Made by a program: the position numbers and the translations under genes. Positions 1 to 64,000 of a DNA stretch of 64,000 nt are shown here, in pieces. Below the pieces are notes generated by a model. That model saw nothing but the letters and a program-made list of their open reading frames with translations, was not told where the DNA came from and did not search any database. The stretch lies in NCBI GenBank assembly GCA_025917655.1, contig CP084608.1, positions 992,001-1,056,000 on the forward strand. The letters run 5' to 3'. The stretch is from Chlorella sorokiniana. Lineage: Eukaryota > Chlorophyta > Trebouxiophyceae > Chlorellales > Chlorellaceae. How positions within the stretch are numbered: position 1 is the first letter of the stretch; each line of letters opens with the position of its first letter.

Positions 1-1964
1 GCTGGATTAATAAACAAGGCCCAAGTCGAGTGGACAAGTATGCGTGCACCAGACCCTTAAGGCAGGGCAGGGCACTTCCGAGCAGGGGCACTGCTGCAAA
101 GGGGCACTGCGCTATCCTGCTTCAAGGCAGCCGTGCCTGCACTGGGTACCACCACGCCCCGTAGGCCACGCTGTAGGGTGTGCTGAGCCCAGACCCATAC
201 ATGTTGTAGAAGGAACAGGAAGGCGGCAGCTTGGCCGACTTCCAGGACGCGTGCGTGTCCTGGCCCAGCGCCCAGAGCTCCGGGTTGAAGGGGAGCGGCA
301 CGCTGGCGCCGCCCACGCTCACTGCAGCAGCACGGATGGGTGCATCGGTTCCCAGTGGTGGTGCGGCTGCCAAGCGGGGCTGCGATGCATGCTGCCTGCT
401 GCTCGGTGCCCACCTGTGTTGTCCTTCAGCACGCGGGTCAGCAGGCCAGGCAGGGCGTCGAGCTGGAACACGTACTGGTGGGCCTGGTTGCTGCTGCCAG
501 CCGCCTGAACCTCTCCAACGTTTCGCCCAGCGGGCGGCGCGAGGCTGAGGCGGGGAAGCTTGGGCGGCCCAGCATGCTTTGCCTTGGCCCCTGCCGCTCC
601 TCCCGCTGCCTCTGGCGGCGCGGGGTGAAGAAAGAATGCGGTGTGAGAAACACCTCGCCAGCTTCCAATGATGCCAGCTGTCGCTGCCTGCCCAGGGTCG
701 TCCTCAGGGATTGGCGTCTTGAGCCACAGCGTCAGCTGCGGCGGCGGCTGCGCGAACGGAAAGTCCAGGGGCGGCAGCAGCTCATACACGGAGGGGCTCT
801 GGCACGCCGCCTGGCGGAATGTGCTGCGCTGCACGAAGAACATGTCGCCCAGGCTGCCGCCAAACTGGACCCCGGTGCAGAGGCCGTCCACCACCCAGCC
901 GGGGGCGCCTCCAAAGGGGCACCCCACCGCCACCCAGCGGGCCACCTGCGCCCGGGGCACGATGCGATTTCGACGATTCAGCGACCCTGCAATCTAGGCA
1001 GCAGAACCTCGCTGTGCACCTGGACAGCAAGTTTTTGGGCGGTGGACACGAGCTCACCACCCGCGCCTGCCCTCCAGCCCAGGCCGCCACCCCCTCACCA
1101 GCGCCTCGAACTCGGCAGGGTGGTCCGCCAGCAGGGAGCGGACCACAAGCCCCCCAAGGGAGTGCGCCACGACGCCGCACCGCCGCCCGCCGCACCGCCG
1201 CGACACCTCCTGCAGCCGCGCCAGCAGGGCGCGCGCGCTGTCGCGGCACGACTGGCGGAAGTCGTAGCCGGCGCCAAACAGGTCGGTGCCGGGTGTGTAG
1301 CCTTGGCTCTGCGTTTTGCACGCAAGGCAGGGAAGTTGAGCATCACAGCTCTGTGGACTGAACGTCTGGGTGCTGCGCAGCCTGGCTGCGCCTGTGCATG
1401 GGCCCACCTGCAGGAAGGTGACGAGCGGCTGGTAGTACTGCAGCGCCTTGACAGCAAACCCGGCATCAGGGTCCAGCACTGCAGCGGCACGGCAGCGCAA
1501 GGGCCAAAGCAAATGAGATACATCTTGAAATTTGAGCACTAAGCCCAGCCAAGCGGTGTGTATGCAGCAAGCGGCGGGGGATGCAGCTGCTGGCTGCCCT
1601 GCCTGAGATCGCAAACAGCCCGTCGTCGTCGCCGTCGCCCTTGGGGATGCACACCTCCCATCCGCGAGTCAGCAGCTCTACCCGCCCGCTGCTGCTGTCA
1701 AACTTGCCCCAGAGCTGCACGAAAGGAAATCGGACAGCTCAACAATTGCAGTGCGGGCTGATGGCCTTCCACATCATGTACCCCTCCCTGCCGTCATCGC
1801 GGCCGAACCTTCTGGTAGGATGCATCTGCGCCTTTGCGCAGGGTGACCCAGCAGCGCTCTCCATCACCCAGAGTTCCGTCTCGCCGAACAGCAAGCTGGG
1901 TGCCACACACACCAGGCACCAACACCAGTGGGTTAGCTGGCGGCGCCGGCTGCGCCTGCAGCAT
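1..1964 (-). CDS. LCAT-like phospholipase/acyltransferase (LCAT4/PLA1 type), 3' end outside window
   Basis: Lecithin:cholesterol acyltransferase-family alpha/beta hydrolase, expected to cleave or transfer acyl chains of phospholipids. The start ATG at 1962-1964 opens a short leader followed by NPLVLVPGVCGTQL, the family's N-terminal strand. A first intron (1715-1808) joins it to LWGKFDSSSGRVELL. Later exons give LQYYQPLVTFLQ, FGAGYDFRQS, the nucleophile elbow VAHSLGGLVVRS (catalytic Ser), VAVGCPFGGAPGWVVDGL, SVYELLPPLDF and SCSFYNMYGSGLSTPYSV. These occur in the order of plant LCAT-like 4/phospholipase A1 proteins. The last exon or exons, including the catalytic His region, run past the left edge. 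It diverges from the COV gene. The family is secure; substrate and acyltransferase versus lipase activity are not visible here. Confidence 0.85.
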
Positions 1965-2510
1965 TCGGGACGCTGTCGGGTGTGTCGGCTGACGTGTGTG
2001 TGGTTTGGCTTCGCGCTTGCGGCCGCGTTTTGCAGCTGGAGAAGGGGAAGCAGTGTAGGCACCTTCCTAGGTCCGCGGTGAGCGACGAGCTGTGGATCTG
2101 GGTGTGATGGAAACAACCTCAAGGATGCAGTTGAGGAGTTTAATCTAAGGAGGGCGCTGTTTGCGCACGAAACTATGACGAGGCAGCCATGTACATCTGG
2201 CTGTACATCTATAGCAGAAACTTTCGACGTTGTGAAGGTGGGACTAAAAAACAATAAGGCAAACAAGTGAATTGGCATCCATGTGTTAGACTGCGGTCCA
2301 GAAGCAGCCCCGCTCGATTCTACTTCGAAAGGTTTGGCTTGTTTCGGCCAAACACAGTGCTGACTGCCCTGGGTTATATTGGAGCATTTTATCAGTAGGT
2401 TGTCACCCTCCTTGAGGCCGTTCAGCACCACTCGGCCTGCCGGCCCGTCGGAAAGGCTCGCTGTGTACTTTTAAGCCTAGGTATGGTGCTACTATGCGTT
2501 CTGCCTGACG
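1965..2510. other. Bidirectional intergenic region (LCAT-like / COV)
   Basis: About 550 bases between two divergent start codons. It is less GC-rich than the coding DNA and has T- and A-rich patches near 2230-2260. It presumably holds both promoters and 5' leaders. I see no further gene or repeat. Confidence 0.5.
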
Positions 2511-4313
2511 ATGGCGCAATGCCCAAATGCACGCAGCCCCACGACTTGCCCCGCCAAGCCACCGCCTCCTGCTGCCGCCACCCCCTGCAGCCCCTGCAGG
2601 CGGGCTGTTGGCATGGCGGGCAGCAACTCGCCCATCTCGTCGCGTGGTTCTGGCGGCAAGATGAAGGACATAGAGATACAGGAGGAGGACAGCAGCCTGC
2701 TGTCCCCCGATTCAATGGCACAGCTGACGCCGCGCACACGTGCAGCTTACTCAGCGCGGCGAAACAACAGCACAACCGAGGTGCGCGGCTGCCCACCCCA
2801 CGTGCCACCCACACTGCTGAGATGATGCACCTGATGATATGGAGCAACATTTTCTTGCAGGCAGCACAGTCCATCTTCAGCAGCTACATCTCGCGGCGAT
2901 TTATGAGCGGCTGGTGCGTGGGGCTGAGGCCATGCCGGGCAGCCATCTGCGAATGCCTGCCGCTCCGCCCACCCAGCCCCCGTCCATTATCGTGCCCCAC
3001 CGCACCCGCAGTGCCGTGCTGTTGCCTATAGTGCTGACTGTGTACGTGATGTACTGGTTCCTCGAGTTCTTTGACGGCTTCTTCTCCCCGCTCTACGACT
3101 TTCTGTTTGGCTTCCACGTCTTCGGCCTGGGCTTCCTCACAACAATGCTGTTCGTGTTTGGGGTGGGAGGTGAGCCCCACATGCGCACCCCCGCTGCCGT
3201 GCTGGAATAGGCAGGTTTGGGGCGGCGCCGCAGGCGCTCCTCCCACGCAGCGTCAACGCACGACTCGCTGCCTTTCCCTGCCCGCACTCCTCCGCAGTGT
3301 TCACATCCACCTGGCTGGGCAGCATGACGATGGTGGGCAGGGGCTGTGGGGATGCATTGGTGCCTGCTGAACGGCGGTCCTGCGCCTGCATTCGGCTGCA
3401 TGCAGCGGAGTCGCCTGCGCTCACGCAAGCCGCTCCTCGCTGCGCCCCCTGTGCCCAGGGCATGGGCGAGTACATAATCAGGCGGCTGCCCCTGGTGAAG
3501 CACATATATTCTGCAGCCAAGCAGGTGGGAGGCCAGCTGTGGCAGGCATGCTCCGACGGACTGTTGCTGCAGCTGCGGCGTGAGGGCCTCAGCAGTGTGC
3601 CGGCGTGTATCGAAGATGGCCCCACCCAGCCTTGAAGTGCCTGCTGCCCTCCCTCCTCAGGTGTCGGCGGCCGTCTCCCCAGCAACGAGCAGGCCAACAG
3701 CTTCCGGGAGTGCGTCATCATACGGCACCCGCGGCGGGACGGCGAGTTCGCCTTTGCGTTCATCACGGGGCAGACGGTGCTGCAGGTGGGCTCCCCTTGG
3801 GATGCGGGTTGTGCAGTGCAGGGGCTGGACAGGCGAGTCGGGGGCTGGCCACGGAGCCCCTTGCTCGCCGCGTGCCTGTGCTGAAGCGCGGCTAAGCGCC
3901 CGCCCCCACAAGTGCCGCAGACGCTGGACGGTGAGGAGACGCTGTACTGCTGTTACGTGCCCACCAACCATGTCTACGTGGGCGACATATTCCTGCTGCC
4001 AGACAGGGACATCATACGCAACAACCTGTCAGGTGGGTGGAGGGCAGGGGGTGGTGGCAGAGTGGTGGTGAGGGGGCGAGCGCAGCAGTGCCGCGCATGC
4101 AGCCGCACCTGCGGCCCCTGCCTCTTCATACGACATGGGCAGGGCTCCAGCCCATGTCCCAAGGTGCACCATGGGCGTCAGCCGCACGCTCACTGCCTTG
4201 CCTTGCCCCCGCAAGCTGCAGTGCGCGAGGGCCTGGAGATTGTGGTGAGCGTGGGCATGGCGGTGCCAAACAGGATCATTGCGCTGTCGCCCTCGTTGAA
4301 GCGAGGCGGATGA
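2511..4313 (+). CDS. COV/LCV-family integral membrane protein (DUF502)
   Basis: Homologue of plant CONTINUOUS VASCULAR RING (COV1/LCV) proteins, membrane proteins of the endomembrane system whose biochemical role is poorly known. Exon 1 (2511-2780) is a Ser-rich N-terminus. Exon 2 (2861-2913) and exon 3 (3012-3169) give SYISRRFMSGCAVLLPIVL, then a second hydrophobic segment FGLGFLTTMLFVFGVG. Next come VFTSTWLGSM, RRLPLVKHIYSAAKQV, RECVIIRHPR, LYCCYVPTNHVYVGDIFLL and VREGLEIVVSVGMAVP, matching the family order closely. The stop TGA is at 4311-4313. The start could also be the in-frame ATG at 2613. No frame breaks were seen. A TGTAA signal follows at 4360. Confidence 0.9.
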
Positions 4314-4637
4314 GGCCCGATGCGTGGCTCCAGTCCTTTCCACATGCACTGCCGTGCTCTGTAACATGGAGATTGCGTCCGCAGGGGCTCAGCTTGAGTT
4401 GGCTGGGTGAAGCACAGCAAGAATGCGTTACGAATAAGTTGAGAGGGGGAGAGAAGATCAGATGAAGTCGGTAGGGCACACAGGGGAATTATGCACACAG
4501 GGGAAATCAAGTCCCAAAGGGTTTCTTGCAGCATACGTTTGGGCAGGCTCTCAGCAGCAATCCGGCACTGCTCGCTGGCCGACCATGCCATGTTGTGGCT
4601 ACAATCCTTCATTGCCTGCGCTGCATGCGATCCGGCA
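4314..4637. other. Convergent 3' intergenic region (COV / ABC1 kinase)
   Basis: Carries the 3' ends of two convergent genes. The COV polyadenylation signal TGTAA lies at 4360-4364. Nothing else was recognised. Confidence 0.5.
4360..4364 (+). other. TGTAA polyadenylation signal, COV gene
   Basis: TGTAA, the green-algal equivalent of AATAAA, 47 bases past the COV stop codon. Confidence 0.5.
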
Positions 4638-7600
4638 TCAGTTGAGGTCCACATCCAGGTCTGCCTGCCTCAGGTTGATGCGCTGGTCCTCAAACACGCG
4701 CAGCTGCGGGGCCAGGATCCGATTGTACCTGCAGGGACATCAAGCAGCAGAGCACGCCGGCTCAAGGCCCGCTGTGAGGCACCTGCCGGTGGTTGCTGCG
4801 ATGCACAGCAGCGGCGGCAATCAGCAAGCAAAGCGGGCACGGGCGTGGCTGCCGCCAGGAGGTCCCTGGCGGCGGCTGCAAGCGCTCACTGCTGGTAGTA
4901 GAGCAGCTGCTTGACCAGCAGGCCAAACTCGCGGGGAAGCGGATGCCGTTGTTCTCGCCCACCCTGCGCAAGCCAAGGTCGCTGCGAGCTGAGCTGTGCA
5001 AGCGAGGCCAGACTCGGGCGTGGCAGTTGGGCCGTGCAGGCAGCGAGCATCAGCGATTGAGCAAATGCGCGTCGCAGAGGGAAGGCAAGCAGGGGAGTCG
5101 AGCCCGACAGGGGAGGCGCAGGCAGGCAGGGCAGCGGGCCGGCACCTGACGAGGTCCAGCAGGAAGCGGTTGATGGCGGCATCGTCGGCGGCCACAGAGG
5201 CAGACACGCCGCCGGTACCTGCCGCCACAATCAGCTCGGTGTCAATCTCCTGCAGGCTGGCAAACAGCTTTTCCAGGTCGGCGGCAAAGGCCTGCAGGTC
5301 GATGGAGCAGTGGGAAGGCGGGGGCAAAAGTCTGGAACAACACGGTTGGCTCGTGCTGGCTGGCAGAGGCAGCCTCAGCGCGACCTGTTTGCCGTCAATG
5401 CGCCTGTGGTCCACTCGTGCCAATCTCCAGCGGATACAGAGAGCATGCCAACTGAGGGCCGCCCCAGCCACCTACTCATGGCCAACCCTCCACGCCCAGC
5501 AGCCCACCTTGATGTCCACCTCCTCTGATGTCGCGCCGATGGTGACCAGCGCCCGCGCCATTGTGTCGTAGTCGCCGCTGCCCGTGGCCACCAGCAGAGC
5601 CTCGATGGCGCGCCACGTCACAGGGCTGACGGGGGGGGGGGGCAGGGGGTGGGGGCTGGCGGGCATGAGCGCTCAGCCGGGGGAAGGCGGGGGCGGCGCG
5701 GCGGGTGGGGCAAGGGGTGTGCCACCACGGACAGGCCTTGTGCACCAGAGCGGCGCCGGATGCTGGCAAGCCACGGCTTCCCCCACCTGATCCTGCCCAC
5801 GATGCCAAAGTCGATCCCCCACCTGATCCTGCCCACGATGCCAAAGTCGATGAAGGCAACCCGCCCGTCGGGCAGCACCAGCAGGTTGCCGGCGTGCACG
5901 TCGGCGTGGAACGACTCGCAGCCCACCACGGAGCCGAACCAGGTGTTGAGCGCGTTGATCAGCACCAGCTCAGGCTCCACTGGGGCCGCAGGGTGGGGGG
6001 GAGGTGCCAGTGCAGGACGGGGTCAGCAGCAGCCAGGCAGGGGCCAGGGGCAGACGGCCGGATGAAGGCAGGGCAGCGCTAGGCGGCCCGCCCTGCCGCC
6101 ACGTCCCACCTGCAGTGATGCTGCGCACGGCGTCCAGGTCTGTGAGGGGCACGCCGCGCAGCCGGTCCATGACCATCACCCTGGAGGGATGGGGCGGAGG
6201 GCGGAGGGGGAGGCGACAGGCCTGCTGAGGCTGGATGTTGACGCCTGGCCCCGCCCCTTGCCCAACCCCCCACCCGGAGCCGGCACAGAGGTGGCTGCAT
6301 CCAGGGGCCGGCCAAAGCCTCGGCCCCTGCTCCCCTCGCCGCTCAGCCCCGCAGCTCACCGCTGCGTGGAGAACTGGCGGTAGAGGGCGGGGCAGGTGGC
6401 CACCCCCGCAGCCCGGCGCGGTCCAGGTACGCGTCAAACTGGGCCAGGTGGGCCGCCTCCTTGCGGAAGTCCACCTCATCCAGCATGGAGGAGCGCACGT
6501 CGCCCACAATGGCTGGGGGCAGGGGCAGAAGAGGCGGGAGGGCTTGAGTGGGTGGGTGGTGGTGTTATTTTTTGTGTTTTTTGGGGGAAACATGGAAGCA
6601 AGTGAGGGAGGGTGGGGTTGAGGCTGGGGACTGAGAGCAGACCAGGGCTTCACCGATACAAGTCTGCAGTGCTGGCACCACACTCTGCGCAGGCTGCAAC
6701 CGCGGCAGCGGCCCTGGTGCTGGGCGGGGGCGGCTCACCGCTCAGCGAGGTGCGCGAGAGGTCGGGTGAGATGAATTCCAGGAACTTGGAGGAGAGGTAG
6801 AGGAAGTTGAGGTCTGCAGGGGGGCTTGCAAGGGTGAGCAGGTGCTGTTGGGCCCAAGCAAGGCACAGCTGGAAGCAGCCTCAGCCACAGCATGCCGCCC
6901 ACACCAGGCAGCGCACCAACCATAGCTCGCCCTGCCACCCCCACCCCCACAGCACCCACCCGTGGTCAGCACATCCTCCACCCCCGGCTTCAGCACCTTT
7001 ATCACCACCTCCTTGCCGCTGCCGCGCAGCACCGCAGCGTGCACCTGTGCCGAGGGAAGGGTGCAGCGCAGAACCAGAGCACTTCAGGGGCCGGGCTGAA
7101 GCAGTGCAAGCTAGCTGATGTGCAGCGCAAGCGGCGCATCCAGCCATGTGGCTGCCGTGGGCGCCTGCCTGCGCGATGGAGGCTGTGGCCAGGGGCTGCG
7201 CGTCAACCGACTCAAACACGTCCTCCAGGCTCATGCGCAGCTCAGACTCAATCGTGCGCCTGCAAGTGAGGGCAAGGGGCGCCACAGAGGCATGTCAGTG
7301 GCATGCAAGGCGGCGGCCTGTTCAGGCATGAGAGCATCCTAGCGAATCGCAGCAGTCAGGAGGGCGCCTCCCGCTGTGGCCAGGCCAGCTGCCCTGCCCC
7401 AGCCTCTGCGCTTCACCGAATGATTTCAAAGGGGACGGGCTCGGCGCTGTCCAAGCACTTCTGGAACTCCAGCACGTACTCTTCGGGGAACAGGGTGGGG
7501 CTGCACCACAACGGCGGCGACAGGGACAGCTTTAGTCAGCGAGGGAGCAAGGTGTGCCTGTCGGGCGGGGGCCGGGAAGGCCGGGAGTACGGATAGCTGC

Positions 7601-8311
7601 AGGACCGCGTGCGCTGCTGCTCATGCAGGAGGGGGTGCGGCTGTGACAGATGGCAGCCATTTAACCGAGAATTGGCGAGAGACCTTGGTAGGGAGAGATC
7701 CCACAGCGCCGGGCAAGGTGCAGGGCGCCCACCTGCTGGCGATGAACTGGCCGAGCTTGATGTACGTCGCACCCAACCGCTCAAACAGCTGCAGGATACG
7801 CCAGCAGCGGTCTGGTGTTCAAAACCGCCTTGATGGTTTAACAATATGCCAACGAACCATACAGTTGATAAGTGTGCGGCAGGGCTGTGTGCACCTTGCG
7901 CAGCACGATGGCGGGGCTCTCCAGCGTCTGCCCAGCTTGCAACCGCAGCGCCTGCTCGCGCGCCACCGACAGCAGCGCGGTGGCTGCCTGCACGCCGCGG
8001 GCCAGGCCGCGCGGCCCCGTGGCCAGGGCTATCTGTGCAGCCTCACGCAACAGCTCCTGCAGCTCCGCCAGCCGCTTGCTCAGCGCGGCGGCATCCACCT
8101 GCGGCGCCGCCGAGGCGGCGCCAAACCCGCCGCGAGCGCTGTTGCTGCCCGCACCGTTGCTGCCGCTGTCTGGGAACGGAGGTGCGGATCCCGTTGCTCG
8201 GCATGTGACCCTAAGCGTCTGGGGACGGCTGCTGAAAGCCCGTGCCGGGGAGGTCGCTGGGCGTAGCAGCCTGCCAGCCACAGGACGGCCGGCTGCTTGG
8301 GCAGTCGCCAT
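4638..8311 (-). CDS. Chloroplast ABC1/UbiB-type atypical kinase (ABC1K)
   Basis: ABC1/ADCK/UbiB atypical kinase. Plastid members regulate prenyl-lipid metabolism and stress responses. ATG at 8309-8311 starts an Ala/Arg/Ser-rich, acid-poor leader typical of a transit peptide. Spliced exons then give GATYIKLGQFIAS (the KxGQ motif of the family), FPEEYVLEFQKCLD, PLATASIAQVHAAVLRG, VVIKVLKPGVEDVL (ATP-site Lys), RVMVMDRLRGVPLTDLD, CESFHADVHAGNLLVLPDGR, AFIDFGIVGRISPVTW (DFG), and REFGLLVKQLLYYQQYNRIL, ending DLDVDLN-stop at 4638-4640. It most resembles the plant group containing ABC1K6, from memory. No frame break was seen, but a 36-bp tandem duplication at 5781-5851 copies the DFG exon end and its splice donor. 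Confidence 0.9.
5781..5851 (-). repeat. 36-bp tandem duplication spanning an exon end and 5' splice donor in ABC1K
   Basis: Two copies, starting at 5781 and 5817, of a segment that in the gene's sense reads IDFGIVGRI plus the donor AG|GTGGGG. Reading through both gives a 12-residue in-frame repeat containing two DFG motifs. Using the first donor removes the second copy and restores the family sequence GIVGRISPVTW. Confidence 0.9.
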
Positions 8312-8596
8312 TGATGTGGCGTAACCGGTCAAAGCTGGACGGCAATGCCCTCAGGCGGTCCAGGCGTATAAAGCAAGTGCCTCCGGCGGAATTCACCACT
8401 TCTCCTGGGATTGGATGGGCCTGATCGATGCAACCGTAGCGCAAGAGCAGCAGAGCAATGCAATGAGGCCGTCTTGGCTGGCCCGCTTTGCGCCGCCAGG
8501 TCACCGGCGCTCTGAGTGCTAAGCCCTTCTCTGGTGACAAGTCGGGCCTTGGACATCCTGGTCTGAATAGCCTGGTCTGTTTTGCTGCTGAGCGCA

Positions 8597-10423
8597 ATGG
8601 AATCGAATGACAAAAGCTTGAGCAGCAGCGACGCAGGGCATGCAACCTCTGCTACCTCGGGCGCAGCAGAGGTGTTTGAGACGGACGAGGAGCTGCAGCA
8701 GCATGTGGCCCACTACGACGCCCTGCACCACACGGAGGAGCTGTCCGGATCCTTTGCATCCAAGGCCGCACTGGGAGGGAGACAAGGCGCTGGCAGGGGC
8801 CCATCTGCCGGGCGCGAGCAAAGGGGCCCCCTGGAGGGCGAGGGCGGTGGTGCGGCAGCTACGCCGGAGCGCACCAGTCCCCTCGACCCAGGGGTTGGCG
8901 AGGTATGCGTGTTGGTGGGATGCTGACTGTGCCAGCGCCCTGCACCGCCTTGTCAGACGCCCCAACTTCTTGTTGTACAGGAAGCTCGGGCCTCGGAGAC
9001 CAAGTCCCAGGTGCCTGGAGAGCCAGTGGGCATGGGGTTGAAGGTGCGGCTGACGAATGCCGGGGGAGGGCAGCCAGGGTGGCTTGCTGTGCAGAGTTAA
9101 AGGCAGGGGCCTCAAGCACTGCTCAGCCCCCTTGATTTCCGTCGCAGGCGCTGGATGTTGGGCGCGATCTGCTCCAGTCGTTTGCGCCGCTCAGCGCGGT
9201 GCACGAGCACGTGTGCGCCTGGCACTTTACGCGCACGACATGTCCCGCCAGGTGGAAGCGCACCACTACTGCAGCCACCCCAGCGGCGAGGTCCGCCAGT
9301 GCTGCCTCTTTGACTCCGACCAGAAGGGTGCGGCGCCGCGCCCCGCATGCACCTGCGCTGCGCCTGCTGCCCAGCACTGTGCCAGGCCTGCGGCGGGCGC
9401 TGCCGCTCCCGGAGAGCGGGTGGGCGCCTGATGCCCCAGTCACATGGTGCAGGCGCGCGCCTCATTGGGGTTGAGTACATCATCAGCGAACGACTGTTCA
9501 GGGAGCTGCCAGAGGAAGAGCGGAAATACTGGCACAGTCACAGGTTGGCCGGGGGCCTCCCCCAGGACACCCTCGGCGCCGGCAGCGGCAGCAGGGAGGC
9601 CCAGGGTGGCTGGAGCCGAGCATGCTGGCATGCAACGTGTGCATGTCCCAGCTTTTCCCACTCGCCTCCACCCTGCCCGGCTCGCTGGCTCGGTTCCCGC
9701 TGCAGGTACGAGGTGGGCAGCGGCCTGCTGGTGGCGCCTCGGGTGCCAGACATTGCGGAGCGGCAGGACATGCAGAAGCTGATTAGCACCTACGGCAAGA
9801 CGTGGCACATGTGGCAGGTGGACCGCGGGGACCCCCTGCCCTACGGTGCGACGCAGCACAGGCCAACCAATCCTTGCACCTTGCGACGCTTGGGGGAAAT
9901 TTAGCACAACCTCAATTTTCAGCTTGGAAACCACCTCCCTCCAGCCTGCACATTTGCACGAGCCCATTTCACCGTATGACGCTGTACTGCCAAACCCGCA
10001 TGGTCCAGGCCCGCCCCAGCTGATGATGGCCTTCACCGGGGATGGGCAGGTGCAATGTGAGCTGGTGGAGGAGCGGGACAGGCGGTACGGAGTCAGCACC
10101 GCAGGTGGGCAGAGGCCGTTGAGCTGCATTGTGTGCCGAATGAACTGTGACAGTGTTGCCTGCAGCACATGATCCATGCTGCGCATGGGTCATGTGCATG
10201 CCTGCACATCCAGCCAGCTTGAAATGCCCCTGCGCGTGCAGACAAGGGCCAGCAGCGGCGAGAGCTGCTGGACTGGCCAGAGGCTGTGCTGCCTGGCGCT
10301 GACCATTGGCAGAGCGGCAGCGCCTGGCAGGTGACCATGCGGGAGGTGCAGTTCAAGCGGGGTAACCTCGGCAGCAGCAGTGCTGTCCAAGCTGAGGCTC
10401 GGACAAGGACCTCTTCGTCATGA
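8597..10423 (+). CDS. Oil-body-associated protein-like (OBAP, DUF1264)
   Basis: OBAP/DUF1264 family; plant members associate with lipid droplets in seeds. ATG at 8597-8599 starts an acidic Ser-rich N-terminus, MESNDKSLSSSDAG. Exons then give LDVGRDLLQSFAPLSAVHEH, YAHDMSRQVEAHHYCSHPS, RLIGVEYIISERLF, LPEEERKYWHSHRYEVGSGL, YGKTWHMWQVDRGDPLPYG and VEERDRRYGVSTA. These match the OBAP core including the HDMSRQ-HHY and WHSH segments. The last exon (about 10237-10423) is a basic, less conserved tail ending TRTSSS-stop. It sits between the divergent ABC1K and the convergent eIF4E. The family call is secure; the droplet role is inferred from plants. Confidence 0.88.
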
Positions 10424-10602
10424 CGACGCAAAGAGAAACACCATCAGAGTGTCCTGTAGATATTCCTGTGATTGCCGCGGCCGCCAAGGCTGTCAGGCCC
10501 AGCGCCCACTGCCCCGCTGTCAGCAGGCCAGCAGCTTGTGCAACTGATGTCCTGATGCTGGAAGTGACTGCCGCCCCCATGAAGTGCTTATATGAGCGCA
10601 CA

Positions 10603-10611
10603 GGCGTTACA
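10603..10611 (-). other. Polyadenylation signal TGTAA of eIF4E
   Basis: On the minus strand TGTAA reads from 10611 to 10607, about 45 bases downstream of the eIF4E stop codon. Confidence 0.45.
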
Positions 10612-10654
10612 CGACAGAGGGCAAGACATGCTCGGCTCTGCAGACGCAGCGGCG

Positions 10655-11823
10655 TCACACAGTGTACCGCTCCTTGGCACGCCGGTCGTCCCGCTTGGCA
10701 TCGCTATGCGCCATGAAGCCAATCTTGCTCTGCTCCGGGATCTGCAGCATCTCCTTGAGCTGCCGCCCCACATTTGTCTGCACACGGGTGCGCACGCAGC
10801 GGCGCAGGAGGTCTCAGAACACCGCCAGCAACGAACGGCACCAAGTTCCCGAGGCACGTCCGACAGGAAAAGCGCCAGGCGCTGACCGTCGGCACCAAGC
10901 TCCCTGCACCACCCTTGCTTCCCACCCTCCTGCTGCTTGCATCCGCTGCATCCGTTGTCGCCAGGCCCGCAGCAACGGCCCGACCACCACAGCAGATCTG
11001 TGATCAAGCCTAAGAATCTTTCCCGAGGCGCGTGGCCGCCCACCTGCAGCGCCTCATTAGCCGCGGTCTTGGTCCAGACTGAGATGCGGTCCTGCTTGGG
11101 CCGCACATTGACCACAATGCCGCAGATCTCCTCGCCATCGTCAAACTGCTCGCCGATGCAGCCCAGCACGCCATGCAGCCACATGGTGTCCAGCAGCTGC
11201 TTGTTGCCCTTGGGCACCATCGCCGTCCACTTGCCGCCGTGCTCGCAGCGAGGGTCCTCCCACTTCGGCTCAACGCCCTCGCGGAAGAGGTGCAGGTCGG
11301 AGCCGGGGGACAGGCGGCTTGGGGGATGATGTTGTTGTACAGGCTGCATGCGTGCAGGGAAGGCAGGATGAAGGAAAGGTAAGGAAAGGTAAGAGCGCGG
11401 CAGCGGCGGCAGCCGCCGCCACGGATAGTGGTATGCAGCAGCCACGCAGACAACAGAACCGCTGCCTCCCCCATCCCACGCACCACCAGAAGTCCTCTAC
11501 TGTGTCAAAGGTATACACTGCTCGCAATGTCTGGCCCCAGGTTGCCTGCTTCTGCTTGCCGTTCGGGTTGTCAAACCACAGCGTCCACTTGGTCTCCAGC
11601 GGGTGCTTCTTGCTGAAGTCGGGCTCCCCTGCATGGACATGAAGCGTGTCCGCTGTGAGGCAACGGGCTCTTCGCCTCTTGCTGGGTGCCCTTAAAGCCC
11701 AGCGGCACGCTGATCGACAAGGTGATGGCAATGGCTCCAAACCAAGCAGCTCGAGCACCAAACCAGGAGCGACTATGACTCACCATCATGCTGCGTTTGT
11801 GTGGATGTGGGCTCCTCGGCCAT
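10655..11823 (-). CDS. Translation initiation factor eIF4E (mRNA cap-binding protein)
   Basis: Binds the 5' m7G cap of mRNA and recruits eIF4G. The ATG at 11821-11823 starts [20 protein letters not shown] with one intron inside. Later exons give [82 protein letters not shown] and [12 protein letters not shown]. They end with ERYTV-stop at 10655-10657. The Trp of KWTLWF and of PKWED are the cap-stacking positions, and the following Glu is the guanine-contacting residue in characterised eIF4Es. The length (about 230 residues) and a short disordered N-terminus are normal. Whether it is eIF4E or eIF(iso)4E is not settled. Confidence 0.92.
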
Positions 11824-12510
11824 GGCTGTGAGATGCGGCTGGCAGCAAACAAGTGGACAGGTGAGTGGCAAAGCGGGTGCACACCGGGTTCAGGAAGCGT
11901 TGGCTAGCAATGGACAGCACAAATTGTTCCCTCCGGGGCCCAATCGCCAGTGCCGCTCGCGCCCTCGCCGACTTGGCTGCCAGGGTCTTGATGGTGGCAG
12001 CTCCGCAGGGCGCTCCAGGCCTCCTCCTCACGCTAAATGCTGACACGATGCCTGTCCTCACAAGAGGTCATGAGAAAGGCGACGAGAAGACAGGCAGCAG
12101 CGCCGGCAGTAGACAGGTGCTGCCTGTCTGCAGCACAGGCATGTGGAGGCCGAGGGCGCGAGGTGGCAGGCACATGAATATGAAATTCAGGGAGTCTCAA
12201 AGAAAATGGAGAAGCAGTGTTGTGGGAAGAAAGGTTTGCTTGATGGGGTGGGGTCAATGCTGGATGTCCACCGTGCGTGGCTGTCCCACTGGTGCTTGGT
12301 GCCCCGAGGCGGCACATGCCACGTGGAACCTCATTGCCACGCGGAACTTTGAGCACGAGCCCAGCGGTGGCTAAAACACACGCACCATACAGTGTATGCT
12401 CCTCCGTTTCAGTTGCCGCACGCTGTCTGGGGCTGCTACAGAGGACGCCATGCCGCCGCAAGCGGCGCCCTGCCCTGCGAACAGTACGCACTGGGAGGGT
12501 GCTGGCCGCC
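11824..12510. other. Intergenic region between ERG28 and eIF4E
   Basis: About 690 bases between the ERG28 stop and the eIF4E start, both on the minus strand. It should hold the ERG28 3' UTR and the eIF4E promoter. No convincing gene was found; open frames here lack family resemblance or splice context. Confidence 0.45.
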
Positions 12511-13586
12511 TCACTCATCCTTCTGCGTGACGGTGATGTCTTCCGACATGGTGGGCTCAGCGCGCTCAGCATAAGCAGTGTAGTAATTCCAGCCCAGCGC
12601 CATCCACAGGCTGGAGATGCCTGCAGGCGGGGAGGCATTGACCGTGGCAGGTTAGCTGCCACGCACAAGCATGATGAGCATGGCTTTCGGGAAATCCCTG
12701 AGTATGACTCAAGCAGGCACATGGTGTCGCTTGCTTGCAAAGCACAGCTGCTTGCAAGTCCTGCTGCCTCCTTGCTGATGTGTCGGGCATGAGCAGCAAC
12801 GCATGGCGAGCCAGTCGCAGCAGACCGTGGCGCACCTGCCACAATCATGGGCTGCAGCGCAAACTTGATCGACATGGTCTGGAACAGCGCCAGTTCCATC
12901 ACAAAGTGCAGCAGCGCGATGAGGAACGAGCCCAGCGTGGCGCCTGGAAAGGCAGGGAAGCAGGGCAACACTGGGTGTGCAGCAGGAGGGGGCCTGGCAG
13001 TTGCGGGCTCCTGCATGCAACTGCTGAGCAGGATTCACAGCTGAAGCAGCATAGGGTGAAACGACGGACCGCCACGGAGCCGCGCCGGAACGCATGCGCG
13101 CCCCCAGCAGCGCAGCGGCTCACCATAGATGGCTGGCACGCAGGGGTTGCGCGCGCAGATGAGGCACAGCATGCACGATGTCAACGTCCAGGTTGCGAAG
13201 ATACGGCCAGCCAAGTCGGTCACTGCAGGCATCGCGGCAGCCGAGCTCTAGGAAAGCACCCAAGAAGGCAGGAGGTACACGCAACAGTCGGTTGCGGCTT
13301 GCAATCAAGAGCATGCGACTGCACTCACCGCCATCCGGCTGCTTGGTGTACAGATTCGTTCTAAACCGATGAGGTGCAGCATAGCCCAGGCCCACTGCAT
13401 GTTGCAGGCAGGCAAGTATGAGGACAGACAAGTGCAGCGGCTGAACGAGCGGCGGCTGAGCAGGGGAGACTGCGGGGGCTTAACACCCGTGCTGGTTTGA
13501 TAATAAACAGATCCCCACCCACCGGAAAAAAGCCTAAGGAGCGCCACAAACACTAGCCAGCGCCGTAGCGCTGTGACAGAGGGCAT
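12511..13586 (-). CDS. ERG28-like sterol biosynthesis scaffold protein
   Basis: Small endoplasmic reticulum membrane protein of the ERG28 family, which tethers the sterol C-4 demethylation enzymes in yeast and plants. ATG at 13584-13586 gives MPSVTALRRWLVFVALLRLF. The spliced product continues VGLGYAAPHRFRTNLYTKQP, VTDLAGRIFATWTLTSCMLC, AIYGATLGSFLIALLHFVME, LALFQTMSIKFALQPMIVAG, and ISSLWMALGWNYYTAY, ending ITVTQKDE-stop at 12511-12513. Four hydrophobic segments and the GRxFATWTLT and HFVMExxxFQT motifs fit the family, as does the length of about 150 residues. It is divergent from the glutathione peroxidase gene. No frame breaks were seen. Confidence 0.9.
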
Positions 13587-13921
13587 GGAGAGGTGCTGCG
13601 TCGGGTGAGATGCGCACTAGACTTCCTGCTGCCCCTGAAAATGCACGATGCGTATCAGAGAGCGTGGCGCACACGATCAACGGCGCGGAGCCAACGGGGG
13701 CCGGTGCACTTCAAAAACCTAAGTTGCTGAGGCGGCTGGGTTGATGCCCGAACACCTTGGCAATGATCCCAGGGCCACGCAGGCGTGCAAGCTCAGTTTT
13801 ATGCGCACCCACGCGCCCGCCTTGCCATGCTGGCGCGCGCCGTACAGTGTGCCTCTCGATCGCTGGCGGATACCGGGCAAGTCGGCCCTCAGAAACAGAC
13901 ATTTTGCAGGTGTCGTTCAGC

Positions 13922-15365
13922 ATGTTGGCAGGACTGGCCTGCCCTGCAGGCAGAGTGCTGGGTGGCGCTCCCTCCTCCAGGGGCCCACCACGGCGAGTTG
14001 TGCGTGTTGCAGCATCGACAGAGAGCCTGAGTACTGCCCCCACCCATGCAAGCGGACGGCGCCAGACTCTCGTGGCTGGCAGCGCACTTCTCGGCGGCCT
14101 GCTGTTGCCTGGTGGCGACCGCAGCGCACGTGCCGCTAGCAACGAGAGCATTTACGACCTGTCCGCCCTGATGTTTGATGAAGAGGTGGGCAGCATGTGT
14201 GGTTGTCACGTAAAAAGTCAAGTTGCGGAGGCGCACTTGGTGGTTGGAGGTGCGCTTCTTTGGCATCAACAGGCCGCTGCGCGGCTTTCCCTCTGCTGCA
14301 GGTGGCGCTGTCAAAGTACCGCGGGCAAGTACTGCTGGTCCTCAACGTCGCCAGCGAGTGACCCTTGCAGAACGTCAACTACCCGGGGGCCAGGACGCTG
14401 TGAGTTGGGCTGCCAGACTAAGCTGCTGAAAACTCTCCGGCATCCTGCCAGTGCTTGCACTGTGCCGTGTGTGCCGTGCAATCACCCGCTGGCATTGCTG
14501 TTGCCAACAGGTACGACAAGTACAGGGCCGACGGGTTCAACATCACCGCCTTCCCATGCAACCAGGTGCGACGCCGCCCATCAAGCCGCAGCAAGCACGT
14601 GTGGCTGCAGGCACCTGCCAAGCCCCACGTTCAAATCGTCTGTACCGCCGCCCTCTGCAGTTTGGAGGGCAAGCGCCAGGCACCTCCCAGGAGGAGCGGG
14701 AGTGGGCATGGCGGAAGTTTGGCTTTGAGTTTGACGTTTTCGACAAGATCGAGGTCAACGGCTCCGGAGCGCACCCCATCTACCGCGTGCTGAAGAAGCA
14801 GCAGCCCATCAGCCTCCCCTCCTCCTCCAAGCCACCGCCGGGCGAACCTGGCCGCATCGAGTGGAAGTGAGTGCGGCTGTGAAGGGGCTTCAGCTGGCGC
14901 GCCTGGCCTGCCACATGCCATCGGGCTGCCGTCCGCCCAGCCTATTCCCCTCTCTTTGCCGAACAGCTGGGTCTGTTTGTGATGTTGTGCCCTGCCCCTT
15001 TGCTGCAGCTACACCAAGTTTTTGGTGGACCGCGATGGCGTGGCCCGCAAGCGCTATAAGCCCGGTTTTGACCCGCTGGAGTTTGAGAAGGGTGAGGCCG
15101 GGAGTGTTGTGGGATGCCAGGTGGCAGCAGGCAGCGACGGCTTGCACGGGGCATGAACCAGCTGCACCTGCAAAGCAGCCTTGTCGCAGGCTGAGCTGCT
15201 GGTTGGCAGGGGTTGGCACAGCTTCGCCTTTGCCCCGTCTGCTGCGCATCATCCTGCCCCTGCACGTCCCTGTGCAGATGTGCGCCTGCTGCTGGCGGGA
15301 AGGAGCCGCTGCCGGCGGAGTGCATCATGCATCCCGGCAGGAAGGTGTGCAAGGTTGACCTCTAG
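13922..15365 (+). CDS. Selenocysteine-containing glutathione peroxidase, plastid-targeted
   Basis: Reduces peroxides using a thiol donor. Exons give YDLSALMFDEEVALSKYRGQ, VLLVLNVASE-[TGA]-PLQNVNY, then YDKYRADGFNITAFPCNQ, FGGQAPGTSQEEREW, FDVFDKIEVNGSGAHPIY and RIEWNYTKFLVDRDGVARK. The TGA (14359-14361) falls exactly where family members have the catalytic Cys or Sec. The other tetrad residues (Gln of FGGQ; Trp and Asn of EWNYTKF) are present, and a SECIS hairpin lies 90 bases past the stop. The leader holds RR followed by a hydrophobic stretch and ARA, like a bipartite chloroplast signal. The start at 13922 is preferred; an in-frame ATG at 13763 is possible. In the last exon the frame slips by one base near 15297, before KEPLPAECIMHPGRKVCKVD and the stop TAG at 15363-15365. 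Confidence 0.9.
14359..14361 (+). other. In-frame TGA, probable selenocysteine codon
   Basis: TGA between GAG (Glu) and CCC (Pro) inside the exon encoding NVAS-E-TGA-PLQNVNY. The exon has good splice sites on both sides, the reading frame is conserved before and after, and the position is the catalytic residue of the glutathione peroxidase family. Confidence 0.88.
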
Positions 15366-15701
15366 AGCTGGCACCCGTGTCGCCACTCATGGTCTCGCTG
15401 AACAGCCTGCAGCATCATGCCCGTGTGCACGCGGCAGGCAGCCGCCCCTGCAACATGACGGCGCCAGGCCAAACCGCCGCTGCGGACGCCTGGCGCCCGA
15501 CTCTGTGGTCACTCAGCATCACTGCCCTCGTCCTGGCAGACTGCTGCTGGCCCTGCAGGGCTGCTGCCCAGCCCCGTTGCTTGTCGTGCTTAGCTGCTGC
15601 GACTGCCTTTCCGTCGCTGCTTCCTTTTGTGTGCGATGGCAGCTACTGTTTGAGAGAGTACTTTTCTTTCCAGAGATGTGGAAGGCAAATGACAGCGGCT
15701 G
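15366..15701. other. Convergent 3' region between glutathione peroxidase and GAF-like gene
   Basis: The left part is the glutathione peroxidase 3' UTR and contains the SECIS hairpin. The right part should be the 3' UTR of the minus-strand gene. I found no TGTAA in it. Confidence 0.5.
15455..15501 (+). promoter_or_regulatory. SECIS element (type II-like hairpin)
   Basis: AUGA at 15455-15458. The stem GGCGCCAGGC (15460-15469) pairs perfectly over 10 bp with GCCTGGCGCC (15488-15497). The apical loop begins CAAACC (15470-15475), with the conserved AA 12 bases after AUGA, and a small inner stem CCGC/GCGG (about 15474-15485) gives the type II form. GA at 15499-15500 faces the GA of AUGA to form the tandem sheared G.A core. 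It lies in the 3' UTR of the peroxidase gene, where eukaryotic SECIS elements direct UGA to Sec. The fourth non-canonical pair would be U.C rather than U.U. Confidence 0.88.
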
Positions 15702-17842
15702 CTAGGTTGGGGCAGGCAGCAGCGGCAGGGATGTCAGGAATCTGCGCCGCGCCCGCAGCTCCAAGCGATACAGGAGCGGCAGAGGCGCTGCCGCCACAAC
15801 CACCCGACCCTGCGCAGTAGCAAGCAGCGATTGTTGCGCCCGAGCAGGTCTCTGGGCTGGATGCAGACTGTGGACCCTGCCGCTCACCAGGCAGCTTGCC
15901 ATGCCCGATGGGTGGGCAGCGCTCCAGCCTGAGGGCAGCGTCCCCGCCAGCAGGAGCAGCTGGAGCGGCGCTTGCACGCAGAGGCGGGCCTGCAGCCGAG
16001 ATACCTCGTGTCAATCAACCCGGGGCAACTCTGCAGCCACTCGCCATCCTTGCAAAGCATGGGTGCCAGCACTGGTCGTACCTGGCATGCCAGGAACGGC
16101 AGCAGAGGCACCAGAGCAGCCAGCAGCCCCACGGGCGGAGCTCCTGGCCCAACTGCATGCCTCATGGGCAGTGAGTGCCGCTGCAGCCATGCCCAGGCCA
16201 GGTGAAAGAGGAACATGAGTGGGTCCCTGTACTGCACGAACCTGCCCCCAGGGTGCAAGACAGACGTTAGTGCAAGTGGGCACTCGGTGACAGAAACCAA
16301 ACAGTAGAGAGGCAAACAATGTAGGAACTCACATGGTTGGGGCTGCCAGCACGACCATCAACAGAGCCAGGGAGCATACCGCAGCAGCGGCCAGATGCAG
16401 CGCGGGCCCGCCAGCCAGCAGCATGCCGCCACGGGCCAGCAGGAGCAGGTGCAAGGCGGCTGTCAGGCCGGCCGACAGCGCATCCGAACGGCGCAGCTGG
16501 CTGCTGTGCCAGTGCGCAAAGCGGCGTTCCAAGGCGGGGCTGTCAAACCGCAGCAGGCTTCGCCAGCTGGCGCCAGCCTGGCGAAGCTCTCGCACACTGG
16601 CCACAGACTCGGCAGGGGATGGCTTCTTGAGCTCTTCCTGCTGACTGGTGCCCACGTTGCTGCCGGAAGCGTCTCCTGCCAGCGGGCGGGCGACGGGCGG
16701 CGCTGCGGCGGTGCTGCTGCTCTCAGCAGCCTCCCCTGCCTCTCCCATCGCCGAAGGCTTACTGAACTCCAGCAACTGGCCGTTGCGCTGCTCCTTGCCG
16801 TGCTCCCCACTGTGGCTTTGCCCTTGGCTCGTGGCAGCAGAGGCCGGGCGGCCATGCCACCCCCACGGTCCAGCGAACGATGCGAGCCCGCCGAGCTCGC
16901 TGCCTCGGCAGCATACTGCGCCGCCTTGCTTTGCGGCCGCGCAGCGTCAGCCTGCACGACCAGTGCCGCCGCCGCCGAGCCCGGGTCTTCCGGGTGCTCT
17001 GGGCTTTCGTCGCGGCAGCTGCCAGCAGCCCAGGCAGGCTGCAACGCAGCCTGTGTCTGCTCTGCGTGCACTTCAGGCTGCTCCTGATCCTCGTCTTCGG
17101 CCTCTGTGAGATGAAGATCGCTCTCCGCTTCGCTGCTCAGCTCTTCCTGGGCTGCCCATGCGTGCTCCGCCTCCTGCCCCTCCACACCAAGAATCAGGTT
17201 GCTGTGCCGCACCAGCACGACGGCAGCGTCTTGCAGGCACAACGCCAGCGCACCAGCCAGCAGCTGCAGGTTGCGTGCATGCCGGGCATCCAGCTGCGCT
17301 GGGCTTGCAGTGCTCAGCAGCACCGCTCCCAGGCAGCGGGGGCCCCGCTGCTGCAGCATTGGCTCAGCTTCGATGCTTTGTGCAGCCAGCGCAGGCTGGA
17401 GAATGGGGAGGCACAGGATGCAGCTGCCCTCAAAGTCGTGGCATGTCAGCTGCTGGCTGGCCTGCGCAGTCAAGTACACAGGCTCGCGCCCGCAGCATGG
17501 CGGTGCCGGCGGCGGAGGCCGCGACTGGGTGTAGGGCCAGCGCCAGGCGGCCCGGCTGCAGGAAGGACCCCACGCATGCCAGCACCTGCCGGTCAGCTGT
17601 GGGCACGCTGAGCCTGCAAGGGGAAAGGGCGTGCAGCCTTGGACGACCCTTGGAAGTCAGAATAACGGGTGAAGAGCCGGCTGCAGCACCCAGCCTCCAG
17701 CATCCCCGCAGTCGTGCCTCAGGGCCACTGCGGACGGGAACAGGCTGCCAAGGGCAGCGGCGGTGCCCTCTGCCACAGTGTCCTCCCACACAGCCGTCCC
17801 CACAGCTTCTGCCAGGGCCGCCACAGTCTGTGGTGCCTGCAT
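15702..17842 (-). CDS. Putative multi-pass membrane protein with GAF-like N-terminal region
   Basis: Not a gene I can name. ATG at 17840-17842 gives QTVAALAEAVGTAVWEDTVA, the helix that opens many GAF sensor domains. Later segments, CILCLPILQPALAAQ, GPRCLGAVLLSTASPAQLD and LLAGALALCLQDAAVVL, follow the GAF pattern. Next come a long Glu/Ala-rich linker and WHSSQLRRSDALSAGLTAAL. Hydrophobic helices follow, including LLMVVLAAPTM spliced to FVQYRDPLMFLFHLAWAW. The C-terminus is PLPLLYRLELRARRRFLTSL with a stop at 15702. This layout resembles uncharacterised green-algal membrane proteins. There is a probable frame slip or missed intron near 17500-17530. Exon edges are approximate. Confidence 0.55.
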
Positions 17843-18080
17843 GATGTGTTGCTCTAGCTGAAAGAGTGGCAAATTAGACGATTGGTCCGGCTCAGGGCCT
17901 TGTCACATGAGCGCTGGAGGGAGTGGCAGTGCTGCCTTCCCAAGATCCCCAAGCTGCTACTGTGACAGGTTTGTGATGTAGCCATAGACAAAGCTTGCAA
18001 TTAACATAATTTAAATGAAAGTTGTGTTTGCAGTTGTTCTTGCAGAGGAAAGCTGGCATTCTTGTGAAGCGTCGCAGGCG
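17843..18080. other. Intergenic region upstream of the GAF-like gene
   Basis: About 240 bases with an AT-rich core near 17990-18020, between two minus-strand genes. It presumably holds the arrestin 3' UTR and the GAF-like gene promoter. Confidence 0.4.
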
Positions 18081-20542
18081 TCACACCACGTCATATTTGG
18101 TGCCATTCCCCAGCAGCGGTTCAGCGAGCGAGTCTGCACTCTTGTTGCTGGCAGCGCGGGTCCAGAAGGGAGCGTCTGCAACGAGGAAGGCAGCAGGGTG
18201 CTGCTGGGATCGAGGCGCTGCAGGTCGAGCCGGTCTGCAGCAGCCAGCCCCCTCAGTTTCCCTTCACGTGCTGCACAGGTGATTTCCCGGGCATGCTACC
18301 CCTGGGCTGGCCTGCCACGCACCTGGCCGCAGTAGTTCCGGCGGCAGCGGCGGGGCCGAGGGCACGTCGATCGCCTCCACCGCCGCCGCAGCCGCGGGGC
18401 TCCAGAATGGCGGCGCCTCGCTGAAGAATGGCTCCTCCTGGGTGGCCTCCGGCTGGGGGCCAGCACCACCAGGGGCACCTGTGGGGGTGCGCGGAGCCAG
18501 GGCAGGACCAGGCAGCCACGGCAGGCACAGCTCAGCAGCCTGTACCAGGTCCCACGCCCAGGCTGCCAGCCCAGCAGGATGGTCTTGCCATGCCGCAGCC
18601 ATGCAGAGGCTCCCAGCAAGCCGCCCTGCCGCACCTTGAGCTTCACCTCCCTGGTGCCCAGCCCGCACTTGAGCGACACCTTGGCGAAGTAGGCACAGGT
18701 GATGAGGGAACCGCGCATGGAGGGCGGCAGGCAGCGCGCCGGCAGCCGCAGCGACATGCGCCTGCATCGCGGGCCGGCGGGGTGGGAGTGGGGGCGTGAG
18801 GCAGGGGACGCTTGGGGGAGGGTGTGTGCGCCGGGGGTGCTTCCCCCAGCCGCACGGATGGCCGGCACGCAGCCACCAAGGGCCCCACCTGGCCATCCCG
18901 CCCTGCAGCGTCGTGAACGGCTGCACGCCGGGGTGGTCCGCCCGCGCGTGCTCGCGGTGCCAGCGCCGCCGGTCGCCACCGCCACCCACCCGCTCCAGCG
19001 CCACGCACTCCTGCTTCAGGCAGACCTGCGGGAGGCAGCCGATGCGCAGCTGGGTAGCGCAGTAAGGCCAGCAGCAGCGACCCAAAAGCATGCCAACCGC
19101 CAGAGGGGCGAACACTGCCTTGACGAGCCGCTTTGGCAAGCGTTCTTGGACACACATCTAAGTGCACCTTCCGGGAGGCTGCTCCTCCCGCCTCCATCCC
19201 TCCTCGTCTTGTTCCCGATACCCATCGCTGCCACCTGTGACTGTGTAATCAACACAGCGACCCCGCTCCCACCCCCGCCCCCACCTCGACCCGCTTCACC
19301 GCCGCCCGAGCCTGGTTGTCCACCTCCAGTATGGCCGCCACCTCCTGCCCTGGCTGCACCTCGTCGCGCTCCACCCGCACGTGCGCGCGCGCAGCAGCCC
19401 CTGGCCAAAGCAGCAGCACCAGGTCAGCTGCCTCTCCTGCAGTGGACGCGGATGAGACGGGTGCGCGCGTGCTGGATGCCGCATTTGCTGCCCGGGCCTT
19501 CGCTTGTGGTGAAGAAGCCCCACCAAGGGGCTGCACAGGGCACGGCACACGTGACAACCCCCCAACACAAAGTTTCCTCCCCACCGCCCACCACCGACTG
19601 GTCTACGACGCTGGGCGGCACCGCCAGCCGCTGGTGCACCGTGAGCTGCTGGCTGCTGCGGATGGCTGAGGTGAACATGCCGGGCGTGTGGAATGTCAGG
19701 TTGACGGAGTACGCCACCTCAGCGCTGCGTGCCGCGGGGGGTGGAGGGGGGCGCGGGGAGCGGTGGGCAGCTGTAAAGCGATGTCAGCACCGGGCAGCAT
19801 GCAGATGCGCATTGCCATGCCTACATTGGGACCTGCGCCTGCTGTCGCTTGGGCCACATGCTGCATCAAAAGGATACTCTGCAACAGAAGCTCACCCGTC
19901 TGAGCCAGACCCTATTCTAAAGGACGACGGCAGCCCTCGAGGGAGGCCAAAGACCACATTCCACTGGTACTGGCCAGGCGAAAACTCGTTCTGCTTGAGC
20001 TGCAGCGGGTGAGTGACGCTCAGCAGCTGCACTGTGCCGCCATGCTGCTCCGTCCAGCTGCTGCGATGGCTGCCGGTGCCACTCTCGCGTTGCTCTGTCC
20101 AGTATGTTCGCTCGTGGCCTTGCAGCTGCGGGCAAAAAATCAAGCAGGTTGGGATAATTGGGGTGCTGGTGAATCACCCAGCAGCGCCTCACCTGGCAGT
20201 CAATGCTGGTTATGGTGACAGGCTTCACGATGTTGAGGCAGACCACGCCTTGCACAAAATCGCCATCTTGATACACCTGCAGTGTTGCACAACAAACACG
20301 CCTTGTTTGCAAGCAGGGTAAGCACCACTACAAGCTGCTGGCGGCAGGTGCACCGGCGTAACAGTGGGGGAGCAAGGGCGGCGGTGGGGCGAGAGCGCCC
20401 TGAAGGGTTGGCGCGCTGGACAGGGAAGTTTAGGGCAGGCACAGTTACTGTATAAATCCGTCCTTTTGTTGTGCGCTCTCCTCCGCACCGGCTTGTCCGC
20501 TTGAAAAAATACAGAGTTGCCTTTGCTGAACCCGGAGCCCAT
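18081..20542 (-). CDS. Alpha-arrestin-like (arrestin domain-containing) protein
   Basis: Alpha-arrestins are adaptors that recruit ubiquitin ligases or trafficking machinery to membrane proteins. ATG at 20540-20542 gives MGSGFSKGNSVFFQADKP, spliced to VYQDGDFVQGVVCLNIVKPV, TITSIDCQLQGHERTYW, KQNEFSPGQYQWNVVFGLP, GLPSSF, AYSVNLTFHTPGMFTSAIRS, and RVERDEVQPGQEVAAILEVD. Then come SLRLPARCLPPSMRGSLITC and FAKVSLKCGLGTREVKLKV. These are the Arrestin N and C sandwich domains in order. The tail is Pro/Ala-rich and the last exon ends PLLGNGTKYDVV-stop at 18081-18083. No PPxY motif was noticed in the segments read. Partners are unknown. Confidence 0.8.
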
Positions 20543-21464
20543 TTGAGGTGCTCCTCTCGTTTGTGGCGCTGATCGAACAATTACCGTTGCTGCAGGAGGG
20601 ACAAAGCCGCACGCTATCGTTCTCTAAGCAGTGCACCACTGGAGCCAGCTGGCAAGCTCGGTGCAAAGCTCGGCCCTTCGACTGCCGCATGCAGAGACAT
20701 GGATTGATAACGGAGCAAACAGGCAGGGGGTCACCCTTTTGTTATCGAATTGGCAAGGCTAGCTATGTCGATAGGCATCAACTAGCAGCACCTGCTGCGC
20801 AGAACACACAGCCGCCCTATTGTTTGGACCGCGAAAAGAGAGCATCTGGCCGTATGAGCGTATGCCGGTTGCCAAGTATCTCCACATCAGTAAAGTTGTC
20901 TATGGCTGCTGATTCTTCGCCCAAACGCATGTGCATTCCCTGCCGTCGGCCCCCACCGCCTGGCCAGCAGCCCTGCAGGGCAGATCCAGGCCGCTTCATT
21001 GATTGTTTGATAAATATCAACATTATGCAGTCAACTGCACATCAGTGAGTTTGGTTCCACTGCAAACTCAGCGTCAAGCCCAGGCTGCGGAGGTGGACAT
21101 GACCATGTTCCCGTTTCGATCGCACTGTGCATGGCCATGATAGTTAAACTTGCGGGAGTCAATTGAATTTATCGAATTGCAATAGGCGTGTTTGACGCAG
21201 AGAACGGCCGTGTCCAGGCTGGCGGGTGCCAGGGTCGCTGGCACCCTGCCAACTGCGCCCAAAGGCTTCGGTGGCCGCCCGCACCGGTCTCTTTGGGTTA
21301 GCAGCCGGTGAGTGCCTGTGCTTCACCTGCTCTTACTGCGCCAGACCGCCGGCAGGCCGCATGTCCCGCTCACAGCATGCTGTTGAACGCTGCCAAGAGC
21401 GCCGGTTTGAACTCTCCCGCCGCTTGCATGTCTGTAGGATACACGGCGTCCAGAGGCAGCCAGG
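20543..21464. other. Bidirectional intergenic region (arrestin / eL14)
   Basis: The longest gene-free stretch in the window, about 920 bases between divergent starts. The part at about 20980-21190 is clearly AT-richer (for example around 21000-21030). No credible protein, tRNA or repeat was seen. It probably contains the strong promoter of the ribosomal protein gene. Confidence 0.45.
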
Positions 21465-22837
21465 ATGCCGTTCGCCAGGCAGGTCTCTATCGGGCGCGTC
21501 GCGCTCGTGACTTACCCTGAGGCGGAGGCCGGCAAGCTGGTGGTCATCAGCGATGTGGTTTCCCAGAACGCGGTGAGTAAAGCCATCGCTGCTGGGGAGG
21601 GCCTGAAACCATGCAGGGCGCCCTGCCAGAGCTGCAGGACAGTCTGAAACGCAAAGGAACAGCTTTGAGTAGTATCCAAGCCGGCAGACTGGGATCAGCG
21701 TGCGCATACCGACCAGAGGGCGGCGGCGGCGGCAGCAGCAGCGCGGAAGGCAATCGCGCGCAGTGTTGCGGCCCTTCTCCAGCTCAGTTGGCACATTCGC
21801 TGCCGCGGCAGCAACTTAACATGTTGTTGGGTGTTTCTTGGCACCTCTGGCAGCATGCACAGGGGTGCCCAGCCCTGCAGCAGTTTGGATGCAGCCCGTG
21901 ACGCAGAGTCTAGCTGCTTCGCATTGAAAGGATGGTGCTCAGGCGTCGCAGCCCACAATGTGCTGCGCTGCCGCACCTCTGGCTGCGGCTTTGTGTGGCT
22001 GACGCAGGGCCCGTGCCTGCTTGCCCGCAGGCCCTGGTCGACTTCCCGGGCCAGACTCGCCGCGTGATCAGCTTCAAGCGGCTGGCGCTCACCGACTTCA
22101 CCGTGGACATCCCCCGCCTGGCCAAGAAGTCCGTGCTGGCCAAGGCTGTGCAGGAGGCTGGTGAGTCGCCGCGGCAGGTGTTGCAGGCTGATGCCGGGAG
22201 CGGGGGCTTCAGAGCTGTGGTGGGCTGCACATGCCTGAGGCCAGCCATGCCGGCCAACAGCAGATGTAGCAGCGCTGCTTTGGTCAGCGGGGGCCTGGCG
22301 TGCAGCATCGTGGAAGCATTGGAGCAGCAGGACGAGTGGCACCGCGAGGCTCTCCGGTGCAGACTTGCCGGCTGAGCAGCAGCATGCCCACAAAAATGGC
22401 ACGCGGTGGTGCATTAGCTTGGCACGGGCAGCAGGCGCAGCGTGTTCACTTGGGAGTGGTTGTTCAGTTGCAGCGCACGGCACTGTTCAGTTGCAGCGCA
22501 CGGCACCGGTGCAGCAGCCTGGCAGTCGCAGCTGGAGCAGCGCACCTGTTGCAAGCCAGCACAGCAGCTGGAGAGCACTGTGGCGCCTGAGGAGATCCAC
22601 TGCATGGACACAGGGCCCCCTGCCAGTCCTTGCTGTCCTCACCCTGCTGTGCCGCCCTTCCGTGTTGCAGACGTTGAGGCCAAGTTCGCCAAGAGCGCGT
22701 GGGGCCAGAAGCTGCAGAAGCGCGCGGCCAAGGCGGCGACGTCCGACTTTGACCGCTACAAGGCGGCAGTGCAGAAGATGAAGCGCAGCGCGCAGGTGCG
22801 CCGCGTCTTCAACCAGCTCAAGAAGAGCGCCAAGTGA
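21465..22837 (+). CDS. RPL14: 60S ribosomal protein eL14 (L14e)
   Basis: Component of the cytosolic large ribosomal subunit. There are three exons: 21465-21572, 22031-22160 and 22671-22837. Together they give 134 residues, normal for the family. Exon 1 reads MPFARQVSIGRVALVTYPEA and GKLVVISDVVSQNA. Exon 2 reads ALVDFPGQTRRVISFKRLAL, TDFTVDIPRL and VLAKAVQEA. Exon 3 reads VEAKFAKSAWGQKLQKRAAK, FDRYKAAVQKMKR and QVRRVFNQLKKSAK-stop. The two introns (458 and 510 bases) are long for this genome. I looked for a C/D-box snoRNA in them without success. TGTAA lies at 22898. The frame is clean throughout. Confidence 0.95.
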
Positions 22838-23167
22838 GCACACGCGGCTGCAGCGTCACCAGCAGCACGTGTGCACCTAGTTTGGCATCCACGCTGGTGT
22901 AAGATGACTTCGCAATGACTCCCATGCTGGCTGGCCAGACAGGGCTGACCAATTACAGGGCGCATGCTGCCAATATGCAAGCATGCAGCGAAGGGGAGGG
23001 GGCAAGACTCTGCTGCACTACGGGTAGAAAGTCAGAAAGGGACGGAAACGACAGGCAAAACTGGCTTGACAGCTAGCATCTACAACCACGCGAGCGCGGG
23101 GAAGGGATGAGAAAAGCAGGGAGCAACAAGCAACTTGCAAGGGCACCGAGGCACGGGCCGCCCGCAA
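22838..23167. other. Convergent 3' region (eL14 / unrecognised gene)
   Basis: Holds TGTAA at 22898-22902 for eL14, and TGTAA on the minus strand at 22957-22953, probably for the gene at 23168-24270. Nothing else was recognised. Confidence 0.45.
22898..22902 (+). other. TGTAA polyadenylation signal, eL14 gene
   Basis: TGTAA 61 bases past the stop codon, the usual distance for green-algal genes. Confidence 0.5.
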
Positions 23168-24270
23168 TCATGCCAGGGGTGGGGGCCCTGCCGCCAGCAT
23201 GCTGCTCAGCTGGTACAGCCGGTTGGCCACGTCCTGCAGGCCAGCCTGGATCTGGGGCTCCGAGGCACCCAGCCGCACGCGATGCACCCGCGCCAGGTCG
23301 GCCACCTTGCCGGCCAGCCCCGCCAGCTCCGCCTCCAGAGGCAGCGCAGCAGCGCTGCCGTGACCCTGCGTGCCTCGGCGCGGGCGCGGCCCGCTGGGGC
23401 GCGCCACAAGCCCTCGGCGCGGGTGGGCAGGCCGCCAAGGAGGGTGGCTCGGAAGGCGGAGGGTCGCGGCGCGGGCGGTGCAGCGGAGCCGCATCCTGCG
23501 CACGGCAGGTGGAAGTTGGTCAGTGAGAGATGAAGAGGAAAACATGGTGTGGCACTTAAAGGAAGCGCTTCTGTGAGTAGGGTGTGGAAGCGGTGGGCCA
23601 GTTTGAGGCAAAACAGCGCCACGGCGGTGGCCCAGGTTCCCGTTGGTCTCGCCTGCATGAGCTGGTCAGCATCGCCCCACGGGCAGTACAGTTCTGGTGG
23701 ATCTGTCTGGCTGCGTGGTGACTCCGGCAGCAGCCCCGGCACGTCATCCAGCTCGCCATCCGACTCTGTGTCTGAGCCAGGCAGCAGCGGGGGTGGCGAC
23801 TGCGGCGGAGGCGGCGCCGCCGGGGGAGGCAGGCGGAAGGCATGGGGGCGGCTCTGCTGGGGAGCCAGCGGCCGCGCCAGCAGGGGATGGCAGGGGTGCT
23901 GATGGGCGCCGCAGCACGGGAACGGACAAGGCCGCCCGTTCTTGGCTTGGTGCCAGGTCGCGGTGGCGCAGCAGTGCCGCGGGCAGCGACAGCCCGCTGG
24001 GGTACTGCCCGGACGCTAGCAACAGGGAAGAGAGGCTCCTGAGGGACGCATCAGCAGCTTGAAGGGAGGCCTCCGCCCTGCAGGGAAAGCAAGGGGAAAG
24101 GCATCGCAAAGGCACTAAGAATGTGGGGGAAGGGGGTGGGGCAGGGCGGGCAAGGAGCGCCACTGCACTGCAGGGAGTCCGCTTCACCTGGCCATAGCAG
24201 CGTCCGCATTGGTGTCTTCAGCAACACTCTGCGTGGTTGTGAGCTCAGGCTCCGCGACGGGAACGCCCAT
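23168..24270 (-). CDS. Unrecognised protein with helical (coiled-coil-like) segments
   Basis: I do not recognise this family. ATG at 24268-24270 gives an acidic start, MGVPVAEPELTTTQSVAEDT, spliced to a heptad-like stretch AEASLQAADASLRSLSSLLL. A Pro/Ala-rich linker follows, which probably contains an intron or frame change. Next come the acidic patch SDTESDGELDDVPGLL, then WATAVALFCLKLAHRFHTLL and PLEAELAGLAGKVADLARVH, and the C-terminus EPQIQAGLQDVANRLYQLSS ending near PPPLA-stop (23168-23170). The helical N- and C-terminal parts suggest a subunit of a complex, but that is only inference. It is divergent from the dynein gene. Confidence 0.55.
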
Positions 24271-24763
24271 TACTGCAGATGAGGGGCCCGGGCGGGCTCT
24301 GTTCGTCTCTTGAGGGGATTCTGGCGCTTTAACAATACTACTAATCCTGTTGCTAGTTCCGAAGCGCTCAAGAGGCTTGTACTTGAGGCGCGTTCAACGA
24401 TGGCCTACAAGCGAGTGCAGTGGACCTCGTCCGGTGGATCTAGTGGATTGAAACTCAACCTGGCTACTGACTGCGGGCGTAAAACGAGCAAAAGGCCTTC
24501 CTGGCAAGACCTGTTCTGCCTCTCGTCCTGCTCACGGAACCCCCACCCTCCCGCCTCTTCCGGCCCTCTTGTTCACTCAATTTCTACCATCACTGCTAAA
24601 GGAACCTGTTGATGCCTCCTTGAACCTGAACAACACGAGCAGGAGGGCGGGCACCCCGCGACCTTTGACCGCAGCAGCCTGCTGCAGGCCCCGTTTCGCA
24701 GTCTCAACTTCCCAGCACAAATTTGGTGACTGCTTGGCATCTGCGCACGGCTGCGGTTCTCCA
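24271..24763. other. Bidirectional intergenic region / dynein 5' leader
   Basis: About 490 bases between divergent starts, less GC-rich than the coding DNA. An upstream ATG at 24400 opens a 70-codon frame that matches nothing. It could be an upstream ORF or part of an alternative first exon. Confidence 0.4.
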
Positions 24764-27700
24764 ATGTTGCGCTGGGTTCCGTGCGGCGGCAGGGACTGCA
24801 GGGAGGGCACTGCCTCTGCGTCCCCTGCCGCCGTTGGACCTCAGCCACGCTCTGGGCACAGCTTGGTGACGCTTGGCGTCGACAACGACACCCACGTGTT
24901 GTTTGGAGGGTCGGGCCTGGTGGAAAGCGGGACGGCCGACTATTTTGCAGATGTGTACATAGCCCGCGTGATGCCTACAGATGGCAGCGTGCTGTGGCAG
25001 CCGGTGGCGGTTGAGGGCAGCGTGCCGCCCCCGCGGGCTCGCCACTCCGCTGTGGCCCTGGATGCTAGGCGCATGCTGATATGGGGCGGGATGGAGCACA
25101 AGCAGCGCTTCAACGACTGCTGGATCTTGGACATCAAGGCGGGGCAATGGACAGCGGCAGAGGTGTCGGGCTCGCCCCCAGCCCCCGAGCACACCACACA
25201 ACATGCAAGCTTGGCAGCAAGGTCTTCATTTTTGGAGGCTACGGCGGCAGTGGCACCGCTTTTGGCGACTTGTGGATGCTGCACTTGGGTCCTAGCCTGC
25301 GCTGGGAAGAGCTGGCTGCGGCGGGGCCCTGTCCACAGCCTCGCTTTGACCATGCAGCGGCGCTCCTCCCAACAGCACCCAACAGCCCTGTTCCGGACAA
25401 GCTTGTCATTGTTGGTGGCAGGGACACCACCCAGAGCTTCGAAGACACGCATGTGCTGGATCTGGAGAGCATGACCTGGCAGCAATCCCACGCGGTGCCG
25501 CCACTGGCAGGCCAGGTGGGCGCCATGGCACACAGCGGGTGCCACCAGAAGCGGGTGCCTTTCTCTCGCACGCCTGCAGGGTGTGTGTTTGGCCTCTGGG
25601 CGCGCATGGCAGGCTTGCACGCTGCCCATGCAGCCCATGCATGCCCGCTCCCCTTCGCCCATGCAGCTGACCAGCCTGCTCTGCACCAGCGTCGAGAGCG
25701 TGCCCTTCCACAAGGTCTTCGCCGCCTTTGGCAGGAAGGCGCTGCTGGAGTACAATGAGGGGGTGCAGGTGAGACGGGTGGGCGCTTGGGCGTGTGGAGC
25801 GGGGCCTTGCAGGCAGCGCTGATGCGTGTGTGGTGTTTGTGGCTGGAACCCTGCACTGCAGGCGCTTGATGCTGGAAGCACAATCTGGACATCCCCTCAG
25901 CTGGCGGGGAATGAGCGGCCATGCGGGCGCGAGGAGGCAGCGTGGGCCTGGGATGCCAGATCCTTCTCCCTGCTCCTCTTTGGCGGCTGGGCAAACAGGT
26001 GGCTCGGCGACACCTGGCGTGCCGACATCAGCAGCATCATTGGTCCGGGATACGCCTGCCTGGGGATCAGCCCAGCCATGGGTCCTGTGGCTGGCGGCAC
26101 TGCGGTGCAGATCAGCGGGCTCCGTTTCAGGCAAGCTGGCAGCTGGGGGCTGCAAAGAGAGAGCCATGGAGTGATCTGCCACTGGCAGCCTGGCGAGGAT
26201 GCCATGACACGCTGCATGTTTATCATCCTTGCCGCACAATGCTGCTGGCTGCAGGGATGGCAGAATCAAGGTGAAGCTCGTGTCAGAGAAGGGGCACACC
26301 GTAGTTGACGGCACATTTGGCAGCAGCGAAGCAGTGTGGTTCAAGACGCCCTCATACGAGGAGCATGGGGCACTGTCGTGCGATGTACACGTCAGCATCG
26401 GCTCCGGCAACTGGACAGTCAACCACATAAAGTTCCAGGTTGGCAGTGCACTGCAACGCGGGCAGCTGCCAGGCTGCAGGGGGAACGTCTGCCGGCAGCA
26501 GCCCCAGAGATGCTGACACGCATTCCTGCATCCCCCTGCAGTACTTCGCCAATATGCTCGCATCCGCAAGCCTTGCGTCCGGCCCTGGGCTGCTCCCTCA
26601 GGTGCCGCATGAGCCTGGCAGCGTGCTCAGCGTGCAAGCGCAGCAAGCCAGGCAGGCCCTGCAACTTTGCCCCACACCAACCCGCTCTGCTCGGAGCGCA
26701 GGTGTACTGCGGCATTGAGATGCCGTTCACCCTTCTGGCCAAGGACACCATGCATCACAAGCGCACCAGCGGCGGTGACGTTTTTGAGATCACCGTAGAG
26801 AGCGAGGCAGGCGCCGCTGTGGGCTCCACCCGCATCGAGGATTGCGGCAACGGCATGTACAAGTGCCACTACCGGTGAGCCTGGGGCTGAGCTTGCGAGG
26901 CAAAGGAAGACGGGAGGGGCGCTTGATGGCGAACATGTACTGCCTCTGTGCTTGCAGGGCCCCAGCGCCCGGGCGGTACAGGATCATAGTGCGCGGCGCG
27001 CAAGTCGGCGCTGATGGTGGCATGGCTCACATCCGAGGCAGCCCCTTCGCCGTTGAATGTTTGGACCCCTGGCAGCGGCGGGACCTGCCTGGCGTGGCCC
27101 CATCAAAGCGGGCTGGCGCCATGCTGTCGTCAGCTGGCACTGACCTCGTGCTGTTTGGCGGGGACAAGTCACTTGCAGCAGTGTGCCATGCTCCATCTGG
27201 CCACGACTCCTGGCAGTGGTTGCCTACCACCGATTGCGACAGGCCGCCACATCGCAAGGCGCATGCGGCAGCGGTCCTGGGTGACACTCAGCTTGCCGTG
27301 CATGGGGGTCAGGCGCTGGAGGGCGAGCCAAGCGACCTTGTAGATGTGAGGCTGCTGGTCAGGGATGGAAGCAGTCCTGCTGGCACCACCTGGCAGTGGG
27401 AACCAGCTGGCAGCGAGCCTGAGCTGCACAGCCGTCAAGACGGGCAGCTGGTGCCAACAGAGCGCAGCAGCCACTGCGCAGTTGCCCTTGGCAGCACGCT
27501 GCTCATCTTTGGCGGAGAGCACCAAGGACAGCTGCTGCAGGAGCTGTGCCTACTTGACATGTCTGCCAAGGTTGGAGAAACCTGCATGGCGCTGCTGCTG
27601 CTGGCGTGCTGCTGCTGGCGCTGCTGCTGCTGCTGCCGCTTGTGCCGCTGCTGGCGCTGGTGCTGGTGCTGCTGCGGGTGCGGGTGCTTGCGCTGGTGCT

Positions 27701-30700
27701 GGTGCGGATGCTGATGGATTCAGCATCGCCTGCTCCACGCAGGCTGGTCGCAAGTGGGTCGAGCCCGTCGTGGAGGGGGAGCTGCCATGCGCTCGCAAGG
27801 GCGCATCTGCAGCCGTAATGGGCGAGCAGTTTGTTGTCGTGTTTGGCGGCTGTGCCGTCAGCCAGGAGGGCGAAGATGTGCTGTTGGATGACCTCTACCT
27901 TTTAGAGCTCCAGGGGCCGGCAGCAGTTCGATGTGGGAGGCAGGACGCAGCCGGTCCCACGCCTGCGCCGCGGTTGGGCGCCCTGCTGCACCAGCACCAC
28001 AGCGGCAAGCTGCTGCTGTACGGCGGGACAGGGGCAGGTGGCAAGCAACTTGGTGATGCCTGGCTGCTGGATCTGGCCAGCCTCACCTGGGAGTGTGTGT
28101 ATGATGGGCTGCCACAGGTGAGCCGTGCAGCCTTCTGTGGTGGGCTGTCTTCATCCGCCATGCATCAGCATTGTACATTCACTCCTTTGCTTTTGGTCCA
28201 TGCAGGGAAGTGCCTGTGCAGTGCATGGCGGGCAGCTGGTGTGCCTGGCATCGGCCCCGGGCAGCAGCCGCCTCGACGTGGCACGCAGCATTGATTTTGG
28301 GCTTGCTCAGGATAGCGTTGCCTTTGGCAGCAAGATGAAGGCAGAGCTGGCCGCCGCCGCCAAGGACCTCGAGTCTTGGGTAGCCAAGCAACAGACCGGG
28401 CTGGATCTGGCCTCCAAGGTTGACAACACAGAGACGCTGCTCAAGGCACGGCGGAGGACTTCTGTGCAGCGCAGAACTGCTGCAGCCTCTGATGCATCCG
28501 CTTGCTCTGCGCATGCAGGTCATGGACGCGCTGTACCTCATCAAGCTGCGGCGCCGCCACACCGATCTCCTGTTCGACCAGCTCAAGGAGATCTGCCAGC
28601 TGCTGGCAGCGGAGCACCGCTTCAAGGATGCAGCACGCACAGAACGGCAGCTGGAAGATTTGCGACATCGCTGGGATGCCGTGAAGAAGGCGGCCCCACA
28701 GGTGGGCAGTCGTCCCGCGGCCTGCATCTGCCATTGTTGCAAGGCCGCAGTGCAACCTGCCAGGAGCCCGGAGCCTGATACTCGCCGCTGCTGTGACGTG
28801 ATACCCGGGCTGCAGGTGCGCAAGTCCGTCAAGGCCTCTCAGGAGGCGGAAGGCGAGCGGGTGAAGGCCGACATCGAGCGCTGCAATGCAGCTGTGGCGC
28901 AGTACATGGGCAGCGTCTACCCCCAGCGCTGCTTCTTCAGCTGGACGGCCGGTGTGGTTGCAGCAACAGCTGACATTGAAAAGGTGGGCAGGTGGCTTGT
29001 CCTGTGTGTGTTAGCGCCTACTGCCGCGATGCATGTTGCCGCACTCGAGCATTTCACCACTTGACTCCCTGGTGTGCTGCAGACCACAACGGATCTGGAA
29101 TCACTGCAAGCCGAGCATGCACGGCTCCACACCCTCAGCAAACTATTTGACTGCTCTGAGCTCCTCAGCAAGACGGCTGCATCAATCAAGTCAACAGATG
29201 AACAGCTGCTCGCGCTGAAAGCCACCTGGCAGAAGGCTGGCATGGCAGAGCAAAAGCTTGCCGAGTGGAACAAAATGGTGAGGTTGCAACTGATTAGAAT
29301 GGTGAGGCTGGGATCTCCGCCGATGCGGACCTACACTTCTGCTGGTTCCTTTCCCACCTAATTGCAGCTTTTCACTGACGTGGATGTGTCCATGTTAGAG
29401 GAGGGTGCCAAGCAGCTAGTGAAGGAGGTTAAAGCGCTGCCTGCCGACATCAAGGATATCGGTAATGGACCCTCTGCTTGAAGTTGGCCCTCATCCAGTG
29501 TACAGGGCCGGATTGACCAAGCGCTGCTGCGTTTGCCGCCCTTCCTCATCTGCAGACTGCTTCAAGGGCCTGGACCTGCTGGTCAAGAACTACCTGGCGG
29601 CGGTGCCGCTGATCGGTGACCTGCGCAGCCCTGCCATGCGGCCGCGGCATTGGCAGGCGCTGCAAGATGCCACCAAGGTAAAATGTAGTGCCTTGTAACT
29701 CCAGATGCCGCTGCTCTTTGTTCTGCATAAAAAAAAGGCCTGAATGTTCAAGCTGCCCGATAACCCACAGGTCCGCTTTGAGATGGGCCCGGGCTTCCGT
29801 GTGGAGGACCTGCTGCGCCTGGAGCTGCACAAGTATGCAGAAGACGTGGCGGAGATTGTTGACCGGGCTCAGAAGGAAGAGAAGATGGAATTGGTGGGCA
29901 CGGCTTGCTGGCATGCGCTCTTGCACCCTCCTGGCCCATTCTATCCCTCATTGCCCTCCATCAAGGTTTTGTTGCCCTGCTGGCTTGACATCATGCCGGG
30001 TCCTGCCTCCTTCAGGCACTGGTCAAGCTGCAGGACACCTGGTCCAGGCTGGCTTTTGTGTTCCAGCCGCACCGCGGCTCTGCCGAGGTGTCCACCGTCA
30101 AGATGACGGAGGAGGACTTCTCCACGCTGGAGGACAACCAAGTAATGGTGCAGGCAAGAAGGCTGCGGCCCAGCCCGCTGTGCAGCAAGTGTTTGGCGTA
30201 CAACTTGGAGTATTGATTGTGCCGCCAGCGAAGCATCCTGCCTCCCATCACCCCTGATGTGGGTGCTGTTCTGCAGGGCATGCTGGCCAGTCGCTTTGTG
30301 GCCACCTTCAGGGAGGAGGTTCAGACCTGGAACAAGAAGCTGAATGCGGTTGCGGACGTGGTTCAGTTGATGGCAGAGATCCAGCGCTCCTGGGCATGTG
30401 AGGATGGTTGGCCTTGCAAGCAGAGGCTGACTTGGCAGTGCCCGCTCCACTTCTCCAAGGCATGATCCAGGCTGGCACTGCACATTGCATGTTTGTGCGT
30501 GGTTTGTTCTCTGCAGACCTGGAATCGCTGTTCATCCAGTCCGAAGAGGTGCGCAAAGAGCTTCCTGAGGCTACGCAGCGCTTCGCAGGCATCGACAAGG
30601 CAGTCAGGGCAGTGCTGCGGGAGATGGCGAACACCATGAACTGCGTGGCCTGTTGCACCAAGAGTGGCTTGGTGGAGCACTTGGAAACGCAACAGAGTCA

Positions 30701-33700
30701 GCTGGTGCTGTGCGAGAAGGTGAGGGTGCTGCGCATGCTGTGCTGTCGGTGTTTCTGTGAACTGTTGGTGTTTCTGTGAAGTGCAAAGCATGATGATTGG
30801 AAAGGGCACCAACATGCATGCCTTTGCTGCCATTCAGGCGCTGGCAGACTTCATGGAGAGCAAACGGCGTGCCTTCCCTCGCTTCTACTTTGTGTCATCT
30901 TCAGACCTGCTGGAGATCCTGTCGGTGAGCAGCAAAGTGACAGTTGGCGTTGCCTGGCCCCCTGGACAACCGCTCGTCGGTATTTACCCACAGCCGATGC
31001 CTGCTGCTCTTGCTGCAGAACGGCGACAACCCCACCAAGATCATGCCGCACATGTCAAAATGCTTCCAGGTGGGGCTTTCATTCCAAGACAACGTTGCAG
31101 GACACGGAAGCTGTCAGCACAGGCAGCAGAGGCAGTCTGACACGACCCCCTCCCCTTCACCCACAGGCCATTGACACACTTCGCTTGGACAGCGAGAAGC
31201 TGCCTGCAGGCCAGCGCCCCAAGGCCCTCGGCATGGAGTCCTGCGTGGGCACTGAATACGTTCCGTTCAAGACACCGCTGGCCATGGAGGGCAAGGTGAT
31301 GTGTGGGCCTGGGCTCAGGGGCATCCGCCAGACTTCACTTGCTTCGACTATGTCCTTCCACTGCGAATGCGCAAAAGACGCAATGTCCTCGCACTGCTGC
31401 CTCTCTGCCTCTCTGCAGGTGGAAGCCTACATGGGCGGCGTTGTCAGCAAGATGCGAACGGAGCTGCGGGAGGTGATGGGCGCCTGTGTGCGGGACTACC
31501 CTGCCAAGCCCCGGGAACAGTGGATGTTTGACTGGCCCAGTCAAGTTGCGCTGGTGAGAAGCAGGGCCGCTGGCCGCTGCGTGATGGGAGGGCAGCGGCT
31601 GGGCTGCGGGTGCAACACAGTGCTGCCAGACCTGCTGCTACATTGCCTGGTCGCATACTGTGTGCAGATGGTGAATCAGATGTACTGGTGCCTGGAGGTC
31701 GAGGAGGCATTCGAGAAGCTTGGGAAGGGCGACAAGAATGCCATGAAGGTTGGCATGGCAGCTGATGTGCACTTGCACCGCCACAAAGGTGGCGTCAGTC
31801 CGCTCCCCTTAAAGGCCTGGCCTTCCGCTTCCACAGGTTTACAACGAGAAGCAGGTTTTGCAGCTGACGCGCCTCATCGAAATCACGCGCACCGATCTCA
31901 GCAAGCCAGACCGCCAGAAGGTGGGGTCCCCTCTGGCTTGGGTGCTAGCTGCGCATTAAGTGACCGCCCCCAGGTTGCAAAGCCATTCAATGTCGATCAA
32001 TAACTTGCGCTGCAGGTGATGAACCACATCACCATTGATGCTCACAGCCGGGACGTCGTGAGCAACATCTTGGAGGCTGGCGCCGCTGAGGCCGACTGCT
32101 TCGCTTGGCAGGCGCAGATGCGCACATACTGGAACAGGTGGGCACAGTTTTTGTCTCTGGCAAGCCTTCCTGCTGTGCCGCATTGGGCATTGGCAACCGG
32201 GGCACCTCCCCTGCTCCATCCGGCCCTGCCTGCAGCGAGATTGGCGACTGCCGCATGCGCATCTGTGACGCCTCCTTCCCCTATGGCCACGAGTACTTGG
32301 GCAACGGCCCACGCCTGGTCATCACCCCACTCACCGACCGCATCTACGTCACCGCCACCCAGGCCATGTGGCTCAGCCTGGGCACGGCGCCTGCGGGGCC
32401 CGCAGGCACGGGCAAGACGGAGACGACAAAGGACCTGGCGGCGCAGCTGGGTCTGCCCTGCTACGTCTTCAACTGCGCACCAGAGGTGAGATTGCGGGGC
32501 ACTGGGGTTCTCGGAAGCGGGTGAGCATGTGGCACAGCCATGCATTCACACAAGGTACTGCAGCGATGCGGCAGGGCGGCTGACTGGGCGTGTGTGCGGC
32601 GGCGGTAGGGTTGTCGCTGCAGAGGCACCTCGGCCGCGTTCTGATCGCCTTGGCATGCCACCAAGAATTTCCTTGGGTGTAGCCGCCTTGCGCTGACGCT
32701 AGAGACCGATCAGCACTGGTCGTGCCCCCAATAATAGTCGCCAAAACAGGGCTTATGGGCGTTGTGTATATAATCCAAGTGCTTGCCATTATGTCACGAT
32801 CCACTGAGACCAGCCCCGTTTCGCAAGGGCCTGATCCTGCCCGCCGCCGACCCACCGCTTCCTATGAGCGATGTCGCCCATTTCCGCCCGGCATCGTGGC
32901 TATGCTGCAGATGGATTACCACACCCTGGGCAACATATTCAAGGGTGTGGCAGCCTCTGGCTCCATTGCTTGCATGGACGAGTTCAATCGGTGAGCAATC
33001 TGCTTGCTAATGTCGTGTTGGCTTGCTGGCTGGGGGCTGCGAACAAACCCTGCTGTCTGCCCTTGTGCAGGCTGATTCCCGAGGTGCTGTCGGTGTGCTC
33101 AGTCCAGTACAAGTGCATCACGGATGCTCAGCGCCGCAAAGCAGCGCTGCCGGGCAGGGGACTCGAGTACGTTGACTCAGCTGGCGTGAAACACGAGGCT
33201 GTGAAAGGGTTCACGTTTGTGGCAGCAGACGGCGTGGAGATGCCGCTGGAGGTGGGCGCCCGGTTGGCTGTTGGCTGCAGTCAACGTTGCTTGCATGAGA
33301 GACTGCTGAATGTCATGCTTAAGCGCTGGAGCTCACTGCGAGCTGCTTTGGTTCTTGTGCCTGCCGGCCCACCCGCACTGCTCCCTCGGCCGCAGGAGGG
33401 GACCAGCGTTTTCATCACCATGAACCCCGGCTACATCGGCCGCGCCGAGCTGCCCGAGTCGCTCAAGGCGCTGTTCCGCCCCATCACCGTTGTGGTGCCC
33501 GACCGCCAGCTCATCATGGAGAACATGCTGATGGCCGAGGGCTTCGTCACGGGTGCGTGTGTGTAGGGGGGCGCGCGGGCAGGGGGCTGTGGCGTGTGTT
33601 CCGGTCTGTTGTACACGTGCGTTGCGGGTTGAGCGTGCAGCGGGTGCGGCCCCCTCGCTCAAGGAGGCCCCGCCTGCTCAGCACCGCGCCGGCCTGGCGC

Positions 33701-36700
33701 CTGCCGCTGCCCCTGCAGCCAAGGTGCTGGCCAAGAAGTTTGCGGCGCTGTACTACCTGCTGGAGGACCTGCTGTCGCCCCAGAAGCACTACGACTGGGG
33801 CCTGCGCGCCATCAAGAGCGTGCTGGTGGTGGCGGGCGGCCTGCTGCGCTCGGCGGCGGGGCAGGATGAGACAGATGTGCTGTTCAGGCGCTGCGGTGGG
33901 TGGGGTTGGGGTGGCTGGGCGGGGAACAGGCGTGGGCTCGGGGGTGGCGGGGTCGGGGAGGGGTGCTCACCGGTTGAAAGGCAAGAGGTGTAGTTACCGC
34001 CGTGCGCAGTCCAGAGGCATGTCTGGCGGATGCGATGCGCTGGTCCCTGGCGTCCTCCTCATGCCCCCTCCACCACTCTGCCTCCCTGCAGAGACTTCAA
34101 CCTGCCCAAGATCCTGGCTCAGGACCTGGCGGTGTTCAACGGCCTGCTGGCCGACATCTTCCCCGCCACCGACCCTCCCCGCCAACGGGACCCCGCATTC
34201 GAGGACGTGGTTGCGGCCTCGGCGCGGAGCTGGGCCTGGAGCCGGATGAGGAGTTTGTGCGCAACGTGGTGGCCCTGAGGTGCGGGGACTAAAGGCAGCA
34301 TGGGGTGGGTGCACCGAGCTGTAGTGAGCAGTTTTGGCCGGGCATCAGTGGTTGTGTAACGCTTGGATCCCCCCTTTCCTTGTCCCTTTTCGTTGCAGCG
34401 AGCTGCTGGCAATTCGGCACTGCGTGTTCCTAATGGGCCCCTCGGGGTGCGGCCGCTCCGAAGTCATCCGCGTGCTGGCGAGGGCTATCTCGGCGGGCTG
34501 CGCGGCGCCCTCCAACCCCTACCTGCAGGCCAACAATCGCAAGAAGGTGAGGCACGCCCGGGCGCCTGGGCTGTTTTGCAGCTGGCATGCAACGTCCACG
34601 CCCCTTCGCTGAAGTGCTGCGTTTGCAGTCAGGTTGCCGCTGGCCACGGTGTTGCGATCAAAAGAACTGCAGCAGGAAAAGCCATAGTTAGAAGGCTGGC
34701 CTGCTCATGTCCTGTGCCAGCCCCCTCAGCTACGTTCACGTCCCTCACCTTGCGCAAACCTGTCTAGCTCGCCACCAGTGCAAAAATAATCCATGTTGCC
34801 TGCATGCGCCCACCTCCCCCTCTCCCTTGCTGTCCCCCTCCCCTGTCAGGTTGTGGTGCGTGACCTCAACCCCAAGGCCGTGTCCACCCAGGAGCTGTAC
34901 GGTTACGTCAACATGGCCACGAGGGAGTGGCGGGACGGCCTGCTGTCCTGCACGCTGCGCGAGCTGGCCGGCGTGCCGGACGACAACCCCAAGTGGATCG
35001 TGCTGGATGGAGACCTGGGTGGGTGGCCCGCGGCAGGGGTGGCCTCCCTGGTCGTTGCTGGTGTTGAGAGGGAGCCGTCTGCGCTCTCCTTTCTTGGCTG
35101 GCGAGGGAGTGCTTGCAGGCGCCGCAATGTGAAGCATCCATAATGAGAAGAAGGGGCGGCAGCGCTCGTTTGTTCACACCCCCTGCCCCTGCACCCTCAG
35201 ACGCCAACTGGATCGAGAGCGCCAACTCCCTCATGGACGACAACAAGCTGCTGACGCTGCCCTCCAACGAGCGCATCCGCCTGCTGCCGCACATGAAGGT
35301 GCGCACACTGCAGCTGCTGGCCTGCTTTGGGCAGAACGGCATGGAGCAGCACCAGGGCGCGACTCCTGCCCTGCCCTGCCCTGCCCTGCCCTGCCCCCTG
35401 CAGCTGATTTTCGAGATCCGAGACCTGCGGTACGCCACCCCGGCGACGGCGACGCGGGCCGGCATCCTGTACATCAGCGAGGGGCGGCAGTGGCAGAGCC
35501 TCGTGGAGTCCTGGCTGCGCCGCGTGGCCAGGTGGGTAGGGGCTGGGCAGCTGCAGAGGGCTCTCGGCGCGGCACTCGGCCTGGCTACCGCCATTGATGG
35601 CATCCCGCCCATCACTTTGTCGCACGCTCAGATGTTTGTCGCTACTGGCTGGTTCCTCTGTTGCAGGCCCTACGCCGAGAAGGCCAAGTGGACAGACCCC
35701 GAGGCCCCCAGCCGCCTCCTGCGCGAGCTGTTTGCCAAGTACGTGCCCGCCACCATCTTTGAGATGCGCAAGTCCTTCTCCCACATCGTTCCGCTGGGCG
35801 CCATGAACTTCGTTGGCACGCTCTGCTCCATCCTGGAGGTGAGAGAAGACGGAAACTGCCAGCAGCAAGCGCGCTGGGTGCGGATCCATTGCTCCTATGC
35901 TTGCCTGCTGACCGCTGTTCGGCTTCCTGCAGGGCCTCCTCAAGCCCGAGAACCTGCCCTCCAAAGCCGACCCGGCGCTCTTTGAGATGGCCTTTGTCTT
36001 TGCCTGCGTGTGGGCCTTTGGCGGCGCGCTGTGCGAGAAGGACGGCGTCAAGTACCGCCAAGCCTTTGACAAGTGGTGGAAGGTGCGCGTGTGTCTGTGT
36101 TGTCAGGGTGTGGCTGGGAGTGCGTGTGTGTGTGCGTGGGGCGGGGGGTTGGCAGGACTTTGACGACGCTTTGAGCATGGTTGGGATCATAGGCTGCTGC
36201 ACCACTATCCCGTACTTGCTGCTCGTACTCATCTCGTGCGCCCGCCCCTGCCTGCTTTGTGTGCGCAGTCCACTTGGACCGCCGTGCGCTTCCCCTCCAA
36301 GGGCACCATCTACGACTACCACCTCAACTTCCGCGCCGCGAAGTTTGCGCCCTGGTGGGTGCAGCCGTCTTCCGGCTGTGGCGCCCCCCCGTGTTGCTCT
36401 CTCTCCTGCCTTGTGTGACAGCCCGGCATGGGACCCTCTTTGGCCCACCATGTTTCATGCCACTCCTGTTTGAGCCACTCCCTGCAGGGCGGACCTGGTG
36501 CAGCCAGTGGAGTACGACGGCTCGGTGCCCATGTCGCAGGTGGGTGGGGCACGGGACCATTTCCTTTCTTTCTTGCTTGCTTTCTTGCTTTCTGTCTTTG
36601 GGGCACAGGACCCACGGCAGCGGCCCCAGGTCCCCTGCCCACCAGGCGTGGCAGTTGCGCTCGACGTGCGTGTGCCTGACAGCCGCGCTGCTGGCTGCCC

Positions 36701-39700
36701 CCGCAGGTGTTTGTGCCCACACCCGAGACCGTGTCGCTGCGCTACTTCCTGGACATGATGCTGGCGCTGAGGAAGCCCATCATGTTTGTGGGCGGGTCGG
36801 GAGTGGTGAGCCGGCACTCGGGCAGGGGATCCTCTGCCCAGCCTCTCCTGGCGGGGCTGCATGCTTGCCTGAATCGGCACACGAGCCGTCTTGCAAGCAG
36901 AAAGTGCGCAGGAGTATGAAGGCGCTCTGCCCTCCTGGGCGTTGTCGTGGCTGCAGGGCAAAACGCAGCTGGTCAAGGGCGGCTGCGGACGCTGAGCGAA
37001 GACCAGTCCGCCCTCACCATCAGCTTCAACCACTTCACCGATGTCGCCAGCTTCCAAAAGGTTGGGCCTGCCGCTCACGCGTCATGTGCCTGCGTTCCGA
37101 GCACAGCTGAGAAGACGGTGTCTTGTTAATTGACGCCCCCAACTCCCGACCCACGTGAATTTGGCTTCGCTGCGCTGCGTCCGCGCCGCAGATCCTTGAG
37201 TCGCAGCTGGAGAAGAAGGCGGGCAGCAGCTACGCCCCCCGCCAACCGCCAGCAGATCTACTTTGTGGACGACCTCAACATGCCGCGCCTGGATGCCTAC
37301 GAAACAGCCATGCCCATCTCCCTCATGCGCCAGCACCTGGGCTACGGCCACTGGTACGACAGGCAGAAGCTGACGCTGAAGACCATCTCCGGCACACAGT
37401 GGGCGTGTGTTCCTGTGTGTGTGTGTGCTTTTGTCAAGAAGACTGGGGGCAGAGGGAGTGCTGGGAGGGTTCCGTGTGTACGGGGGAACCGGTGGTGCTG
37501 GGAGGTGCCACACTTCTGCCAGCATTGCAGCACTGCTGTTGCCGCTGCCGCGTGGTGGCCATCGCACACGCCCTTCAGTCGTGCTGTGCCTGCGTCGCCT
37601 CGTCTTCCCCACCTTTTACTAACGCGGCGGTGCACCCCTCCCGCAGGTACGTGGCCTGCATGAACCCAACGGCGGGCTCCTTCAACGTGGACCCGCGCCT
37701 GCAGCGCCTGTTTGTCACGCTGGCGGTGGAGACGCCCGGGGTGGACTCCCTCATGCAAATCTACGGCACCTTCCTCACCTCCCACCTCAAGAAGTTTGCG
37801 CCGGGTGGGCGGCGATCCCTTTTGCGCCTTCTCCGTTCTTCTGTCTTGATCGTGTCGGGCGTGACCTGATCAGTTCGCTGTGATCAGAAAGACATATCCC
37901 GTGCCCTGTGGCCCCCTCGGCTTGCAGAGGTCCAGGAGCTGGGCACCAAGCTGCTGCAGGCGGCGCTGGCGCTGCACGACAAGGTGGCGTCCACCTTCCG
38001 CAAGACGGCGGTCAACTTCCATTACGAGTGAGCGGGCGCTGCTGCCCGTGGAGCCAGCTGGCAGCTTCCGGCCACCTTCCTCCGGGTGCTCTCCACCGTG
38101 CACCGACCGTTTTGGGCTGAACCTTGCTTCATACCCTGTTCGCACCCAACCCTGCAGGTTCACCGTGCGCCACCTGGCATCCGTCTTCCAGGTGCGCTGC
38201 GGTGGACAAGTGCCTCCTGGACTGCCGTCAATGCTGGCTGCCCTGCTCCCGCTCCCGTGCCAACTGCAGACTTGTGTCGCCCCCAAACCTGCGCAGGGCC
38301 TGCTGACCAGCACCCCAGACCTCTACAACTCAGACCCGCTCAAGCTGGTCCGCCTGTGGCTTCACGAGAGCGAGCGCACATGTGCGTGCGCCCGCTGCTC
38401 TTCCCCCGCCGCTCTTCCCCTGCCTTTGTGGTGGCCAGCTGCACCCCCACACTCACCCTTGCACATCTGCCGTGGCCTGCAGATGCCGACCGCCTGGTCA
38501 GCGCGGCCGACCTGGCGCAGTTTGCAAAGCTGATCGTGGCTGTGGCCAAGAAGTACTTCAACCTGCCGGGTGGGGGGCACCTAGAATGCTTGGAGTGCGC
38601 AGAGTGCAGTGACCACCGCGTGCGGCCCTGCGCAGAGGCACGTTCAGCCCTGCGCTCATGCTGCACTGCCCCCTGGCTCCCCATCCAGACATTGACGACT
38701 TCTACCGCGCCAAGGACCCCAAGCCCCTGCTGTTCTGCCACTTTGCTGCGGGCCACGGCGGCGATGCCGGCTACAACGAGGTGTGCGACGCTGCGGGCTG
38801 GAAGAAGCTGCAGCGCACCCTGCAGGACGGGCTGGCCGAGTACAACGAAACCAACGCGGGTGAGGGTTTGGGGGGTCGCCTTCTTTTCCCCTCCGTCTCA
38901 CCCGCAAGCTTCAGGACGCCACGCCTCGCTCTGTCCTGAGCTGAGCCGCTTGATGCTCTGCGCGGTGTGTTGCTCGCAGTGATGGACCTGGTGCTGTTTG
39001 ATGACGCCATCCGCCACGTGTGCCGCATCACTCGTGTCATCTCCAACCCTGGCGGCCACGCGCTGCTGGTGGGCGTGGGGGGTTCGGGCAAGCAGTCGCT
39101 GGCGCGCCTGGCGGCCCACATGTGCGGCTACGCCTGCGAGACCATCGTCATCTCGGGCTCCTACACACTGGCCTCCTTCCGGGAGGACCTGGTGCGCATG
39201 TACAAGCGGGCGGGCGTCAAGGTGGGCTGCGGCTGCGCTGCGGCAACGTGCGGCTGAAGCACGGCTGCCCTCCCACATTTGTCATCACCGTCTGTGCTGC
39301 AAAGCACTGGCAACGGCTGCGAGCCCACCTGACAGCAGATGCTGCGCACTGTGGCTGCAGGACGAGGGCCTGATGTTCCTTCTGACTGACTCCCAGATTG
39401 TGGACGAGAAGATGGTGGGCCGCCAGGGCCGGAGCGGGGCCTGCTCTGGGGGAGAGCGCATTTTCGTCCTTCTCCTCTTCTGCCTCCGCCCGAGGACCAC
39501 CCCACCCCTTGTGTGGTACCGGATGCGCTTGCTGCCCCTGCTGACGAACGCCGTCCACACCCCCCTTTCCTGGCCTCACTTCCAGCTGGTGTATGTGAAC
39601 GACCTGCTGTCCAGCGGCGACATCCCCGACCTCTTCTCTCCCGAGGACCGGGAGGACATCATCGGCGCCCTGCGCGGCGCAACCAAGGCCCGCGGCCTGC

Positions 39701-42700
39701 CCGACACCAACGAAAACTGCTGGCGCGTCTTCATCCAGCGGGTGGGCGGGGCAAGGGGGCAGCTGCATAGCGCGCTGCACGGCGGTCGGCCCGCCTGGCA
39801 GCCGCAGTGCGCTGCTGCGCAGCAGGCGCGGTTGTTCCGATTCCCGGTCCCCTTGGCCGCGCTTGTTTGCCCGCAGGTGGTCAAGAACCTGCACGTCTGC
39901 TTCGCCTGCTCCCCGTGGGCGACGCCTTCCGCGTGCGCTCCCAGCGCTTCCTGGCCACCGTCAACTCCACCACCATCGACTGGTTCCACCCCTGGTGGGG
40001 GAAGAAGGGGGTCCACTGCCGCCCGTGCATGTGCCTCCCGCACCCTGCTGTCCTGGAGTGCTGACTCCAAGGTTGCTGATAGCGTGCCTGCCTGTCCTGC
40101 CCCGCGGCTCCCTCCTTGTGCCTGCAGGCCGGAGGCCTCCCTGCACTCTGTGGCGGGCCGCTTCCTGGCCGACCTGCAGGCGGACACGGAGGAGGTGCGC
40201 CGCGCGGTGGTGGAGTTCATGCCCGCCTCCTTCGCCGCCGCGGGGGCCATGGCCCGGCGGTACCAGCGGGAGGAGCGCAGGTGGGCTGCCAGCTGCTGGG
40301 GGCCGACAAGCCCCGCAGCGCGCTGCCGGTGCTGCCGCTGCCATCGATGGCGGGGCAGCACGCTTTCGCTTGGCTGCTGGCCATGTGCGCGTCATTTGGT
40401 GGCCTGGCCTGAATGCTGTGTGCGCTTTCCACGTCACCCGGGCACAGGCGAGTCTACTCCACTCCCAAGACCTTCCTGGAGCTCATCAAGCTGTACCGCT
40501 CCATCCTGGTGCGCCCTGGTTGACTGGCGTTTTGTGGGGGTTATCAAAGATGCTTCTGATAACCTTCTTGTTACTGTTTGGGAGACTCAGCTGCTCCAGG
40601 TCCAGGGCCATCTGAATGACGCGGCGGCCTGGCCCCTGCCCTGCAGGCCTCCAAGCGAAAAGAGGTGCAGCAGAGCATCGAGCGGCTGGAGGGCGGGCTG
40701 GCCAAGCTGACCAAGACGCAGGCGGATGTGGACGGGCTGGTGGAGCAGGCGCGGGTGATGGCGGTGGAGGTGGAGCAGAAGATGGCGGCAGCCTCGCGCT
40801 TCGCCGAGGAGGTGAGCGGCGTCGCATGGAAGTTTGCAGGGCGATGAATTTCCTGGGCATGGCTTCCAAGCTTCGTGGATGCCACAACAGACTCAGGAGG
40901 AATGGCTGCGTGGATGCAGCGGGGCATGGCCAGGCTTGCCCAGACCTGCCTGCCCTTCTTACGTGTGTGTGTGTGCTGCTGCGCAGGTGGGCGTGGAGAA
41001 GGAAAAGGTGAACGCGGAGAACGCGGCGGCGCAGGTTGAGGCGGAGTCGTGCGCCGTCATACAGCGAGAGGTCACCGAGCTGCAGGCGCGGTGTGAGGGC
41101 GAGCTGGCGGCGGCGGAGCCGCTGGTGCAGCAGGCAATGGAGGCGCTGGACACACTGACGAAGAAGGACCTGGGTGGGTGGGGGGCTGGCTGGCTTCCAG
41201 GCATGAGGAATGGGCCAGACTGCAAGCTCTCAGCCTGATGGCCAGCTCACAGCAGGCCAGCAGTGCTGTTGTCCATGTTTGTTTGCCCGCACGGCACCCC
41301 GGCTCTGCCCCAACGCCCTGCAGGCGAGCTCAAGGCGCTGCGCAACCCGCCCGCCGGCGTGGACGACATCACCGCGGTGGTGCTGTGCCTGCTGGAGAAC
41401 GTGCCCAAGGACAAGAGCTGGGCAGCGGCATGTGAGCGCAGCATAGCGGGGGCGGCGAGTTTCTGAAGCACGTCGCCTTGCGGGCTGCTCTTGGCAGCAT
41501 GCTGAACGTATAATCCCTCCCTTCCCGCCCTGCTGCAGCCAAGCTGATGGGTAACGTGGATCAGTTCATGGCCCGCCTCAAGGTGCGCCCCGGCAAAGGG
41601 ACTCTGGACTGACGAGCGTCACGCGTGCGCAACATGTTTGCCCCTCCTTCGCAGTTTGTCGACCGTGCCCCCTTGCCTTCCCCCCCCGCCTGCAGGGCTT
41701 CAAGCCGCTCATCGATGCCGGCGAGGTGCCTCAGAAGAACGTGGACGCCTGCCGCACCTACCTGGAGCTGCCCCACTTCAACAAGGTGCCGCCGCCTGCC
41801 TCTGCCGCAGCGGCTGACCACCAGTTCTTGACCTGCTTGCGGGCTGTCGCGCCGTGCGTGGCTCGCTGGAGCCCCGCACGACGCCGGCCGAGCTCCCCCT
41901 GATCCTAGATTGCACGCTGCCCCTGGGCGCGCTGCAGGAAACGATGAGCAACAAGTCCAAGGCGGCTGCAGGCCTGTGCAGCTGGGCCATCAACATTGTG
42001 CGCTACTACGACGTCTGGGTCACAGTGGAGCCAAAGCGCAGGGAGCTGGCTCAGGGTAGGCGCGCTCAGAGCCGCCCCACCCTCTCCATGGCTGGCCTGC
42101 GATGGTGGAGGCGGTTGCATGTGCACTGTGCAATGGCTGGACAGCTAGTTTGAGCTTTCCTCACCCTGTTCTGCTACTTGTAGCCAATGCCAAGCTGGCA
42201 GAAGCCAACGAGAAGCTGACAGCGGTGCGCGCCAAGGTGGCCGACCTGAATGAGCGGCTGCGGCAGCTGGAGCAGCAGTATGCGGCGGCGGTGGCGGACC
42301 AGGACGCCGCCGTGGCGCAGAATGAGGCGTGCCAGCGCAAGCTGGGCCTGGCAAACCGCCTCATCGCCGCACTGGCTTCAGGTGCGCCTGGCTGCTGCGG
42401 CCTGCAACATACATCACCCACCTCAGCTTAAACTCTTGGCCGGCCGGCGGACACGTCTGGCGTCTGGCATTGCATGCAAGTGCCTTTGACCCGGTCTGCT
42501 TTATGTCGCTCGCTGATGTGCAGAGGGCAGCCGCTGGGCATCTACGGTGGAGCAGCTGCGGTCCGACTACCGCATGCTCACCGGCGACATGCTGCTGGCG
42601 GCTGCCTTCATCAGCTATGCCGGCCCCTTCTCCTCCAAGTACAGGTGAGGAGGAGCGGGTGGTGAGGCGCACGGCACATCCCACGGTCGTTGCGATCTGG

Positions 42701-45465
42701 GCTTGGGCAGCCAAACCATGGCAGGCAGGCAGGTGAGCTCGGCTTCACCTGCGCGCTGACTCGCCCGGTTTCGTGCCCGTGCCTGCAGGGACCTGCTGGT
42801 GGCGGAGTGGGTCGAGTTCCTGCGGGCTCGCGGCGTGCCCACCAGCCCCGGCCCCAGCGACCCGCTCAAGTGGCTGGTGGACGACGCCCGGGTGGCGGGC
42901 TGGGTGCGGGAGGGCCTGCCCGCAGACCCCACCTCCGTCCAAAACGGCGCCATCCTCACCAACTCGGGTCCGACGCCTTGCCTGCCCGCCTCGACGGCCC
43001 GCCTCGACAGTTGATGCTACCAGGGCATGCTCTGGACCACCGCGGGCCGTACCAGCTCAGCCCCGCCCTGCCGTTCCCCGCCGATGCAGAGCGGTGGCCG
43101 CTGATGCTGGACCCCCAGCTCCAGGGCGTGGCGTGGGTGAAGGAGCGGCTGGGCGGCAGCGGCCTGGTGTGCGTGCGCATGGGTGCACCCGACATGCTGC
43201 GCTCCCTGGAGAAGGCGATCAGCGAGGTGGGGCCCTCCGGCCGGCTTGCTGCAGCACGGCGACTCGTTTAAGCTCGCTGTGTGGACCGGGGCATCACGCT
43301 CCTGCCTGCGCTGCCCCTGCCGCCCGCAGGGCCTGCCCGTCCTGTTTGAGAACATCGGCGAGAGCATCGACGCCGTCCTGACCCCCGGTCATCACGCGGC
43401 AGACCTTCAAGAAGGCAAGCCTGGCGCTGGTTGCGGGTGCAGCTCGGCCAGCACCCGCATGCTTGGTCTCGAGTGATAAACACCGCATGCCTGTTTTCGG
43501 ACTGAAGCGAGGAACAGGCTCTTGGTCACTGCCTCCAGCCAGGACGTCTGTCCACTTTTTTTTGTGTGTGCCCCCTGTGTACAGGGCCGCGCGCTGTACA
43601 TGAAGCTGGGGGACAAGGAGGTGGAGTACAACCGCGGCTTCCGCTGCATCCTGCACACCAAGCTGAGCAACCCACACTACGCGCCAGAGGTCCAGGTGGG
43701 ACCCGGCTGCTGCTGCAGGGCGGTGGGGAGGGGGCAGCCTCGGTGCAGGGCCCCCACGGCAGGCTGTCACTCACGCTCCCCCGGGAGCTGCACACGCATG
43801 TGCTGGCGCGGTGCTGCCACAAACCCGGCACGGTGCTGCTCTGCACCCCTACAACGGCTTGGCGTGGCTGTGCGTGCGGTGCGCAGGCGGAGACCACTCT
43901 GATCAACTTCACGGTGACAGAGGGGGGCTGGAGGACCAGCTGCTTGCGCTGGTGGTGAACCGTGAGCGGGCCGACCTGGAGGAGGCGAAGGGGCACCTGA
44001 TCGCGCAGAACAGCGAGTTCGTGATCAAGCTGAAGCAGCTGGAGGACGGGCTGCTGGAGAAGCTGAGCGCGGCGCAGGGCGATCTCACCGAAAACGGTGG
44101 GGCTGGGGCGGGGCGGCTGCATGCGGCGGCAACGGCTGTGGCGACCTGGTGTGGGGCTGCTGCCGCCTGCGGTGACCCGCCTGTGCCCATGCGGCTGCAG
44201 AGGCGCTGATCGTCCAGCTGGAGGAGTCCAAGGCGCTGGCAGACGAAATCTCCGAGAAGGTGAGGTTGGCAGACGAAATCTCCGAGAAGGGTGGATGCTT
44301 GTTTGCCCCCTGCAGCACAGCACGCCCATCAGCCTGATCCTGTGGGTCTGCGCCTGCCGCCTGCCCTCCAACAATCCCCGTGGTTCCCCTTTGCCCACAC
44401 ACTCCTCATACACTCGCTCCCTCATGATTCGTGCTTGCCCCCCACGGTGCACCTCCTACTGCGCCTCAGGTGGTGGAGGCCCGCGAGACGGAGGCCCGCA
44501 TCAACGAGGCGCGCAACGTGTACCGCGGCGTGGCGGCGCGCGGCTCGGCCCTTTTCTTCCTGCTCAACTCCCTCGGCAAGATGCACGCTTTCTACCAGTA
44601 CTCCCTGGGGGCCTTCGTGGTGAGCGCAGGGCAAAGAGGGGGCAATGGGAGGGGGGGGGAGGCACAAAACGCCGCGCTGGCCACGCCTTCAGAGGAGCAC
44701 GGCGGCTTGAGGGGCGCGGATGTGCGCATGGCCAGCGGCCAGCGATGGGGTGGTGCAACCGAGGGTACGGCCCAAAGCTCCACGGACTTATATTTATATA
44801 ACCCCCTCTTGGCTTCCTGTGTCCAGGATGTGTTTGCTCGCGGCATCGACGCCGCGCCCGGTGGCAGGCGCAAGCCCGCCGCACCCGCCGGGGGCAGCGC
44901 CACGCTGGCGGAGCTGCAGCGGCGGCAGACGCGGCAGGCGGGCGACTACGACGCGGTGATGGAGCTCTGCCGGCGCAGCACCCAGGGCGGCGGCGGCCAC
45001 CCCGGCTGCCAACACGGAGCGCGGCCGCCGCGTCAGCCTGGTGGGCAGCCACCCGGAGCTGGCGGCGGAAGGCGGTACCGCCTCCCGCAGGGCCAGCGTT
45101 GTGGGCGACGCCACCCTGGCCGCTGCTCGGCAGCGCCTCACGCACGCTGGCGGCGCGCGGCACTCGGGCCACGCGCACGGTGCGGGCGGGAGCCCGGCGG
45201 CGCAGCACCCGCGGGCGTCGGTGTGCGGGGTGGGGCAGGAGGAGGAGGCGGCGGCTGAGCTGTCCCCGAGGCGCTGGCCGCGCGCCTGGAGGCGCTGCTG
45301 CAGACGTGCACCCACACGGTGTTTGCCTACGCGCAGCGCGGCCTGTTTGACCGCGACAAGCTCACCTTCACGCTGCTGCTCACCACCCAGATCCTGCTCA
45401 AGGTGCTTTGTGCTTTCTGTTTGTGTGTGCGTGTGCGTGTGTGTGTGGGGGTGCGTGTATGTCTA

Positions 45466-45499
<34 letters not shown>

Positions 45500-48400
45500 T
45501 GGTGGTGGGGGACAGACGCTGCGGTTGGTGTGCTGCTTGAACTGGTGTCCAGCATGCCCCCTGCACCCATCGACTGTCACACCCTTCCCAACTGCCCTGT
45601 GAGCCGTGACCACTGCTGCGGCCTCTGCCCCTGTTCCCCGCCCCTGCAATGTCCCGCAGAGCGGCGCCATCGACCCTCGGGAGCTGGACCACCTGTGCCG
45701 CTGGCCACGCGCCGCCGCGCCGCCGCCCATGAGCGAAGAGCTGGCGGGCTGGCTGAGCGAGGGGCAGTGGGCGGCGCTGGTGCCGCTGGCGCAGCAGCTG
45801 CCCGCCTTTGCGGGCCTGCTGAAGGACCTGGAGCGGAACGGGGACGACTGGTGCCAGTGGGTGGCGGCGCCGGAGGACGAGCCCATGCCAGGTGCCCTTG
45901 CTGCCGTGCCGCCTGCGCCTGATCAAGGATGACGAGGCGCTGTGGTCGCTGAGCTGGCAGCCCTCCGCCTTGTCAGCCACAGCCGCAGCGCCCCCACACA
46001 CACACCACACCACTACCACCACCCACCCACCCACCCACCCCCACTTCCTCCCGCAGGCGAGTGGTCCAAGCTCAGCGACTTCCGCCGCCTGCTCATCCTG
46101 CGCGCGCTCAAGCCCGACCGCATGCCCGCCGCGCTGAGCGCGCTGTGCGAGCGCGCCATGGGCCCGCGCTACGTCAACCAGGAGCCCTTCTCGGCACGCG
46201 CTGCTGGCGGAGAGCAGCGCCGCCACCCCAGTCTTCTTCGTCCTCTTCCCGGGCTACTCGCCGTCGGCGCAGATCGAGGCCTACGCGCGCACCGGTGGGC
46301 GAGGGCGGCGGGCAGGGAGGGCTGGGGGAGGGGGAGGAGCAGCAGGAGTGGCCTTGGTTGCCACGAACACCTGTCTCGTATCCCGCCTGCTGGGCTTCAC
46401 GGCATGAGCGTGATGGCCCCATCAAACCTTCTGGCTGACGCTGGCCCCCGCATCCATCCGTGCCGCGCAGTTGGCCACACCCAGGAGAGGGGCAACTTCT
46501 GCGTGATCAGCCTGGGCCAGGGGCAGGAGGTGCCCGCTGAGCGTGTACTGGAGAAGTACATGAAGGAGGTGAAGGCTGGCGCACACGCCCCACCGCTGCC
46601 CGCTACCGCACCACTGCCCCCATCGCCGCTTCCTGCCTGCTTGCTGGCAGGGCGCTGGCGGCTTTCTGCGCGTCCCGTCTGTGCCTTACTGCTCGTGCTG
46701 AACCTGCCGCTCTTCCGCCGCTGCCCCGCGCTGCAGGGTGGCTGGGTGTTCTTGGACAACGCGCACCTCATGCAGGGCTGGATCCCCACGCTGGAGCGGA
46801 AGCTGGAGGCGGCGGCCGAGGGCGCGCACCCCGACTTCCGCTGCTTCTACTCTGCGGAGCCGATTGCGGGGCGCCCACGCCGCATCATCCCGGAGAGCCT
46901 GCTGCAGGTGGGGGCGGCAGGGAGGATACGGCGGTTTGAGCGGAAAAGCAGGTTTCCACGATTGTGGGGTGCTGTTGGCCGGGAAAATTGGGCGTGCCAA
47001 GGGCGCGACCACCACCTGCAAGCCGGGGCATGTCCTCCGCTGGGTGCAGCCTGCCAGGCGTGCCGGCGTCCCACGCCACCCTGCTGCCTCTGCTCCGCAT
47101 GCCACAGCTTGTGCTCCACTCCCCCACTCCACCCCCGCGCAAGCAGGCCTCCATCCGCGTGGCCAACGAGCCTCCCTCCGACATCAAGTCCAACATGCGC
47201 CGCGCCTGGGCCGCCTTCCCCCGAGTTCTTCGCCCGCGCCTCCACCGAGCCCAAGCGGCGCGCGCTGCGCGGCATCATCTTCGGCCTCTGCTTCTTTCAC
47301 TCCCTCCTGCTCGGCCGCAAGAAGTTCGGCACGGGTGCGCGCGCCCAGGGCTGGCCACCTCGTTCTAGCCCGCCAGCAGCGGCGAGCACCCCGACTGCTC
47401 GCTTCCTTTGTACATTCCTCTGCCTGAACTTCCGGTGGGTTGCTTGAAGCATCCCCCAGCAGCCCTGTCTTTACACCTTGCCCCCCACCGCCCCCCCCCC
47501 CCTCCAGGCATCGGCGGCACGGCTGCGGGCGGCGGCGCTCTCGGCTACTGCCGCTCCTACTCCTTCAACGCCGGCGACCTGTCCACCTGCGGCGACGTCG
47601 TGCTCAACTACGTGGAGGGCAAGGCGGCGGTGCCCTGGCAGGACCTGCGCTACCTGCTCTGCGAGGTGTTCTACGGTGCGCTTGCAGGGGGTGGGGGGCA
47701 GCTTGTAGTGCCGACCTGGTGCAAGGGGGCTGCTGGCGGGAGGGAGGGCAGTCAAATGAGTTCTGCACACGGAGGGACAGCCTCGCCGGCAGCTCACCGA
47801 GCATTGCCGACTGGCCTGCTTCCCACCCACGCTCACTACACCGCTCCCCCTGCCCCCACCTTTCCTCCCCCCCAAAAATCACCACGCACACACCAGGCGG
47901 CCACGTGGTGGATGAGTACGATCGCCGCCTGCTGCGCACCTACCTCGACGCGCTGGTGCGGGAGAGCCTGCTGCCGCCGCCCGAAGCGCTGGCTGCCCCG
48001 GCAGACTCCCCCGCAGCCCAGGCCCAGCCGCCGCTGGAGCTGAACCGACTGGTGCCCGGGGCAGCCCCGCGGTTGCCCCGCTTGCCGCAAAGGCGACCGC
48101 CGCTGCGGGCAGGGCGCGTGGCAGGGCGGAGGAGGACGAGGAGGAGGAGGAGGAGGACGAGGCGGCGGCGGCGGCGGCGGCGGTCTTCCGCCCCCTCCGC
48201 CCCTGGACTACGAGGCGATGCGGCAGTACATCGAGGGCCTGCCCGCCGACTACCCCGCCCTCTACGCCATGCACGGCAACGCGCAGCTGTCCCTGCTCAA
48301 CAGCCAGACCGAGGCCCTGTTCCAGACCATCCTGGAAGTCGGCGGCGTGGCGGGCGCCCGAGCGGCGGCGGCGGCGGCGGCAACGCGGCCGCAGCGGCTG

Positions 48401-50342
48401 GGCCCTCGGGCGGCGAGGCGTCTGTGCGCCCCAGCCTGGCCGACCTGCTGGGCCGGCTGCCCGCGCCGCTCAACCTGGTGGAGATCGAGGCGAGGGTGAA
48501 GGAGAAGACGCCGTTTGTGGTGGTGGCGCTGCAGGTGGGGGGCAGGGTGGGCGGCAGCCTCCTCTCGACCGCCTCCCCTCTAGCTGTCGTGTGTCTGCCT
48601 CGGGGCTTGCCGTGCCTTGTCGGCCCCGCTGCACCCACAATGCTGCCTTCTTTGCTTTGCGTTCACACACGCTGCACTGTTGTGCTGGTTGGCTGGGGCG
48701 CGGCAGGAGGCGGAGCGCATGAACGCGCTGCTGGGGGAGCTGCGGCGCAGCCTGGAGGAGCTGCAGCTGGGGCTGGACGGCGCGCTCAACATGTCGCCCG
48801 CCATGGAGGCGCTGCTGGCGGCGCTGGCGGCGGGGCGAGTGCCGCAGTCCTGGATGGCCTGCATGAGCAACCGCATACAGGTGGGCCCAGGCCTGGGGAT
48901 CCTGTTGAACTTGAACATTTGGGCGGGGGGCTCAGCACTGACGGGAGATGGTGGGAACCACTCAATGCTGAGCTGGAAAGAAAAGCCACCTGTTTTTGTA
49001 TCATCAGGCTGGCGAAAGAGAACAACTGGTCAGGCCGGCCTTGAGCGGCGTGCCGCCGCCGCCTCTCGTGCAGCTGCCTCAGACTGCCCGCCGTCATCCC
49101 GCCGCGCCTGTGCCCGCCTGCCGCAGGAGGTGTACGGCCTGCCCGCCTGGTACGCCGACGTGCTGGCCCGCCACCGCCAGCTGCTGGGCTGGACGTCGGG
49201 CGCGCTGGAGCCGCCGGCCTGCATCTGGCTGCCGGGCCTGTTCAACCCCAAGGCCTGCCTGACGGCGGCGATGCAGCAGTACGCGCGCCAGCGCCGCCTG
49301 CCCTGGACGTCATGCGCTTCCTGGTCGCCGTCACCGACAGGCAGCCGGAGCAGGTGGCGCAGGCCGCCCCAGACGGCGGCATGTACATCCACGGCCTCAC
49401 GCTGGAGGGTGGGTGGGGGTGGGGGCCTCGGCAGGGCTGTGGGCGGCAGCGCTGGAGGGTGGGTGGGCGGCGGGTGGCGCTTTGGCAGGGCTGTGGGCGG
49501 CAGCGCTGGAGGGTTGGTGGGGGCGGGTGGCGCTTTGGCAGGGCTGCGGGGGCAGCGCTGGAGGGTGGGTGGGGGCGGGTGGCGTTTTGGCAGGGCTGTG
49601 GGGGCAGCGCTGGAGGGTTGGTGGGGGCCGGGTGGCGCTTGGCAGGGCTGTGGGGGCAGCGCTGGAGGGTTGGTGGGGGCGGGGGCGCTTTGGCAGGGCT
49701 GTGGGGGCAGCGCTGGAGGGTTGGTGGGGGCGGGGGCGCTTGGCAGGGCTGTGGGGGCAGCGGGAGTGGCTGGAGAGAAATCAGCACCGTGCAGACCTGC
49801 TTCCTGTTGCTCATGCATGTCATGGGCTAGCCTTGCTGCTGTGAGGGTCCACCTTGCTGTTCTAGTAGCGCCCAGCGCGCCTGCCCCGCTGCCCTGCAGG
49901 CGCCCGCTGGGACGCCGCCGAGGGCTGCCTGCGCGACTCGCTGCCCAACCAGCTGCGCCAGGCCCTGCCGGCCCTGCTGGTGCAGCCGGTGACGGCGGAG
50001 GAGTATGCGCAGGCGCTGGCGGCCGGGGACCTCTACCTCTGCCCCCTCTACACCAACGGCCAGCGCGCAACGTGAGCGCACGCTGCACGTGCGGGGAGCA
50101 GGGCTGCCGTAACGGGCGGTGGGGAGGGGAGTGTCGAGGAGCGAATGCCTTCTTGTGTATCCTCCGCAAAGCCTCAATGGGCGCATGCGACAAACGCCGA
50201 GCGTGCTGACTGCGCCCACTCGGCTGCCCCCTGCGCAGGTCTACTCGCCGCTGGTGGGCACCTTCACGCTCAAGACGCAGGAGCCGGCCAGCAAGTGGGT
50301 GCTCGCTTCCACCGCCCTGCTGCTGCAGGATGAGACGGCTTG
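24764..50342 (+). CDS. Axonemal outer-arm dynein alpha heavy chain (kelch-type, ODA11-like)
   Basis: ATP-driven motor of ciliary outer dynein arms. ATG at 24764 gives MLRWVPCGG, then kelch repeats ([37 protein letters not shown]), an IPT/TIG domain ([20 protein letters not shown]), a filamin-like domain ([19 protein letters not shown]) and a second kelch set. This N-terminus is that of the Chlamydomonas alpha chain. A helical tail (28.3-32.1 kb) follows. AAA1 has Walker A GPAGTGKT at 32396-32419, then DEFNR and [18 protein letters not shown]2 has [12 protein letters not shown]3 GGSGVGKTQL and AAA4 [10 protein letters not shown]. Coiled-coil stalk strands lie at 40.6-41.2 and 42.2-42.4 kb around the microtubule-binding head. 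AAA5 ([11 protein letters not shown]), AAA6 and a C-terminal region end [10 protein letters not shown]-stop at 50340-50342. About 60 introns by estimate. At least ten single-base frame slips occur after 34.2 kb. Confidence 0.93.
27588..27718. repeat. Imperfect CTG/GCT trinucleotide-like repeat in a dynein intron
   Basis: A low-complexity run of GCTGCTGCTG, GGCGCTG and GGTGCTGG units inside the intron between the exon ending LCLLDMSAK and the exon encoding [14 protein letters not shown]. Confidence 0.8.
32396..32419 (+). other. Dynein AAA1 Walker A (P-loop) motif
   Basis: Encodes GPAGTGKT followed by ETTKDLA, the invariant catalytic P-loop of axonemal dyneins. The main ATPase site is therefore intact at the sequence level. 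Confidence 0.95.
34436..34462 (+). other. Dynein AAA2 P-loop with Lys replaced by Arg
   Basis: Reads GPSGCGRSE. The P-loop Lys position is CGC (Arg, 34454-34456). AAA2 is a non-hydrolytic site in dyneins, so the change may be tolerated. Confidence 0.85.
35367..35400. repeat. (CCTGC)n run next to a 3' splice site in dynein
   Basis: About five CTGCC units make up the polypyrimidine tract just before the acceptor CTGCAG and the exon [17 protein letters not shown]. Confidence 0.8.
43415..43584 (+). other. Probable GC-AG intron in dynein
   Basis: The exon ends TTC AAG AAG directly before GCAAGC. No GT donor is nearby. The acceptor ACAG at 43581-43584 joins to GGC CGC GCG CTG TAC, giving [20 protein letters not shown], the conserved dynein AAA5 strand. 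Confidence 0.75.
45418..45508. repeat. (GT)n microsatellite in a dynein intron
   Basis: An imperfect GT/GTGTGC tract followed by an uninterrupted run of TG units, downstream of the exon [13 protein letters not shown]. Confidence 0.9.
48118..48175 (+). other. Acidic/poly-Ala low-complexity insert in dynein AAA6 region
   Basis: GAG/GAC-rich then GCG-repeat DNA encodes, in one frame, a run of Glu/Asp followed by about seven Ala. It sits between [18 protein letters not shown] and the conserved [19 protein letters not shown]. The conserved frames on its two sides differ, so slippage in the repeat is likely. Confidence 0.6.
49401..49762 (+). repeat. Minisatellite, about 7 units of ~52 bp, starting across a dynein splice donor
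   Basis: Units begin with GCTGGAGGGT at 49401, 49451, 49505, 49557, 49609, 49661 and 49712. The first unit covers the exon end HGLTLEG and its donor GG|GTGGGT, so every later copy carries a donor-like sequence. The array fills the following intron and keeps an open plus-strand frame. Confidence 0.93.
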
Positions 50343-50661
50343 ATGTGACCGTGTAAGAGGTCCCACAGATGTGCACCACCATCAGGGGACGGCAGAGGCG
50401 GCAGCTGTGTCGCCGGGTGGTCAGGGCGGCTGTGAGCTGGCAGATGCATGCTGCGTGAAGTCAGATTACTCCTTCGTAGGCCCGCATTGCCGCTGTGATC
50501 ACAAAGTTGATTAGTCCAGTTCGTTTCTCGAAGCGCAGCTTCTGGGCGCCGCATGCCTGCTGTCCGCAAGGCCAGCACCACCGCCGTGTGAGGCTCCCCT
50601 GGCATTCCACAGTCAACGCTGCGCGAATACTAGTCGGGGGCTGTCAAAGGCCAGTGCCGCC
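50343..50661. other. Intergenic region between dynein and PRC-barrel gene
   Basis: About 320 bases between two plus-strand genes. It contains the dynein TGTAA at 50352-50356 and presumably the promoter of the next gene. Confidence 0.45.
50352..50356 (+). other. TGTAA polyadenylation signal, dynein gene
   Basis: TGTAA ten bases past the stop codon, in the 3' UTR. Confidence 0.4.
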
Positions 50662-52077
50662 ATGCTCGCACAGTGCGGGTTGGCTTGGCCTGTTCGAGGC
50701 CAACTGAGGCTGGGCTCTACCACCATTGGTGTCTACGGCACGAGCAAGTTTCGCAACACACGTTTGGCGGCACGGGTGGCCAGCCAGTATGCCGCCGGCG
50801 GGGCTGGCAGCGCGCCGTCGCCGCTGCCGCCTCGCCAGGTAGCTCCTCCCTCCTTGGGCCCTCAGCAGCAGCAGCAGCCTGGGTTTCGGCAACCCTATCA
50901 GCAGGCTGCCTATGGCGCAGGTCAGCAGCAGGGCTACCAGGCGCCTGCGCAGCAGCAGCAGCCCGCGCAGCCGCAGCAGCGCCAGCCGGGCCAGCGCTCG
51001 CCGGTGCCGCCGCGCCGTCGCGTCGGCGCGGCCATGCCGCCCCAGCAGATGCAGCAGGCGGCGGCTTCGGGAGGGGCTCTGCCGCAGCGGCTAGCAGCGG
51101 GCGTGGCGTGGGTGGCGGCCCCTGTCCAGCAGGCTGCTGCGCTGGAGGCCGAGGCGACGCCGACGAGCGTGCAGCGCCTGCAGGGCCAGTATGCCTCAGA
51201 CATGGTGCTGCCCCGCTCCCTGCTGACGAGCAAGGAGGTCATCACCAGGTGGGTGCGCATGCACGGCGGCAGCCGGAGCACGAATGGGCAGCCGCGGCCG
51301 CAAGCCTCGGCCTGACGCCGCCGAGCGGGCTGGGAGTGCATGCTGCCGCCAGTGCCTGAGCTGGGTGGGGCAGCTGTGACAGGTCTCTGCTGGCAAGCAG
51401 CGCGCCGCCTCCCTGCCCCCCAGGGATTGTCAATCTGTCTTCTGACCTGCCTGCCTGCCTGCCACTGTGCCGCAGGACCAGCGCCAAGCGGCTGGGCTAC
51501 GTGAACGAGCTGTGGGTGGACCCAGCCTCGCTGGCGGTGGCCTCCCTCTACCTGCGCGCCTCCCCCTCCAACATCCTGGCCCCCTCCTGCTGTGAGCAAG
51601 CGCGCGAGCATCAAGCAGCGCCTGTACCCGCATGGCACTGCTGCCGTGCCCGTGTGCTCCTGGGACGCCGACTGGACGGGGCGACCCGCGACGAGCAAGC
51701 GCGCGCCATGCCGCCGCCCCTGTGTGCCCCGTGCCAGTCGCCCGCCTGCCGTGCCCACCTGCGCATGGTCACTCCTCCGCTGTTGCCCCTGGCCCCACCG
51801 TTTCCGCAGGCCACATCATGCTGGCCTCCATGCGCCAGATCAGCGACGTGGTGCTGGTGCACGACGAGCGCGCGCTGAGCGACCCGCCGGCCGACGCCAG
51901 CCTGGGCTACTGCCGCCTGGTGGGCGCGCAGGTGCTGACGCAGAGCGGGCAGGAGCTGGGGCGCGTCAGGTGGGCGCCGCGGCGCGCTGAGAGGGCCGTG
52001 GCGGCCTGCCGAGCCGTGGGGCGACTGGCGACCCATCTGTTCCTGCAACCTGCAGTCACAACCCCGTTATGAGCAGG

Positions 52078-52108
<31 letters not shown>

Positions 52109-53687
52109 GCTACCACAGGGACTACTTGTTTGACCCAGATAACGGCGCCGTGTCCACCATCAAGTACGACCTGCTGGGCCTGCCCTGGCTGCCGCAGCAG
52201 CTGCTCAGGTGGGCAGCGGTCGCAGGGAAAGCCTGGGACTGAGCGGGGTGGTATTTAAGGCTGCAGAGGCACACATTGCAGGCGCACACAGGCCATCAGC
52301 TCTGCTGGGCGGCGGACGAGGGCTGTGGGGAGGCACAGTCGGGGCTTGCGAGGCTGTGCTGCTTGCGCGCGCCCCTCCCCCCCACACCCACCCACCCACC
52401 ACCCACCACCCATCCCGGGTCCTGCAGCTGCTACAGCATCAGCTGGGAGGACGTGGTGGCTCTGGGCCCCACCAAGATCATCGTGCGGCGTGAGCAGCCT
52501 GCCGCGCATGCCTTGCCCCCTGTGCAGCTGCCTGCCCCTCCTCCTGTGCTGTGTCCGGCCACCTGGCACCCCTGCGCCCGCCATCAACACTTCCCGGCCC
52601 CCGTTCACTGCCGTCGCAGCGGCACTGAAACGCGAGCCCTCAAGGAGAACGACGGCATCGCCGACACAGGGGTGTCGGTGCTGGCAGACCTGCTGGTGGG
52701 GCCAGCCGACGCGGACGGTGGCGCTCGCGACGGCGGCGGTGGGCAGCTGGGGCAGCGCGGCACCGCCCCGGGGCCGCCCGAGCACCGGCCAGTTCTCAGA
52801 GGCGCACCGGGCCTCCCAGAGTACCGCACCTGGTACCAGCAGTACGGAAGGCAGTACGAAGCTGCCTACGGGCTGGTGATGCCGCCGCCGTTGAACCCGC
52901 CGGGCGGCGCCGCCTCAGCAGCGCACGCAGCGCTCGGCGCCGCCGCCTCGCGCGCTGCCGCCGCCGCAGAGCACGCCTTTCACGCAGGCGGTGCAGCAGC
53001 AGCAGCAGCAGCAGCAGTACCAACAGTACCAGCAGCAGCCCCAGTACCAGCAGGTGCTCCAGCAACAGCGGCAGGCGGTGCCCGCAGGCAGTGGCAGCGG
53101 CGGCGCTGGCTGGGCTGCGCCCCCCGCCCCAGCAGCCGCAGCAGTTTGCGTTCCCGCCGCAGCAGCAGGGCGCGCCTCAGGGGGGCCATACCGGCAGGCC
53201 GCACCCCCTCAGCCACAGGCGCAGCAGTACCGGCCGGGGCCAGCTGGTCCAGGTCAGCGCCCGATGCAGCAGCAAGGCGGCCAGCCTCCGCAGACGCAGC
53301 GCGGGCCGGGTCCCCAAGGCGGGCAGCAGGCAGCGCCGCTGCCCCAGAACGGCATACCCATCATCGACCGCACTCCGCCGCCGCCCTACCGCCGTCGTGA
53401 CTTTGATGGCAACTACGGCCCGCCGCCGCCAGCCGGCCAGGCGCGGCAGGCGCAACAGCAAGGTCCCGTGCAGCAGCGGCAGCAGGCAGCAGGCGCAGCC
53501 CGGCCTGGCGGCGCACAAGCCCTGGGCAGGCCACCTCCCACACTGCAGCCGCGCCCCCTTGCAGCAGGAGCAGCAGCGGGCGCCAGTGGTGGAGCCTGAC
53601 GCCGTGATTCCTGGCGGCCTGCAGCCTCCCGGGGCCGGTGGCAGCGCTGGCGGCACGACGAGGGTGGCTGAATACCGGCAACTGTGA
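50662..53687 (+). CDS. PRC-barrel domain protein with Gln/Pro-rich tail, probably plastid
   Basis: ATG at 50662 starts MLAQCGLAWPVRGQLRLGST, a basic leader fit for a plastid transit peptide, then a Gln/Pro-rich linker. SLLTSKEVITR splices to TSAKRLGYVNELWVDPASLA, a first PRC-barrel half. Later exons give HIMLASMRQISDVVLVHDER, LGYCRLVGAQVLTQSGQELG and RVRDYLFDPDNGAVSTIKYD, then SCYSISWEDVVALGPTKIIV, a second PRC-barrel. PRC-barrels occur in photosynthetic reaction-centre subunit H and in RNA-processing RimM. Plant plastid versions are uncharacterised. The tail (52.9-53.6 kb) is rich in Gln, Pro and Gly. It changes frame near 52.92 and 53.12 kb, and again before VVEPDAVIPGGLQPPGAGG and the stop at 53685-53687. 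Confidence 0.7.
52078..52107. repeat. C-run plus (CA)n tract in an intron
   Basis: A run of about 14 C followed by CACACACACACACA just upstream of the acceptor before DYLFDPDNGAVS. Confidence 0.85.
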
Positions 53688-54025
53688 TCCAGGTCACGCT
53701 GCTTTCCATTCCCTCACCAAACCCTTCTGATCCCGCTTGCACCCTGTCTGCCCGTCCTTCTTTCTCCTTGCCTTCAAGTCCTTCATCCAGGCTCGTGCTG
53801 GCTTCCGTTGCTGCTGCATCCACCTTGCCATTTGATGCCCCAGATCGAACCACTCTTCATGCTCTATCGTCTGCCATGACTGTCTCAACCGCCTCTCGCG
53901 CCGTACAGAGCAGGCGCGACTCTGATGTGATCAGTTAATCAGGGTCATGGGGATTGTTCAGCGTGAACATGCTGCAAGGTGGAGGCTAGCCGGGCCTATG
54001 CTCCACCCAGGCCCTGAGGCGCGGC
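53688..54025. other. Intergenic region
   Basis: 3' region of the PRC-barrel gene, T/C-rich and AT-richer than its surroundings. No gene was recognised. Confidence 0.4.
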
Positions 54026-54770
54026 CTATGAGGCGCCTCCAACTGATGCCGCCGCTCCCCTGCGAGTCCGAACTCCAGCCGTGCTTGAGCCTGCGCCTTG
54101 AAGGTTGCCGTCTTTGGTGGCTGGATTAGTGTCCGCAGGTGCCGCTGGTTTTTTACAGCAATCAGCTTCTGGCGGCGCGGCTGGGCCACCACCAGGTGCC
54201 GCCTGCTTGCCGAACAGGCGGCTGAACTGCTGCCGCCACCATAACAGAGTTACCCACTCCCGCTGCAGCAAGGTGATAGAGTATACTATGTTGGTATATG
54301 TCGCCAAAAAGCGCGAACTATTGGTTAGCTACAACGGCAGGCAGCATCGCAAGACGCAAGCGCTGAGCGGTAGCCCGCCTGCTGCACAAATCACACCTTG
54401 AACCATGTCAGATAGCCCCGTTGATGCGCCAGAGTGATCAGGAATGGCAGCAACAAATGTAGCGGCACACACACAGGTCCCAGGCAGATCTGCAGTAGTG
54501 TTGGGGGAATTGTGGGACACGCGGGCGAGGCAGGGCGGCAGCTAGCACACACACGGCAGGTGCCAAGAGTAAACTGCCGGGCAGTCGAACGCGCGATTGC
54601 AAAACCTTGCAGCAAGCTGTAAATACAACACCGACACAGGCAGGTGGCAGGCAGCGCAAGCTGAGAACTCACAATCATAGTGTTTGAGCAGCTCAAGCAG
54701 TCGTCGCACCGGAATGACCAACGAAGTGTGTCCCCTGCTGTTGACCAGTGGGTGTTGCAGAAGCGGCCAT
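54026..54770 (-). CDS. Possible small membrane protein gene, unrecognised
   Basis: Weak but structured evidence. ATG at 54768-54770 opens MAASATPTGQQQGTH. One base off that frame lies SLVIPVRRLLELLKHYD, ending at a good donor (GTGAGT). An exon CLGPVCVPLHLLLPFLITLA, then HQRGYLTWFK, ends at GTGTGA and contains a probable membrane helix. After an acceptor CTTGCTGCAG comes REWVTLLWWRQQFSRLFGKQ with a Pro/Ala-rich tail and a stop at 54026. This is consistent with a spliced minus-strand gene sharing a promoter with the kinase to its right, with one frame slip. I know no matching family. Confidence 0.35.
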
Positions 54771-54905
54771 GGCAGGAGCCTTTGTCAAAACAGTACGGGG
54801 GTACAGCGTCACTGTTTCGGCTTCCTAGCGCTTCTTTAGCCCATTGCAGTTGATGAGCATGAACCAGGGCACTTTAAAAACTAGGTCGAGGCGGCGAAGA
54901 AGCCG

Positions 54906-57900
54906 ATGTCGAGGGCCCAGCCCATTTTGCGGCAGGGCGAAGTTGTGCGAGGCGAGACGGAACGATGGAAGGTGCTGCAAAAGATTGGAGAGGGTCAGTT
55001 CAGCGAGGTTTACCAGGTCTTAGAACTGAGCACACAGCAGCAGGTGAGTGGGCGCCGCCATCACCGTCTGCCGCCAGCGCTGCTGCCGAGCCGACAAACA
55101 AATCATGAGGCGTCTGTTGCTGTAGCACAAACACGAGGGTGGTGCTGGTGTCATTGTTGGGCGGCTGCTTTGTGGGTATGCACCCGGTTTGGTGCCCCCT
55201 TACACCCTGCAGCGTGCCCTGAAAATTGAGCGAAAGTCGGCAACACGAACCGTGGAGCTGGAATGGAATGTGCTCACAAAGCTGCAAGACAAATGCAAGC
55301 AGTCTTTGCGTGTTCATCATCGCGGCGAGCATCCCGTGGCAGGCAAGCCGAGCACATGCTGGTTGGCTGCTGCCGCTGTCCGGGGCAGGTCCTTGCTGAC
55401 GGGGCAGCTCTGTGTGCCGTGTGTGTTGGCGGTCAGCAGACGAACCTGCCTCATGAGGCTATGCAGCCCTGCAGCCGTCCATGACTCGTTTGCAGCTTCC
55501 CTCGATGAGCGTCAAACAAAGGCAGCCCCTTTCGATCTGCCTTGCCCGCTCAAGGGCCGTTGTTCTGTGGGCCTGTGCAGGCAGCGGCAGCCGCCCCTTC
55601 TTCGTTATGGACCTCCTGGGCAGCAACCTGAGCACGGTGCGCAAGAGCGCGCTGCTGCCCGGCGGCCGCGCAGACTTTGAAACGGCAAAGGTGATTGCGG
55701 CGGCGATGCTGCGGGCGCTGGAGGATGTGCACAGGGCGGGGCACATCCATCGCGACGTCAAGCCCGCCAACTTCTGCATGTCGCCCCCGACGCGACCGAC
55801 CTGTCCGCGGGTGGGCTGGGGCTTTGGGAGGCGCGCATGGCTGAACGCGTGAACCTGCATGTGCTTGGCAGCGTATCGGTTGGGGGTGGGTTTGAGTTGG
55901 CCCAGCTTTGCAGGGCTGGTTGGGCTGCCTTGACTTGTTGCAAGGGCAAGTGACCACGCGGACCGGCACCTAGCGGCTCGGGCGGCATCGTTGTTTCAGG
56001 CAGTCGCTCGCCTGTCGCCCGCCGGCTATGACGGCTGCTGTCTGACCTGCCCCGATTTCTCTCCTCGCTTTCCCCTCCCTGCAGCCCGGTGGGTGCTCGT
56101 TGACTTTGGGCTGGCCAAGCCGTATCTGGACGAAGGCGGGCAGCCTGTGCCAGAGCGTCCCGAGGCATCTTTCCGCGGGTCAACCACTTATGCCTCGGGT
56201 GAGTCGGCGGGGATGTGTGTGTGTGGGGGGGTTATTTGTGTGTGTATGTGTGTATCTGTGTTTGTGTTTATGCGAGCTTGTGCTGGTCGACATGCCTTGG
56301 CCCGCACTTAAGCCTGTTGACCTCGCAGCAGGAGCACCGCCAGGTGTGCCCAGCTTCCCCCCGCCTCCTGCCCTCCCCGCAGTCAACTGCCTGCAGCTCC
56401 AGGACCAGAGCCGGCGGGACGATCTGTGGGGCTGGCTGTACTGCCTGGTGGAGCTGCTGGAAGGTGCGGGGTTCAGCTGGAAGCACAGGGGAACCCGACG
56501 GTCCAACACGACTTTGTGAGGGCTTGCAACTTTGCTGAGGAGGTGGCGTGGAACAGGCACGGGCACGCTGACAGCTCTGGCATAGCCGCCCCTGTCACGC
56601 AGGCACGCTGCCGTGGCGCGACGCTGGGGAGGAGGGGCGAGAGCGTGACAAGGAGGCTGTGCTGGCCGCCAAGCTGGCGTGCCTGGACCAACCGCAGCGC
56701 CTCTTCTCCTCCCAGCCCTGCCCCAAGGTGTGGAGGCTGGGGGCCAGCTACCATGCCCCTTTGCTGCCAGCGACGGCCTCCAGCTGTTGCCTGGTTGTCT
56801 TCATTCCGCTGCTTGCACCTGTGGCCGGCCTTGCTGCCCTTGTGATCCAGCTCTCCTTGCCCCTCTGCCCATGTCTGCAGGCCATCGTTGACCTCAGCAA
56901 CTACCTGTGCAAGCTGACTTTCGGCGACGGCGTCGACTTCAATTACCTTCGCAGAAAGCTCAATGAGCTCGACAGCGGTGCCCTGGTGCCCCGGTGGATG
57001 TCACCCTTGCGGCAGCGGCGTGCCCGCTCATGCCGCCGCCCGCCGCCGCCGGCCGCCAATGGCACGTTGGCCAGGGTCAGCAGCAGCGATGGGCGGTCAG
57101 CAGTGGTAGCGGCGAGCGACGGCGGCGGCAGCCGCTCAGGCCAGCCGTCGCGGGCTGCGTCGCCAGGGGCGGTTGCTGCATTGGTCGAAGAGACGGCTCG
57201 TGATTGGCAGGGACGCGCAGCCTCCTGCCCAGCCCCAGCAGCAGCAGCAGCAGCAGGCAGGCGCTTCAGATCTCAGCAAGCAGCGCAGCAGAGACCCCAG
57301 CAGACAGCGGCGAGGCCGCGGCTGCACCCCAGCCGGGGCCGCAGCGAGGACCGCAGCCGGGACCGCAGCCGGCTGGAGGGCAGCCGCAGCCGCAGCCGCA
57401 GCCGCAGCCGTGGGCGCGGCAGCAGGAGCCGAGAGCGCAAGGGGCGGAGGCACAGCAGGGATCGGTATACGCGGAGCCGCAGCAGAGGCAGGGATGGCTA
57501 TGGGGGCCGCAGCCAGCGCAGCCGCAGCAGGGACCGACGCAGGAGCCGCCGCAGCAGCCACGATCGGTCGCGGCGGCGGCGCAGCCGCACCCGCTCGCGG
57601 CATCGGCAACGCCGCCGCAGCACCAGCCGCAGCCGCAGCCGGTCGCCCTCGCGGCGGCGCGCAGCAGCAGCGGCGGCGAGAGGAGCGCAGCGCCCCTGCC
57701 CCTGGCACCTCGCCGGCCGCAGGGCAAGTGCCTGCTGCGGTGGGCGGTGGGGCGGATGTGCCCACTGCAGCGCTTAAGCAGCAGCAGCCGCAGCAGCAGC
57801 AGCAGGCAGCGAACGGGGAGGATGGTGGCCTGCTGCATGCCCTGAACAGCCAGCCGGGGTGCACGACCGCTACCGCTCCATGCTCCAATGCGTCCTGGCT

Positions 57901-58408
57901 CTCAGGCAAGCGGCCGCTGTGTGGCTGCCGCTGCCGCTGCCTGGTGGTGGACGTCCCGCGGTGTACCTCGCGCTGTGCGAGCGGTGCAGGTGCCAGGCCT
58001 GCTGGGAGCAGGACACCCTCGGTTCTGCGCCCACCCCCTCGCTCCTGCCCTCCAGGTCGGGCGCTCTGTCGGAGCCTGCGGCGGCGGCGTGCCAGCAGCT
58101 GCGGGGGCTGGAGCCTGCCGAGGGGCTGGGCGTGCTGTGCTGGCTGCTGGACGAGCTGGCGACAGGCAAGGCCGCGGCGGGCGGCAACTTGCAGATTGCT
58201 GGAAGGCATGCCACGGATGTGTGTTGCTGATGCCGGGCCCCGCTGTCCTCCTTCTGCAGCGACCGAGCCAAAGCATCTGCCCGCTGTGGCCGCATTCTGC
58301 GAGGAGGTGGCAGCCTTTGCCATCGGCACGGGCAAGCGCTGCGTTGAGCGCGCGCACGAGCGGGCAGCACAACAGCTTCAAGAGCAGGTGCAGCAACGGC
58401 GGGCTTAG
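54906..58408 (+). CDS. CK1/tau-tubulin-kinase-like Ser/Thr kinase with RS-rich tail
   Basis: ATG at 54906 leads straight into a kinase fold: WKVLQKIGEGQFSEVYQVLE (Gly loop), ALKIERKSATRTVELEWNVL (ATP Lys), SRPFFVMDLLGSNLSTVRK, and AGHIHRDVKPANFCM (catalytic loop). Then come WVLVDFGLAKPY (DFG), SFRGSTTYAS (TTBK-style activation segment), DQSRRDDLWGWLYCLVELLE, LSNYLCKLTFGDGVDFNYLR and LRRKLNEL. HRDVKPANF and FRGSTTYAS place it in the CK1 superfamily near TTBK/Asator. The tail (57.3-57.65 kb) is dense in Arg-Ser dipeptides, as in splicing factors, then Gln/Ala-rich. The helical end EEVAAFAIGTGKRCVERAH stops at 58406-58408. A frame slip is likely near 57.66 kb. Activity looks plausible; the target is unknown. 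Confidence 0.82.
57290..57655 (+). other. RS-rich segment of the kinase tail
   Basis: Encodes repeated Arg-Ser and Arg-Asp dipeptides (for example RSRSRSRSRGRGSRSRERKG) over about 120 residues. The opposite strand reads as a long Ala/Pro-rich open frame, a by-product of the GC-rich repeats. Confidence 0.8.
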
Positions 58409-58780
58409 GGAAGGGCGCTGACGTGGAGCGGTGCTGGCCCATGCTCGGTACGCGTCACTGTGCCCCACAACCATGCCTGATGCCTCTTGGCTGTAAGATC
58501 GCTGAGTAGGATCGCTTTACAGGGGGTGGTGCACTAAAGCAACGCGGAACATTGAAAACTGATAGGGGACGTAATTCATTGCATGGGTGGAATGATGGCT
58601 GTATGATGGAAGGTTGGGCTATCAAGGAGACTGGGAATGCCTGTTGCCAGCAAACAGGGAGACAGCGTGGGCCAGGCTGCTGGCTTGCAAGGTTGGCATT
58701 GCAAGCGGTTGTATTGGGCACAGAGGGTGTACAGGCAGCCAGCATACAGAGGTGCAGGAACAAGTTGGTACAGCATTATA
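58409..58780. other. Convergent 3' region (kinase / TauD-like)
   Basis: Carries TGTAA for the kinase at 58492-58496 and a minus-strand TGTAA at 58521-58517 that may serve the dioxygenase gene. It is AT-richer; nothing else was recognised. Confidence 0.45.
58492..58496 (+). other. TGTAA polyadenylation signal, kinase gene
   Basis: TGTAA 84 bases downstream of the kinase stop codon. Confidence 0.45.
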
Positions 58781-60647
58781 CTAGCGCGAGGCGCAAGACG
58801 CGGGCGGCCGCTCAGCAGTGGTTGCCCGGCCGTCGGAGCGGGGCACGTGGAAGGTGGCGGGGTGGGCCTTCAGCAGGCCCACGTGGCTGTCGTGGTCGTA
58901 GCCGGCGGTGTAGCTGCGGGGGAAGTCGAGGTGGGGGCGCGCGGCACGCCCTCGCCGTCATCCACCGCCAGCCACAGGCGCACGAGGTGGCGCCGCTCGT
59001 GGGGCGCCTCGCCGTCCTCAAAGGGCGAGCGGCGGTGCAGCACGCAGGCGTTGTTGAGGAAGAGGGCGTCGCCGGGCGCAGCGCCGCTCGGAACTGGAAG
59101 CGGCGCTCGCTGGCGATGTCGGTGAACAGCTGCATGGCCTCCTCCTGCCGCGGGGTCAGCGGGCCCAGCAGGTGGGGGTAGCGCGCGTGGCACATGCGCG
59201 TCTGCCCAGCGTGGAAGTGCACGCTGAGGCGGCCGTCGTGGTAGTGGAAGACGGGCATCTCCCACACGGGGCAGTGCCCGGGGGCAGCTCCTGGTACTGC
59301 GCGCGGTCGCGGGCCCAGCCGCGCCCGCCATGCACGCCACCAGGTCGCCGCGCCCCCGCCGCAGCATCTCGTTGTGCACCGCCAGGGTGGAGGACCAGCC
59401 GCTGACGCCGCCGGCCTTGGCCTGGCTGATGCACAGCAGGCCCAGCACGTCGGCCTGGGTGTCGGTGTGCCAGTCAAAGTCCTGCGGCGGGTTTGGGAGG
59501 GGTGGGGAGGCGTCAAGCGTGGGCAGGGTGCGAGGATGGGAAGGAAAGCTCCAGCCCAAGTTGGTGCAGGCAGCAAGCCGCAGGCGGGGCAGCCACTGAC
59601 GAGCCAGGTAGCCTGCATGGCGCAGCGGCAGCCGCAGCGCGGCCCGCCCCGCCACCCAGCCAGCGCCGCCGCTCAGCTCACCAGGTTGTTGGCGTGGCCC
59701 TTCATGTGTGAGTTCCTGCCCAGGCCGTCGGGGCCGCCATGACGGACCTGAATGCCGCGCGCCGCTGCCTCCCGCGCCGCCGCCATCTCCGCCGCCCCAA
59801 AGTCCTCGGTGTGCGCCACCTTGACGTGGCTGACCAGGTTGCCGCGCTTGGACTGGGGGCTGCGGTAGCCGATGTGCGCGCCCAGGCCCAGGTAGGCCGC
59901 CAGGTTCTGCCACTCGCTCCAGCGCTGGCTGGGCAGGCCGCGCACCAAGTGGAAGCCGGCGCCGTGCACCAGCCGCCGCTTCATGCCCGCCAGGCGCGCC
60001 TCCAGGTCGGCGGGCAGCGGGAAGTCGGAGGGGCGCTTGAGGGCCGCCAGGCTGGCGCCCGCCGCCTGCAGCGCCGCCACCTGCGCCTCGATGGCCGCCA
60101 CATCGGCGGCGCTCAGCTGCAGCACCCACTCCGACTCGCGCCCCTCCCAGTCGGCCGCGTGCCAGGCGGCCGGGTCCCGGACGATGGTGTAGGGGCGCAC
60201 GCTGCCCTGGGGGCCGCTCTCGCGAGTGACGGGGCCGGCGGGGGCGCCACGCCCTCCACGCCCTCGGACTCCAGCCGCGCCATGCACACGCCCAGCCGGC
60301 TCCAGGAGGGTCCCCGGCTGAGCGCGCGCGACAAGCAGCGCTGCAGCGCGGGCGCCGCAAAGGGCGACTCGCACGGACCGCATGCGGTGGGCACGGCCTC
60401 GCTGCAGCAGGAGGGTGAGGGTCGGCGCGTTGGTCAGTCACACACTAATCAGCGTTGATCAGTCAAACACTAATCAGCAATTTGCTATCGAGCTGAGCAG
60501 CACGCGGCCTGCAACCGCACGGCCATCCACAGCAGTGCCCACCCACCTGATGGGCAGCAGGTGGGCGGAGCTGCTGCAGGAGAGTGCCTGCCGCTGGGCC
60601 GAGTTCGACAGAGCCATGGTTTCCTGCTGGATCTGCACGGTCGCCAT
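58781..60647 (-). CDS. TauD/TfdA-like Fe(II)/2-oxoglutarate dioxygenase
   Basis: Clavaminate-synthase-like oxygenase fold. Exon 1 (ATG 60645-60647 to about 60549) gives MATVQIQQETMALSNSAQRQ and splices in phase to EAVPTACGPCESPFAAPALQ. Conserved parts follow: YTIVRDPAAWHAADWEGRES, HGAGFHLVRGLPSQRWSEWQ, NLAAYLGLGAHIGYRSPQSK, then DFDWHTDTQADVLGLLCIS. In the last, His (59467-59469) and Asp (59461-59463) are the HxD metal ligands. SGWSSTLAVHNEMLRRGRGD, VFHYHDGRLSVHFHAGQ, LFLNNACVLHRRSPF and RRHLVRLWLAVDDGEG (distal His) follow. The tail DFPRSYTAGYDHDSHVGLLK ends at TAG (58781-58783). The conserved segments lie in several frames, so about four single-base slips are present. The substrate is unknown. 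Confidence 0.78.
60434..60478 (+). repeat. Two 20-bp direct repeats in intron 1 of the TauD-like gene
   Basis: TCAGTCA(C/A)ACACTAATCAGC occurs at 60434-60453 and 60459-60478 with one mismatch and a 5-base spacer. It is AT-rich against its GC-rich surroundings. Confidence 0.9.
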
Positions 60648-61304
60648 TGCGATAATAAGCCGGTTGTTGTGAAGGGTTGTGAGGGAGAGGGGATAGTTTT
60701 CGTCTGAGGGAAGCTGTTCGGACCTTGTGGGGGCTTAGATGGTTTGTGACCGTAATTGAGGGACGTCTGGGGCGAGTTAAAAGTGAAATATGAAGGGGCG
60801 CGGGGGTGCCAGGTGGCGGACAGTACAGCCCAGCCCCAGCTGGCGGAGTCCTCCAGCTGTTCCTGAACAGATGGCGGCCCAAAAGTCGTTGGAAAGGCAG
60901 CCGTGCGACGCCACAGGACAAGCCGCCAAGCGGCGAGCCCCGGGACAGGGCTGGGAGGCAGGCGCAGCCTCTGGCGCTGGGATGACATGCATCCAGCATC
61001 CAGCTTGACACATTGTTTTCAGCCATGTGCCAAGCTTGCTTGGTGTCCAATCACTCAAGCCTGATATCCTAACCCCTGCATGATTTGTTCGCTTATGGTA
61101 CTTGTGCTTTACAGCATGGCCAGGGTAGCGGCTAATAAACAATCCTGAAGCGGTTCTGTAGCAGATTTCAGGTACAGATGCAGAGAGCGCAAAACCGGTG
61201 CACATGAGAGACTAAGCAAGGCGAAAACTTGAAGGCGCATCGAACAGAGTCGGCATACAAGCAGGTTCAGGACTTGGGTTCTTGGGTCAACGGTCCGCGG
61301 CTGA
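60648..61304. other. Intergenic region between PILS-like gene and TauD-like gene
   Basis: About 660 bases with both flanking genes on the minus strand. It includes a minus-strand TGTAA at 61113-61109 for the carrier gene, and the AT-richer stretch 60640-60790 just upstream of the dioxygenase start. No gene was recognised. Confidence 0.45.
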
Positions 61305-64000
61305 TCAGCGTCCTGGCGGCGGCGGCGGCAGCGGCGACCCGTCTGCCCCGGGGTACAGATCGAAGTGGTCCATGAGGAACAGGTAGAAAATCATCCTGCG
61401 GGGGTTGGAAGGGGGCGGCGCAAAAGGCTGGGCTGAAACAGCACACTCCAGGCTGTACAGCTGCGGAACGGGCCCCGCACGCGGGCAACAGCACAGGCCC
61501 AGAAGCTGCAGGGCGCTCTGGCAGCACACATGCAGCAGCGCCCGCAAGGCTGCAGGGGGGGCGCACCAGCCGGGAATGGCCAGCATGGCAATCATGTACT
61601 CCCAAAAGATCAGGGCTCCTGCAAAAGAAGGGGGAGGGAGGCCTTGTTTGCAGCGGCCCAGAATCAGCGAGGGCTGCTGAGCGCACGGGTACATGGGATG
61701 AACGCGCACCGATCTCCTTCTCGTGGTTCTGGAACATTGACGCCATGTTCTGTATCTGGTTGCTGGTGGGGACCGAGTACTGCAGCAGAGGTGGGACGGG
61801 GAGGGGGCGTGCGGGGTGTGTGTGTGTGAGGGGGCGGCACACATGCGGGCACACGCGTGTGGCGTGGGAGCCAGCCTGCCAGTTTTTTGGCCGTGCCCGC
61901 TGCCACGTAACGCCAGCCTTCCCAGCTGCCCAGCCCACCCTCACCTGCAGCAGCAGCAGGAAGACGAAGACCGGGTTGGGCGGGTCGTACCAGCCCAGCT
62001 TGATGGATCCCACCACGATGACGCAGCCCAGCAGGGGCAGCACCAGGAAGCGCACGCCGACCACCGCCAGCGCCGCACGCACGCCGACGCTCCGGGTGCC
62101 GGGGCCGGGGGCCTGCCGGTGCCCGGGAGGGGGTTGTGTGTGGGGGGGGCGCGTGCGCGGGAACAGGGGGTCAAAGTTGAGCAAATCATGCAGCAGAGGC
62201 AAGGCACACGAGAAGCTCTGCTCATGCTGGGGAGGAGGGCGGGGCGGAGGACGGCAGGGTCGAGGAGGCAGCGCCTCCGCCCCGCCCCCCTCGCGCATCG
62301 CTGCCGCATCCCCTGCCCCGCCTTGTGCAGCCTCACCCAGGCCATGGACGCCCCCAGCACAAAGGAGGCCACAAAGACGCACGAGTTCTGCAGCGACTTC
62401 ACCGCGCCCGTGATGAAGCCCAGGGCCGCGCTCTGCCGGGAAGAGGTGGTGGTGGTGGTGGTGGTTCATGATGGTGGTGGGGTGGGCGGGTGGGATGAAG
62501 GGTGGAGTGGGTGTGTGTGGGGGTGGGGGACGGAAGTCGGAGCGCCGCTTGCAGCGTGCAGGTCCGGGGCTTGCTTGTGCTGGAAAGCAGGATCGCTGAG
62601 CAGCTGGCTGTCGCCTTGCTCGAGGGGCCTCAGGCCACCCGGCGGCCCCCTCACCTGCACGGGGAAGAAGAGGTCTTTGATGGGCTTGGCGCAGGCGATG
62701 CCCAGGCTGATGATGGCTGTCACCGTGGGCAGGATGAGCACGTACCTGGGAAAAGGGGGAGGGGCAGCGGTTGAACAAGCTTGCAAATGCCCTATCAGCT
62801 GCACCTTGGTGCCATGCACCTGATCAGACTGGGCCGGGCGGGATGCGCGTCAGGCTGTTCAGGCCTCACTCGTAAATGTACAGCCACAGGCCGCGACCAA
62901 CGCGGTACGGCAGGCTGCGCGGGGACGCTGCGCTGCCCCTGCGTCGGCCACGCCCGCTGCCGCCTGCTCGTCCCCCTCATCTTCGTCAGCGTCCTCCCCT
63001 GCGTCGAGCGGCTTTGTAGGCCTGCCACAGCTGCCCTCAGAGGGCACGGCGACCTGCCCCGACTCTGCTCGGTCCAGCTGCTTCTGCTCATCCGTCTCCG
63101 CTTCCGTTGCCGCTGCCCCCTGCCCGGCTTCCACCCCCGTCGGCCCCTTTACCGCCGCCAGGCGGGGCGATGCCCTGCCGCTGCCTGCTGCTGCCCCAGT
63201 GCCGCCGGCGTTGCGTGGGCCCAGGCTGAGAGAGTGGGGCGCCGAGGCGGCCTTGCTGAGCTGCAGCACCGCCGCGTCTCCCACCGCCGCCAGCTCCGTT
63301 GCGGTTGACTGGCTGGACAGCCGCCTGCTGGCTATGCGCAAAGTCTTGCTGGACAGGCCCCGAATCACCTCAACAAAGCTGCGAGGCGGCTCTCGCGCTT
63401 CACCATCAGCCACTTGGCGATGGGGACTGCGGCGGTGAGGGCAGGGAATGGCGGGCTGACGCAAAGCAGGGGGCGTCGGCAGCACCAGGCTGGCGGAAAC
63501 TGGCCATCAGCCAGAGCGAAACCCAGCGCCAGGGCCCGACTGCTGAGGCACGCAGCAGCCAAGCCAGCTGGCTGCCATGCAGCAGGAGCCAGTCAACGGC
63601 CAGCCGCCGCTCACACCCAAAAACTTGATTGACGGCGGAGGAGATGGCGACGTAGGTCCATCCGATGGACACACACTGGTCTCCAAGGGCTGAAGGTGCA
63701 AGGGGAGGGGTGGGCACGGCAGCAGCCGCGGACCAGGCGGCTGAGGCTGGGGGCTACTGGAGCGCTGCAAGTTGCAGACCAGGGCTGCGGGCGCACTGCA
63801 AACGTGACGTTGGGCAGCTTGAAGGCTGCGAGTGCACCCCACAACCCCGCTGCCCCGTCAGGGGCCCACCTTGGTAAAACGGCATCTTCTGCTGGTTGCA
63901 CACGGCAGTGGTGATCATCAGGGGCAGGCTGCAGGCGCGGGGGATCAGCGGAAGGTTGGCCTCACCGACAGGGCGAGGGGTGCACACGGGGCTGGTGGTC
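61305..64000 (-). CDS. PILS/auxin-efflux-type carrier (Mem_trans family), 5' end outside window
   Basis: Membrane transporter of the auxin efflux carrier superfamily. PILS proteins sit in the endoplasmic reticulum of plants and algae. From the right edge the exons give CSLPLMITTAVCNQQKMPF (the family's N-terminal helix), LGDQCVSIGWTYVAISSAVN, PIAKWLMVKRE, and a long hydrophilic loop rich in Ser, Ala, Glu and Asp. Next come KYVLILPTVTAIISLGIACA, LQNSCVFVASFVLGASMAWV, RFLVLPLLGCVIVVGSIKLG, WYDPPNPVFVFLLLLQ and YSVPTSNQIQNMASMFQNHE, then ALIFWEYMIAMLAIPGW. The last exon is MIFYLFLMDHFDLYPGADG with a stop at 61305-61307. Frame changes near 62.93 and 63.39 kb resemble those of its neighbours. The start codon is beyond the window. 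Confidence 0.82.
62446..62465. repeat. (GGT)n microsatellite in a PILS-like intron
   Basis: Seven consecutive GGT-type units, followed nearby by further GGTGG runs. Confidence 0.85.

Follow-up and report, generated by a model that had tools for sequence, protein, structure and literature searches.

The analysed window, a stretch of 64,000 nucleotides, carries intron-rich genes at a G+C content of 65.3% and looks like green-algal nuclear DNA. Pfam matches were obtained in it for eIF4E, Erg28, ribosomal protein L14, and a dynein motor region. The dynein match belongs to an outer-arm dynein alpha heavy chain-like gene at approximately 28320-52206 (+), of which a kelch exon at 24875-25141 is probably a part; its best solved match is the outer-arm heavy chain alpha of 7kzm, presumably a Chlamydomonas entry, and a sub-threshold filamin match precedes the gene. 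The dynein, kelch, and filamin-like sequences together suggest a flagellate or formerly flagellate alga. The window also contains an exon of a DUF1264 family protein (9707-9844, +) and a long exon (59679-60248, -) in which TauD-like dioxygenases matched below threshold.

A six-exon glutathione peroxidase (GPX) gene extends on the + strand from 13922 to approximately 15365, with GT-AG at all five intron borders. Its features, as read directly in the DNA, are as follows.

13922-14185, + strand: exon 1, N-terminal extension and start of the GPX domain (SIYDLSALMFDEE); open frame with a GT donor
14057-14134, + strand: candidate twin-arginine lumen-type signal RRQTLVAGSALLGGLLLPGGDRSARA, assigned by pattern only; hydrophobic, ending in ARA directly before ASNESIYDL
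14302-14399, + strand: exon 2, carrying the TGA (NVASE-U-PLQNVNY)
14359-14361, + strand: in-frame TGA in exon 2, proposed selenocysteine (Sec) codon
14511-14565, + strand: exon 3, FPCNQ with the catalytic Gln
14661-14866, + strand: exon 4, GPX core; REWAWRKF without a resolving Cys; its 3' end lies inside the catalytic Asn codon
15009-15091, + strand: exon 5, completing the catalytic Asn; YTKFLVDRDG
15278-15365, + strand: exon 6, DVRLLLA in frame, then an apparent one-base deficit; the adjacent frame reads GKEPLPAECIMHPGRKVCKVDL to a TAG stop at 15363-15365
15446-15507, + strand: SECIS-like element with AUGA at 15455, a 10-bp helix, AAA on the 5' side of the apical bulge, and GA; located by Rfam, pattern scan, and folding

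The spliced product matched the GSHPx domain (PF00255) at 99.1 bits against a cut-off of 27 (E 1.4e-28); two NCBIfam GPX models also matched it, both far under their cut-offs. In the structure-chain search, the closest solved chains, which we take to be plant, kinetoplastid, and GPX4-type enzymes, were found at approximately 4e-39 to 8e-31, with GPX1 behind at 1.7e-20. Codon log-odds of exon 1 were poor in all frames: -37.1 for the used frame, which was the only one without stops, and -39.1 and -51.1 for the other two. Translation may alternatively begin at an upstream in-frame ATG (13763), which could give a longer extension.

In the spliced model, the TGA is preceded by ...LVLNVASE and followed by PLQNVNYPGARTLYDKY. 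It occupies, in a three-row alignment, the column where the solved GPX chains 2p5q and 2vup, presumably poplar GPX5 and the T. brucei enzyme, respectively, have their catalytic Cys. An alignment search of prokaryote genome contigs yielded at least 548 relatives among 595 stretches; in the best 80 of these, which were analysed, the catalytic codon is TGC in 48, TGT in 28, and TGA in 4. The catalytic Gln, Trp, and Asn are intact in the window gene and invariant both in the three-row alignment and in the 80 bacterial rows. The residue directly after the TGA is Pro, at a position occupied by Gly in 79 of the 80 bacterial rows. The initial annotation had described an in-frame TGA in place of the catalytic Cys, with the rest of the tetrad (Gln, Trp, Asn) intact and conserved coding sequence on either side; the spliced model and the alignments to 2p5q, 2vup, and the 80 bacterial rows confirm the first two points, and GPX homology together with same-frame codon bias on both sides of the TGA bears out the third.

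The used frame of exon 2 had codon log-odds of 3.5 upstream of the TGA (-8.9 and -21.8 in the other frames) and 0.3 downstream of it (-15.3 and -11.1), with a codon table that was seeded with exons 1-5 of the GPX gene and had no exon 2 among its final training segments. A 12-codon test gave only 0.3 and 0.3 on the two sides of 14359-14361. The codon test is modest, and weak by itself; the frame rests on homology and not on codon usage. Over the whole window, the 12-codon scores were positive on both sides of two TGA (including 14359), three TAG, and one TAA codons. The other TGA (62866-62868, -) lies within GAGTGAGG and, judged by eye, looks like part of a splice donor and not like a Sec codon.

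One would expect a Cys-type enzyme to retain its resolving Cys. The plant Cys-type enzyme 2p5q, a member of the same family with 44% identity in the alignment, has both the catalytic and the resolving Cys. At query position 84, Cys was found in all 76 Cys-type bacterial rows and Ala in all four TGA-type rows; the window gene has Ala. Both eukaryotic Cys enzymes, 2p5q and 2vup, carry a Cys within positions 83-87, where the window gene has none. Thus, the resolving Cys of the VCTRF region that characterizes the two-Cys (thioredoxin-type) GPX is absent from the window gene.

The four bacterial genes that have TGA as the catalytic codon and Ala in place of the resolving Cys (L019, L037, L055, and L067; three from Acidimicrobiia/Acidimicrobiales and one from Myxococcales) are probable bacterial selenoproteins, as judged from their sequences. 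They share the position of the TGA codon and the Ala with the window gene, and L019 has the highest identity to it of all rows (51% over 145 columns). In contrast to the window gene, they have Gly, not Pro, after Sec, and they form a clade of their own (100/100) apart from the window row; because all four fall in one clade, they do not represent four independent cases. The window row was placed on a long branch (1.74) beside two other eukaryotic rows, a placement that was not used, as long branches come together at that point and the bootstrap had not stabilised. The alignment search of viral contigs gave 114 relatives among 127 stretches. TGA was found at the catalytic position in none of the best 80 viral rows of these 114, which showed 39 Cys codons and 41 other residues, and Pro follows the catalytic position in 41 of the same 80. 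The single-protein scan returned no pattern match in the viral contigs and no confirmed relatives among 18 matched stretches of the genome contigs.

Downstream of the coding exons, Rfam placed a SECIS_1 (RF00031) match at 15446-15507 with 24.6 bits, which is under the gathering score of 35. Across all 4227 families, its E value was 0.089 for the 2.6 kb searched and 2.2 for the whole window; among the matches listed for the window at E up to 10, it was the sole one to SECIS_1, and no family of Rfam matched the window above its gathering threshold. A pattern scan of both strands for AUGA, AA, and GA with a paired helix was designed after the Rfam match was known. It returned one element scoring at least 9, namely 15446-15507, compared to 0.0067 per 128 kb in shuffles that keep local composition (n = 150); at a score of at least 5, there were two in the window versus 0.72 in the shuffles. 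A narrower control on 30 random strands gave no hits, in agreement with the 150 shuffles. The folding energy of the element is -28.9 kcal/mol (z -3.76), with none of 200 shuffles equally stable; its lower helix is weak. The UGA-to-SECIS distance is 559 nt in the spliced mRNA, and the AUGA lies 89 nt downstream of the likely stop at 15363-15365. The placement of the element in the 3' UTR follows from assuming a one-base slip in exon 6. TGTAA was not found on the + strand from 15301 to 17000, and no tRNA was found within the window.

Exon 6 as written continues the GPX C-terminus with DVRLLLA and then becomes poorly coding (log-odds -28.5), without a stop until 15703-15705, so that this frame traverses the SECIS-like element. 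The adjacent frame, GKEPLPAECIMHPGRKVCKVDL, has log-odds of +3.0 from PLPAEC onward (-14.1 in the third frame) and ends at the stop 15363-15365. The simplest reading of the sequence would be that one base is missing from the assembly near 15297-15299; the break may instead be a genuine frameshift. Alternative acceptors of intron 5 near the start of exon 6 were inspected by eye, and none keeps DVRLLL while restoring the frame. No homologue with the exon 6 tail was found for checking the frame. Three frame breaks, probably assembly indels, are also seen inside exons of the window's dynein gene, each at a short run of C (near 47217, 48200, and 49302, +); at these breaks, the aligned solved chain continues without a long insertion.

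The genetic code was considered using other genes of the window. The eIF4E frame ends in ...ERYTV-TGA and the ribosomal L14 frame in ...KKSAK-TGA, both apparent stops. The L14 end (AAGTGAGC) could be taken for a splice donor as well; the eIF4E end is firmer, since a YTV ending is typical of that family. TGA as the apparent stop of these two genes indicates that it is not reassigned, and, with the stop-codon survey of the window, code reassignment was rejected.

These features point to a nuclear, green-algal, Sec-type glutathione peroxidase of the GPX4/plant type, whose mRNA has UGA as its catalytic codon and carries a SECIS in the 3' UTR, a reading to which we assign a probability of about 0.93. 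The initial annotation had proposed a probable selenoprotein, and this view gains support from the SECIS-like element, the absent resolving Cys, the TGA stops elsewhere, and the homology on both sides of the codon. The SECIS-like element, the twin-arginine-like N-terminus, and the exon 6 slip are additions to what that annotation had noted. An alternative is a decayed pseudogene, in which the TGA and the frame slip of exon 6 would be two disabling mutations. There are indeed two apparent lesions and the last exon is out of frame, but the TGA coincides exactly with the catalytic codon and has a SECIS-like element downstream, all five introns have GT-AG borders, and the frame is kept through the core exons. 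Moreover, the slip lies beyond the core domain and resembles the breaks seen at short runs of C in the dynein gene, so we consider decay very improbable.

Splicing could also, in principle, eliminate the TGA. A donor at 14358 (GTGACC) joined to the acceptor before 14511 would remove the TGA and 14 residues in frame, leaving a normal product without Sec: a GT is present and the phase fits, since exon 2 would have 56 nt instead of 98 and, as counted by eye, both leave 2. Such a product would lack its catalytic residue as well as the conserved NY..TL helix. The removed stretch shows in-frame coding bias, and the normal donor GTGAGT is nearer to the consensus; the SECIS-like element and the lost resolving Cys would also be left unexplained. 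This splicing is therefore even less credible as the main product than decay of the gene, while a minor isoform may use the donor at 14358. An intron of 13 nt spanning the TGA (GTGACCCTTGCAG) would be too short and was discarded. A sequencing error in a TGC or TGT codon of an ordinary Cys-type GPX is conceivable in an assembly that apparently contains indels, but it accounts neither for the SECIS-like element nor for the absent resolving Cys, and it appears the most remote of these explanations.

A Sec-type GPX is expected in a green alga on the basis of algal surveys and the precedents in Chlamydomonas. In the accessible portions of these surveys, over half of 36 algal genomes are recorded as having this enzyme type, and 0-5 selenoproteins are given for Trebouxiophyceae, Sphaeropleales, and Streptophyta (Jiang et al. 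2020, PMC7539508); the full Sec machinery is described in the TUC-clade genomes examined, with the exception of Monoraphidium neglectum (Liang et al. 2019, PMC6627142). Two Sec-type GPX are reported from Chlamydomonas in the available text of PMC3095285, which, with PMC7539508, agrees with the earlier statement that Chlamydomonas and other algae have such enzymes. As described there, GPX1/GPX2 of Chlamydomonas reinhardtii (CrGPxA, CrGPxB) are likewise green-algal nuclear GPX with catalytic Sec and predicted organellar targeting; CrGPxA has Gly after Sec, whereas the window gene has Pro (PMC3095285). The same available text proposes no lumen signal for CrGPxA and CrGPxB, in contrast to the candidate twin-arginine lumen-type signal of the window gene, the comparison being made by description, and calls the plastid GPx of seed plants stromal (PMC3095285).

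From the features of the gene, we infer a mechanism in which the spliced mRNA would present the UGA at the catalytic position and the SECIS hairpin in its 3' UTR, and SBP2, eEFSec, and tRNA-Sec would decode the UGA as Sec. The chemistry would then consist of hydroperoxide reduction by the selenol. Since a resolving Cys is missing from its usual site, regeneration of the oxidised selenium would fall to glutathione or a different thiol, for which the two Cys of the C-terminal tail are possible candidates. The protein would be imported into the plastid and subsequently carried by twin-arginine transport into the thylakoid lumen.

The proposed localisation derives from a 71-residue extension that precedes the GPX domain. 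Its first 45 residues resemble a plastid transit peptide, being basic and rich in Ala and Ser (5 Arg, 1 acidic), and plastid import of the protein is probable. The pattern of a Tat passenger is present, namely a transit region, RR, an uncharged hydrophobic stretch, and AxA before the mature domain, and such a twin-arginine-like signal suggests that the protein moves on into the thylakoid lumen. Among 20,000 shuffles of the extension, the pattern arose in the same place in 40 and anywhere in 248. A loose Tat expression matched 14 times in the six-frame translation of the window and is not significant alone; the weight of the signal therefore comes from its position and not from the bare motif. 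The twin-arginine route transports folded proteins, and, to our knowledge, little glutathione chemistry has been described in the thylakoid lumen. It is possible, though on balance doubtful, that the gene encodes a thylakoid-lumen selenoprotein, a Sec-GPX delivered by the twin-arginine route with the C-terminal Cys pair CIMHPGRKVC as its own resolving thiols. No report of a lumenal selenoprotein was found in the accessible text of the thylakoid and lumen literature searched, which mostly excluded subscription papers.

Automated gene prediction would probably truncate or divide this gene at its active site; the present model adds one algal selenoprotein read through together with its SECIS. Sec-type GPX are already known in algae and the gene adds another, while its new and as yet unproven part would be a lumenal selenoprotein. 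According to the available text of PMC8462822, a H2O2 sensor in the Chlamydomonas lumen is oxidised on H2O2 addition. If the lumen signal works, the gene would place a selenium peroxidase beside the water-splitting side of photosystem II.
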